Shown one piece after another: positions 1 to 64,000 of a stretch of DNA of 64,000 nucleotides (position 1 is the first letter of the stretch; each line of letters opens with the position of its first letter). The stretch covers positions 9,926,001 to 9,990,000 of the forward strand of contig NC_136001.1 in the NCBI RefSeq assembly GCF_048128805.1. The letters run 5' to 3'. A model generated the notes under the pieces. The model saw only the letters and a list, made by a program, of their open reading frames with translations. It made no database searches and was not told the origin of the DNA. The translations under genes and the position numbers were made by a program. Source of the DNA: Centroberyx gerrardi (lineage: Eukaryota > Chordata > Actinopteri > Beryciformes > Berycidae).

Positions 1-598
1 GATAGTTTTAAACAACAGAAATAAAAATCCAAATAACAGCATCTAAAATAAATAATTTCAACTGAGTCTCAAATAAAGTGCTACTGGTCTGCATCCACTT
101 TAACTCAATCAGCAACATGAATAAAACATTTATTAGAGGACTTCCCCCTCTTGGGGAAAATAAAACAGATCCGCAGTTATCGCAGTGGTCACTGTAATAG
201 AAATTAGTAGAGGTGTCATGGTTTATATTGGCTATATTGTCCCATCCCTGTTCTCAAGACAGGGCCGGTGGTGATAAAAGACTACATGCACAATTAATCT
301 TGCTCCTAGTAAGTTTTACTTGTGCAACATTTCAATTAATTGTAGGTCTTTGTCAGGCAAAATGATTTCTATTGCATGACAAGATCTGGTTGAAACTTTG
401 CACCAATAAATCTTACTGGGAACAAGATTCAGTGTCTGGGTTTCTTTTGTACTTTGTTAAGACAAGCCTGCTGCACAAAGGTCTCTCCCTTAACTATTGA
501 CTTCTGTTTTTACCTTGTACCTGAAATAATGTGCTATCGGGGATGTGCATACACTTGTTTTCTGTTTCTCATTAAACATGGCTTCTCACACTTTTCAG
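1..598 (+). other. aldh4a1: aldh4a1 intron (partial)
   Basis: This stretch precedes the first recognisable aldh4a1 exon and ends in a CAG acceptor at 596-598. No reading frame here resembles the part of ALDH4A1 that should come next upstream, so it is read as intron. The rest of the gene lies outside the window. I see nothing else in it. Confidence 0.7.
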
Positions 599-3500
599 AG
601 TGCGGTGGGAAGAACTTCCACTTTGTTCACAAGTCTGCAGATATTGAGAGTGTGGTGAGCGGGACCATTCGCTCAGCGTTTGAGTACGGAGGCCAGAAGT
701 GCTCAGCCTGCTCCAGGATGTATGTACCAGACACCTTGTGGCCGCAGATTAAACAGGACCTCCTAGCCATCCACAAAAACATCAGAGTGGGAGATGTAAG
801 TAGAGAGCACACACTGCCCTTGAGCCAGAAAACCTGCTTTCCAAGTACTAGTTAACTGTCACATTGTCACATGTCACAAAGACACATGCTTGGTGAAGAA
901 AAATATCTGAAGATTCAACATTATCATGGTATTTCTTTAAGAAAGTCTGCTATACATTCTGAGATTATCTGTGTGATAGGTAAAAAGAGAAAGACTTGTA
1001 ATTAAGAAATGTTCTCTAATGACATTTAGGTTCTTAAGTTATTTGATGATCTTTCTGTCTTTTTCATCAGCCTGTGGAAGACTTTAGCACCTTTTTCTCA
1101 GCTGTGATCGATGACAAGGTACAGTATTCACCCTATCATTTATAGTTGCCAGCTGTTAACTTCCAGTTAAGGTTATTGTCTATGTCTTCTTCTTTCCTTT
1201 TCCTTAATCATTTATGAATTGTTTATTATTGTTATTGTTATTAATTCAACATAATGGATTTCAAGTGACTGTAAACCCTTCCTTTTCCTTTTCCTTTTCC
1301 TTTTCCTGTAGTCTTTTAGTCGCATAAAGAAGTGGCTTGATCATGCCAAATCTTCCCCTAAGTTGACTATCATCGCTGGGGGCAACTGTGATGACAAGAA
1401 AGGCTATTTTGTGGAGCCTACCATCATTGAGACCAAAGACCCACAGGAAGCTATCATGAATGAGGTAGAAATTCAGAGATTTTCCAAGAATTTGTGGTTG
1501 CAGTGGAGGAGGATGGGAGTAATTTCAGTGCTGTAACTTGGTGTCAGTGTCAGAAACTTTTGTGGCTTAAAAAAGCTCTTATTTGGATATTTATGTCATA
1601 ATTTATGGAACAATTGTACTGTAGAAATTGTGCTATATTTGTTCATTTAGGTATAAACAAGTATGCCCAGATGACTATTTTCATTGTCTTTACTGTTTTT
1701 TCTAGCAGCATGGGCAATTGTGCAGCACTGGGGAGCCATTGGCACTGAATGAATGTAGAAACAAACATTGAGGGTATTGGTTAACAAGGCATTATGTCTT
1801 CTTAGCCTCAGGATAACTGCATGGATTACCTACATAAACATGTAAAATTTGGCTCGGTAAAACAGCCCCTGGTGTTTGGATAACTAAGCTGGCTCAAACT
1901 CATGTTTCATGCCCCGGTTCACAAACTGAGAACACAGCAGCACGTTCACATTATGTATGGGATTATGATTATGTCGGTCATAGTGAAATGTCTCCCTTTG
2001 TCTTTATTTTCTCCATAAATGAAAATGAAACAAAGAGTGTTGTGTCCAATAGGATATTTATTGAAATATTGGTACACCTGGGGGGTATTTCAACAATCAG
2101 GATGAGAAAATATTGTCCTTACGGTGATACTGATTTTAATTTGTAAAACAAAACTTGAATATTAGGTTTAGGAATATGATTCAGACAAAGAAACATTCAA
2201 AAAACATTTCAGCAGATATTTCATAACACTTTTTAAACTTAACTGGGTAACTCACTAATCCTGCTTTGTGAAATGCATCATACATCTGCAAAGGATGTCA
2301 GACACATGTTTTCTTCAGGTTATGCAAAAACCTCAAGCACTCTCTCTTTGTTTCATTTTTGTTATTCCTTGGTGCTCAGAGCTTCCTTTCTGTCCACTTT
2401 GTTACATCTAGTTTGTTTTCTCCAGGAAATCTTTGGGCCTGTTCTGTCTGTATACGTTTACCCTGAGAACAACTACAAAGAGGTGCTGCACCTGATAGAC
2501 AACACATCGCCTTATGCTCTGACCGGGGCAGTGTTTGCTCAGGACAAGTAAGACGCACTTATCAACCATTTGCTCATTTGATATATAGATTTGCCATATT
2601 TGCTTTCTTTTCTCTCTCTCTCTCTGATTTCATTTTGCCCTGTTTTTATTCCCCACCTTGTAAAGCACTTTGTTCAAACTTGTTTTGTATTTAAAGTGCT
2701 ATATAAATCAATTGATATTGACATTTCTAAACAGATTTGCTAAAATATTAGGAAGACATGTTTCTCAACCGATTTGCTCACATAAGCACACAGTTATTAA
2801 GAATAGTGTTGTTGGATCCTAACAAGAACATATATGGTACTATACTATGCTCTTTCCCATAATGATGGATATTTTGTATTTTCTCCTGTGAGCTTTCCCA
2901 TGATGACATTTGATAGTACTGTGTTTGACACTTTCAAAGATAATAAATTGACAAGAGTGTAATTTGTTCCAGGAATGTTATCGATGAGGCAGCCAAGGCC
3001 TTGAGAAATGCTGCAGGGAACTACTATGTGAATGACAAATCCACTGGCTCCATTGTTGCTCAGCAGCCATTTGGTGGCGCCAGAGCCTCTGGTAAGGATG
3101 CTTGCTTGCTCTCCCATTGGTGAGGGAACCATACATTTTATAGCCTGTCACTCCCAATAAGGACAGGTAAACAGAAAGAGCATTGCTGTTTTCTCCAGAG
3201 TTACACTTCAGTTCTGTGACTGTAGAGTCAACTTCCTCTCTGTGGTCTTCTGTAGCTTAATGCATGCCAGGCTGGGGTGCTGTAGTGGAGGGAATAGGGG
3301 TACTGACTACCCAGGGCCCCAAGCTGAGGGAGCGCCCCTAAAGTGTCTGTACTAGAATGCCGTTTGTGGTCCTCAAGTGTATATTTATACATATTTTATA
3401 CTTTTCTTTCACACTGCTCTGGGTTTGAAACAGAGTTTAGTTGAAATAAACCTACAAAACTGCAAACAAATAAAACTTTCTAAAAAATAGGATACAGCAA

Positions 3501-4141
3501 CTGTTCCAGATAACATTGTTGTGTTATCTGAAACAAACTGGAACAAATGGAAGTAAAATTTGGTAGGTTTTTCTTGTGCAGACTAAATCAAAATTGCCCT
3601 CCCTAAACAGATTTTGAGCAGAGAACTACTGATGAAAATATGATTATTAGCGCTATCAGGGTGGTGCCCAAAACACATAATTTCAATCAGGGATCATGTG
3701 TCCCATAATTAATCAGTAAATTAATGTGTGGAGATGTGTTTGAATTGTACACAGACATGTTTGCTATAGATGGAATAATGTTGGTGTGAGGACAAAAGGA
3801 AAGTGGAGGGGGGCCCAGAGTCCCCTCCTGTGCATATGGCCCATAATTCCTAGCTACGCCCCTGCTGCCTGGAGCACACGTTCAATTCCCAGCTGGGCTA
3901 CTGATGCCCAAAAAAGCACACATTCATTGTACTGTTAGATAAAAGCATCCTCCAAAATGGTGTATTTAAGCGACATGTTGTATCTGATTAATTATCAACA
4001 ACTAAACTGAACCTTCCTCTTTTCCAAGGAACCAATGACAAACCCGGTGGACCGCACTACGTTCTGAGATGGACATCGCCACAGGTAGTCAAGCGGACCC
4101 ACGTCCCCCTCAAAGGATGGAAGTACCCCTACATGGGTTGA
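599..4141 (+). CDS. aldh4a1: ALDH4A1, delta-1-pyrroline-5-carboxylate dehydrogenase, C-terminal half (six exons)
   Basis: A mitochondrial matrix enzyme that oxidises glutamate gamma-semialdehyde (P5C) to glutamate with NAD+, the second step of proline breakdown. Exons: 599-795, 1071-1118, 1312-1464, 2426-2547, 2973-3091 and 4029-4141. All introns are GT-AG and the joined frame gives 249 residues plus a TGA stop. The first exon encodes ECGGKNFHFVH and GGQKCSACSR; the TGC at 700-702 is the catalytic cysteine of the aldehyde dehydrogenase fold. Later exons carry FFSAVIDDKSF, GYFVEPTIIETKDPQE, EIFGPVLSVYVYPENN and QQPFGGARASGTNDKPGGPHY, which match what I recall of vertebrate ALDH4A1 almost residue for residue. 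The protein ends in KYPYMG, close to the human terminus. The 5' half of the gene is outside the window. No damage is seen. Confidence 0.97.
1278..1306 (+). repeat. (CCTTTT)n short tandem repeat
   Basis: Pyrimidine hexamer repeats immediately before the acceptor of the third aldh4a1 exon in this window. They probably serve as the polypyrimidine tract. Confidence 0.7.
2640..2705 (+). repeat. Dispersed-repeat tail in an aldh4a1 intron
   Basis: The phrases GTAAAGCACTTTG and AAAGTGCTATATAAAT are typical of 3' tails of fish LINE/SINE elements. Only the tail is recognisable. The family is not certain. Confidence 0.45.
3290..3975 (+). repeat. Decayed dispersed repeats in the last aldh4a1 intron
   Basis: Part of this intron looks repeat-derived. 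Near 3,850 there is a 'TAGCTACGCCCCTG' phrase, and near 3,935-3,960 a 'GATAAAAGCATCC..CCAAAATG' tail. The tail resembles the 'GATAAAAGCGTCTGCTAAATG' end of fish SINE/L2-type elements in diverged form. Assignment is from memory of fish repeats. Confidence 0.4.
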
Positions 4142-5690
4142 GAAGGAATGAAGTACTGTAGCTCTGTCCAGCCCAGGCCGTCCGTCAGATGATTCTCCAC
4201 ACACTAAAGACCCGTACACCTCTGCTCTGCGAATGAAATGAAGACAGATCATCTCCTTGTCTGCGTCTGAGTTTAGTCATACCCCCCCTCCCTCTGAAAT
4301 AACCTTGCACTGAATCTAGACATGAAAAAGAATGTCGTTTTGGAAATTAGGAGCAGCACAACAGCGCCCCTTGGTGGCACTATAGGCAGAATCAACAGCT
4401 GGCCCAGGCTTCTTGCCTCCAAGAAGAAGTTTTCCATCCATGGCTCCACAGACTATCAAAGTGGTACAATTTACTGTGGATTATTACTTACATACCTGCA
4501 TAGTTTATCTGAGAGTTTGGCTGCTGTTACTTTCCCAGTTGAAACGCCCTGAGGTATAATCTCTCTTGTTACCCACCGAACATTAAGAGTCTGTGAAATC
4601 AAAGACAAAGTCCATTTGTCAGTGGAGTTTTCATTTAGGGACATTGTTTCCCAAATATAATTAGTTTTTTTATTAGCTGAACCAAATTGAAATGTTATTT
4701 TAGGTCAAAAATAACCTAGAACATAGAAAGTATTAATGTGAGTATGTTATATATCTTATCTCTAAGCGCACACAAATGATTTTATCTGTCAAAGTAAGAG
4801 CCATTAATGTCTCATTATGGTTCTTGTAACGATTAATATATTTTCTAATTATATTTTTGTTGCTAATGCTTTTAAGATATTTGTGTGTAAAAGAGGAAAC
4901 ATTATGCAGAATTGGTTGACTTGAGTGTTACAGTGAAATTCCTATTCCCCCTGACTCTGTAGTTAAAGAGTGATGCTTACATGACAACAGACAACTAGAC
5001 TAGACGGCATGTTTCAGTGAAACAAATCAAAGACAAAAAGTATTTGCAAATAATTCTTAGGAGTTGTTTTAATCCTCTTGGAGTACCAAATGAATGGAGG
5101 TTACTAACTGGACAGTTCAGATTTTGTCAGGTAAATTGTCACAGAAAAGTACCAAATTCACCCTCAAATGCTGTATGTACTGTGACTTTTCTGAACTTTC
5201 TGATTCTCAGAGTATTCATGATGTTACAGTCTCAATTTATCCCATACTACAAGCAGATTAAAACAAACGCATGTAATTATTTGCGAATACAATTTGATTT
5301 AAGTCTGCTGTGAAACTGGCTTGGAGGCTTTGCGCAGATAACCTTCCTCACTAAGACATACTTTGCTGGCTGATTACTGTTTACCTCATAATCCATACTG
5401 TCATTGCACTTGTGAAATGTTTAAACAGCATTTGCACTTTTAAAGTGCTGATTATGTCCGCAGTGATTTAGCCTGTATCATAAATGTGTGCTGTTTTCTC
5501 TGTTTCAGTTTAGGGGGGTATAATTTCTAAAAAGTATTTTTGTATTTTAATCTTTTGCTGTCCTATAGCAAATGCAATTGATTTACTATCTTCAAAATGT
5601 GCCTGCATTAATAACACACTGTAAATTGACTTAGATAACAAATTTTTGACAATAAATATTAAATTATTATTATCAAGATTTGGGTATGTT
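4142..5690 (+). other. aldh4a1: aldh4a1 3'UTR and poly(A) signal
   Basis: AT-rich sequence without a convincing reading frame follows the stop codon. An AATAAA at 5651-5656 is the likely poly(A) signal, giving a 3'UTR of about 1.5 kb. An earlier cleavage site cannot be excluded. Confidence 0.6.
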
Positions 5691-5836
5691 TTTGTTTAGG
5701 TCTAGACCTTCCCCTTCTGTCCATTTGACACCAGTCTTACTTGGGACCGGTCCTGTGGCAACACTTAGCTGTCAAAGTACAAAGGAGGGTTTATGACTAC
5801 TTGTCAGGATGTTGAGAGTGTGAAGCCACCTCCAGA

Positions 5837-6005
<169 letters not shown>

Positions 6006-7410
6006 GCCACATTGAAGTCTCATTGGAGTCACTTGCCCTGACACACTCCATCATAAAAACATGTTTTATTAGCCTGAGAGACACACGTTACAGATGTGGT
6101 TTTTCATTTATTTCTCAGTCTTGTTTGCCTACTTTTCCCCTGCTGTTTGTGTTCCTGATCACATCCCTGCCCGTAATATGGGGTTGAGTAAGAACTTAAA
6201 CCAATGGAGGAGCTTTTTTTTTTCGAGTGGATGAGGCCTCAATGTGGTGAAATCTGACGAATATTAAAGGAAAGTTTCCAGATCCAGAAATATGCGGCTT
6301 ATTTGCATTTGCACAAAAGCGCGGGGGTCTTTCTGGTAATTTTCTTTCATGTCTCAGCGTAGCAGGTCCTTTCACTGTCATCCAAAGCAGGCTGAGGGCA
6401 TCACTTTGCAGAATATTCAGATACATAAAAGAGATGGAATGCATTGTTACGCACAATGAATGGAACAAAAAATAATAAGTGGGCTTGGATGCGGCATGCT
6501 TCAAATACCTCTCTCACCCATTTCAAGTGATTATTTGAGAGAGATGCCCATTGTTGCCCTCAATAAACAGATCAACACTAATTCAACGGTCGGATATCCA
6601 ACAGTTTTAGCGTCATAATGAAGCCTCAATTTCTGTTCGCTGCCATATTCACATGGAAATTTTAAGCTGCTTATTACCATATGGCCATACTTACAAGCAA
6701 TAAAGTGTAAAAGCTGGGATTGGGAGTGTTGGAGGGAAATGGGACGCACACTTCCAATTGACAGCTCTGAATGGTGCGAGTGTGAGAAAGCTCAGGTCAT
6801 GGCTTGGGCTTTCCGGAGGAGGCTGTGGGTGTCTTTGTCCTCCGAGCAGCAGCTGGACCATTCACTTTGAAAATGTTTACTCTCCTGCCGCCGCTCTCCC
6901 GCCTAAAGTCTTGGCCCATCTTCTGCACTTCATTTGGAGGAAACATGCGCTATTCGGAGGGCGATATAATAGCCGGCCTGCACTCTTTAATAACACTCAA
7001 CAGCATTAAAAAACTTGTATTAGGTAACCATACGGTAGCATGTAGGTTAGGCCTACTTTTGCGTGCTGTTGACGGAGAAATGAGTGACATGAGAGTTAAA
7101 GGAGAGGTGGCGAGATAAAAGACAATCAGCCTTAATTTTTTATTTAGTTAATTTCATGAATGGAGAAATGTAGACTGCTGATCACTATAATATATTTTGC
7201 CAAGAAGTGCATTCTCCTGTACTGGAAAAAGAGAAACACCTGCTACTTTCAGAATATAGAACAAATATGTTACTTCTTACCTTTGGAAAAAGTTACACTA
7301 GAGAACTGCAAAATCGTGGATCTATTTTGAAAAAGAATCAGATATCGGACTGCTAATGCCAGAAAACATTTAACTTAATAACTGTTGTTGTTGCCTTGTT
7401 ATATTGTTTT
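6006..7410. other. Gene-free block with enhancer-like motifs
   Basis: No coding exon was found. About 6,200-7,010 is less AT-rich and looks constrained. It holds SOX-like CATTGTT motifs near 6,440 and 6,550 and a TGTGAGAA (matches the RBPJ consensus YGTGDGAA) at 6781-6788. This could be a distal regulatory block of aldh4a1 or of the her gene at 8.4 kb; function is inference. Confidence 0.35.
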
Positions 7411-7427
7411 ATCTCTCTCTCTCTCTC

Positions 7428-7497
<70 letters not shown>
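7411..7497. repeat. (CT)n/(GT)n microsatellite
   Basis: A short CT run followed by about 60 bases of GT dinucleotides. Confidence 0.95.
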
Positions 7498-7499
<2 letters not shown>

Positions 7500-7664
7500 G
7501 TAGCCTTGTATTAGCCTATCCCTGAAGGGGATAATAAAGATATGGGACTCTGTGTGTGTGTCTTTTTGTTAGTGTTGTTGTTTTATAACGTATGTAGCCT
7601 AATGTTGTTGGACTAGTGAATCAAATATTTGTGTGTGTATCTCACTTGTCTACTTGTCGCAGGT

Positions 7665-7815
7665 TGGGAAGGTAACTTTCAAAATGTAATCTGTTACAGA
7701 TCACTGATTACATTCTCAAAAATTACAAGCAATAACGTCATATGATTGAATAGCAACTAAAAACACAGTATTGTAATCTGATTGCATTGAGTCCCGTTAC
7801 ATTCAGTTTCTGTGC
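7665..7815. repeat. 'TAATCTGATTAC'-type DNA-transposon-like repeat fragment
   Basis: Repeated 'GTAATCTG', 'GATTACATT' and 'GTTACATT' phrases resemble a common fish non-autonomous DNA repeat rich in such motifs. Ends and family are not resolved. Confidence 0.4.
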
Positions 7816-7954
7816 ATCCAAAATATGTGGGACATGTGCAAGTTAATTAAACTGATGCAATGGTGCAGTGTAGTCCTGCTCCCACAATACGCTCTATAAC
7901 TTTGGAGGTTTTAAAAACAATAAGACGACAGATTTTTTTTGACAGTGAAATGAA

Positions 7955-8375
7955 ATCATTTTTTATTGTCTTTTCAGGCAAAGTCATATCAATGTGATAC
8001 ATATCAGTTATTTTCTGTCCTTTTTTTTTTTTTTTTTTTTTTTACCAATATAGTTTATTCACACGCAACATAGGCTACTGGACCAATATAGGCCTACATT
8101 ATTATTATTTTTTTTCACAATATGTAAAACATCATTCGCCTTCACATAGTGAAGTCATCCAATAGGATAAGTTGGATAAGATAAGTCTATAATACATACA
8201 GTATAATAAACTTATCGGATTTTGGTGAAATGGGGAAATTTAATGGAAGTAATAATTTCCTACAAGAAGAGAATATAATGGCTAAAGTAATAAGCCAATA
8301 CCATTCTCTGGATTTCACATAGACACTCTATGAGTCTAGACAGTCACGGAGGGACATCACATCAGTCTTTGGGGA
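7955..8375 (-). other. 3'UTR of the her gene at 8.4-9.3 kb
   Basis: Read on the minus strand, this follows the her stop codon. AATAAA signals (TTTATT on plus) lie at 8054-8059 and 7962-7967, and a long poly(T) run on plus lies at about 8,022-8,043. The true end is unknown. Confidence 0.45.
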
Positions 8376-9309
8376 TCACCAGGGTCTCCACAGCGGCCTT
8401 CTTCCACCTGCCGTGACGCATGCCTGTGCGCCCATCCCGGCCCTGCCAGCCTGCAGGGGGGCCCGGCTGAACTGATGCACCAGTTTGTGCTGAGAGTCGG
8501 TCGGCTGGTTGTGCGTGGAAAGGAAACGGAGCGTCTCTTGCAGGCACCTGGTGAAGCCCTCTTCAAAACCCCGACCAGGTGTCCCGACCATCCCAGGGGT
8601 CCCAGCGGCCTTGGGCCGCAGGTTCTCCTTCAGGTAACTCACTGCAGTCTCCAGGATGTCCGCTTTCTCCAGTTTGGAGGTGGGTTGGTGCGCCTGCAGC
8701 TCCTTTTCCAGGAGAGATTTCAGCTGCTGGATGCTGCTGTTGATGCGAGCCCTGCGCATCTTTTCCACCGCTGGTTTTCTCAACTGGAAGCGGAGGAAAA
8801 CACAACATCATACATTGGATTTTTTAAGCAACAAGCTTGCTTCGGCTCTTAAATCAGTGTAAATCACGGTCTCGAGTTACCCTATAGGCTAAAACAACTA
8901 CACACCTGTGTAGCCTAATAAAAAGAAACACAGATATTCAAGAAATCTATTAGACTATAGGCTATAATTAAATGTCATTTTAGTAATATAGTCCTAGTAG
9001 CCTAATATAATCCTTTAGTAACAGTAAAAACCACATGGTTGCTAAGCGACACAGTCTACCTGTAATGGTGATTGTCTGTTAGTGTAGGCTATTAATATTC
9101 AAATGAGCGGTTACGTGGCCACAGGTGTGCGTTTATTGGGTAGGCTATTTTACGACGGCTTCGAACGCGACTCAGCCAATCAGAACTGAGGACTGGAAGT
9201 AAACACACAAAGGAACTGAAGGATTAGACAGTTGTAATAGCCTACTCACTTTGACGTTGTCCTTGCCAGTAGGCCTAAACACAACACTGTGAGCTTTGAC
9301 AGGTGCCAT
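8376..9309 (-). CDS. Hes5-like bHLH-Orange repressor (Her family), 155 aa
   Basis: A predicted Notch-responsive nuclear repressor. Exon 1 (9250-9309) encodes MAPVKAHSVVFRPTGKDNVK and ends at a GTGAGT donor. Exon 2 (8376-8783) starts after CAG with LRKPAVEKMRRARIN. Both introns and the MAP start match the other her genes here. The bHLH spans about residues 21-75, with the family proline in the basic region. The Orange domain reads EEGFTRCLQETLRFL, and the protein ends in WRPW, the Groucho/TLE-binding tetrapeptide. The C-terminal third is rich in Gly, Ala and Pro. A TATA box and a canonical RBPJ site lie upstream. It might be the her2 or her12 orthologue; I cannot decide between them from memory, so no symbol is given. 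Confidence 0.9.
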
Positions 9310-9480
9310 ACTGTGAAGTGAGTGTCTCTTGAGATGAGGTGGTTGGCTTGTCGGTTGATAAAGTTGGTTATCAGTGGTTTCTGATTGAGTTTCTGAAGTG
9401 CTGCTCTGTATTTATACGCCCTCCCCACTGTGAAGTGTGTGGGTCCTGGTGTGGCAGGGGGTTCCCACAGTTGCGGGCCA
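9310..9480 (-). promoter_or_regulatory. Promoter of the her gene at 8.4-9.3 kb: TATA and RBPJ site
   Basis: On the minus strand TATAAATA lies at 9409-9416, about 100 bases before the ATG. TGTGGGAA, a full match to the RBPJ/CSL consensus, lies at 9471-9478. Confidence 0.75.
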
Positions 9481-12400
9481 ATGGGGGACCGGGAGCAGCG
9501 CTGCAGCGACAAAGAAGGCTTCAATTACTTCATGCTAAATCGACTGTCTATTGCCTCTGGACAATGACCATGCCCCAGGGGAACAGGTGGAGTGTGCAGT
9601 AAAAAAGTGGAAAAAGTTGACTCTATCCCTCCTTGACATTCCTAGATGTGTTTTCGGCCCATTCACATGAAAGGCTGTGGAGCCGCATGGCGGGAAAACT
9701 TGACCACAATTAATGAATGGGAGCCCCCAAAGATTACCGGGGGATCAAGGCATTCACTCGAGGCGTCTTGGCTGTTCACTTTCTTCCCGCTCATTTTTAA
9801 ATAAATGGATTTCCCTTTCAACAATTCATTCAACACCCATACAAGATTAGACGAGGCTGTGGCCATATGGCGATCCTGTTGCTCAGATATAACGTTATTG
9901 AGCTATAACTGATGAAGGACAGTAAAAAAAGACTGGCCAACGTCATGTTAATGAATGTTAAATTAATTATGATAGCATAGGCGTAATAAAAAAAAGAATA
10001 ATTTCTCGATGTTGTCAAAACTCCTAATCATAATAATTCTAATTTGCCTACAGCCTAGTAAATCTATAAGGATTTAGCCTATAACAGGGCCTTTACAGGG
10101 CTACAAAATACCAACAACATAATTGATTAAATTGCCCTTGATTAAAAATAATCCTTAATCATGTTTATTAAGCTCATTTATATGTAGGCTAGTAGCCTAA
10201 TAGTTAAATTGCATGTAGACAAGGCTTGCGTGCGGATTAAGAAACCACTATTTAATTGATAGGTCCAGGGATGTAATTAAGCTTAATGTTATCCCATTAC
10301 CCATCTTTCCCCCCCCACCTTTTAGCTTACATATTTGTGAACTAAATTCATATAGGTCTACAATTCATACCTATAGGTCTACATTATATTTTATAAAACT
10401 GGTGTAAGTTATATGGCCAGAGTGACTTTTAAGGACAGAAGGCATAAATTAGGCCTAGTTTTTTATTTCTGAAAATATAATTGAAGTTCATCTGTATTGG
10501 TGGATGACCGACTGGAGGTCACAGTTTTCCCAACTTTTTATTTACCACCTACATCACTGGCTAGGCCTATACATCTATTCCCGCCATTTTTTTTTCTTTT
10601 TTTTTTTTATAACACGGTATTTCCCGTTGCGTCTCTTGGGATTTAAATGTCTCTTTGCGGACTGTGACTAATGCGGCATTGAGTGCGGCACACGTCCATT
10701 GTTGCGTCGTTCAAAGCGTGCTGTGGGAAAGTTGGGGCAACACGGCCTACAGGATTAAAGGCTTTGAAGGCTGGAGCAGCAGCTGGGCCCCGTGCGCGGG
10801 AAACCTCTGTCAGCCTCTTCCAGACCTGGCTGCGGGATGTGACACTTTCAACACATCCCCCTGTCTAGTTTGGGAAGGCAGGTAGGCTGCTGTAGACCTA
10901 TTATGTTCAGTGTCATGGAGTAGTTTCACTGTATAAACTAGTAGCCTAACTACACATTTTCAACACTGTGACTAGTTTGGGAAGACACACTGTATGTGGG
11001 CAGCGTTGTGGAGTAGTTTCACTACATTAAACAAGGAGTTTGATTACATTTTTCATTACATTTTACATTTATTCATTTATTTTAAGTTTACATATAGCAG
11101 AAAGTTAACATCCCTTCTGTTTTTTTCTGTGAAGAACCCTCATTGCATTGGGCTGTTTAGTTTGGGTTTATGGTCCAGACTCCAGCGGCAGGCAGCTGTG
11201 TGTGAACATGCATATTATTTAAAATAAAATACATTTTTTTACATCCTAACATCCTAATAAGTGTTATTTTTTGCAACCACGTGATTTTGTATTTTATGAC
11301 ACTGCAGATGAAGATATGACACAACTATATTTCTCTTTCTCTCTGGTTAGTTAAACTAACTGGTTGCTTGTAACCCTATACTTTCAAAGTAGCTTCCCTA
11401 TAGGCCATCTCACTTTTCAATACAATAGATGTTAATAACAACACATATTAACACAAATTATGTTGTTTTTGACATATTTACAGTATGTGACACAATTTTG
11501 TGTTATCCCAAGTTAGACACAGATGCACTCCTTTTGCACAACCATTACTCAGTTGTCTCATGACTTAAAAATCATCCTGTAATATGTCTCCTTCCTTCAT
11601 CTACCCATCTACTCCCCTTCATAAATAAGTTGGATTTAATAGGTGACATCAATAAGGGATCATAGCTTTTACCTGGAGTCACCTGGTCAGTCTATTTCAT
11701 GGACAAATCAGATGATCCTGATGTTTTTTTCACTCATTAAAGATAGTTTTATCTTGTCTGCTTGTAATCCTTCGGCCAAATGTTGTACAATTTAGGTGAG
11801 AAATGCTTAATTGACAGGATAATAATTTAATGGGTATTACTCCTCATTCTTAAACTTCAGGCTATATGATGTCGCATTTTCAACACATCCATGTGTCTAG
11901 TTTGGGACAACACACATTTGTGTTACTTTAGCATAAAAAATGTGTTGGAATGTAATTTGAGTTGTCCCAAACAAGACAAACGGATGTTTCAGAGTGTATT
12001 ATATTTATTGAACTGTTATAGAAGTCGCTTTTGTTGTCTTCAGTGTGGTGCTGATATTGTTGCACACTGAATGAAACTTTGTATCCATTTTGTAAACAAA
12101 TCATTCACTCATCATTCAATATCTCAAAAATATAGAGGATACAGTTGTTTAAAGTGTTATCATTTTGTCAGCCAACGACTTAAGTTACTCACTATCCTTA
12201 AAAGCATACCATCATTTTGTTTTACTTTTTGTTACCAGTCATTTTGTGAGAATAGATGGCTCTATTTTCAAATGGTGGATATCTCATTTGGCAGCTTCAT
12301 TTGTCCTCCACTTTACCTCAAAAACCAAGGAATGTTCCCACTTTCATTTGACACCATTCACCTCACATTGTTCATTTTTATTCCCATCTCCTAGCAGGCT

Positions 12401-13533
12401 GGGGCTGGGCAAAGGGGGCACAAAGCATTCCTGACGCTGTTGTCATGAACCAGGCTTTGACTCCGGGTGCGTGAGGGCAAGGCCGGACCACAAAGACAGG
12501 GGCAGGTGCTCGGTGTCACCCGCCTCAAGAAGGATCCTTGTGACTCCAAGAGCCACACAGAGAACCTGGGAAATGCCTGACCCCTCTTTGGAGAAGAGAG
12601 AGCCGCCCCTGCTCCTTGATGTGGGTCCCGGCTGTATAGCATTCCAGGGACATGTGACATGACACACACAGGCGTGCCTCTGAGAAAAGACACTTATGGC
12701 GGGAAACTTTGCCATTGTGGAATACCTTCTGTCAAGACTGAGACCCCCTTCACATGTAACTGGGTTTGGTTAGGGGGTTTTCTTTTGGTAGTTAAGATTG
12801 AAACATTGTATATATGGTGTTATTATCAACAAAATCACCCCATACTCCTGAATATAGCGATAAAAAATACCTTTATTTGCAGTAATTTTTGATGAAAGAC
12901 AGGTGAGCAAAATACCTCCTATGCATTGAATCAAATTTCTAACTTTGCTGTATTCCTACCGCTTATGGCAAACTTTGATTTTATGAACCATAAATCTGAA
13001 TTATGAAAATAACTTGCCCCATATTGATAATTCTCTATTCTCACATATCCTTTTATCCACCTTTAACTTGAGCATCACTGATTAAACTTCCACTCATTCA
13101 ACCTTAAGTACATTTTCTGTTCGTCTGTTTGTTCATGTTGTGTGTATATATGACCGCCCGCACGCGCATGTGTGTGTGCCTGAGGTGTGTGCCTGAGTGC
13201 ATCCCCCCCCACACCGACACATACACACTATTATTTACCTGCACTCCTAGGTGTACTCCAAGTCTGTGAGAAGCCTTGGCTCCCCCGGTAGCTGTCCAGA
13301 TGGCCTATTGAGGACGAGGCATAATGAGGGGCTGACGGATCAGTGGCGGCCTCGGCAGGGTGGGGCGCGGCCCTGAATGGAGGCTTAAGTGTGGGAAAGA
13401 GGAGCAGGTCGGAGCTCTCACGCATTCCTCAGTGGAGAGAGGGCCTTTGGCTGCACACAGACACTGGCGCATCTGGGCTCAAAGCCATGGAGACTTGTTT
13501 GGCGTGTGCATGTGGGAGTGGGTGAGAGTGTGT

Positions 13534-13534
<1 letters not shown>

Positions 13535-13568
<34 letters not shown>
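13535..13568. repeat. (GT)n microsatellite
   Basis: A perfect GT dinucleotide tract just beyond the RBPJ-bearing island at 13.4 kb. Confidence 0.9.
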
Positions 13569-13569
<1 letters not shown>

Positions 13570-14212
13570 CGGGGCCCACTGTGAGGCCATGGCTTTTCTT
13601 CCTGAATAGCCGGAATGTCCACACTGGAATGTGTTTATAGTCCAAAGATGTGTTTTCATCTGCATATTGTGTCATGACTCACTTCTAAGAAATGCGTCTT
13701 GGGGAAGGGAGAAGAAAGAGCAGTGTGGGTTTCCCTCCAAGAGGACCCCTTGCCATCTGCCTCTTGATGCACATACTTCCATGGTTATTAACACACACTA
13801 AGGACGTCCAAATTGCTCAATAATTTCCTCGTTCTCTCAGGGCAACCATCCGCTTTCTACTGGGATGTTTTTTTCTTCCTGCAATTAAAAGTTACTCCAA
13901 AACTTAGAGAGATGCTGAACCAAAGTTACTAAATTGTGAAGTCTACATGAGTTATGTAAATGAGAAAATGTATTAATAATGTATCTATGACTAAATCCAC
14001 ATGAATACACATGAATCACAATCAAATACACATCAATGACCCAACAAACTCTGGTCAAATAGAGCGAAAAGAGTCAAGCAACTGTGGTGTGAAGTACTCA
14101 CTGTACATCACAGGACTGCAGAGTAGCAGGTGGTTTGAGCACATGTTCAGTTTATGAGAGGGTTGGAGGAGATGAGAGGAGAGAGGTGAGGTGTAATAAG
14201 CAGTAGGTGAGT

Positions 14213-14252
14213 ATACACACACTCACACACACACGCACACACACACACACAC
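14213..14252. repeat. (AC)n microsatellite
   Basis: An AC dinucleotide tract with a few interruptions. Confidence 0.85.
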
Positions 14253-14404
14253 TCAGAGTGGCCCGGGTGATGTGAACGAGGGCGGGAAAAGAGAGCCCAC
14301 ACGCGTCCCCCGGCTCAGCGGTGCCTCTGATCCGGCCCGCAGGTTGAAAGGCTCTCTCTCTGGAGGAGGGAGGGGGGGGGGGCGAGGGGGTGGGGGGCAG
14401 TGGG

Positions 14405-14575
14405 GTGTGTGCTCTATTGACTGGAGGATGTGTGAGTAGGATCCCAACCTCCTTTCCCACACTCTCTTTCCCATTTATTACATATACTCCTAAGGGGTGA
14501 GCGAGGGAGGGAGGGGGTTGGGGGTGAGGTGTCGGACAATAGAAGTGTGCCTTCCCAGAGGACACTGGATAATTG
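14405..14575 (-). promoter_or_regulatory. A-like RBPJ/SOX module upstream of the first her15 copy
   Basis: TTTCCCAC (RBPJ core on minus) at 14453-14460 is followed about 80 bases later by GACAATAGAAGTGTGCCTT. The latter closely matches the SOX-containing end of the A modules in the her4 cluster. It looks like an ancestral relative of module A. Confidence 0.5.
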
Positions 14576-15349
14576 TGTTTAATTGACAGTTATATTTGGA
14601 ATGCCTCTCTCTCTCCCTCCCTCTCTCCCTCTCTCTCTGTCTCTCTCTGTCTCTCCCTCTCATTTTTTCAGAATCTGTTTCCAATGGACACATACTATGT
14701 CTCTGCTTCCCATCAAACACTCAGTTACAATTAGGTGTGGAATTAAATCCACCTTTTTATTGCAGGTTTGATTCAGAGTAACTTTTGTTTTTATGTACTT
14801 AAGCTGCAATACAAATTGCTTCAGTGAGGACATTTAAGCTTTTCTAAGACTAAGTTTAAGTCTAACTGCCACATCTTTATGCACATTCTTAAAACAAACA
14901 ATGAGCAGTAGTATCCAGTGTGTCAAGTAAGCATGTATCTTATCTCTTGGTCTTTAGTGGCTCTTACATTAAGCAGCAGTGTCTTGACCTCTAACATAGA
15001 CAGTTTTGTCAAAACATGCACGATTCAAAAATGGTTTTTTAAACTTTTCATCATAAAAAGAGTGCTTTTGCTTAATTTCTCTACAACAAATAAATACATT
15101 TCAAACCAATACATCTCTACAGTCCCTTTGCAGTGATATGGCTGCAGCCGTCTGTGAATTCGGCATGTGCCTTATCTTTATGTCTTTAGTGGCCCTTATC
15201 AGGCCCCCTGTCTCCCCCACTGCCCATCTGCAGCAGCCTGATCAGATCAGACAGAGCGAAGGTTCCCAGGTAATAAAAGTGTAACGACCTGCTTGTGTTG
15301 GGTCTGTACCTTAGATATCTGCAGCACCGTTCCCTCCGCTGAGGCCGTG

Positions 15350-15555
15350 AGGCCAGTTAACCATGAGATAATTGATGCCTCTCTCCTATTGTTGTGTCGG
15401 CCTCGCCCACTGGCCTCAGAGTGTGGGAAAGCTAATCCTGCCTGGGACTCATGGCTTTGTAATGCTAATGTCCAGCTATAAATAGGGGAGAGGGATCCTC
15501 ACTCAGATCACAACTCACTCTGCTCTCCCAGAGAAGCCCTGCACTCTCTACCAGA
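15350..15555 (+). promoter_or_regulatory. her15: her15 copy 1 promoter: SOX-like, RBPJ, TATA
   Basis: In order: CCTATTGTTG (SOX-like, near 15,387), GTGGGAAA (RBPJ) at 15423-15430, and TATAAATA at 15477-15484, about 75 bases before the ATG. The same order is found in the mirror copy. Confidence 0.8.
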
Positions 15556-16147
15556 ATGGCTCCTACCTACACCAGAGACTCTCCCTGCTCAATGCTCTCT
15601 ACCAAAGACAGGCACAAAGTAAGTATTGCTATCCATCCAGAAGTGACTATTCAAATTACTGAACTATTTTTCCTTGTGGCTTGAATTTAGTGAACATATA
15701 TCTGACCAAGCTCCTCATTTTGTCTTACAGCTGAGGAAACCAGTTGTGGAGAAGATGCGCAGAGATCGCATCAACAGCTGCATCGAGCAGCTCAAGACCC
15801 TGCTGGAGAAAGAGTTCCAGAAGCAGGATCCCAACGCCAAGCTGGAGAAGGCCGACGTCCTGGAGATGACGGTGGTGTTCCTGAAGCAGCAGCTGCAGCC
15901 TCAGAGCCCGGCCGCTCACAGGGCCCACAGCGAGGGCTACACCCAGTGCTGGAAGGAGACGCTGCACTTCCTGTCTGCCAACTCCTTGAAGGAAGTGACG
16001 CTCCCGCACCTCCAGTACGTCCACGCCGCCCACAGAGCCGGCCAGGACATCTGCCCCACCTCTGCCCTGTCCTCCGTCCACAGCCAGAGCCACAGCCAGG
16101 TGAAGCAGGCTCCCAGCACCACCAAAGCTGTGTGGAGGCCGTGGTAG
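15556..16147 (+). CDS. her15: Her15-type bHLH-Orange-WRPW repressor, copy 1, 159 aa
   Basis: A predicted Notch target repressor of neurogenesis. Exon 1 (15556-15618) encodes MAPTYTRDSPCSMLSTKDRHK. A 112-nt intron follows, and exon 2 is 15731-16147. The bHLH runs from L22 to about L76 with LRKPVVEKMRRDRIN, the Hes-type basic region with its proline. The Orange domain begins near SEGYTQCWKETLHFL (88-102), and WRPW is at 156-159. A His/Ser/Gln-rich linker lies before WRPW. It is nearly identical to the inverted copy at 20 kb; in exon 2 the proteins differ at only two positions (Ile/Val in GQD-C and Val/Ile in SS-H). The her15 name rests on remembered similarity and on zebrafish also having two her15 genes; treat it as provisional. 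Confidence 0.9.
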
Positions 16148-16780
16148 ACGCTCCAGAGACTCTTTCTCAGACTGGATGGCTGTTCGCCGTCATGAATGCT
16201 GTAGGAGATGGATTTCCAGATTATTGAAAGGATGTTTTTTTCTATTTTTTGAAATGAACTTTCTCATGCTCTTAAAGAAAGAGTTGAAATGACGTTTAGA
16301 TTTCTTCATATTGAAGAAAGTGTTCTGAAGGGACGCTGTTGACCATGTTGTTGTCGACAGTGTTTGTGCTCCCTTGGCGCACAGTTGTACTTCATTAATC
16401 CTCCCATTTTCTATGAGGATGGTTTGTAAAGATATTGTCTTCATGTGGATGTTTGCTAAGCCAACTGAAACCTTGCCTTAAACCTCATTATGATTCTATT
16501 AGTCTCTTTAAATGATGTTGTTTTCACTTATTGAATGCCTTTTGTAAAGGCTTTGTTGGAACCCCAGGTGTTCCAAAGGAGGCATTGTTGTGCCGTGAAG
16601 TGACATGTTGACACTGTGTGTTTGCTGCAATCGCTTGGTAAAGTGATTAAATGTTATAACAAAACCACTTTTCTTGTAGAAAAGTAAAGCCTTTAAAATT
16701 AGTGCATGTAGTCTCAAAGAGAACTGTGCATAACAATTTGCTGACTGAAAATAAACATTGTACAAATGATCATGCTCTTT
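16148..16780 (+). other. her15: her15 copy 1 3'UTR
   Basis: An AATAAA at 16750-16755 ends a 3'UTR of about 620 bases. After the first 55 bases it is unrelated to the 3'UTR of the mirror copy. Confidence 0.65.
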
Positions 16781-17198
16781 TCCGTGTTTCCTTGTTCTGG
16801 AGATTATGCAAAAATAAGAAAATGTAACTTTCTTTCTGTAGTATATAATAAAATATCAATATGTCTATTGATATTTTATTTAATAAATCATTAGACAATT
16901 TCAATAGTTCCACTGGGAATAATTATTAAATTGAAGGCAGGTCTGACCTGCTTTGAACAACCATCATTATCGCCTCTATAAAACATTAGGATAGAAGGCA
17001 TAAATCTGCTGGTGAGCATGATAAGGGAGTATTGATTGGGTTTTACGTTCATTAATCAATGAACATGGAAGTTGTTCTGTGTAAACCACTGATACAGCAT
17101 CTGACCTCATGGGTTTAGAGGTCTTCCCACTTTCCCACACTCTTTAACCAATACAAACCCCTTTGTGACAACAGATAATGCCAATTATTATGCATTTG

Positions 17199-17200
<2 letters not shown>

Positions 17201-17243
<43 letters not shown>
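17201..17243. repeat. (GT)n microsatellite
   Basis: A perfect GT dinucleotide tract. Confidence 0.93.
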
Positions 17244-17244
<1 letters not shown>

Positions 17245-17444
17245 TTAGGAGGGAGAGGGGGGGTTGAGAGTCGTGTTTGTATCTCTGAGATGTTATCAGG
17301 GTTTGGGGGTCAATTCAATCGATTCGGGAAATGGATTTTACTCAACATGCGAAAACTGGCGCTTGTTACCCCTAAAAAGATTCTTATGTAATGTGAATGT
17401 GTTTCTTTATTGATCCCGTTCTCTTTTTGCTCGCCCCTGGAGCT

Positions 17445-17560
17445 GGTAGGTTTTTTAGTGTCGTGCTCCAGGACACTTCAGCAGGGCCGACGGTTCAAAC
17501 CTGAGACGTCCAGCTGAAGAAAGCTCTCTGTCTACTCACTACACCACCCTGTTTTCTACC
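17445..17560 (-). repeat. Fish dispersed-repeat fragment
   Basis: The phrases 'GTGCTCCAGGACACTTCAGC', 'GTTCAAACCTGAGACG' and 'CACTACACCACCCTG' match a widespread fish repeat of tRNA-like or LINE-tail character. It is a diverged fragment. Confidence 0.5.
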
Positions 17561-17692
17561 CAATCTTATGCCCATTCTACAGTGAAATTATTGAGCATGA
17601 AACTACTACCATAATTATACAAACTGCAGTGTCAGTGTGCAATGCATTGAGTGAATTGAAGGTGAATTGATCCCAATCAATGTTATTATGGG

Positions 17693-17755
17693 AGGCAGGG
17701 TGGCCTAATAGTTAGAGACGGGACCTGAATTCAAGCCCCGATGTTGTGTGCATGT
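17693..17755 (+). repeat. tRNA-derived SINE head fragment
   Basis: GTGGCCTAATAGTTAGAGA fits a pol III A box, and a GAATTCAAGCC phrase sits where a B box would lie. It is degenerate, short and runs into a GT-rich tract. Confidence 0.45.
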
Positions 17756-17812
17756 CTGTGTACGTGTGGGCTTGTGTGTTTGTGTGTGTTTGTGTGTGTG
17801 TGTGTGTTTGCT
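17755..17812. repeat. GT-rich microsatellite
   Basis: An imperfect GT/TTTG tract directly after the SINE-like fragment. Confidence 0.8.
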
Positions 17813-19499
17813 CAAGTACAGTGTGTAAACCCCTCAGCTCTCACCTGGGAGAACAGACCTGCCCTGCAGCCTGGCTTACACCTGCTTGCGTCAGACGTGG
17901 GGCAGAGATTTTCCCACGGTTTTACGCAGGTCTGGTTACAAGCACAGGCCCATCCTGTCATATACACATCAACACCGGGCTCTTCAAAGACAAGCTCACC
18001 CAGTGAGTCTTGTTGTGTTACGAAGCCAATAAACTCCAGCTACTGTAGGCGTCTCCTGTTGTTACCCTTACCCTTGCACAAAATGTCAGAAAATCCAGAG
18101 TGAAATCAGACAGCAGTTCAAGTGTGATCAGAGATCGATTGGAAAAAAGCTTGAATCAGTCAAACAATAGTCAAGTCGTGATCAGAGATAAAAGAATTAG
18201 ACATTCAATTTAATATATTGTGCATATATGCAAGATACAAGCTATTGATTGTTGAAGTGTTTGAGTGACTGTATCTTTCAATTGGAACAGTTATCTACTG
18301 ATTATTTGACACTGACAAACACCATGTGGATAAAATGGCAAGCCTAGTTTTCCCTCCAGATCTAGAGACAGATTTGTAAGGGGAGGAAGGGGGGGCAGCG
18401 GGGTCAGGAGGATTCTCACCATCATGGCTGGGGGATAATTTAACACGGCACACTTCCTTTGTCCCGGGGATGAAGGGGGAGAATGGCTCAGGAGTGTGGG
18501 AAAGCTGTGGAGAGGCAGGCTCCACACAGGGGAGACGCGCCCTCCAGCCCGGCAGCGGCTCAGCTTACCAGCTGTTTGATGAAACCGGAGCTGACAGAGC
18601 CCACTACTCAACGGCAGCCTGGGGCTTAGCACACAAAGCACAAGGCAGGCACGCTCGGACACACTCGCACACAAGCGCTAACCCCGCTCACGGGCGCCCT
18701 CCTGCACGTGTGAGAGCATGGTTTCTGAATCCGATTTACAGAGGACATAAGGTTGATTACTCAAAACATGCTATATGCATAACCCTTATGTACTTTACAT
18801 ATGCAGGCCCTGTCCCACATGAGCATGGACCCTCTCACATTGACACACCCCCCCCAATGTAAAAACATGAGAAAACACCTGACTTTTACATGAAGTAAAC
18901 TGACCAGGTGAATCCAGGTGAAAGCTCCCACATTTTGAAAACCAATTCAGTCATGAAGGATATTTGTAGATGAAAAGGAGGAAGAAGGATTTGATCCTTG
19001 AGACAGTTGAGACATGGCTGTTAAATATTTGGAAGTAGTATGTTGTATACATGTATTCAAACATACAGTATACTCCAGGGATATACTCCAGAGTGACATA
19101 GAAAGGCAGGAAATCATGGGATGAAAAGCGGAAATACAGAAATTTCTATTTGAAATCAACTGTTCATGAAATCAATATTCATGTGTTCTGAAAAATCTTG
19201 AAAAACCAAGAGTAGTTATATCTCTTATTTACCTGTTATCAGCTGTTGTTTTCATCTAATGATTTCTGAAGGATGGGTAATTTCTAATTATCTTAAAATA
19301 ACTACTCAATGCCAGTGTGATATTAGTGTGATGCTGAATTACAATATTGCAATATCTTGACATTCACTTACAGTGATCAGAAATAATGTAGACCGTTCTC
19401 TTTACCACTCTGCTGCAGAGCAACAGTGGCTCTTGTACAGTTTAATATGATTGAATGTCTGGAATGAAATTAAACAAGGGAAATGACTCAAACTTTGAA

Positions 19500-19975
19500 A
19501 AATATAAAATAATTTTATTTGGTGTAAACATCAGTTGGCACATATGGTTTAGGCTCGACTACACATAACAAAATAATATTTCACAGTAATATTCCTTTAC
19601 AAAAGGTTCCCAGATTCACTTCACATGGAAGATGTCATACATGGGAGAAGTCTTCTCCACTACATTATGCATTACAGTTTATATTCATCATTAGAATTAA
19701 GTCATCGACTCCACAGGAGTCAAATATCTGATTGGTAGGAGGTTTTCATAATGCGAATGCAAAATTTCCTACACATGCACATTGAAAATTAGCCTTTACA
19801 TTGTAACGGCTCATCGGCTCCTTACTGGAGTAAATAAAGCAACAAATCTTGTTACATGATGCTTCCTGTCCAACATACAGTAATTCAAGGCCACAGTCAC
19901 TGAGTGTAGAAATATCCTATACAGCCTTCATGACGGCGAACAGCCATCCAGTCTGAGAAAGAGTCTCTGGAGCGT
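19500..19975 (-). other. her15: her15 copy 2 3'UTR
   Basis: Read on minus, an AATAAA (TTTATT on plus, 19514-19519) ends a 3'UTR of about 460 bases. It is unrelated to that of copy 1 beyond the first 55 bases. Confidence 0.6.
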
Positions 19976-20569
19976 CTACCACGGCCTCCACACAGCTTTG
20001 GTGGTGCTGGGAGCCTGCTTCACCTGGCTGTGGCTCTGGCTGTGGATGGAGGACAGGGCAGAGGTGGGGCAGACGTCCTGGCCGGCTCTGTGGGCGGCGT
20101 GGACGTACTGGAGGTGCGGGAGCGTCACTTCCTTCAAGGAGTTGGCAGACAGGAAGTGCAGCGTCTCCTTCCAGCACTGGGTGTAGCCCTCGCTGTGGGC
20201 CCTGTGAGCGGCCGGGCTCTGAGGCTGCAGCTGCTGCTTCAGGAACACCACCGTCATCTCCAGGACGTCGGCCTTCTCCAGCTTGGCGTTGGGATCCTGC
20301 TTCTGGAACTCTTTCTCCAGCAGGGTCTTGAGCTGCTCGATGCAGCTGTTGATGCGATCTCTGCGCATCTTCTCCACAACTGGTTTCCTCAGCTGTAAGA
20401 CAAAATGAGGAGCTTGGTCAGATATATGTTCACTAAATTCAAGCCACAAGGAAAAATAGTTCAGTAATTTGAATAGTCACTATGGTGGATGGATAGCAAT
20501 ACTTACTTTGTGCCTGTCTTTGGTAGAGAGCATTGAGCAGGGAGAGTCTCTGGTGTAGGTAGGAGCCAT
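19976..20569 (-). CDS. her15: Her15-type bHLH-Orange-WRPW repressor, copy 2, 159 aa
   Basis: Exon 1 (20507-20569) encodes the same MAPTYTRDSPCSMLSTKDRHK as copy 1. The intron is 114 nt, and exon 2 (19976-20392) carries bHLH, Orange and WRPW in the same positions. The protein has Val in GQDVC and Ile in SSIH where copy 1 has Ile and Val. Promoter, splice sites and stop are intact, so both copies should be functional. Near-identity confined to the gene and promoter, with unrelated 3' flanks, suggests a recent inverted duplication or continuing gene conversion. Same caution on the name as for copy 1. Confidence 0.9.
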
Positions 20570-20780
20570 TCTGGTAGAGAGTGCAGGGCTTCTCTGGGAG
20601 AGCAGAGTGAGTTGTGATCTGAGTGAGGATCCCTCTCCCCTATTTATAGCTGGACATTAGCATTACAAAGCCATGAGTCCCAGGCAGGATTAGCTTTCCC
20701 ACACTCTGAGGCCAGTGGGCGAGGCCGACACAACAATAGGAGAGAGGCATCAATTATCTCATGGTTAACTGGCCTCACGG
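20570..20780 (-). promoter_or_regulatory. her15: her15 copy 2 promoter: TATA, RBPJ, SOX-like
   Basis: On minus: TATAAATA at 20641-20648, GTGGGAAA at 20695-20702, and a CCTATTGTTG motif near 20,738. This mirrors copy 1. Confidence 0.8.
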
Positions 20781-22635
20781 CCTCAGCGGAGGGAACGGTG
20801 CTGCAGATATCTAAGGTACAGACCCAACACAAGCAGGTCGTTACACTTTTATTACCTGGGAACCTTCGCTCTGTCTGATCTGATCAGGCTGCTGCAGATG
20901 GGCAGTGGGGGAGACAGGGGGCCTGATAAGGGCCACTAAAGACATAAAGATAAGGCACATGCCGAATTCACAGACGGCTGCAGCCATATCACTGCAAAGG
21001 GACTGTAGAGATGTATTGGTTTGAAATGTATTTATTTGTTGTAGAGAAATGAAGCAAATGTACCCTTTTTATGATGAAAAGTTTAAAAAACACTTTGTTA
21101 TTCATGTATGTTTTGACAAAACTGTCTATGTCAGAGGTCAAGACACCGCTGGTTAATGTAAGAGCCACTAAAGACCAAGAGATAAGGCACATGCTTACTT
21201 GACACACTGGATGCTACTGTGACTTGTTTTCTGTAGGACTGTGTTTTGCATAAACAAAGATGTGGTAGCTACTCCGAGTCACACCTGTGACAAATTGGAT
21301 AGTTGTACTTTAATAAAATGTAACTATTGCACACTGACTGTAAATTAATATTAATATTTGAGCACCTTTTATAGCATTTGTTATAGTTAGATAGTTCCAA
21401 ACAATTTGCTATTGAAATATATAATATACAAAATTGAATGTTTTGGGCTTGGGAATTTGGGAATATTTTTGCACACTTTCTTCCTTTCTTAAAAATGGAC
21501 TGTACTCTTGACTTCAATTACCACTTCTAAGTATTATTGAAAATACTTAGTGGAATATAAAGGAAGCACACACTCCTGTATCTTCTCTCATCTCATGTTA
21601 AATATTTGTTTTACATTGGTAAAATAATGATATTATGATCTTTGTCGGCATTACTTTTGTCTTCCACTGTCTTCAAGTTCCAGTTTCATTCTGCCCTTGG
21701 TGTCATTGCTGTCATCATGCAATGATGTGTCAAGCTAATTATTCTGCCTGTCTCTCAAGGGAGAAGGCACACTTCAACTTCCACCTCAACCCTAAACTCT
21801 GTCTCTCTTCTACCCCCCCCCCCCCTTCCAAGCTGTCTCTTTCTCTGCCTGACTGACTGCACTGCCTGTCTGTGTGTTCATCTCTTTTTTTTAAAACCAG
21901 AATAACTTTAACTCCCCATACGAAATTAATGTACTCCAATTATTTGTGGTCTAATTACCACAGAGGAGCACAATCAAAAATTAGTGCTACTCAGCAACTG
22001 TTATGTATGGTGCCATAGACAGATAAACACTCACACATATGATACATTCAATATCTATGGGAATCTAAAGTCAGTAGCAACATTGGACATACAAAAAGCT
22101 ACAACTGCAACATTTGAGTTGAATTCACAATGAGCATCCAGTAGTGCCGAAGTACAATGTGACAATGAAATAGTATGAGCTCAATAGGAATGAGTAGAAG
22201 AGTTTATAAATTGTTTCTAAACACTAATATCTCTCCTGTCTGTCTGTCTATCTGTCTGTCTGCTACTCCATATCTCTCTCTGTCTGGTATAAGTTTTGTG
22301 TTTCAGTCTATGTTTGTGAATTTTTTGACAGCCATCTGGACATAATTTCCACATACATACTGTACACAAATAGCAAGTACAAAGCATTTCATTGGTGGAT
22401 TATTCTGGTTGACTTGACAACCCATTCTGTGGCCTTTAGGAACAATTGTGCCACAGCTATCGGTTAAACTGCACTTAATCAGCCTTGTGGCATCTTATAT
22501 AGGCTTATCTGTCTATGAATATTTGAAAAAAAACAAAAACAATTTTATCATCATATTGTCGATCATCTGTGTTGTTAATGCATATAGAGGGGAAAATAAT
22601 ACAAACATAATAATAGATAGGCTAATACATAAAGG

Positions 22636-22638
<3 letters not shown>

Positions 22639-22686
<48 letters not shown>
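22639..22686. repeat. (CT)n microsatellite
   Basis: A perfect CT dinucleotide tract. Confidence 0.95.
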
Positions 22687-22689
<3 letters not shown>

Positions 22690-22894
22690 TCATTTGCTTC
22701 GGTCACTTTTCTTTCTTGTTATCATTTGTGCTTTAACCTCCTGCGGCGTGGCGCGTGGATCTCACCCATGCTGTTTGGTGTGAAGATGCGTCTTTGATGT
22801 TCGTGGAAACGTGTGCAGGCGCACCTCTGCTTCCCCTCTTCACACCTCGCGTCAGGGATCAAACGCAGAAAACCCCTTATTTTCCTCACAGTAA

Positions 22895-23095
22895 ACTACA
22901 CTGCAAAAAAATATCCATCTTGACAAGACAATTAAATCTCGCAGGTTATTGATTCTGATAATCTTATTTTTCGCAAAACAATGGGAAAATCTGCAGATGA
23001 GGTGAGATAATTTCGACTTTGAGGAGTTTTCTTGAATCAGGCGTCATTTTCTTGATGCTAGTGGAGTGATCCGCCTTATTCTGCCTTGCTTAAAG
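22895..23095. repeat. 'CACTGCAAAAAA' MITE-like repeat
   Basis: It begins with ACTGCAAAAAAATATC and holds 'TCTTGACAAGACAATTAAATC' type phrases (cut here to its start) and 'CCGCCTTATTCTGCCTTGC', as in common fish non-autonomous DNA elements. Terminal repeats were not verified. Confidence 0.35.
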
Positions 23096-23499
23096 ATATG
23101 GATAGTTTCTGGAAATTTCCCGAAACAAGCGAAATCTCACTAGCAGACGTTTTTAAAATGTTTTACGAAAAATACGATTTAACATGGAATACTAGAGTTG
23201 TTAAGGTGGACAATTTCTGCAGTGTTGTTTCCTATGGGGAAAAATGTTTTCTGTGTTTGATCCCTGACTCAATGAGAAGAGGGGGAGCAGAAACGTGTCA
23301 GACTCGGTATGAGCCAAATGACTCGTTTAGTTGGATATTTTTTTGCAGTGTGCGCTCGGTCCGGCGCACATGGCAGCCGCGGCACACTTTCTGGTGGCTG
23401 CATGTCGCACTTCTGTCTGAACAGAGAGAGGAAGTTGAGGAGATGGAGGAGGTGTCATAGACAGGACATTTTGTTTGTTGTCTTGAATTTATTACAGGA

Positions 23500-23717
23500 C
23501 TGGCTCACTGTCGACTGTGGGAAAGTCTCAGGTGTTAAAAGTCCACGCACAGGGCGCCAGACAGAGATCCTGCCGGCCTTATAAATAGCCCTTTACATCT
23601 GGACAGACCAAAAGTGACTGAACTTTTTGTTGTTGTGCCACCGACTAATCCGTGCTTGCTGAGGAAGAAGGACTGAGATTGAAGACTGAAGATTCACTGT
23701 CTCTTTTTCAATTTGCG
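23500..23717 (+). promoter_or_regulatory. Promoter and 5'UTR of the her gene at 23.7 kb
   Basis: GTGGGAAA (RBPJ) at 23517-23524 and TATAAATA at 23580-23587, about 130 bases before the ATG. Confidence 0.78.
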
Positions 23718-24490
23718 ATGGCTCCTGTAACCCAAAACAGGTCTGAGGATCGGCCTGCATCTGTTGAGAATAACAGCTCCAACAAGGTGAGTAATTTCGG
23801 ATATTTGGCTTTTTCCTGATTGCCATTAGATGAAACTTCAATAATCCCCGCGGGGAAACTGCATTGTAGTAGAGAAAAGGATAGCTATAGCCTAGAGAAC
23901 ATACTGATGATATTACAGCAGACACGTAAATGGAAAAAATAAATAATCCCAATGTAAACGTTTTAGGCTACATGAGCCTTTTCAGATTGCTCCTCTTCAT
24001 ATTTGATCTAACTTATCTAATTATCTATTGTTTATCATTTATCTAATTTCGACTTTTATGTCTTATACCCTAGTTGCGAAAACTCATGGTGGAGAAAGTA
24101 AGGAGGGACCGCATCAATCACAGCATCGAGCAATTAAGAGCACTTCTGAACCAAGGAGAGCCGAGCGGCGGGCAGCCGCCCAACAAGCTGGAGAAAGCTG
24201 ACATCCTGGAGATGGCAGTGAGCTTCCTGCGGCAGAGGGCCATGGCCTGCGTCGCTCCCAGCTACTCCCAAGGTTTCTCCCAGTGTCTTCAGGAGACCCT
24301 CCGGCACCTGTCGCTTCACGCCCCTCTGCAGCCCGCAGAGAGAGAGGAAATCAAGCGCTTCTACGTCCTCCAGAGAGCCGCCCTGCAGCGGCACATGTCA
24401 GGAGAGCAGGGCCGACGGACTGTTGCGAGGAAGCGGTCATCGTCCAGGTCATCAGCGCGGTCCCACAGCTCACTGTGGAGGCCGTGGTAG
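23718..24490 (+). CDS. Hes5-like bHLH-Orange-WRPW repressor with altered basic region, 161 aa
   Basis: Exon 1 (23718-23786) encodes MAPVTQNRSEDRPASVENNSSNK. A 287-nt intron follows, and exon 2 is 24074-24490. The second exon begins LRKLMVEKVRRDRIN, so the proline that marks Hes/Her basic regions (RKP) is replaced by leucine. The loop (EPSGGQPPNK) is rich in Gly and Pro, and helix 2 reads KLEKADILEMAVSFL. The Orange domain begins near YSQGFSQCLQETLRHL. The tail is strongly basic and serine-rich (RKRSSSRSSARSHSS) before WRPW. Splice sites, TATA and RBPJ site are intact. It could be a her12 or her2 orthologue; not resolved. An ATTAAA at 24875-24880 is a possible poly(A) signal. Confidence 0.9.
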
Positions 24491-24899
24491 CTCGGACATA
24501 TGCAGCGATCAAACATTTCTCTATGGACAAGCAGTTACAGGCTGCGCAAATTATTATTGTTGGATGAGGTTTGATTCTTTGTGCGCAAATGTTGTGTTTG
24601 TCTATGCCACGCATGGTGTGTGCGTGTGTGTTGACTGGAAGCTTTGATATCGTCAGCTGTGCAACATTTGCACATTTTTCGACATGTGCCCTCCAGATTT
24701 GTCTACAATGTACGGCAAATGCAAATGTTCGAACTGTTTTAGGCCTATAGTGATATCGTCGATTTATTTTGCCTTTTATAAAGGCGTTATAACAGGCCTT
24801 CATAATATGCATTTTCTCATTCCAACAGTAAACTTCATTATTGGTTATTTTGTAATTGTATTGTGTATTTCCGTATTAAACATTCCTAATGTTTATGGT

Positions 24900-25545
24900 G
24901 TTTTTTCAATCTCTGTGATAATTTATTTGTTTCATTCAATGATCATTTGACCTTCTTAGTATCCTCGAGTATGGGAAAGCCAAAATAACCATCCATAGAG
25001 ACACATTACTGCCCTCACATGAACAGTTCTTCCCAAAGTTTTGCTTGGTGGCAAAACTTCAGCACCATGGTCAGCGCCACGAGCGCCTCCTAGAGAGGAG
25101 ATCAAGGCGTCACTGTGGAAAAAGCTCAAATATTTAACGTTTCCTAATTGACAGCTGACATCCTCATCCTACAATGTAAAAAGTAAAACAAATACAAAAT
25201 AAAAAAAAAAGAGTGTATAGGCTACCACGGGAATATTATAATAGTTAAATAACCAGGTGAGTAAACTGGGCCAGGTGGACCTTAAATCTAGTATAATTAA
25301 TTAATCAATGCTTGAGTTTTTTCATGTATTTTCTTTTGAAAAATGTTTTACAGGTACATGAAATATGCAAATTGCTGACTTTATCTAAAGAAGGTAAAAT
25401 ATCTCAGTTGGCAAGAAAGACTTGATTCAGTCTGAACTGAAAAGCCTGAATCAAGGCTCGGTGATGCAAACATATAAAATCTAGACTTTCTTTTTTCCAT
25501 CATCATAATTCAGCTTTGCATAAGCCAAAAAACTTCAAAGCAAGG
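24900..25545. other. Gene-free spacer before the her4 cluster
   Basis: AT-rich sequence in which I see no gene or clear repeat. A TATGGGAAAG at about 24,970 is not a full RBPJ match. Confidence 0.4.
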
Positions 25546-25563
25546 TTAAATGATTGATGTTTG

Positions 25564-26601
25564 TTTATTCAAACACGCTTAATAAGGCATAAGGTATAAA
25601 TGTTTCACATTACAAGATAGGAGTGATGACACATCACAACAGGAACATGAACATTTCTCCAAGGCACAATGTACTCAAACAGAGTAGATGATAAACATAA
25701 AGATGCTCTTCATAGAAGACATACAAAACAGTTTAGAATAAACAATAGATTTACACAGAAAAAGAAAAATCTCCATTCAGTGAAAGATATTCTGTTTGGT
25801 AATAAACAGACACATCATAGTACTTTGCTCAATAACAAAGCTAAAAGGGAAAACAAAACAATCTTGTCAGTTACTATTAATCACACAGTGATAAGCACAG
25901 GTCCTCTTTGAAGATTAGTAAAATAGTAAGAAAGATACAATAAATTCACATTGCAATAATCATGTTACTGTCACGACAAAAATGTAACAGTAACAATATT
26001 CTGTTTATCCAAAGGATATCATTTTTGAAGTATTGATCTTACAACAGATCAGTTTTGGATAATCACAGAGATAAAAAGTATTATGAAGTTGTCCTCACAG
26101 AACAAGACAAATTGATCATAATAGATCAGTCAATCAAACTACATACAACAGAATTTGCAGTATATCTCAAGTCAGAAGGAAAATAATACAAGCATTTTCA
26201 CAGAAAATACATTCAGGCAGACATGCATGTCTAAATGCATGACTCAAGCTCTCAAGTCATTAAATGCCTTCTGTACATACAGAAGAACAAAATCTATCTA
26301 CCCTCCGTTTGGAGGTAGTGTTGTTAAACACTTCATCTCACATGAGACTTAATTCATGCAACATGCATGACAAGATGCTCTCTTTCTAAACATGGAAGAT
26401 ATTGTTGCTAAGTTTCAGCATTTCCTTAGAAAATGCTCTTTTACAATATCAAGAAAGTTTGAAAATCAAACAAAAGTAGTTAAAAGGCCTTCTGTTCATA
26501 CAGAAGAACAAGTTTTTGAACTTTGAAGAATTCAGTTCTTGTAATCTTTGACCAATATGGTCATTTCAGTTTGTGTGGTGTGAGCTCCAGTCTGCAGGTC
26601 T
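25564..26601 (-). other. her4: her4 copy 1 3'UTR
   Basis: The poly(A) signal is at 25564-25569 (TTTATT on plus). The conserved hairpin block lies at 25623-25686. A CTTCTGT/ACAGAAG stem-loop lies at 26489-26506, and a second one at 26268-26285 is seen only in this copy. The second hairpin of the block is weakened here (TTCATG replaces TCCAAG). Confidence 0.7.
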
Positions 26602-27247
26602 CTACCACGGCCTCCAGAGGGCGCTGTGGACTGGACTCTTCTCTTTGCTGTGGACTGGACTCTTCTCTTTGCTGTGGACTGGACTCTTCTCTTTGCTGAT
26701 GCTGGTCTGGACTGGGCAGCTCAGAAGAGACAAGCCAGTCTCTCTCAGGTTCTGATCAGAGGAAGACTGCAGGTTGTGGAAGTGGTTCAGCAGTCTTCTC
26801 TGGGACTGTGTCTTCACCTCCTCCTTGGACAGGAAGTGCTCCACCTCTTGGACACACCTGGAGTAGCCCTGATTGACAGCTGCTGAGTCCACAGGTTGGT
26901 GCTGCTGCTGTCGTGTCAGGAAGCAAACTGTCATCTCCAGGATGTCTGCTTTCTCCAGCTTGGAGTCAGGCTGCTGTTTGAGGAACTCTGGACCCAGGAG
27001 AGACTTGAGCTGCTCAATGCTGCTGTTGATTCGCTCTCTGCGTAACTTCTCCACCACTGGCTTTCTGAGCTGCAGAAGGAAGAAGAAAGTCATTAATAAA
27101 CTTATTCTGGAGAATAACATGAAGATGAATCAGTAGGAACATGAATGATGTTGAAGTGTCCATGATCTTGAGCCTTCAATTTACCTTGTGTGTCAGAGTC
27201 AGCTGCTCCTGAGAATTGGTCATTGCTGAAGTGATTGTAGGAGCCAT
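26602..27247 (-). CDS. her4: Her4-type bHLH-Orange-WRPW repressor, copy 1, 176 aa
   Basis: A predicted direct Notch target that represses proneural genes. Exon 1 (27185-27247) encodes MAPTITSAMTNSQEQLTLTHK; a 115-nt intron; exon 2 is 26602-27069. The bHLH (22-76) begins LRKPVVEKLRRERINSSIEQL, with the Hes proline. The Orange domain is about 87-121 (NQGYSRCVQEVEHFL). A leucine- and serine-rich tail leads into three tandem SKEKSPVH units and then ALWRPW, which recruits Groucho/TLE. The exon 1 style, KQQPDSKLEKADILEMTVCFL and the tandem arrangement agree with zebrafish her4 genes as I remember them. Nine related copies follow in this window; this one has Thr in NLRETGL and the full upstream set C1-B1-A1. 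Confidence 0.93.
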
Positions 27248-27640
27248 GGCTGGATCTCTGTGCTGTAGAGGTTTCTGTAGAGAGAATCTGATCTCTGCTG
27301 GCTTCATCCCTCCTATTTATAGTCCCAAATTTCCATATGAATGTGTGGGTCTTGGTCTGGTTGGACTTTCTCACAGTCTCAACCAATCAGAGAGCTTGGT
27401 AAGACAATAAGGGATGCAGCATGCTGAATGCTCTTATTGCTGGGGGACAATGGTTAGATCTCAGGGGAACAGATGGAGGACTGGGGGTGATGGAGAGAGA
27501 CTCACAGAGCTCTGTGTGAATCTGGGAAAGTGGTGACCCTGCAGAGAGAGCAGATCTGCTGCCTCATGTTGGGATCAATGATGCAGACTGAGCACACGCT
27601 CATCAACCCATCACACACGTGGGAGACTGACATTGATCCT
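27248..27640 (-). promoter_or_regulatory. her4: her4 copy 1 promoter
   Basis: On minus: TATAAATA 27314-27321, TGTGAGAA (RBPJ, YGTGDGAA) 27368-27375, a CCAAT box (ATTGG on minus) just beyond, an ATTGTCC motif near 27,448, and CACGTG at 27616-27621, a class of E-box that Her proteins bind. Confidence 0.75.
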
Positions 27641-28319
27641 GTATTTAAAAAAATTCTTTCTACGCCCCTCTTGAAGAATATTTTCATTAAGGACAATCTT
27701 CTTATCCCAGAGCTTGATCACATTTCATACCTTCTTGGTGGATTTTAGCCATGGCAGTGATAAAAAAAATTCAATTCCAACTTTCAAAGCAATATAAGCA
27801 GCCAATTCAAATATGCTTAATTAACAGCCATATGGAATGAAGATGGAAGAAGATTTTATGGACAGTGATTTTCTTAAAATATCTTTCGAGAATAAGGAAA
27901 AAATATAAAATATGTATACAAAATGTACAGGAAAATGATTACATTTACAATATTTGTTCAGAAAACTCAGTTACCTCACAGGATAGCATTTTCCTCAATA
28001 TTTAAAATTTAGCCCAAAATGAATAGCCCAAAATGTTGGGCTCTAAATGTTGTCATGCAGAATAAACAACTTAAAAGTGAATTTATGTGCAGTTAAATTA
28101 GAACAGATGCAACTTTAATGATAACTTTGAGGAAATCGGGAAGTTATATAAATAAAAATATAATTTAATTGAATCCTGATTATGTCTACCTACAGGCAAG
28201 TGGGTAAAAGAGTTTATTTTCAGTAAAACTTGATTAATTCATTTGAATATAATTAATGTAACTTCCTTGTACTCTGAGGAAATATTGAGCACATGAAGAG
28301 ATATTGGGGTGAAGCCAGA

Positions 28320-28550
28320 TACGCGGTCCAGATGTAGCAGATGTGTCCTCTGTCCTAAGGCTGGTAGTCGGTGTGAGTAGAGAGTTGATCTCAGTTTCCC
28401 ACACTGAGTCCTGCGTGCTGCGGTCAGTGCACTACAAAAGGTCTTTGAATGGAGCTTTAGTGAAGGCTGTTGGCTGTGTGTTGTAACAGAGACAGAGCCT
28501 GACGTCACCAACCATCTGGAGGGAAACAACACTATTGGCTGCTCTGAGGG
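28320..28550 (-). promoter_or_regulatory. Module C1
   Basis: RBPJ core at 28395-28402. The C type also holds CTACAAAAGG and CTTTGAATGG (SOX/TCF-like) some 35-60 bases away. C1 keeps a perfect CRE, TGACGTCA, at 28500-28507. Confidence 0.65.
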
Positions 28551-28789
28551 TTTAGAATTAATATTCAAAGAAACATACAAGAAATATGAGGAAAATTATC
28601 CATTATCAAATGTCACAAAAATCACAATGGCAAGTCTTTTATAAGCTTATTGAGGATCAGTGTTTGAGATGATGAACAAAGAGTATAAATTATGTTGTGG
28701 AACGCCAACAATCTATACTCCTAGAATATTTTAATTAAAACTTCAGCATTAAATGTGAGGGAGGGGTTGATGTTTTTTTTTATTTTTTT

Positions 28790-28985
28790 TAGGACAGCTC
28801 TTTCCTGAAGTGTGCCAACTCCCCTTGGAGAATAGTCAGGTGCTGGTGGGGCTGAGGATGCTAATCACACTGAACTGTGACTCTGCTCTCCAGAGCTTTC
28901 CCACACTCTGCCCATTGACCGAGCTTCCACTCAACAATAGGCGCGTGCCTTGTTAAATGCTAATTCATCCCCACACAAGCAGCTC
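28790..28985 (-). promoter_or_regulatory. Module B1
   Basis: RBPJ core at 28897-28904 followed by CTCAACAATAGG (SOX-like) about 35 bases on. The sequence flanking the core, including TAATCACACTGAACTGTGAC, recurs in all B modules. Confidence 0.65.
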
Positions 28986-29649
28986 CCAACCTTCCTCCCA
29001 CAGTGAAGAACATTTGAAAGTTGTTTAGAAACAAACACAGAAATTAGTGTCAGTAAATAAAGGGACGCAAGCAAGTACAATTAAAATTTATAATTAAACT
29101 AATTACATTTTGGTTTTTGGTACAATAGATTTTCAGTATAACTAATTTGACAAAAATGTTTAAATGAAAATTTTATGTATCTCTTCTTGTTCAATGTATC
29201 CCTACTATACGATATTCAAATTGTACTACTCTGTTTTTGAAAGTCAAGCATCACCAGGCAATGATTTTGACAAAATGGGTGATTATAGTGTTAAATTTCA
29301 AGCAAAATTAGTACTTATATTTAGACAAAGAAACACAGTTAATAGGTAAACAGGGCAGAAAGTTCCTCATTTGGGTATATTTTGTGAAAATCTAAAGTTG
29401 AAGCTATTCTTTGGTATGAAGTCCTTCCATCAGAAAGGAGTGCAATTCCAAAGCACTCTTCATAAAAATGTTAAAGAAATATTTTAACCCTGTTCATGGA
29501 ACAAGCCAATGGATTAAAGACTTTCTAACATTTTCATAAATTGTGCCTTGGATTCACTTTCCGTAAAGAATTACAGCATTCAAAATTTGTATTTAAAATG
29601 AAGTGTGTTCAAATGTAGTAGCTAAAAATTGGATGGTTGATTTGAAATC

Positions 29650-29835
29650 GATCAATACTTCTCTGTATAGAGACACCCCCCCTCCTTCTCTTCAGGGTTG
29701 AGGTCTGGATCTATTGTCCCATGGGGGCTCTGTGAGTGAGTTTTCCCTGGTTTCCCACACTCTGTCCATTCACTGCTTTCAATGGAGGAACAATAGAAGT
29801 GTGTCTTATTACAAATCACATTAGCCACAGAGTGT
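29650..29835 (-). promoter_or_regulatory. Module A1
   Basis: RBPJ core at 29751-29758 between two SOX-like motifs, CTATTGTCCC on one side and GAACAATAGAAGTGTG on the other. Confidence 0.65.
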
Positions 29836-29919
29836 GACCTCATTGTTCAGGAGGGGAAACATTTTTTGGGGCTCAAACTTAACTTTAAATGTTTACTACC
29901 CTAATGGCTGGAATTGTTC

Positions 29920-30420
29920 AGACAGAATACCTGGGATAAGTTTGATTTCATTTAGATCAAACACACAATTAAACCTGCTGCTGAGAAATATTCACAGGAC
30001 TAAAGCTTTATTTATCCAGGGAAAAGTTTTGCTGAACACGCCTTGTAGCAACTGATGATGTAATAACATGTCAAAATGTAATAAAAATGTCCCTTTAAAT
30101 AGGAAAGAAGATAAGAAAACATGTAAATGTAGCAAATTCCATCACATTATTACATCAACCGTTGATTACCTCTTCAACAGCGATGTAACATATTTATACC
30201 TGATGATGTAATAATAATATTGACAATGTAACAATTCAAGATATTACATTCTTCTTATTCCTATGACTTATTTCATTATTTGTTAATAGTATTATGCCAT
30301 CATCAGTTAAAAATATGTTACATCCCTTATAAAGTAATTGTTAGTTCATGTAAAAATGTGATGTTATTACATTACCCAGAAATATAATACAATCTTTGAG
30401 TCACAAGCCTGCTTCTCTAA
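29920..30420. repeat. TGATGTAATA-rich repeat
   Basis: A block with several copies of TGATGATGTAATAA and its complement. Related blocks occur at about 43,430-43,950 and 58,400-58,990, always beyond an A module. It may be a non-autonomous element carried along by duplication. Confidence 0.5.
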
Positions 30421-30605
30421 CCTCAAAGTAAATTAACATGTGTGTCGGATCAATTCATTATCACCCAGTAGAACTCTATTAAACTGCTATTTGATTCATG
30501 ACAATAATTAAGAAGCATACAGTGTGGATAAAGAATCTCAGGTAACTCAGTTACTGACAGACAAAAGACATAAAAGGTTACAGGAGATGCATTTCATGAT
30601 GATTG

Positions 30606-31323
30606 TTTATTCAAACAGACACAATGAGCCACATAAAGCATCAAGACCTCAGCAGGAGGCAGATAGACATGATGACACATCACAACAGGAACTTGGACAC
30701 TTCTCCAAGTCACATTGTACTCAAACAGAGTAGAGGACTGAACTCCAGTCTGAAATAGACCGATGGCATTGTTTAACATAAAACATTTTTTAACATTAGA
30801 TGAATGCATTTCTGTGCTATGTGATACATATTTCACACAGATGTTAATAATTTTTTTTGAAAATACAGACAAAATAATGGCATAATCTGAAAACAGATTA
30901 AATACTGGTAATCACATAGTGATAATATCATTATACCCAGTGTGAGTAAATACTCTCCATAAAGTCTCCATAGTAAAACAGAGGTAAAACATGTCATGAT
31001 GGTATATTACTCGACCACATAACATATAAAATTACACATAATAGTAACAGTTGATTCATCTTACATGAGACTTGATTCATGCAACATGCATGACAAGATG
31101 TTCTCTTTCTTAACATGAAAGATATTGTTGCTAAGTTTCATCATTTCCTTAGAAAATGATATTTTGCAAATCAAGAAAGTTTGAAAATCAAAAAAAAGTA
31201 GTTAAAAGGCCTTCTGTTCATACAGACGAACAAGTTTTTGAACTTTGAAGAATTCAGTTCTTGTAATCGTTGCCCAATATGGTCATTTCAGTTTGTGTGG
31301 TGTGAGCGCCAGTCTGCAGGTCT
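30606..31323 (-). other. her4: her4 copy 2 3'UTR
   Basis: Poly(A) signal at 30606-30611, hairpin block at 30669-30732. Confidence 0.7.
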
Positions 31324-31945
31324 CTACCACGGCCTCCAGAGGGCGCCGTGGACTGGACTCTTCTCGTTGCTGTGGACTGGACTCTTCTCTTTGCTGATGC
31401 TGGTCTGGACTGGGCAGCTCAGAAGAGACAAGCCAGCCTCTCTCAGGTTCTGATCAGAGGAAAACTGCAGGTTGTGGAAGTGGTTCAGCAGTCTTCTCTG
31501 GGACTGTGTCTTCACCTCCTCCTTGGTCAGGAAGTGCTCCACCTCTTGGACACACCTGGAGTAGCCCTGATTGACAGCTGCTGAGTCCACAGGTTGGTGC
31601 TGCTGCTGTCGTGTCAGGAAGCAAACTGTCATCTCCAGGATGTCTGCTTTCTCCAGCTTGGAGTCAGGCTGCTGTTTGAGGAACTCTGGACCCAGGAGAG
31701 ACTTGAGCTGCTCAATGCTGCTGTTGATTCGCTCTCTGCGTAACTTCTCCACCACTGGCTTTCTGAGCTGCAGAAGGAGGAAGAAAGTCATTAATAAACT
31801 TATTCTGGAGAATAACATGAAGATGAATCAGTAGCAACATGGATGATGTTGAAGTATCCATGATCTTGAGCCTTCAATTTACCTTGTGTGTCAGAGTCAG
31901 CTGCTCCTGAGAATTGATCATTGCTGAAGTGATTGTAGGAGCCAT
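31324..31945 (-). CDS. her4: Her4-type repressor, copy 2, 168 aa
   Basis: Exon 1 31883-31945, exon 2 31324-31767, 115-nt intron. Domain plan as in copy 1: bHLH 22-76, Orange about 87-121, WRPW 165-168. It is one of the more divergent coding copies: Ile at position 10 (SAMINS), Thr in HFLTKEE, Phe in LQFSSDQ, and the second repeat unit reads SNEKSPVHG. Two repeat units are present. The frame and splice sites are intact. Its promoter lacks the CACGTG box and its nearest module, C2, is decayed, so its regulation may differ from its sisters. Confidence 0.92.
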
Positions 31946-32290
31946 GGCTGGATCTCTGTGCTGTAGAGGTTTCTGTAGAGAGAATCTGATCTCTGCTGGC
32001 TTCATCCCTCCTATTTATAGTCCCAAATCTCCATATGAATGTGTGGGTCTTGGTCTGGTTGGACTTTCTCACAGTCTTAACCAATCAGAGAGCTTGGTAA
32101 GACAATAAGGGATGCAACATGCTGAATGCTCTTATTGCTGGGGGACAATGGTTAGATCTCAGGGGAACAGGTGGAGGACTGGGGGTGATGGAGAGAGACT
32201 TTGTGTGAATCTGGGAAAGTGGTGACCTTGCAGAGAGAGCAGATCTGCTGCCTGATGCTGGGATCAATGACTTTGACTGAGCACATCATC
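31946..32290 (-). promoter_or_regulatory. her4: her4 copy 2 promoter
   Basis: TATAAATA 32012-32019 and TGTGAGAA 32066-32073 on minus, with a CCAAT box. Where the other copies have CACGTG this one reads CATATG. Confidence 0.72.
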
Positions 32291-32814
32291 CTGTTACATA
32301 TGTGGATTTTAATGTATTTTTTATTATTATATTTTTTTTTTACACTAAAACTACTTTTCCTTTAAAATTGTGCACCCACTTTGAATCTTACTCTGTTGAC
32401 AAACCCCCAAATCCCAGTGAAAAGTATTGCATGATAAACTTGATGTTTTATATGCTGGTATCCTGGAGTCATATACTTTTTATACAGTGTAATTTCCTTC
32501 AGGATCAATGAAACGCCTAGATTATCATACTTTAAAAAAAGAAAAGTATTCTTCCCTACAAAGGCGAACACATAGTTACGTTTTGCAAGTTCAAATTATA
32601 TATCAACAGAAATAATAATTGCTACTAAACGGTATACAGTCCAGGACAGAAGATAAATAAAAGTAATTATTCTCAGTTTAACTATTCATTCAGTTACTGG
32701 TCTTGTGTATTGGTATTGTGGTATGATGTCTTGGCCATATTGCCTTAGTTTTTCTGTGTAGTTTTATTTCCTCTTCATGCCGATCAAGAAGTCCCCAAAT
32801 TCATCAGTGTTGAT

Positions 32815-33035
32815 CCAGTGAGGGGCCCTCTGTGCAGATGTAGCAGATGTTTTCTCTGTCTCGTGGCTGGTAGTCAGTGTGAGTCGAGAGCTGAGCTTAG
32901 TGTCCCAGAGTGCTGTGACGGGTGCAGCACAAAAGCTGATGACTGGACAATTTGTGACGGCCATTAACTCTGCAGCACCGCACTGAAGACAGAGATCATT
33001 AGCCATCTGGAGGGAAAGAACACCATTGGTTGCTT
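32815..33035 (-). promoter_or_regulatory. Module C2, decayed
   Basis: Clearly related to module C (GATGTAGCAGATGT, GTGTGAGTCGAGAGC, CCATCTGGAGGGAAAGAAC), but the RBPJ core is changed to GTCCCAGAGT and the CRE is gone. Confidence 0.6.
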
Positions 33036-33183
33036 TTCCCTCCTTTTTTTTTCTACCTGCATGTCACACACTTACGACTTCGTTTTTATAAAATGACACT
33101 TACTTAGTAAAGTGTGTAATGGTTTCCAATGGTTAGATTTGCTAATGGAAAAGGTTCAATATCAATTCACTTCATAAGGTTAC

Positions 33184-33218
33184 AATTCAATTCAATTCAA
33201 TTCAATTCGATTCAATTA
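33184..33218. repeat. (ATTCA)n tandem repeat
   Basis: About six ATTCA units. Confidence 0.9.
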
Positions 33219-33639
33219 AATTGCCTCAACAGTTTTGTAATTTTCAAAACAGGTGAAACTACATCAGAAGCAAGTGAAATGATGTCACTTAATTGTCATT
33301 TTTGTGTGTTGAGAATAATACAATTTAAAAAGCTAATGCTAGATTAGATGATTTATTAATTTGAACTTTTCTGTAGTGAATCTCCCTACATATTCCTAAT
33401 ACTAACCCTGAATATTTCCAGTTGGACTGAAAAAAGAAACAGCCATTACAGTATATCTTATCTAATTATCATTCTTTTTTTTTTCAGTGTGTCATTATCA
33501 GGCAGTTAGTAATTCTCTTCCCATTGCTGGAGTTGAAACCAACTGGACAATATGTTTTCTGTGTCTGCACAATAGTCCTATAGACCAATCCCAATGCACA
33601 CAATGATAAAAATGAATGAGAGAAAAGAATAATATTGAT

Positions 33640-34501
33640 GGAAATTGTTTATTTTATCATGAACATAAACTCTTAGCACATTGGTATACATCATACCATA
33701 ATAAAGCACTTCTGCAAAACAAAATTAAACAATATGCTTAGATAAACAAAATCATAATTTCCCTTTAATTAAGGGGTATCCACAGTTCAAGTAATCCATT
33801 GATGCTTGCCCAAAAATATAGGCTGAATCAATGTCAATTTAATATTTCAATAACTATAAAAGTGCCCAACTTTTTGTGGGAGTGGCCAGCACTCTGTCAA
33901 GGCCTTTTCCTGCTCAGGGCAGTTTCGGTCATTCATATTCCAAACCTGGGTCAAATAGTGTTTGTTTTAATCTGATCCACTTACCAGATGGGTGGAGTTT
34001 AGTGCATGAGGACAATTCGATGTCAGATAAGTTGTCAATCACAGAAAGATGTAGGAAATTGACTTTCAAATACTTTCCTATGATTGTGTAAACTTTCTGG
34101 CAGTCGGTGTCGAAAATGTGGCAAACCCCATCGATCTGGTGCCTATGTTGGCTAAAATAAACCATTAAAAGTAAATATAAAAATATAAATCGGCCCAGGT
34201 CTGGCATGTCAGACAATATACAAAAGGCCCGACATCCACGTTATGTTTTCTTAAACAAATGCTGTAGCAGTACAACTGCTTGTCACAATGCATATAATGC
34301 ATTTTTAGATTTCTGTTAGATTTTCAACTAACAGAAAAACAGACTGCAAATCATATCATGTTATACAAAAAATCATTAAAAAAATCAGATGCAGTCTCTC
34401 TTGAATCAATTACAGTCCATTTTGGGACAACTCAACAAACTTCAAGAGTTTCGAGGCAGTTCCTCAGACTTCTGAGTCCATTCATGTTCTCCTGGTCATC
34501 A
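33640..34501 (-). other. Probable 3'UTR of the short her-like gene
   Basis: Read on minus it ends at an AATAAA (TTTATT on plus near 33,648). It lacks the her4 hairpin block. Confidence 0.4.
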
Positions 34502-34980
34502 TTAAAGGCACAGTGGAGCCACGTCTTCCTCTGAGGCGGGAAAGAGACGCAGAATCTCCCTTGAATATTTGGAGTAGCCGTTGTGTGACAGCAGGGCCTT
34601 TCTCAGGGTGAAGAAGGACACCGTTTTCTCCAGGATGTCCGAAGCAGGGATCCCATTCTGCAGGTGCTCTCCAATCAGAGCCTTCAGCTTCTCCACTCCA
34701 CTGCTGCATTTCCTCTCCAACATGTGGAGTTTGCACCTGAGAGGAAAAAAAACAATCATTAATACATTGTGTCATAGAAATAACCTTGAACTGTTTGTTT
34801 GTCAGTTTGGTGAAGGCTGGGAGAATTGAATGAAATAAAAACTGTGTTCCAACATGTGGAGTTTACATCTGAGAGCAGTTTGGTATGGTCCATAAGTATT
34901 CAGTGAAACAGAGCCTTGGCTTACCTAAAGAGCTGCTCCTTCACGCTGTCCTGAATAGCAAGGTCCAAGTAGGAAGACAT
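34502..34980 (-). CDS. Short HLH-Orange protein lacking basic region and WRPW, 96 aa
   Basis: Exon 1 (34925-34980) encodes MSSYLDLAIQDSVKEQLF and ends at a GTAAGC donor. Exon 2 (34502-34736) starts after CTCTCAG, and the phase-2 join gives R then CKLHMLERKCSSGVEKLKAL. Helix 1 (ERKCSSGVEKLKALIGEHL), a shortened loop, helix 2 (SDILEKTVSFF) and an Orange-like segment (NGYSKYSREILRLF) align with her4. The KxRRxRIN basic motif is absent and the protein ends EEDVAPLCL with no WRPW. Splice sites, start and a TATA-like CATAAATG upstream are intact. It sits at the centre of the inner her4 palindrome. It may be a dimerisation-only modulator of Her proteins, or a decaying copy. No named family is recognised, and expression is not shown. 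Confidence 0.7.
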
Positions 34981-35260
34981 TTTCAGATTTGTTTCTTGAG
35001 TTTGTAGATTTTCTCAGAAAAAAATGAAGTTTTGCTGCAAGTTTGTTCGCAAGAGGCCTTGTGATTGAGTCGCTGTTGCTCCTGTCCTTTTGCAGCTGGT
35101 CTTGCGTGCGTTCAGAGGATCTTCTCCTTTGACGTCTGCATCTCTACTCCGCATTTATGCCCCTCATCCTGCGCTGTCTCTGCTGTTTGGCCAATCAGGA
35201 GGCTCGGAGCTCGGGACAATAGACTGAATTTAATGGCTGCCACACAGAACAGGTGGGATG
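34981..35260 (-). promoter_or_regulatory. Putative promoter of the short HLH gene
   Basis: On minus: CATAAATG at about 35,152-35,159 (TATA-like), a CCAAT box (CCAATCA on plus near 35,191) and GACAATAG near 35,215 (on plus). The layout resembles that of her genes. Confidence 0.5.
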
Positions 35261-35749
35261 TTGTTCTTTATGCCATATGTCAAAGAGATTGGCCAAAATA
35301 TTCCCTGGGAAAGTTGCAGTGCCTATGTGGACTTCCCAAAATCTGGTTTCTCACAGACATATTAAAACTCAAATCGTATGAACTGACGCAAGAAGTGACT
35401 ACGACAAAAAACAACACATATCAGTAAATCAGTAATAAATAATTTCAGTGTTTCTACTGTGGTCATTCATTTGAAGAACATACTGTCTTCTGCGAGAAAC
35501 ATTCCAGGCATACTGTAATGACGGGAATATGAAAAACAGTAATAGCTGACAGGGTTTAATTATTATTAAAGCCTCCAAATTAAACACATAGTTGAAATTG
35601 ATTAATATCTCAAATATGCCATAGAAGTTATATGTTGTTTATTTTCTTTCACTGCAGCAAGCTGTGAGTTATTACTGACCCAGATGGATCAGTAAACTGT
35701 AAACTGTCACTAAAGCCCCCCTCCTGTCCCTGCATGGGAACTGTCCTGA

Positions 35750-35835
35750 GGCTTTGTGAGAGCAGACACACTTCTATTGTGTGCGCGGCTGAGCAGGCTG
35801 CATACAGAAGTGTGGGAAGCCGTGTGTCGCTGTGG
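35750..35835 (+). promoter_or_regulatory. A-like RBPJ/SOX module
   Basis: ACACACTTCTATTGTGTG (the SOX-bearing end of module A) followed by AGTGTGGGAAGCC, an RBPJ core. It is diverged from A1-A7 and lies 1 kb upstream of copy 3. Confidence 0.55.
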
Positions 35836-36810
35836 CTCCCAGCTCCGGAGAGAGAGAGGAGGGCGTGTGACTGGGGCACGTTCAGCCTTGTGCAGGGAGC
35901 TGTGGGAGCTCAGAGGAGGGGAACTGGGAAACCTGAGCCTCTGCACAGACAACAGATAGAGACACAGACAGATGGGAGGGAGATTAGCAGGAATGTGGTT
36001 GAGGGTAAACCCACCTAAACTCAGCTCAGACAGCTTTTTGTTTGTGTTATCATGTTTACCCACTTGTTAAAACTAAGTAAGACTTGAAATATAATGTACA
36101 TTGTAGTAAGGAGTGTAAGAATCATGTGCATTACATAAAAATAAGATAATTTAAAGTGGCATTAACTATGTCTATGACTTAGTTTAGATTATGTTATGTT
36201 GTATCTAATTAGCTGTTGCTAATAAAAAAAAATGGCATCATGCTTGATATTAATCATTGAAATCAATGTCATGTATTCATGCCAAATATATCATGAGTAG
36301 GTGCAGCAACTAATTTGGCAACTAATGCCACCTCACACATAGTTTAAGTTGTGAAACCTGAGCTCCCCAGACAGACAGGCACATAGGAGGAGAACCATAC
36401 TTAATACATTCAGATCTATTTACACTAATACATGTTACCTGTTGCTACACCTTGAGACACTCTTATAGGCATCTAATATCTTAATCATACGGGTTTATGA
36501 ATGAATAGTAGCATGGTATTTTTCATTTAAGCATGAAAAAATAGGTTCATTTTATATATGACATACATAGTAAAGAAAATATGTTTGAGTATGAATGATC
36601 ATTTCACAAACAGAAATTAATTTATGGCTTAAGGTTTTGGTGAAAAAAATCGGTGAGTTGTAAGAATGACGACTTTCTTTGCCACCACTAGGATGATTAT
36701 ACAACTATTATAAGCCACAGAGAGTTCCATGTGAGTATGAGAACTTGTATTGCACTCTGTTCATATCCTTTCATATCTTAAAATCATTGATCGCAACATT
36801 AGGGGGCAGA
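35836..36810. other. Gene-free stretch upstream of copy 3
   Basis: After a GC-richer start it is AT-rich. Nothing recognisable was found. No B or C module is present here, unlike upstream of copy 4. Confidence 0.4.
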
Positions 36811-36819
36811 TCTGATCTC

Positions 36820-37126
36820 TTTACAGGGTCACCACTTTCCCAGATTCACACAGAGCTCTGTGAGTCTCTCTCCATCACCCCCAGTCCTCCACCTGTTCCC
36901 CTGAGATCTAACCATTGTCCCCCAGCAATAAGAGCATTCAGCGTGTGGCAGCTCCACATGCCTCATTCTCCTGTCTGGCTCTCTGATTGGCTACAGACTG
37001 TGAGAAAGTCCAACCAGACCAAGACCCACACATTCATATGGAAATTTGGGACTATAAATAGGAGGGATGAAGCCAGCAGAGATCAGATTCTCTCTACAGA
37101 AACCTCTACAGCACAGAGATCCAGCC
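36820..37126 (+). promoter_or_regulatory. her4: her4 copy 3 promoter (shortened)
   Basis: TGTGAGAA 36999-37006 and TATAAATA 37053-37060. Homology to the other promoters breaks off at about 36,815, so the CACGTG end is missing. Confidence 0.75.
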
Positions 37127-37724
37127 ATGGCTCCTACAATCACTTCAGCAATGACCAATTCTCAGGAGCAGCTGACTCTGACACACAAGGTAAATTGAAG
37201 GCTCAAGATCATGGACACTTCAACATCATTCATGTTCCTACTTATGTATCTTCATGTTATTCTCCAGAATAAGTTTATTAATGACTTTCTTCCTCCTTCT
37301 GCAGCTCAGAAAGCCAGTGGTGGAGAAGTTACGCAGAGAGCGAATCAACAGCAGCATTGAGCAGCTCAAGTCTCTCCTGGGTCCAGAGTTCCTCAAACAG
37401 CAGCCTGACTCCAAGCTGGAGAAAGCAGACATCCTGGAGATGACAGTTTGCTTCCTGACACGACAGCAGCAGCACCAACCTGTGGACTCAGCAGCTGTCA
37501 ATCAGGGCTACTCCAGGTGTGTCCAAGAGGTGGAGCACTTCCTGTCCAAGGAGGAGGTGAAGACACAGTCCCAGAGAAGACTTCTGAACCACTTCCACAA
37601 CCTGCAGTCTTCCTCTGATCAGAACCTGAGAGAGACTGGCTTGTCTCTTCTGAGCTGCCCAGTCCAGACCAGCATCAGCAAAGAGAAGAGTCCAGTCCAC
37701 GGCGCCCTCTGGAGGCCGTGGTAG
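37127..37724 (+). CDS. her4: Her4-type repressor, copy 3, 160 aa
   Basis: Exon 1 37127-37189, 115-nt intron, exon 2 37305-37724. This is the shortest intact her4 protein, with a single SKEKSPVH unit before GALWRPW. The bHLH and Orange domains match copy 1, including Thr in NLRETGL. About 10 bases after the stop codon the 3' flank departs from the usual her4 sequence. Start, splice sites and stop are intact. It forms a divergent pair with copy 2 with the short HLH gene between them. Confidence 0.92.
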
Positions 37725-38690
37725 AGACCTGCAGACTGGGGACACTGTTGACCATATTGGTTCAATTTTGTTGTCCAGGGACAATATGATCTAAAAATGA
37801 AAGAAAAGTTCTGTATGAACAGAAAGTAATATTTTGAGAGTCACACTTCCTTGATGGAAGAGTGAATCTACATTTTCCATGAAAATGATGAAGTGTGTTG
37901 TATGAATAATGTTTATTACTTGGTTACTATTAATGATCACTATGATCAGAAGGTTTTATTTTATGTTGTGAAGATATTTTGCTCATATAGGGCAATATTG
38001 ACTACTTGACCTTAATCTCTTGGATTATTTAAGACTGATCGGTTTTAAGATCACATTTTTTGTCCATTCCGTTGGTGATGGAATGGAATGGAATGGAGCA
38101 GTTGAATTCTGGGATTTTTTCCCCGTAATTGGCACCCGTTACCTTTAATCTCTGTGACTGTCCAGAGCTGATCTGTTTTAAGATCATTTCCTGTCTTTGT
38201 ATACTTACTGAAAACTTGCTTGATAAGTAACACTGTTTGCAGTGATTTTATTATCCTTAAGGATTTTGTGTACCTCCTGTCAGGTCATTGCCAGGTCCTG
38301 CCATTTTCTTTACTATGTAGACTGACTGTATTACTGTTCCTCTGTGAGGAGTATTAACCCACATTGGGTAGAATGATATTAGTACTGTGTGATTATCAAC
38401 TGTCAACTTATCTGCTTTAAGATTTCATTTTGAATATTAATGCAAGTTTGAACAAAATGTTTTTTGCAGTGCAAAGAAATGTATTCTTTTAATGTAAAAG
38501 ATTTTTATGTTAAACAACATCATCTGTCTTTTATGCCAGGTGTTAAATCCTCTACTCTTTTTGAGTACAATGTTTCTTGGAGAAGTGTCCAAGTTCCTGT
38601 TGTGATGTGTCATCACCCCTTTTTGCCTTCAGTTGAAACATTCATACCTGACATGACTCATTGAGTCTGTTAAAATAAACAAATTTCAAC
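37725..38690 (+). other. her4: her4 copy 3 3'UTR
   Basis: Hairpin block at 38553-38616, with loop 1 changed to TTTTT while its stem is kept. Poly(A) signal at 38674-38679. A short (GGAAT)n tract lies near 38,078-38,096. Confidence 0.7.
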
Positions 38691-39214
38691 TGCAATCTTT
38701 CTTGTACTTTCAATTCTTATCAGCACAGATTGTTAGCACATTTATTGTACCGCGGCAGATCCTGAAATCAACTTTAGTGACAGAAGACTCCATATCTATA
38801 CTGTATGCCCCTAGTATGCAGTCTGCAGGCCACTAGTTTGACTAACTGGGCCAGTTGTGAATACCTGTGTCACTAAACTTAATGAGTAATGCTGGAGCTG
38901 CTCAGTGGCCAATAGGAGAAGACTGTAGTTGTACTGCACCCAGATGTGAATGTGTTAATATGAACACAAAGCAAGGTGTTGCTTAAGAAAAGTGTGTGCT
39001 CACCAAACAACAAGCCCTTAAGGCTATAGTGTGTTTAAGGTAAAGTTTTCTTTGGGTCTTTGATCTAACAAGCATCCAATTGTTGATCACGTTGGTTTGA
39101 GTCCAGGTTCCAGGTGTTGGGCTTTAAAAAGTTTAATGTGAACTTTGATCCCTAGAGTTTAGGGCTACTGTTTCCCCTCTTGAATAATGACAGTCACGCT
39201 CCGTAGCCTAATGT

Positions 39215-39410
39215 GATGTGTAATAAGACACACTTCTATTGTTCCTCCAATGAAAGCAGTGAATGGACAGAGTGTGGGAAACCAGGGAAAACTCACTCAC
39301 AGAGCCCCCATGGGACAATAGATCCAGACCTCGACCCTGAAGAGAAGGAGGGGGTGGGGGGAAGGGAGAAGGGGGAGTGGGCGGTTGGTGGGGTCTCTAT
39401 ACAGAGAATG
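39215..39410 (+). promoter_or_regulatory. Module A2
   Basis: CTATTGTT at 39236-39243 and GTGGGAA at 39274-39280. Belongs to the upstream set of copy 4. Confidence 0.65.
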
Positions 39411-39834
39411 AGTGATACATTTCAAATAATCTCTAAAATTTTTAATGATTAGGCTATATTTTCAGATAAATAAGTAAATAAATAATTCTGCAACCCAAAC
39501 ATTTGAATGCTATATCTAATATCTTTGGAGGACGGGACTCAGAATCTACTTCCATATTGATCTAAGACTAAAATCACCCATTTTGTCTAAATTATTACCA
39601 CATGATCATTAAAAAAAAGTGAAGCAGAACTTGAATATTATGTTGTACAGGACACCCATTACAAAGGCACTTACAGGCCTACCTTTTTATTTTATTTCCA
39701 ACCAATTATTAGGAATTATGATAATTTTTTGTGCCAAAATGTAATTAGTTAAATTCTATATTAATTTTCCACTTGTTTGCAATCCCTTGTTTGCAAACAC
39801 TGCATCTGTGTTTGTTTCTAAACAACTTTAAATG

Positions 39835-40055
39835 TTCTTCACTGTGGGAGGAAGGTTGGGAGCTGCTTGTGTGGGGATGAATTAGCATTTAACAAGGCAC
39901 GCGCCTATTGTTGAGTGGAAGCTCGGTCAATGGGCAGAGTGTGGGAAAGCTCTGGAGAGCAGAGTCACAGTTCAGTGTGATTAGCATCCTCAGCCCCACC
40001 AGCACCTGATTATTCTCCAAGGGGAGTTGGCACACTTCAGGAAAGAGCTGTCCTG
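39835..40055 (+). promoter_or_regulatory. Module B2
   Basis: CCTATTGTTGAG at about 39,904 followed by GTGGGAAA at 39941-39948. Confidence 0.65.
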
Positions 40056-40284
40056 AAAAACAAAAAAAACAAAACAAAACATCAACCCCTCCCTCACATT
40101 TAATGCTGAGGTTTTTAGTCAAATATTCTATAGGAGTGTAAATTGTGTACTCTTTGGTCTTCATCTGAGAAACTGATCCTCATGAAGTTTATAAAAGACT
40201 TGCCATTGTGATTTTTGTGACATTTGATAATGGATCATTTTCCTCATATTTCTTGTATGTTTCTTTGAATATTAATTCTAAACC

Positions 40285-40525
40285 CTCAGAGCAGCTAATG
40301 GTGTTGTTTCCCTCCAGATGGTTGGTGACGTCAGGCTCTGTCTCTGTTACAACACACAGCCAACAGCCTTCACTAAAGCTCCATTCAAAGACCTTTTGTA
40401 GTGCACTGACCGCAGCACACAGGACTCAGTGTGGGAAACTGAGATCAACTCTCTACTCACACCGACTACCAGCCACAAGACAGAGGACACATCTGCTACA
40501 TCTGGACCCTGTATCTGGCTTCACC
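40285..40525 (+). promoter_or_regulatory. Module C3
   Basis: CRE TGACGTCA at 40326-40333, TCF/SOX-like TTCAAAGACC and CTTTTGTAG near 40,384-40,400, and GTGGGAAA at 40431-40438. Confidence 0.65.
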
Positions 40526-41044
40526 CCAATATCACTTCATGTGGCTCAATATTTCCTCAGAGTACAAGGAAGTTACATTAGTTATATTCAAATGATTGAA
40601 TCAAGTTTTTCTGAAAATAAACTCTTTTACCCACTTGCCTGCGGTAAATTACACAATTATATAACTTCCCAATTTTCATCTCATCTAATCTGATGACATA
40701 GACATTTACTTTGAAGCTTTTATTCTGCATATACTACATTTAAAAAAAAAATATATATATATATTCTGGGCTTTTCACTCTTGTTTTATTTAAGGAATTT
40801 TCAAGATTCAGGAAAATGCAATCCTATGATGTAATTGATTTGTATTTCCTGAACAAAAATTGTGGATGTAGTCATTTTCCTGTACATACTGTATTTGAAT
40901 TGTGGCTGCTTACATTGTTATGAAAATTGGAAATGAATGCCATGGCTAAAATTCATCAAAAAGGTATGAAATGTAATCAAAGTCTATGATAAGAAGATTG
41001 TCCTTTGAAAATATTCTTCAAGAGGGGCGTAGAAAGAATTTTTT

Positions 41045-41445
41045 TAAATACAGGATCAATGTCAGTCTCCCACGTGTGTGATGGGATGATGAGCGTGTGC
41101 TCAGTCTGCATCATTGATCCCAACATGAGGCAGCAGATCTGCTCTCTCTGCAGGGTCACCACTTTCCCAGATTCACACAGAGCTCTGTGAGTCTCTCTCC
41201 ATCACCCCCAGTTCTCCACCTGTTCCCCTGAGATCTAACCATTGTCCCCCACCAATACGAGCATTCAGCATGTTGCATCCCTTATTGTCTTACCAAGCTC
41301 TCTGACTGGCTACAGACTGTGAGAAAGTCCAACCAGACCAAGACCCACACATTCATATGGAGATTTGGGACTATAAATAGGAGGGATGGAGCCAGCAGAG
41401 ATCAGATTCTCTCTACAGAAACCTCTACAGCACAGAGATCCAGCC
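41045..41445 (+). promoter_or_regulatory. her4: her4 copy 4 promoter
   Basis: CACGTG 41071-41076, TGTGAGAA 41318-41325, TATAAATA 41372-41379. Confidence 0.76.
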
Positions 41446-42067
41446 ATGGCTCCTACAATCACTTCAGCAATGACCAATTCTCAGGAGCAGCTGACTCTGA
41501 CACACAAGGTAAATTGAAGGCTCAAGATCATGGACACTTCAACATCATTCATGTTCCTACTGATTCATCTTCATGTTATTCTCCAGAATAAGTTTATTAA
41601 TGACTTTCTTCCTTCTTCTGCAGCTCAGAAAACCAGTGGTGGAGAAGTTACGCAGAGAGCGAATCAACAGCAGCATTGAGCAGCTCAAGTCTCTCCTGGG
41701 TCCAGAGTTCCTCAAACAGCAGCCTGACTCCAAGCTGGAGAAAGCAGACATCCTGGAGATGACAGTTTGCTTCCTGACACGACAGCAGCAGCACCAACCT
41801 GTGGACTCAGCAGCTGTCAATCAGGGCTACTCCAGGTGTGTCCAAGAGGTGGAGCACTTCCTGTCCAAGGAGGAGGTGAAGACACAGTCCCAGAGACGAC
41901 TGCTGAACCACTTCCACAACCTGCAGTCTTCCTCTGATCAGAACCTGAGAGAGGCTGGCTTGTCTCTTCTGAGCTGCCCAGTCCAGACCAGCATCAGCAA
42001 AGAGAAGAGTCCAGTCCACAGCAAAGAGAAGAGTCCAGTCCACAGCGCCCTCTGGAGGCCGTGGTAG
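41446..42067 (+). CDS. her4: Her4-type repressor, copy 4, 168 aa
   Basis: Exon 1 41446-41508, 115-nt intron, exon 2 41624-42067. Two SKEKSPVH units precede SALWRPW; Ala in NLREAGL. It has the complete upstream set promoter-C3-B2-A2, all with intact RBPJ cores. It is the partner of pseudogene copy 8 in the outer inverted repeat and still has the ancestral Arg codon and TAG stop that copy 8 lost. Confidence 0.93.
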
Positions 42068-42990
42068 AGATCTGCAGACTGGAGCTCACACCACACAAAC
42101 TGAAATGACCATATTGGTCAAAGATTACAAGAACTGAATAGTTCAAAATTCAAACACTTGTTCTTCTGTATGTACAGAAGGCCTTTTAACTACTATTGTT
42201 TGATTTTCAATCTTTCTTGATTTGCAAAATGTAATTTCCTAAGGAAATTATGAAACTTAACAACAATATCTTTCATGTTAAGAAAGAGAGCATCTTGTCA
42301 TGCATGTTGCATGCATTAAGTCTTCTTCAAGAAGAATCAGCAGTTACTACTTTTTGTAATTTTATGATATGTTATATGGTGGCGTAATACACTGTTATGA
42401 CATGTTTTACCTCTTGATTATTAGTGATCGATATCATAGAAAGTTTTCATAGTCCATTGTATGGACATCTAGCCACAGCGGCTTGACCTCATACTTTTAA
42501 TCTCTGTGATTATTCAAGACTGATCTGTTGTAAGACCAACATTTCTTTTTATCCTTTTGTTTAAAGGCTAAAGTTAACCTGATACTGTCACATTTTAGTG
42601 ACACTGCCATTATAATGACAATGTACATTTTATTCTTCTTTGAACATAATTGCTTAACTGCCCATTAACCTGCTCTCATCACTTTGTGATTAGCAAAACC
42701 AGATCTGTTTTAAGGTCAATTATTTCTCTATTGTCTTTGTTAGTGAGTGCAAATGATGTTCATTTTGAATAATGTATTAGAGAACAGTGAGTAATGTTTA
42801 CTCAAATGTTGTTAATTTTAATGCGTCTTTTATAAAGACAGTTCTTCCTCTACTCTGTTTGAGTGCATTGTGTCTTGGAGAAATGTCCAAGTTCCTGTTG
42901 TGATGTGTCATCACCTTTATTTTACTTCACTTGAAGCATTTTTACCTGCTGTGACTCACTGAGTCTGTTTGAATAAACACACATTATGTG
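42068..42990 (+). other. her4: her4 copy 4 3'UTR
   Basis: CTTCTGT/ACAGAAG stem-loop near 42,163-42,180, hairpin block 42851-42914, poly(A) signal 42972-42977. Confidence 0.7.
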
Positions 42991-43429
42991 CAAACTTTCT
43001 TGTCCCTGCTTTGTCAATAAAGCCCTCTTTAGTACAGTGATATATCCTGAGATTAAATTTGATTGTCTGTTTATACTTAATGCCTCTGAAATGTAGTGTA
43101 GAACTGAGAGACTTAGGCTTGTCACTGGTAGGAATGCCTAACAGTTTCTGAAAATGTGCGTGTGGAAAGTGAATTCCTCCAGCTGCTGCTCAGTGGCCAA
43201 CAGGGAAGACAGTGAACTGGAAGCTCCCAGGTGTGAATGTGTGTAACTGGACTGAATGTGTGGAACAGGATGGTGCTGAGGAAGAGTATGCATGATCATC
43301 AAAACCCTTCCTGTATAAATAAAGATTTAAAAAAAAAAAAAAAACAGACCTTACAGCCTGTCTCATTTAAATTTTTTTTTTTTTCTCAGTTGCATCAAAT
43401 TGTTGATCCTTGTCCTTGACTTTCAGTCA

Positions 43430-43950
43430 AAACAATTTCAGATATTGTACAAAAAGTTTGAAGTTATCAATCAACTCTGTTTATGTACTAAATTGCTTGA
43501 TAATGTAATAGCATCACATTATTTCATTAACTGACGATTATGACTTCATAAGGGGTTTTAATTAACTGATGAAGTAATAATAACATTGAGAATAATGACA
43601 ATAATTACATATGTTACACTACTTTTGAAGTAGTAGTTGCAGGTTAATGTAATAATGTGATGTAATTTGCTTATTTGCTACATTTTATTACACTTTCGAC
43701 CCATTTAAAGGGACATTTTTGTTACATTGACAGGATATACTGTATATTACATCATCAGTTGCTACAAGGCATGTTCAGCAAAATTCTCTAATAAAAAACA
43801 TAAATAAAGCTTTAGTCTTGTGAATATTTCTCAGCAGCGGGTTTTCTTTTTATGTTTGATCTAAATGAAATCAAATTGTTGAAACCTATCCCAGGTATTC
43901 TGTCTGAACAATTCCAACCATTAGGGTAGTAAACAGTTAAAGATAAGTTT
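43430..43950. repeat. TGATGTAATA-rich repeat
   Basis: Related in reverse to the block at 29.9-30.4 kb and, in the mirror arm, to 58.4-59.0 kb. An adenine homopolymer lies near 43,328-43,344, and a thymine run near 43,372-43,384. Confidence 0.5.
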
Positions 43951-44004
43951 GAGCCCCCAAAAATATATGGCTACTGTTTCCCCTCCTGACCAATGAGGTC
44001 ACAC

Positions 44005-44170
44005 TGTAATAAGACACACTTCTATTGTTCCACTAATGAAAGCAGTGAATGGACAGAGTGTGGGAAACCAGGGAAAACTCACTCACAGAGCCTCTGTGGG
44101 ACAATAGATCCAGACCTCGACCCTGAAGAGAAGGACGAGGGGGGGTCTCCATATAGAGAAGTATTGATCC
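44005..44170 (+). promoter_or_regulatory. Module A3 (no adjacent promoter)
   Basis: GTGGGAA at 44060-44066, with CTATTGTTCC upstream and GACAATAGATCC downstream. Confidence 0.65.
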
Positions 44171-44799
44171 ATTTCATATCATCACTCTAATTTTTCTCAC
44201 AAATATACCTACAAATAAAATTTTGAACGTTATTTATGACTGGACAAAGAGTTCCAGATTTCCAGATTTCAGCTGAATTACAAAAAAATAACAAAACAAA
44301 AAAAACGCCCATTCCCCCCCCCCCAAAATAACATAAACTAGGATGAAACTTTAATGATCCACGTGGGATAATTGGATCGTTGCAGCAGCAATAGTAATAG
44401 AATACATATATATAAACATACAAAATAGAATCCAAACAATTATTGTTTCATACAAACTATGCAACTGGCAGTTCAGCATTCCTTAAGTAGCGTTTATGAG
44501 TGGGAAGTATTGGAAATAGTACAGATTACTTATGAATTTACTTACAGTTGCTACTTACAGATGTTACTTACAGTATCAAAAATAATTGTGTATTGATCTT
44601 TCATCTTCAAAAATGGAGTAGTAGAATTTGAATATTGTTTAGTGTGTGTCACCCTTCACTGCTGCATTTTAGTTTTAATCTGTTGATTTACAATGAATTT
44701 TTTACTTGCTTGCATCCATTATTTACCAACACTTATATTTTGATTGTTTGCAAACAACATTCAAATATTTACTATGGGAGGATTATTTGGAACCGCTTG

Positions 44800-44990
44800 C
44801 ATGCAGATGAATTAGCATTTAACAAGGCACGTGCCTATTGTTGAGTGGAAGCTCGGTCAATGGGCAGAGTGTGGGAAAGCTCTGGAGAGCAGAGTCACAG
44901 TTCAGTGTGATTAGCATCCTCAACCCCACCAGCACCTGACTATTCTCCAAGGGGAGTTGGCACACTTCAGGAAAGAGCTGTCTCAACCCC
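44800..44990 (+). promoter_or_regulatory. Module B3 (no adjacent promoter)
   Basis: CCTATTGTTGAG then GTGGGAAA at 44871-44878. Confidence 0.65.
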
Positions 44991-45244
44991 CCTCCCTCCT
45001 CTCTGAAGACGAAAAATCTGTCATTGCATTTCAACATGCATGTTGTTAATCAGATTGTGGAATCAGAGGCTTTCCCCCCTAAATATCTTAGGATCAATTT
45101 ATGTTTCTATTTAAATGAAATCAGGTTTTAGAGACAATAAGGTAAATTCATAACATTACATATATCATAATGTTTGTTTGTTGATAATTCATTCATGTAA
45201 AGATGATAATAAATCCTCAAAACCAGTCAGTGATCGTCTTTTCC

Positions 45245-45425
45245 TCCAGATGGTTGGTGATGTCACACACAGAGCCGACACCCATCACTAAAGCTCCATT
45301 CAAAGATCTTTTGTAGTGCACTGACCGCAGCACACAGGACTCAGTGTGGGAAACTCTGACCAACTCTGTACTCAGACCAGCTACGAGTCACGAGACAGAA
45401 GACACATCTGCTAAATCTGGACACC
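45245..45425 (+). promoter_or_regulatory. Module C4 (no adjacent promoter)
   Basis: GTGGGAAA at 45346-45353. The CRE found in C1, C3 and C5 reads TGATGTCA here. Confidence 0.62.
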
Positions 45426-45934
45426 AGAATGTGTATAATCTTGAGTTTTGGGCGAAATAAATAAAAGAGAAATTTTGACCTAACATCTCTTGATGCAGCA
45501 AGGTTGAATTTTTGGACATTGGAGCACATTGTCTATAATAAGCAATGGCCAACAGGCTTGTCTGAAATCTATGCACGAGGCGGACAAACTTAATTTGTGA
45601 ACACAGGGAGATGCCACCTGCCTTCATTCACTCTCAAATTTCTTCCTTGTTATGAGTGAGAAATATCCTTACCCATGTTACCCAACTTACTATAATGATA
45701 ATCCTCTTTGATCAGCATCCATTTGATATCAACACATAAATCAAGGTAAATAGCTTGTTAGTGCAGTTACTGTGAGATTAAATGTTCTGTAAAACTACTA
45801 CAACTACAATAAAATAGGAGCAATGTGTTTTAAAGTGGTATTGCAGATTCATATTGTTGCAACTTAACACATAGAAATCAGAGGAATGGTTTGAAACAGA
45901 TCAGCAGGTTTCGATTCAGAGACCCAGATTTTGA

Positions 45935-46075
45935 CCTCTGTCTCTTCAGGGTCGAGGTCTGGATCTATTGTCCCACAGTGGCTCTGTGACTGAGTTTTCC
46001 CTGGTTTCCCACACTCTGTCCATTCACTGCTTTCACTGGAGAAACAATAGAAGTGTGTCTTATTACACATCACAT
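45935..46075 (-). promoter_or_regulatory. Module A4 (no adjacent promoter)
   Basis: RBPJ core at 46005-46012 with SOX-like motifs on both sides. Opposite in orientation to A3. Confidence 0.64.
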
Positions 46076-46477
46076 CTGGACCTCAAATTTATCATTAAAC
46101 TTTTCATACCCAAACACCTGGAATCAGTAATCGTACCAAAATCACGAGTCAGCAAAGTGATGTAACTGAAATTTAATCAGAGACACAATGAAACCTTTTT
46201 CACTTGCTTTAGTGACGCAAGACAACTCACTGGAAAATAATATTAACATGGAGTCAATGTATATTCATTATAACCCAAAGTACAATGGTATGAAATTCCT
46301 ATACATTGAAATCTAGAATGAAAATATTTTAGGTATAGACAAAATTTAAAGTCATACCATGTGAATATATAAGTAGGTTCTAGAAAGTTTTGACATTCTA
46401 CTGTAAAACTGTGATGGAGATCTTTACTGCTGAAGGGAGAAAAATTCAAAGGACACCAAGATTGCAATTGATGTTTG

Positions 46478-47389
46478 TTTATTCCAACACACACAGTGCA
46501 ACACATCAGGTACAAATGCCTTAAGTGAAGGCAGATAGAGGTGATGACACATCACAACAAAACCTTGGAGACTCTCCAAGACACATTGTACTCAAACAGA
46601 GTAGAGGATATTGAACAGCTGTCTTTATAAAAGACAAATGGATATTAGGAGTAAATATTATTCCTTTTTCCATAATGCATTGTTCAAAATGAACATAATA
46701 TCTTTGACTTGATAACAACAAGAATAGAGAAAATGTGATCTTAAAACAGATCAGGCATTGCTAATCACAAAGTGATGAGAGCAGGTTAATTAATGGCCAG
46801 TTAGGTCAACAATGCTCACAGAGCAAGAAGATGTACATTGTCATAACAATGGCAGTGTCACTAAAATGTGACAGTATCAGTTTAAAAATAGCCTTTAAAC
46901 AAAAGGATAAAAAGAAATGTTGATCTTAAAACAGATCAGTCTTGAATAATCACAGAGATTAAAAGTATGAGGTCAAACCGTTATGGCAAAATGTCCATAC
47001 AATGGACTATGAAAACTTTCTATGAAATTGATCACTAATAATCAAGAGGTAAAACATGTCATGATAGTGTATCACTCCACCACATAAGACATCAGAAAAT
47101 TACACAAAATAGTAACAGCTGATTCATCTCACATGAGACTTGATTCATGCAACATGCATGACAAGATGCTCTCTTTCTTAACATGAAAGATACTGTTAAG
47201 TTTCATAATTTCCTTGGGAAATGACATTTTGCAATATCAAGACAGTTTGAAAATCAAATAAAAGTAGTTAAAAGGCCTTCTGTTCATACAGAAGAACAAG
47301 TCTTTGAATTTTGAAGAATTCAGTTCTTGTAATCTTTGACCAATATGGTCATTTCAGTTTGTGTGGTGTGAGCTCCAGTCTGCAGGTCT
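46478..47389 (-). other. her4: her4 copy 5 3'UTR
   Basis: Poly(A) signal 46478-46483, hairpin block 46541-46603, CTTCTGT/ACAGAAG stem-loop near 47,276-47,293. Confidence 0.7.
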
Positions 47390-48035
47390 CTACCACGGCC
47401 TCCAGAGGGCGCTGTGGACTGGACTCTTCTCTTTGCTGTGGACTGGACTCTTCTCTTTGCTGTGGACTGGACTCTTCTCTTTGCTGATGCTGGTCTGGAC
47501 TGGGCAGCTCAGAAGAGACAAGCCAGCCTCTCTCAGGTTCTGATCAGAGGAAGACTGCAGGTTGTGGAAGTGGTTCAGCAGTCTTCTCTGGGACTGTGTC
47601 TTCACCTCCTCCTTGGACAGGAAGTGCTCCACCTCTTGGACACACCTGGAGTAGCCCTGATTGACAGCTGCTGAGTCCACAGGTTGGTGCTGCTGCTGTC
47701 GTGTCAGGAAGCAAACTGTCATCTCCAGGATGTCTGCTTTCTCCAGCTTGGAGTCAGGCTGCTGTTTGAGGAACTCTGGACCCAGGAGAGACTTGAGCTG
47801 CTCAATGCTGCTGTTGATTCGCTCTCTGCGTAACTTCTCCACCACTGGCTTTCTGAGCTGCAGAAGGAGGAAGAAAGTCATTAATAAACTTATTCTGGAG
47901 AATAACATGAAGATGAATCAGTAGGAACATGAATGATGTTGAAGTGTCCATGATCTTGAGCCTTCAATTTACCTTGTGTGTCAGAGTCAGCTGCTCCTGA
48001 GAATTGGTCATTGCTGAAGTAATTGTAGGAGCCAT
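47390..48035 (-). CDS. her4: Her4-type repressor, copy 5, 176 aa
   Basis: Exon 1 47973-48035, 115-nt intron, exon 2 47390-47857. Three SKEKSPVH units precede SALWRPW; Ala in NLREAGL. Exon 1 has a synonymous ATT for the second isoleucine. It mirrors copy 7 in the outer inverted repeat but has one more repeat unit. Its upstream set C5-B4-A5 is complete, although B4 has lost its SOX-like motif. Confidence 0.93.
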
Positions 48036-48440
48036 GGCTGGATCTCTGTGCTGTAGAGGTTTCTGTAGAGAGAATCTGATATCTGCTGGCTTCATCCCTC
48101 CTATTTATAGTCCCAAATCTCCATATGAATGTGTGGGTCTTGGTCTGGTTGGACTTTCTCACAGTCTCAGCCAATCAGAGAGCTTGGTAAGACAATGAGG
48201 CATGTGGAGCTGCAGCATGCTGGTTGCTCTTATTGCTGGGGGACAATGGTTAGATCTCAGGGGAACAGATGGAGGACTGGGGGTGATGGAGAGAGACTCA
48301 CAGAGCTCTGTGTGAATCTGGGTAAGTGGTGACCCTGCAGAGAGAGCAGATCTGTTGCCTCATGTTGGGATCAATGTCTTTGACTGAGCACACGCTCATC
48401 ATGTTATCACACACGTGGGAGACTGACATTGAGCCCTTAT
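48036..48440 (-). promoter_or_regulatory. her4: her4 copy 5 promoter
   Basis: TATAAATA 48102-48109, TGTGAGAA 48156-48163, CACGTG 48412-48417 (followed by GGGAG, close to an RBPJ half-match). Confidence 0.75.
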
Positions 48441-48744
48441 GGTATAGCATAGTGTATAACTTCACTCCAAAAAAAAAGTCAATGGAAATTGGTTTCTGTG
48501 AGTAATGTCTGAGTGTGAGGCATGACATTGATCCAAAACCTAATAGGTGTAACTTTATGGAATTTGTCCATGTGAAAATATATATTACTTGTGACACAAT
48601 GTGTCATATTTTATTGCAGTTTTGTTTTGAAGTTAATAAAGTGCACCATTTTGGGGATCAATACCTCAAGTAACTAGAATGTGATGTCATTGTTATATTT
48701 GGTGTCTTCGTATACAGCTGACTTCAGACAACACACATCCTGGT

Positions 48745-48965
48745 GTCCAGATGTAGCAGATGTGTTCTCTGTCTTATGGCCGGTAGTCGGTGTGAGTAGA
48801 GAGTTGATCTCAGTTTCCCACACTGAGTCCTGTGTGCTGCGGTCAGTGCACTACAAAAGGTCTTTGAATGGAGCTTTAGTGAAGGCTGTTGGCTGTGTGT
48901 TGTAACAGAGACAGAGCCTGACGTCACCAACCATCTGGAGGGAAACAACACCATTGGCTGCTCTG
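48745..48965 (-). promoter_or_regulatory. Module C5
   Basis: RBPJ core 48814-48821, CTACAAAAGG near 48,851, CRE TGACGTCA 48919-48926. Confidence 0.65.
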
Positions 48966-49139
48966 AGGGTTTATAATATAAAAAATATGATAAAAAAAAC
49001 AATCCATCAAGAAATGTCACCAATAATAAATTATCATCTCTTTTGTCAACTTTCAATCTGTTTCAGAGAAGATTAACGTAGAGTCAGTATCTTGCTGTGT
49101 AACACCAATTGGATCAAAATTTCAGCTCTACTCATGAGG

Positions 49140-49330
49140 GAGGGGGGTTGAGACAGCTCATTCCTGAAGTGTGCCAACTCACCTTGGAGAATAGTCCGGT
49201 GCTGGTGGGGTTGAGGATGCTAATCACACTGAAGTGTGACTCTGCTGTCCAGAGCTTTCCCACACTCTGCCCATTGACAGAAAGTTTAGCGTGTGCCTTG
49301 TTAAATGCTAATTCTCTTCCACACAAGCAG
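49140..49330 (-). promoter_or_regulatory. Module B4, SOX motif lost
   Basis: RBPJ core 49256-49263. The CTCAACAATAGG piece of B1-B3 and B6 is replaced by AGAAAGTTTAG. Confidence 0.62.
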
Positions 49331-49556
49331 TGACCATTATTATTTAGAAGGTCGACCTCATCTAGATTTTGTTTGGAAACAGAAAAAGACAACAGCATTG
49401 GTGGTAATTTTTGCAAGCTGGTTGAGAAATTATTTATAACTCACTAAATTACAGTATATGTTTGGATAATCCATTAAGTTTTCAACATTAACAATTAGCA
49501 GTTAAAAAAAAAATCTAACTTAAAATTGTGATTTATAAGTTAAATAACTTATCATT

Positions 49557-49592
49557 GCACACACACACACAGACACACACACACACAGACAG
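49557..49592. repeat. (AC)n microsatellite
   Basis: AC dinucleotides with two AG interruptions. Confidence 0.85.
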
Positions 49593-49779
49593 ATTGAAAG
49601 TTTGTGATAGACTATGTTGAGCCGTAAAAATATTGTATTTCAATTGATCAAATGGAAACATTTTTAAAACTGGTAATGCTGAATCATACTGTTGCAGCAA
49701 AGTAGTAAAAATAAGAAGAATGATTTGAAACAGATGAGCAGGTTTCGATTTTGAAACCCATGTTCCCTTTCAACCTCTG

Positions 49780-49918
49780 TCTCTTCAGGGTTGAGGGTCT
49801 GGATCTATTGTCCCACAGCAGCTCTGTGAGTGAGTTTTCCCTGGTTTCCCACACTCTGTCCATTCACTGCTTTCATTAGTGGAACAATAGAAGTGTGTCT
49901 TATTGCACATCACATTAG
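49780..49918 (-). promoter_or_regulatory. Module A5
   Basis: RBPJ core 49845-49852 with SOX-like motifs on both sides. Confidence 0.65.
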
Positions 49919-50419
49919 GCTACAAAATGTGACGTCATTCAGGAGGGAAATAGTTAACTTTAAACTCTTTACACTCGAACACATGGAATGGGGAATCGTA
50001 CCAAAATCATGACTCAGCAAAATGATGTCATTGTAATTTAATAAGAGACACAAAGAAAATTGTCTCAGTTGGTTTGGTGACCCAAGATGACCCACTGCAT
50101 TTAAATAGAGTGACTTAGCAAAGATGTCAGTTCATCATATTTCATTATAGATCTGCATCACAATTTACTATTCATTAGATTTACACCAAATTTTACAGGT
50201 ATACTTTATGGATAGACAATTACCGTACTTGAATTGCATGACACATTTTAATCCTGATGTCTGTCACTGACGCATGGGAACTATGATGGAGGAACTCTAT
50301 CAATTAAGTGAGAAAAATGCCACAGACAATACCTGCAGATACTTCATAATTTTCATCATCACAAAATAGCCAGACATAAGAAGACATTAGAACAACAAAA
50401 TTGCAATTCATGATGTTTG

Positions 50420-51327
50420 TTTATTGAAACAGACACAATGAGCCACATAAAGTATAAATGCCCCAACTGGAGGCAGGTAGAGGTGATGACACATCACAAC
50501 AGGAACTTGGACACTTTTCCAAGACACATTGTACTCAAACAGAGTAGAGGAACAACTGTCTTTATAAAAGACACATAAAATGAACAATATTTGAGTAAAC
50601 ATTACTCACTGTTCTCTTATACATTATTCAAAATGAACATAATAATTTGCACTTAATAACAAAGGCAATGGAGAAATAATTGACCCTAAAACAGATCTGG
50701 TTTTGCTAATCACAGTGATGAGAGCAGGCTAATGGTCAGTTAAGCCAATTAATGTTCAAAGAAGAACAAAATGTACATTGTCATAACAATGGTTGTGTCA
50801 CTAATAAAATGTGACAGTACAAAATTAATTAACTATACCCTTTAGACAAAAGGATAAAAAAATAAATGTTGATCTTACAACATATCAGTCTTGGATAATC
50901 ACACAGATTAAGAGTATTAGGTCAAGCCGTTACGGCAAAATATCCATACAATGGAAAGTAAAAGTTTTCTAAATTGATCACTAACAATCAAAAGGTAAAA
51001 CATGTCATGATAGTGTATTACTCCACCACATAACATATAATAAAATTACACAAAGTACTAAGTGCTGATTCTTCTTACAGTAGACTTAATGCATGCAACA
51101 TGCATGACAAGTTGTTGTCTCACTTAAAATGAAAGATATTGTTGCTAAGTTTCATCATTTCCTTAGGAAATGCCCTTTTGCAAATTGAAAAAGTTTGAAA
51201 ATCAAACGAAAGTAGTTAAAAGTCTTCTGTTCATACAGAAGAAAATTTTTGATCAATTCAGTTCTTGTAATCTTTGACCAATATGGTCATTTCAGTTTGT
51301 GTGGTGTGAGCTCCAGTCTGCAGGTCT
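50420..51327 (-). other. her4: her4 copy 6 3'UTR
   Basis: Poly(A) signal 50420-50425, hairpin block 50483-50546, CTTCTGT/ACAGAAG stem-loop near 51,224-51,241. Confidence 0.7.
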
Positions 51328-51949
51328 CTACCACGGCCTCCAGAGGGCGCTGTGGACTGGACTCTTCTCTTTGCTGTGGACTGGACTCTTCTCTTTGCTG
51401 ATGCTGGTCTGGACTGGGCAGCTCAGAAGAGACAAGCCAGCCTCTCTCAGGTTCTGATCAGAGGAAGACTGCAGGTTGTGGAAGTGGTTCAGCAGTCTTC
51501 TCTGGGACTGTGTCTTCACCTCCTCCTTGGACAGGAAGTGCTCCACCTCTTGGACACACCTGGAGTAGCCCTGATTGACAGCTGCTGAGTCCACAGGTTG
51601 GTGCTGCTGCTGTCGTGTCAGGAAGCAAACTGTCATCTCCAGGATGTCTGCTTTCTCCAGCTTGGAGTCAGGCTGCTGTTTGAGGAACTCTGGACCCAGG
51701 AGAGACTTGAGCTGCTCAATGCTGCTGTTGATTCGCTCTCTGCGTAACTTCTCCACCACTGGTTTTCTGAGCTGCAGAAGAAGGAAGAAAGTCATTAATA
51801 AACTTATTCTGGAGAATAACATGAAGATGAATCAGTAGGAACATGAATGATGTTGAAGTGTCCATGATCTTGAGCCTTCAATTTACCTTGTGTGTCAGAG
51901 TCAGCTGCTCCTGAGAATTGGTCATTGCTGAAGTGATTGTAGGAGCCAT
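51328..51949 (-). CDS. her4: Her4-type repressor, copy 6, 168 aa
   Basis: Exon 1 51887-51949, 115-nt intron, exon 2 51328-51771. Two SKEKSPVH units, Ala in NLREAGL; protein identical in plan to copy 4. It lies across the dyad axis of the outer palindrome (about 51.0 kb) and has no mirror partner, so it arrived by another step. With copy 7 it forms a divergent pair sharing modules C6 and B5; the same arrangement is repeated by copies 8 and 9. Confidence 0.93.
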
Positions 51950-52330
51950 GGCTGGATCTCTGTGCTGTAGAGGTTTCTGTAGAGAGAATCTGATCTCTGC
52001 TAGCTTCATCCCTCCTATTTATAGTCCCAAATCTCCATATGAATGTGTGGGTCTTGGTCTGGTTGGACTTTCTCACAGTCTCAGCCAATCAGAGAGCTTG
52101 GTAAGACAATGAGGCATGTGGAGCTGCAGCATGCTGGTTGCTCTTATTGCTGGGGGACAATGGTTAGATCTCAGGGGAACAGGTGGAGGACTGGGGGTGA
52201 TGGAGAGAGACTTTGTGTGAATCTGGGAAAGTGGTGACCCTGTTAATAGAGCAGATCTGCTGCCTCATGTTGAGATCAATGACTTTGACTGAGCACACGC
52301 TCATCATCCCATCACACACACGTGTGCAAC
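51950..52330 (-). promoter_or_regulatory. her4: her4 copy 6 promoter
   Basis: TATAAATA 52016-52023, TGTGAGAA 52070-52077, CACGTG 52319-52324. Confidence 0.75.
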
Positions 52331-52659
52331 TTAAATACAGTGGATCTCTTATGGTATAACATACTGTATGATTTGATGATGAGTGAAAACTAGTAAATGG
52401 AAATAGATTGCAATGTAATGTCTGAGTGTGAGCCTTGATATTGATCCAAAACCAAGTAACCCAGTAATATTTTCTCCATTATTTATTCATAATTGAATTA
52501 GATGCATGGTTAAAATTTTCTTTTAGAAATACACAATGACCTTTTAGAGAAGTGCAGTGCACATTTTGGAGTTCAGTGTCTCAAGGTATTAGAATGGAAT
52601 ATGTATATGTATGTATGTATATATATTTTATATACTGTATACTTAGCAAACATCTTGTT

Positions 52660-52800
52660 GTCCAGATGTAGCAGATGTGTCCTGGTAGTCAGTGTGAGTA
52701 GAGAGTTGATCTTAGTTTCCCACACTGAGTCCTGTGTGATGCTTTGAATGGAGCTTTAGTGATGTCACTAACCATCTGGAGGGAAAGAGCACAATTGGTG
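52660..52800 (-). promoter_or_regulatory. Module C6, shortened
   Basis: RBPJ core 52716-52723. CTTTGAATGG is kept, but CTACAAAAGG and the CRE are deleted. Confidence 0.6.
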
Positions 52801-52964
52801 ATATGGAGGTTTATAATTCAAACAAGATGATAACAATAATTTGGTGTCTCTTTTGTGAACTTTATTTAATCAGGTTCAGAAATTATGAATATACAGTCAG
52901 TATCATCCTGAGCCTTCTTGGATAAAAATTCCAGCACTATCCATGAGCAAGGTTTTTTTAAAAA

Positions 52965-53155
52965 ATTTTTAAGACAGCTGCTGCCTGAAGTGTGCCAACT
53001 CCCCTTGGAGAATAGTCCGGTGCTGGTGGGGTTGAGGATGCTAATCACACTGAAGTGTGACTCTGCTGTCCAGAGCTTTCCCACACTCTGCCCATTGACA
53101 GAAAGTTTGGCGTGTGCCTTGTTAAATACTAATTCTATTCCACTCAAGTAGTGTG
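52965..53155 (-). promoter_or_regulatory. Module B5, SOX motif lost
   Basis: RBPJ core 53077-53084, with the same loss of CTCAACAATAGG as in B4. Confidence 0.62.
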
Positions 53156-53574
53156 CATTCATTTTTCCAGGTTCCACGTCATTGAGATTTTGTCTGGAAA
53201 AAGATCAAAAGTGAGCATTGTTTGTAATTGATGCAAAGAATGAGTATTCATTCACAAATACACAACTTGTAAATTGGGATGACACAATAAGTTTTCAGCA
53301 TACTTTATTCACACAACAGGTGAAATGGTCCTTCAAAGTTATCACGGTACTGAAGAGTGACTTGCCATTCAATGTACTGCACAATATCATCAGAATGTAA
53401 ATTGAGAGAAAATACGTAAATTTAATACATCCGTTTGTTTGAGTAATGCAGTTAAATTAATTAAAGTTATTGCTCAGTACTATTGTTAATGTAATACATG
53501 TCTGGGGATGAGAAGATTGTCCTTAATCAAAATATTCTTCAAGATGGGAGTAGACAGAAATTTTCAAAATAGAG

Positions 53575-53974
53575 GATCAATGTCAGTCTCCCACGTGTGT
53601 GATGGGATGATGAGCGTGTGCTCAGTCTGCATCATTGATTCCAACATGAGGCAGCAGATCTGCTCTCTCTGCAGGGTCACCACTTTCCCAGATTCACACA
53701 GAGCTCTGTGAGTCTCTCTCCATCACCCCCAGTCCTCCACCTGTTCCCCTGAGATCTAACTATTGTCCCCCACCAATAAGAGCAACTAGCATGTTGCAGC
53801 TCCACATGCCTCATTCTCCTGTCTGGCTCTCTGATTGGCTAAAGATTGTGAGAAAGTCCAACCAGACCAAGACCCACACATTCATATGGAAATTTGGGAC
53901 TATAAATAGGAGGGATGGAGCCAGCAGAGATCAGATTCTCTCTACAGAAACCTCTACAGCACAGAGATCCAGCC
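53575..53974 (+). promoter_or_regulatory. her4: her4 copy 7 promoter
   Basis: CACGTG 53592-53597, TGTGAGAA 53847-53854, TATAAATA 53901-53908. Confidence 0.75.
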
Positions 53975-54596
53975 ATGGCTCCTACAATCACTTCAGCAAT
54001 GACCAATTCTCAGGAGCAGCTGACTCTGACACACAAGGTAAATTGAAGGCTCAAGATCATGGACACTTCAACATCATTCATGTTCCTACTGATTCATCTT
54101 CATGTTATTCTCCAGAATAAGTTTATTAATGACTTTCTTCCTCCTTCTGCAGCTCAGAAAGCCAGTGGTGGAGAAGTTACGCAGAGAGCGAATCAACAGC
54201 AGCATTGAGCAGCTCAAGTCTCTCCTGGGTCCAGAGTTCCTCAAACAGCAGCCTGACTCCAAGCTGGAGAAAGCAGACATCCTGGAGATGACAGTTTGCT
54301 TCCTGACACGACAGCAGCAGCACCAACCTGTGGACTCAGCAGCTGTCAATCAGGGCTACTCCAGGTGTGTCCAAGAGGTGGAGCACTTCCTGTCCAAGGA
54401 GGAGGTGAAGACACAGTCCCAGAGAAGACTGCTGAACCACTTCCACAACCTGCAGTCTTCCTCTGATCAGAACCTGAGAGAGACTGGCTTGTCTCTTCTG
54501 AGCTGCCCAGTCCAGACCAGCATCAGCAAAGAGAAGAGTCCAGTCCACAGCAAAGAGAAGAGTCCAGTCCACAGCGCCCTCTGGAGGCCGTGGTAG
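53975..54596 (+). CDS. her4: Her4-type repressor, copy 7, 168 aa
   Basis: Exon 1 53975-54037, 115-nt intron, exon 2 54153-54596. Two SKEKSPVH units; Thr in NLRETGL, whereas its mirror partner copy 5 has Ala and three units. Frame, splice sites and WRPW are intact. It shares modules C6 and B5 with copy 6 on the other strand. Confidence 0.93.
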
Positions 54597-55520
54597 AGAC
54601 CTGCAGACTGGCGCTCACACCACACAAACTGAAATGACCATATTGGTCAAAGATTACAAGAGCTGAATTCTTCAAAATTCAAAGACTTGTTCTTCTGTAT
54701 GAACAGAAGGCCTTTTGACTACTTTTCTTTGAGTTTCAAACTTTCTTGATATTGTAAAATGTCATTTTCTAAGGAATGATGAAACTTAGCAACAATATCT
54801 TTCATGTTAAGAAAGAGAACATCTTGTCATGCATGTTGCATGAATCAAGTCTCATGTGAGATGAACCAGCTGTTACTATTTTGTGTAATTTTCTGATGTC
54901 TTATGTGGTGGAGTGATACACTATCATGACATGTTTTACCTCTTGATTATTAGTGATCAATTTCATAGAAAGTTTTCATTGTCCATTGTATGGACATTTT
55001 GCCATAACGGCTTGACCTCATACTTTTAATCTCTGTGATTATTCAAGACTGATCTGTTGTAAGATCAACATTTCTTTTTATCCTTTTGTTTAAAGGCTAT
55101 TTTTAACCTGATACTGTCACATTTTAGTGACACTGCCATTGTTATGACAATGTACATCTTCTTGCTCTGTGAGCATTGTTGACCTAACTGGCCATTAATT
55201 AACCTGCTCTCATCACTTTGTGATTAGTAAAACCAGATCTGTTTTAAGATCAACATTTTCTCCATTCTTGTTGTTATCAAGTCAAAGATATTATGTTCAT
55301 TTTGAACAATGCATTATGGAAAAAGGAATAATATTTACTCCTAATATCCATTTGTCTTTTATAAAGACAGCTGTTCAATATCCTCTACTCTGTTTGAGTA
55401 CAATGTGTCTTGGAGAGTCTCCAAGGTTTTGTTGTGATGTGTCATCACCTCTATCTGCCTTCACTTAAGGCATTTGTACCTAATGTGTTGCACTGTGTGT
55501 GTTGGAATAAACAAACATCA
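54597..55520 (+). other. her4: her4 copy 7 3'UTR
   Basis: CTTCTGT/ACAGAAG stem-loop near 54,693-54,710, hairpin block 55386-55448, poly(A) signal 55506-55511. Confidence 0.7.
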
Positions 55521-55914
55521 ATTGCAATCTTGGTGTCCTTTGAATTTTTCTCCCTTCAGCAGTAAAGATCTCCATCACAGTTTTACAGTAGAATGTCAAA
55601 ACTTTCTAGAACCTACTTATATATTCACATGGTATGACTTTAAATTTTGTCTATACCTAAAATATTTTCATTCTAGATTTCAATGTATAGGAATTTCATA
55701 CCATTGTACTTTGGGTTATAATGAATATACATTGACTCCATGTTAATATTATTTTCCAGTGAGTTGTCTTGCGTCACTAAAGCAAGTGAAAAAGGTTTCA
55801 TTGTGTCTCTGATTAAATTTCAGTTACATCACTTTGCTGACTCGTGATTTTGGTACGATTACTGATTCCAGGTGTTTGGGTATGAAAAGTTTAATGATAA
55901 ATTTGAGGTCCAGA

Positions 55915-56060
55915 TGTGATGTGTAATAAGACACACTTCTATTGTTTCTCCAGTGAAAGCAGTGAATGGACAGAGTGTGGGAAACCAGGGAAAACTCAGT
56001 CACAGAGCCACTGTGGGACAATAGATCCAGACCTCGACCCTGAAGAGACAGAGGTCAAAA
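55915..56060 (+). promoter_or_regulatory. Module A6 (no adjacent promoter)
   Basis: GTGGGAA at 55977-55983. Mirror of A4. Confidence 0.64.
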
Positions 56061-56559
56061 TCTGGGTCTCTGAATCGAAACCTGCTGATCTGTTTCAAAC
56101 CATTCCTCTGATTTCTATGTGTTAAGTTGCAACAATATGAATCTGCAATACCACTTTAAAACACATTGCTCCTATTTTATTGTAGTTGTAGTAGTTTTAC
56201 AGAACATTTAATCTCACAGTAACTGCACTAACAAGCTATTTACCTTGATTTATGTGTTGATATCAAATGGATGCTGATCAAAGAGGATTATCATTATAGT
56301 AAGTTGGGTAACATGGGTAAGGATATTTCTCACTCATAACAAGGAAGAAATTTGAGAGTGAATGAAGGCAGGTGGCATCTCCCTGTGTTCACAAATTAAG
56401 TTTGTCCGCCTCGTGCATAGATTTCAGACAAGCCTGTTGGCCATTGCTTATTATAGACAATGTGCTCCAATGTCCAAAAATTCAACCTTGCTGCATCAAG
56501 AGATGTTAGGTCAAAATTTCTCTTTTATTTATTTCGCCCAAAACTCAAGATTATACACA

Positions 56560-56755
56560 TTCTGGTGTCCAGATTTAGCAGATGTGTCTTCTGTCTCGTG
56601 ACTCGTAGCTGGTCTGAGTACAGAGTTGGTCAGAGTTTCCCACACTGAGTCCTGTGTGCTGCGGTCAGTGCACTACAAAAGATCTTTGAATGGAGCTTTA
56701 GTGATGGGTGTCGGCTCTGTGTGTGACATCACCAACCATCTGGAGGAAAAGACGA
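56560..56755 (-). promoter_or_regulatory. Module C7 (no adjacent promoter)
   Basis: RBPJ core 56636-56643. Mirror of C4, also without the CRE. Confidence 0.62.
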
Positions 56756-56994
56756 TCACTGACTGGTTTTGAGGATTTATTATCATCTTTACATGAATGA
56801 ATTATCAACAAACAAACATTATGATATATGTAATGTTATGAATTTACCTTATTGTCTCTAAAACCTGATTTCATTTAAATAGAAACATAAATTGATCCTA
56901 AGATATTTAGGGGGGAAAGCCTCTGATTCCACAATCTGATTAACAACATGCATGTTGAAATGCAATGACAGATTTTTCGTCTTCAGAGAGGAGG

Positions 56995-57195
56995 GAGGGG
57001 GGTTGAGACAGCTCTTTCCTGAAGTGTGCCAACTCCCCTTGGAGAATAGTCAGGTGCTGGTGGGGTTGAGGATGCTAATCACACTGAACTGTGACTCTGC
57101 TCTCCAGAGCTTTCCCACACTCTGCCCATTGACCGAGCTTCCACTCAACAATAGGCACGTGCCTTGTTAAATGCTAATTCATCTGCATGCAAGCG
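56995..57195 (-). promoter_or_regulatory. Module B6 (no adjacent promoter)
   Basis: RBPJ core 57111-57118, CTCAACAATAGG kept. Mirror of B3. Confidence 0.65.
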
Positions 57196-57414
57196 GTTCC
57201 AAATAATCCTCCCATAGTAAATATTTGAATGTTGTTTGCAAACAATCAAAATATAAGTGTTGGTAAATAATGGATGCAAGCAAGTAAAAAATTCATTGTA
57301 AATCAACAGATTAAAACTAAAATGCAGCAGTGAAGGGTGACACACACTAAACAATATTCAAATTCTACTACTCCATTTTTGAAGATGAAAGATCAATACA
57401 CAATTATTTTTGAT

Positions 57415-58150
57415 ACTGTAAGTAACATCTGTAAGTAGCAACTGTAAGTAAATTCATAAGTAATCTGTACTATTTCCAATACTTCCCACTCATAAACGCT
57501 ACTTAAGGAATGCTGAACTGCCAGTTGCATAGTTTGTATGAAACAATAATTGTTTGGATTCTATTTTGTATGTTTATATATATGTATTCTATTACTATTG
57601 CTGCTGCAACGATCCAATTATCCCACGTGGATCATTAAAGTTTCATCCTAGTTTATGTTATTTTGGGGGGGGGGGGAAATGGGCGGGGGTTTTTTTGTTA
57701 TTTTTTTGTAATTCAGCTGAAATCTGGAAATCTGGAACTCTTTGTCCAGTCATAAATAACGTTCAAAATTTTATTTGTAGGTATATTTGTGTAAGTAATC
57801 TGTACTATTTCCAATACTTCCCACTCATAAACGCTACTTAAGGAATGCTGAACTGCCAGTTACATATGTTTGTATAAAACAATAACTGTTTGGATTCTAT
57901 TTTGTATGTTTATATTATTTTTTTTTTTCTCTCCCTACTGTATTCTATTACTTTTGCTGCTGCAACCATCCAATGATCCCACGTGGATAATTAAAGTTTC
58001 ATCCTAGCTTATGTTATTTTGGGGAAAAAAAGAATGGCCGTTTTTTTTTTTTTGTAGTTTTGTAGTTCAGCTGAAATCTCGAAATCTGGAATTCTTTTTC
58101 CAGTCATAAATTGAGAGCAGAAATAACGTTCAAAATTGTATTTGTAGGTA
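57415..58150. repeat. Tandem duplication (two units of about 365 bp)
   Basis: A segment starting with AATCTGTACTATTTCC, holding TGTTTGGATTCTATTTTG and CCCACGTGGAT..TTAAAGTTTC, occurs twice in a row. The mirror position at 44.2-44.5 kb has it once. Confidence 0.8.
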
Positions 58151-58189
58151 TATTTTGTGAGAAAAAGTCATGATTAGAAATGGATCAAT

Positions 58190-58350
58190 AGTTCTCTATA
58201 TGGAGACACCCCCTCTGTCTCTTCAGGGTCGAGGTCTGGATCTATTGTCCCACAGAGGCTCTGTGAGTGAGTTTTCCCTGGTTTCCCACACTCTGTCCAT
58301 TCACTGCTTTCATTAGTGGAACAATAGAAGTGTGTCTTATTACAGTGTGA
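58190..58350 (-). promoter_or_regulatory. Module A7 (no adjacent functional promoter)
   Basis: RBPJ core 58282-58289 with SOX-like motifs on both sides. Mirror of A3. Confidence 0.65.
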
Positions 58351-58399
58351 CCTCATTGGTCAGGAGGGGAAACAGTAGCCATATATTTTTGGGGGCTCA

Positions 58400-58990
58400 A
58401 ACTTATCTTTAACTGTTTACTACCGTAATGGTTGGAATTGTTCAGACAGAATACCTGGGATAAGTTTGAGCAATTTGATTTCATTTAGATCAAATACACA
58501 AAGAAAATCCGCTGCTGAGAAATATTCACAGGACTAAAGCTTTATTTATTTTTTTATTAAAGAGTTTTGCTGAACATGCCTTGTGGCAACTGATGATGTA
58601 ATATCCTGTCAATGTAATAAAATGTCCCTTTAAATGGTTTAAATGGGAAAATGTAATAAAATGTAGCAAATAAGCACATTGCATCACATTATTACATTAA
58701 CCTGCAACTACTACTTCAAAAACAGTGTAACATATTTTTAACTGATGATGTAATTAACAAATAATGTAACAATTTGTGTTATTATATTCTTCTTATTGTT
58801 ACAAGTTATTTAATTATTGTCATTATTCTCAATGTTTTTATTACTTCATCAGTTAATTAAAACCCCTTATGAAGTCATAATTGTCAGTTAATGTAATAAT
58901 ATGATGTTATTACATTATCAAGCAATTTAATACATAAACAGAGTTAAATGATAACTTCAAACTTTTTGTACAATATCTGAAATTCCTTTG
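58400..58990. repeat. TGATGTAATA-rich repeat
   Basis: Mirror of 43,430-43,950. Confidence 0.5.
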
Positions 58991-59458
58991 ACTGAAAGTC
59001 AAGGACAAGGATCAACAATTTGATGCAGCTGAGATCAGAGACAAAGACATTTTAACTGAGACAGGCTGTAAGAAGTTTTTTTTTTTATTTTTTTTTTATC
59101 TTTATTTATACAGGAAGGGTTTTGATGATCATGCATACTCTTCCTCAGCACCATCCTGTTCCACACATTCAGTCCAGTTACACACATTCACACCTGGGAG
59201 CTTCCAGTTCACTGTCTTCCCTGTTGGCCACTGAGCAGCAGCTGGAGGAATTCACTTTCCACACGCACATTTTCAGAAACTGTTAGGCATTTCTAACCGG
59301 TGACCTACCAGTGACAAGCCTAAGTCTCTCAGTTCTACACTACATTTCAGAGGCATTAAGTATAAACAGATAATCAAATTTAATCTCAGGATATATCACT
59401 GTACTAAAGAGGGCTTTATTGACAAAGCAGGGACAAGAAAGTTTGCACATAATGTGTG

Positions 59459-59765
59459 TTTATTCAAACACTCAGTGAGTCACAGCAGGTAAAAATGCTT
59501 CAAGTGAAGTAAAATAAAGGTGATGACACATCACAACAGGAACTTGGACATTTCTCCAAGACACAATGCACTCAAACAGAGTAGAGGAAGAACTGTCTTT
59601 TTAAAAGACGCATTAAAATTAACAATATTTGAGTAAACATTACTCACTGTTCTAAAGATTGAAAATCAAACAAAAGTAGTTAAAAGGCCTTCTGTTCATA
59701 CAGAAGAACAAGTCTTTGAATTTTGAACTATTCAGTTCTTGTAATCTTTGACCAATATGGTCATT
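59459..59765 (-). other. her4: Shortened 3' region of her4 copy 8
   Basis: Poly(A) signal 59459-59464 and hairpin block 59520-59583 are kept, but several hundred bases between block and gene are missing; the junction is near 59,655. Confidence 0.65.
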
Positions 59766-60423
59766 TCAGTTTGTGTGGTGTGAGCTCCAGTCTGCAGATC
59801 TCTGCCACGGCCTCCAGAGGGCGCTGTGGACTGGACTCTTCTCTTTGCTGTGGACTGGACTCTTCTCTTTGCTGATGCTGGTCTGGACTGGGCAGCTCAG
59901 AAGAGACAAGCCAGCCTCTCTCAGGTTCTGATCAGAGGAAGACTGCAGGTTGTGGAAGTGGTTCAGCAGTCTTCTCTGGGACTGTGTCTTCACCTCCTCC
60001 TTGGACAGGAAGTGCTCCACCTCTTGGACACACCTGGAGTAGCCCTGATTGACAGCTGCTGAGTCCACAGGTTGGTGCTGCTGCTGTCGTGTCAGGAAGC
60101 AAACTGTCATCTCCAGGATGTCTGCTTTCTCCAGCTTGGAGTCAGGCTGCTGTTTGAGGAACTCTGGACCCAGGAGAGACTTGAGCTGCTCAATGCTGCT
60201 GTTGATTCACTCTCTGCGTAACTTCTCCACCACTGGCTTTCTGAGCTGCAGAAGGAAGAAAAAAGTCATTAATAAACTTTTTCTGGAGAATAACATGAAG
60301 ATGAATCAGTAGGAACATGAATGATGTTGAAGTGTCCATGATCTTGAGCCTTCAATTTACCTTGTGTGTCAGAGTCAGCTGCTCCTGAGAATTGGTCATT
60401 GCTGAAGTGATTGTAGGAGCCAT
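59766..60423 (-). pseudogene. her4: Her4-type copy 8, inactivated
   Basis: Exon 1 60361-60423, 115-nt intron and exon 2 from 60245 are as in the other copies, with intact splice sites and start. In the basic region the codon for Arg34 (RRERIN) is TGA at 60207-60209, a CGA-to-TGA change, which would end the protein after 33 residues. The normal TAG after WRPW is CAG at 59802-59804, so a protein from a downstream start would read on for 12 residues to 59,766 and bury the WRPW. The rest of the frame is open, with two SKEKSPVH units, so inactivation is recent. Promoter elements remain, and a transcript is possible. Confidence 0.88.
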
Positions 60424-60815
60424 GGCTGGATCTCTGTGCTGTAGAGGTTTCTGTAGAGAGAATCTGATCTCTGCTGGCTTCATCCCTCCTATTTATAGTC
60501 CCAAATCTCCATATGAATGTGTGAGTCTTGGTCTGGTTGGACTTTCTCACAGTCTCAGCCAATCAGAGAGCTTGGTAAGACAATGAGGCATGTGGAGCTG
60601 CAGCATGCTGGTTGCTCTTATTGCTGAGGGACAATGGTTAGATCTCAGGGGAACAGGTGGAGGACTGGGGGTGATGGAGAGAGACTCACAGAGCTCTGGG
60701 TGAATCTGGGAAAGTGGTGACCCTGTAAAGAGATCAGATCTGCTGCCTCATGTTGGGATCAATGATGCAGACTGAGCACACGCTCATCATCCCATCACAC
60801 ACACGTGTGCAACTT
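60424..60815 (-). promoter_or_regulatory. her4: Promoter of her4 pseudogene copy 8
   Basis: TATAAATA 60490-60497, TGTGAGAA 60544-60551 and CACGTG 60802-60807 are all intact. Confidence 0.72.
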
Positions 60816-61139
60816 AAATACAGTGGATCTCTTATGGTATAACATACTGTATGATTTGATGATGAGTGAAAACTAGTAAATGGAAATAGATTGCAATGTA
60901 ATGTCTGAGTGTGAGCCTTGATATTGATCCAAAACCAAGTAACCCAGTAATATTTTCTCCATTATTTATTCATAATTGAATTAGATGCATGGTTATAATT
61001 TTATTTTAGAAATACACAATGAGCTTTTAGAGAAGTGCAGTGCACATTTTGGAGTTCAGTGCCTCGAGGTATTAGAATGGAATATGTATATGTATGTATG
61101 TATATATATTTTATATACTGTATACTTAGCAAACATCTT

Positions 61140-61280
61140 GTTGTCCAGATGTAGCAGATGTGTCCTGGTAGTCAGTGTGAGTAGAGAGTTGATCTTAGTT
61201 TCCCACACTGAGTCCTGTGTGATGCTTTGAATGGAGCTTTAGTGATGTCACTAACCATCTGGAGGGAAAGAGCACAATTG
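61140..61280 (-). promoter_or_regulatory. Module C8, shortened
   Basis: RBPJ core 61199-61206. Same deletions as C6. Confidence 0.6.
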
Positions 61281-61479
61281 GTGATATGGAGGTTTATAAT
61301 TCAAACAAGATGATAACAATAATTTGGTGTCTCTTTTGTGAACTTTATTTAATCAGGTTCAGAAATGATGAATATACAGTCAGTATCATGCTGTGTAACA
61401 CCAAAAACATAAATCCCGAGCCTTCTTGGATAAAAATTCCAGCACTGTCAATGAGCAAGATTTTTTTTTTTTTTTTATA

Positions 61480-61665
61480 AGACAGCTGCTGCCTGAAGTG
61501 TGCCAACTCCCCTTGGAGAATAGTCCGGTGCTGGTGGGGTTGAGGATGCTAATCACACTGAAGTGTGACTCTGCTGTCCAGAGCTTTCCCACACTCTGCC
61601 CATTGACAGAAAGTTTGGCGTGTGCCTTGTTAAATGCTAATTCTATTCCACTCAAGTAGTGTGCA
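61480..61665 (-). promoter_or_regulatory. Module B7, SOX motif lost
   Basis: RBPJ core 61585-61592. Same form as B5. Confidence 0.62.
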
Positions 61666-61964
61666 TTCATTTTTACAGGTTCCACGTCATTGAGGTTTTG
61701 TTTTTGGAAAAAGATCAAAAGTGAGCATTGTTTGTAATTGATGCAAAGAATGAGTATTCATTCACAAATACACAACTTGTAAGTTGGGATAACACAATAA
61801 GTTTTCAGCATAATTAATTCACACAACAGGTGAAATGGTCCTTCAAAGTTATGATGGTACTGAAGAGTGACTTGCCATTCAATAAATGTCTGTGGATGAG
61901 AAGATTGTCCTTAATGAAAATATTCTTCAAGATGGGAGTAGACAGAAATTTTCAAAATCGAGGA

Positions 61965-62353
61965 TCAATGTCAGTCTCCCACGTGTGTGATGGGATGATG
62001 AGCGTGTGCTCAGTCTGCATCATTGATCCCAACATGAGGCAGCAGATCTGCTCTCTCTGCAGGGTCACCACTTTCCCAGATTCACACAGAGCTCTGTGAG
62101 TCTCTCTCCATCACCCCCAGTCCTCCACCTGTTCCCCTGAGATCTAACCATTGTCCCCCACCAATAAGAGCATTCAGCATGTTGCATCCCTTATTGTCTT
62201 ACCAAGCTCTCTGATTGGCTGAGACTATGAGAAAGTCCAACCAGACCAAGACCCACACATTCATATGGAGATTTGGGACTATAAATAGGAGGGATGAAGC
62301 CAGCAGAGATCAGATTCTCTCTACAGAAACCTCTACAGCACAGAGATCCAGCC
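61965..62353 (+). promoter_or_regulatory. her4: her4 copy 9 promoter, RBPJ site altered
   Basis: CACGTG 61980-61985 and TATAAATA 62280-62287 are kept. The proximal site reads TATGAGAA (near 62,225) instead of TGTGAGAA, so it no longer fits the RBPJ consensus. Confidence 0.75.
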
Positions 62354-62999
62354 ATGGCTCCTACAATCACTTCAGCAATGATCAATTCTCAGGAGCAGCT
62401 GACTCTGACACACAAGGTAAATTGAAGGCTCAAGATCATGGACACTTCAACATCATTCATGTTCCTACTGATTCATCTTCATGTTATTCTCCAGAATAAG
62501 TTTATTAATGACTTTTCTCTTCCTTCTGCAGCTCAGAAAGCCAGTGGTGGAGAAGTTACGCAGAGAGCGAATCAACAGCAGCATTGAGCAGCTCAAGTCT
62601 CTCCTGGGTCCAGAGTTCCTCAAACAGCAGCCTGACTCCAAGCTGGAGAAAGCAGACATCCTGGAGATGACAGTTTGCTTCCTGACACGACAGCAGCAGC
62701 ACCAACCTGTGGACTCAGCAGCTGTCAATCAGGGCTACTCCAGGTGTGTCCAAGAGGTGGAGCACTTCCTGTCCAAGGAGGAGGTGAAGACACAGTCCCA
62801 GAGAAGACTGCTGAACCACTTCCACAACCTGCAGTCTTCCTCTGATCAGAACCTGAGAGAGGCTGGCTTGTCTCTTCTGAGCTGCCCAGTCCAGACCAGC
62901 ATCAGCAAAGAGAAGAGTCCAGTCCACAGCAAAGAGAAGAGTCCAGTCCACAGCAAAGAGAAGAGTCCAGTCCACAGTGCCCTCTGGAGGCCGTGGTAG
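62354..62999 (+). CDS. her4: Her4-type repressor, copy 9, 176 aa
   Basis: Exon 1 62354-62416, 115-nt intron, exon 2 62532-62999. Three SKEKSPVH units; Ile at position 10 (SAMINS) as in copy 2; Ala in NLREAGL. The coding sequence is intact and ends SALWRPW. It is divergent from pseudogene copy 8 across C8-B7 and may be the only beneficiary of that pair, although its proximal RBPJ site is changed. Confidence 0.93.
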
Positions 63000-63930
63000 A
63001 GACCTGCAGACTGGAGCTCACACCACACAAACTGAAATGACCATATTGGTCAAAGATTACAAGAACTGAATAGTTAAAATTTTAAAGAGGTGTTCTTCTG
63101 TATCAACAGAAGGCCTGCTTTTGTTTGATTTTCAATCTTTCTTGATTTGCAAAATTTCATTTCCCAAGGAAATGATGAAACTTGGCAACAATATCTTTCA
63201 TGTTAAGAAAGAGAGCATCTTGTCATGCATGTTGCATGAATTAAGTCTTCTTCAAGAAGAATCAGCAGTTGCTACTTTTTTGTAATTTTATGATATGTTA
63301 TATGGTGGAGTAATACACTATCATGACATGTTTTACCTTTTGATTATTAGTGATCAATTTCATAGAACGTTTTCATTGTCAATTGTATGGACATTTAGCC
63401 ACAATGGCTTGACCTCATACTTTTAATCTCTGTGATTATTCAAGGCTGATCTGTTGTAAGATCAACATTTCTTTTTATCCTTTTGTTTTAAGGCTAAACT
63501 TAACCTGATACTGTCACATTTTAGTGACACTGCCATTGTTATGACAATGTACATCTTCTTGCTCTGTGAGCATTGTTGACCTAACTGGCCATTAATTAAC
63601 CTGCTCTCATCACTTTGTGATTAGCAAAACCAGATCTGTTTTAAGGTCAATTATTTCTCTATAGCTTTTGTTATTAAGTGCAAATGATTATGTTCATGTT
63701 GAATAATTTATAAGAGAACAGTGAGTAATGTTTACTCAAATATTGTTCATTTTCTGTGTCTTTTATAAAGACAGTTGTTCCTCTACTCTGTTTGAGTACA
63801 ATGTGTCTTGGAAAAGTGTCCAAGTTCCTGTTGTGATGTGTCATCACCTCTACCTGCCTCCAGTTGGGGCATTTATACTTTATGTGGCTCATTGTGTCTG
63901 TTTCAATAAACAAACATCATGAATTGCAAT
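63000..63930 (+). other. her4: her4 copy 9 3'UTR
   Basis: Stem-loop near 63,092-63,112, hairpin block 63784-63847, poly(A) signal 63905-63910. Confidence 0.7.
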
Positions 63931-64000
63931 TTTCTTGTTCGGATTTTTCCTCTTCTTATACCTACTTTGCGATGATGAAAAAACGAAGTGTCTGCAAGTG

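Follow-up and report, generated by a model that had tools for sequence, protein, structure and literature searches.

A candidate HLH-Orange gene without a basic region in the two hes5-type her clusters of Centroberyx gerrardi

Neural stem cell maintenance and oscillation are set by the negative feedback between Notch and the her genes, and Id and Hes6 proteins modify Hes autorepression from outside the her clusters. Dimers of Id with Hes proteins cannot bind N-boxes, and Hes autorepression is relieved (PMC5665482). Hes6 dimerises with Hes1, changing the DNA binding of Hes1, and Her-Her dimers are well documented (PMC3125270). Moreover, a model of the segmentation clock is shaped by zebrafish Her/Hes6 dimers that do not bind DNA (PMC3404119). 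In the alignment of Hes6-like proteins of PMC3125270 the loop is shortened by five residues in Hes6 and Her13 and by three in Her8a and Her8.2; the basic domain is marked in this alignment, and Her8a has bHLH, Orange and WRPW. The hes5-type genes of zebrafish form two clusters on chromosomes 23 and 11 (PMC10112928; PMC8320183), and according to a passage in PMC10112928 these clusters consist of nine Hes5 homologues without any further gene. A full-text literature search, which covered few subscription papers, did not find a basic-less member of a hes5-type cluster described.

The window, that is the whole stretch of 64,000 nucleotides analysed here (G000:C5:9926001-9990000 in a genome of 779 Mb and 278 contigs), contains a candidate for such a member, called c1 in the following; c2 denotes its inverted copy on the same contig, C5, and c3 its paralogue on contig C14. 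With slightly better than even confidence we consider c1 a functional and old basic-less HLH-Orange gene of a hes5-type cluster, the product of which would be a titrating partner similar to Id or Hes6. That c1 is transcribed and titrates in an Id-like or Hes6-like way is what we infer, and the precedents of Id-Hes, Hes6 and Her/Hes6 dimers make such a titrating role plausible by analogy.

Gene structure, her array and family

The spliced exons of c1 (34502-34980, minus strand; Table 1) encode 96 amino acids in a two-exon frame. The sequence-only reading had proposed a protein of this length with helix 1, helix 2 and an Orange-like segment, and both the splicing and the alignment to the Her proteins bear this out. 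The start (AAAATG), the donor (TAG/GTAAGC) and the acceptor (TTTTCCTCTCAG/G) are all intact, and an open frame, a phase-2 intron and intact splice sites are common to c1, c2 and c3, whereas the intron is in phase 0 in the four her types of the window of which exon 1 was read. Exon 1 comprises 18 full codons in c1 but 6 in c3 and is not conserved between them. The beginning of exon 2 is almost repeated within the intron of c1 (34840-34880, minus strand), including an AG acceptor-like site (CTCAGATGTAAACTCCACATGTTGGA); this repeat, also present in c2, is either left over from a small tandem duplication or a decoy acceptor.

Table 1. Features of c1, its upstream region and the surrounding her array (positions in the window; upstream distances from the ATG)
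Feature	Position	Strand	Remarks
c1 exon 1	34925..34980	-	MSSYLDLAIQDSVKEQLF + 2 nt, phase-2 intron; identical in c2, not conserved in c3
c1 intron	34737..34924	-	188 bp, GT-AG; 187 bp in c2, 417 bp in c3, phase unchanged
c1 exon 2 and stop	34502..34736	-	basic-less helix 1, loop, helix 2, Orange-like segment, tail EDVAPLCL
TATA-like CATAAATG, -179	35152..35159	-	weak match
CCAAT box, -215	35191..35195	-	CCAAT on plus strand, ATTGG on coding strand; block GATTGGCCAAA common to c1, c2 and c3
E-box CACCTG, -275	35250..35255	.	in short block TCCCACCTGTT common to c1 and c3
Su(H)-like TGTGAGAA, -375	35348..35355	-	consensus match only; absent from c2
Exon 2 of head-to-head her4-type neighbour of c1 (D3)	37305..37724	+	arrangement alike on C14
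her-type gene	8376-8807	-	open frame
her15-like inverted pair	15647-16147, 19976-20476	+, -	open frames
One further her-type gene	24074-24490	+	open frame
Nine her4-type copies	26602 to 62999		open frames

The names her4 and her15-like are used here as our own reading of the sequences together with the zebrafish papers, not as the result of alignments to named fish proteins. When the next 40 kb of C5 are included, the her4-type copies number 14 in total, and in 11 of them exon 2 is open to the WRPW. The copy at 59766-60206 (minus strand) carries a TGA directly after LRRE in the basic region, and its stop after WRPW is changed so that the frame continues; it is thus a broken gene in a near-identical array. 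Two further copies on the plus strand at G000:C5:9992755 and 10000970 (L019/L017) end with ...HSAL just before the WRPW, keeping bHLH and Orange and losing the Groucho motif. Among the near-identical her4-type proteins between 26602 and 62999 the number of SKEKSPVH repeats before WRPW varies. The exon-2 coding sequences of the her15-like inverted pair (15647-20476) differ in two codons only, both amino-acid changing, which suggests recent duplication or gene conversion.

A protein search of the own genome with c1 returned five rows belonging to three genes, c1, c2 and c3, and the reverse search with c3 again led to these three alone; viral contigs and the contigs of prokaryote genomes contained no relatives, as expected. 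The inverted copy c2 (C5:10006089-10006563) lies 45 kb from c1, and its exon 2 differs by one amino acid. The ATG of c3 is found at position 7277150 of C14 and its exon 2 extends to 7277827; in this exon c1 and c3 share 57% of the residues over 77 codons without any indel. The neighbourhood of c3 is a second her cluster, in which there are two genes of the her15-like and one of the her4 type. The distance between the ATG of c1 and exon 2 of its head-to-head her4-type neighbour is about 2.3 kb on C5, that of the c3 counterpart on C14 about 2.9 kb; c2 is not arranged head-to-head, its left neighbour having the same orientation.

In a tree of 12 exon-2 proteins the c group stands apart from the hers with support of 100/100. 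The her15-like genes of C5 and C14 group together (97/96), and the her4-type genes form no single supported clade, several rows being long-branched. The dN between C5 and C14 is 0.31 for c1/c3, 0.28 for her4/her4' and 0.29 for the her15-like genes. Given these similar values and the tree, a block containing all three gene types was probably duplicated together. C5 is flanked by aldehyde-dehydrogenase exons, read as aldh4a1, and C14 by a class-C receptor (tas1r-like) and UBR4, with Pfam matches in 6 of the 7 frames scanned. The genes for aldh4a1, a tas1r-like receptor and UBR4 are neighbours at human 1p36. Together with the two zebrafish clusters on chromosomes 23 and 11, this layout would fit the teleost whole-genome duplication.

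The c lineage is old and separate within the her clusters and not a recent derivative of her4; it is best explained as an offshoot of a her gene that arose earlier than the duplication yielding the two clusters and was retained in both. Its hes5-type descent is indicated by its location in both her clusters, with c1 and c3 head-to-head to her4-type genes, by the profile match of c1 to the hers and by the her4-like promoter of c3. The sequence-only reading had called c1 Her-derived, which is fair if understood as its own old lineage with two more members in the genome and not as a recent offshoot of her4. It had also asked for relatives in other fish; a conserved paralogue in the second cluster, c3, was found, the search covering the window's own genome alone among fish genomes.

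Protein features and possible modes of action

The protein of c1 is 27-29% identical to the aligned hers. Helix 2 reads SDILEKTVSFF in c1 and ADILEMTVCFL in the hers, the Orange-like segment GYSKYSREILRLF in c1 and GYSRCVQEVEHFL in the hers, to which GYSK..RE can be aligned. The RR of the basic region is present in all nine aligned hers and missing in c1, c2 and c3; depending on the alignment, the basic region of c1 is a four-residue gap over LRRE or an ungapped replacement, and RR is lost in both. In addition, the loop of c1 is five residues shorter than that of the hers, and its end, which reads KLEK in eight of the nine aligned hers and KQEK in the remaining one, is a different sequence in c1. 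The C-termini EDVAPLCL (c1 and c2) and EDVAPLCCQ (c3) are devoid of WRPW, the place of which is occupied by a tail motif, RLFPAxxEDVAPLC, absent from the aligned hers. These alignments confirm the claim of the sequence-only reading that the KxRRxRIN motif and WRPW are lacking. Four signatures mark the c family: helix 1 begins with LERKCS, helix 2 contains KTVSFF, the Orange-like segment carries HNGY, and the C-terminal end has RLFPAxxEDVAPLC.

Against a profile built from six hers, the exon-2 protein of c1 scored 19.4 bits, which none of 20,000 shuffles reached (18,757 shuffles listed); c3 alone scored 6.7 bits, a value reached by 10 of 20,000 shuffles. hhalign of the three c members against seven hers gave an E-value of 2.9e-5 and a probability of 73.8. 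Pfam-A contained no family for c1 at E<=10 and none for c3, although HLH was found in all three hers tested. Hairy_orange was not matched by c1 or c3 in Pfam; the three tested hers also remained under the cut-off (15.0-24.2 versus 25.3 bits). Moreover, c1 was not among the 141 matches listed in a genome search with the Pfam HLH, for which 150 of 240 first-look candidates were scored, and no PDB sequence matched c1 at E<=10. As Pfam is blank for c1 and c3 and finds HLH in the hers, automatic annotation would overlook the domain. An AlphaFold2 model of c1 based on six window sequences has helices at residues 2-26, 31-50, 56-64 and 69-75 with a pLDDT of 54.7, too poor to use; the her4 control at equally shallow alignment depth reached 60.2.

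How could such a protein act? Nineteen columns are hydrophobic in all nine aligned hers, and 14 of these are non-polar in c1 and likewise in c3. The five lost columns lie in the basic gap (one), the Orange-like segment (one) and the WRPW end (three). Nine of the 19 columns span helix 1 to helix 2 and were singled out after the table had been viewed; all nine are non-polar in c1 and c3, with alanine at two of them in c3. Since these helix 1-helix 2 columns are kept, dimerisation with neighbouring Her proteins is the most likely action. The helices of c1 would pair with proteins of the Her4 and Her15 type, and the mixed dimer would contain a single basic region and a single WRPW, for which reason neither binding to N-boxes or E-boxes nor recruitment of Groucho/TLE would be normal. 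Comparable to Id-Hes dimers, the c1/Her dimers would weaken her autorepression and the repression of target genes. An Id/Emc-like role thus fits the anatomy of c1, and a brake on the her cluster, as proposed by the sequence-only reading, would be a good hypothesis.

The distribution of conservation along the protein leaves room for a different view. Upstream of D33, 13 of the 32 exon-2 residues are invariant in c1, c2 and c3, as compared to 31 of 45 from D33 to the C-terminus; conservation is strongest in helix 2, the Orange-like segment and the C-terminal tail, and helix 1 belongs to the weaker half. As the peak lies outside helix 1, a role other than that of Id or Emc is possible. The HLH could be a relic in a conserved protein that has another job, the Orange-like segment and the RLFPAxxEDVAPLC tail binding something else, which would agree with a tail motif not seen in the aligned hers and with an HLH that Pfam does not recognise. 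Nevertheless, non-polar residues at all nine helix 1-helix 2 columns in c1 and c3 are more than a relic would need, and we regard this explanation as unlikely.

Alternatively, c1 may titrate proneural or E-type bHLH activators in the classical manner of Id, and so aid repression, instead of titrating Her repressors. The loop of c1 is, as we assume, about as short as that of Id proteins, which counts for this possibility. The non-functional dimers formed by Id proteins include those with proneural factors in addition to those with Hes (PMC5665482). Against it stand the Her-like character of helix 2 and of the Orange-like segment (SDILEKTVSFF, GYSK..RE) and the documented Her-Her pairing (PMC3125270), and activator titration appears slightly less probable still than a protein with another job, pairing of c1 with Her repressors being preferred.

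Promoters and codon constraint

The sequence-only reading had described the start, the splice signals, a CCAAT box and a TATA-like box as intact. The start, donor and acceptor are so and both boxes are present; the TATA-like element is a weak match located at -179, compared to TATA positions of -74 in her4, -79 in the her15-like gene and -94 in c3. The promoter of c3 contains ATTGG at -147, TGTGAGAA at -134 and TATAAGTA at -94; that of her4 contains TGTGAGAA at -128 and TATAAATA at -74, and that of the her15-like gene TGTGGGAA at -134 and TATAAATA at -79. Only 2 of 500 shuffles gave a local alignment as good as that between the c3 and her4 promoters. Between c1 and her4 no promoter similarity was detected, 244 of 500 shuffles being as good, and the promoters of c1 and c3 are only weakly alike, an equally good alignment being reached by 12 of 1000 shuffles. 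The E-box motif CACCTG found in the block shared by c1 and c3 is also present in the her4 promoter, at -229. In c1 and c2 the ATTGG box and a TATA-like element, again a weak one, are retained; around -130 both lack a Su(H) site, and each has more Su(H) matches further upstream. That c3 is controlled by Notch is suggested by its her-type promoter, in which a Su(H) site lies proximally; in the window copy c1 a control of this type would have been shifted or lost.

Constraint on the coding sequence was analysed with a two-sequence GY94 codon model (F3x4, own script) over the 77 codons that c1 and c3 share. Omega was 0.046, its 95% upper limit lying just below 0.15, and the comparison with omega=1 gave a 2dlnL of 50.7; as dS is saturated, this is an upper-bound statement for a single pair of lineages. 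The two genes differ by synonymous changes only in 22 codons and by amino-acid changes in 33. By the Nei-Gojobori method pS is 0.70 and pN 0.28, a ratio of 0.40. In a neutral simulation with substitutions only and c1 as the starting sequence, none of 500 pairs with open frames (14,108 pairs simulated) came down to this value, the lowest pN/pS being 0.45, and the number of pairs, out of 3000, in which neither frame was interrupted fell from 367 at 0.3 changes per site to 71 at 0.6 and 27 at 1.0. The same codon model gave omega values of 0.10 for the her4 pair and 0.28 for the her15-like pair; the c1-c3 figure, lower than those of the hers, depends on a saturated dS. Judged by dN, the c gene seems to be constrained about as strongly as her4 and the her15-like gene, the figures of which include variable tails. 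Hence dN/dS, which the sequence-only reading had asked for among orthologues and which was taken here between the paralogues c1 and c3, is about 0.05 and not near 1.

That exonic DNA is conserved as a regulatory element, for example an enhancer, and not as protein could be imagined from the head-to-head her4-type neighbour that the gene has on C5 as well as on C14. Between c1 and c3, however, codon positions 1, 2 and 3 differ at 23, 19 and 45 of 77 codons, and such an excess of third-position changes is the signature of coding constraint, which renders an enhancer very improbable.

A decaying her pseudogene that is open by chance is hardly credible: the absence of basic region and WRPW, the weak TATA, the loss of the proximal Su(H) site from c1 and c2 and the decay in the array (basic-region stop or WRPW loss in 3 of 14 C5 her4-type copies) would be in line with it, but it would have to account for a c1-c3 omega of about 0.05 with an upper bound of about 0.15, for 77 codons without an indel at saturated synonymous distance and for three open copies with one intron phase and intact splice sites. 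Neutrality is not rejected between c1 and c2 (2dlnL 0.6), which could also be quoted in favour of decay; these are recent copies that carry little information on selection, with two substitutions in exon 2, none in exon 1, one plus a 1-bp gap in the intron and 20 in 330 upstream bases. The view of the sequence-only reading that c1 is no simple dead copy thus receives support from the low dN/dS and the conserved paralogue c3.

Two other identities were considered. A recent her4 pseudogene is ruled out by the c3 paralogue, by omega and by the intron phase. Identity with zebrafish her2 (108 aa), compared by its description, is unlikely, as c1 has no basic region and the low identity to the aligned hers given above; for her2, an identity of 51% to Xenopus hes5.1 is given (PMC8320183 Table 1).

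Comparison with described systems

More tentatively, and with somewhat less than even confidence, the c genes may represent a fish family that is older than the duplication behind the two her clusters and encodes an HLH-Orange microprotein blind to DNA, in which a new C-terminal motif replaces WRPW. The family would lie head-to-head with her4, would have shared, at least ancestrally, its Notch-responsive type of promoter, and would serve the Notch/her circuit as an Id-like brake kept under strong selection in both clusters. If true, a DNA-blind cluster member under selection would be an intrinsic adjuster of the Notch/her feedback, and readings of her-cluster deletions would be complicated wherever the gene is present. 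Furthermore, automatic domain annotation can overlook a conserved gene even in clusters of a much-studied type, there being no Pfam match.

Like Id1-Id4 and Drosophila Emc, c1 has an HLH core without basic region, from which DNA-blind dimers would be expected. Unlike them, it has an Orange-like segment, a helix 2 of the Her type and a position in a her cluster. On the strength of helix 2, the Orange-like segment and the locus, c1 looks like a descendant of a her and not of an Id gene, and the missing basic region would be the sole sign of the Id family in it, both judgements referring to alignments to hers alone.

With the Hes6-like proteins (Hes6, Her13, Her8a), which modify other Hes/Her proteins through heterodimers, c1 shares the short loop, but it differs from them in having neither basic region nor WRPW. 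The Groucho tetrapeptide is also absent, according to the survey in PMC3396596, from DEC1/2, HESL and the zebrafish HES-group protein ENSDARP00000102196; DEC and HESL are placed there in clades other than HES5.

A further group is that of the Hes5-type Hers (zebrafish her4.1-4.5, her12, her15.1-15.2 and her2). Given the content of the zebrafish clusters stated in PMC10112928, the c gene may be missing or unannotated there. With this group c1 has in common the location in the cluster, helix 2, the Orange-like segment and the division into two coding exons, and c3 moreover has the her-like promoter with Su(H) and TATA elements. Compared to the hers of its own genome, c1 is set apart by the lack of basic region and WRPW, a loop shorter by five residues, the phase-2 intron and a C-terminal motif of its own.
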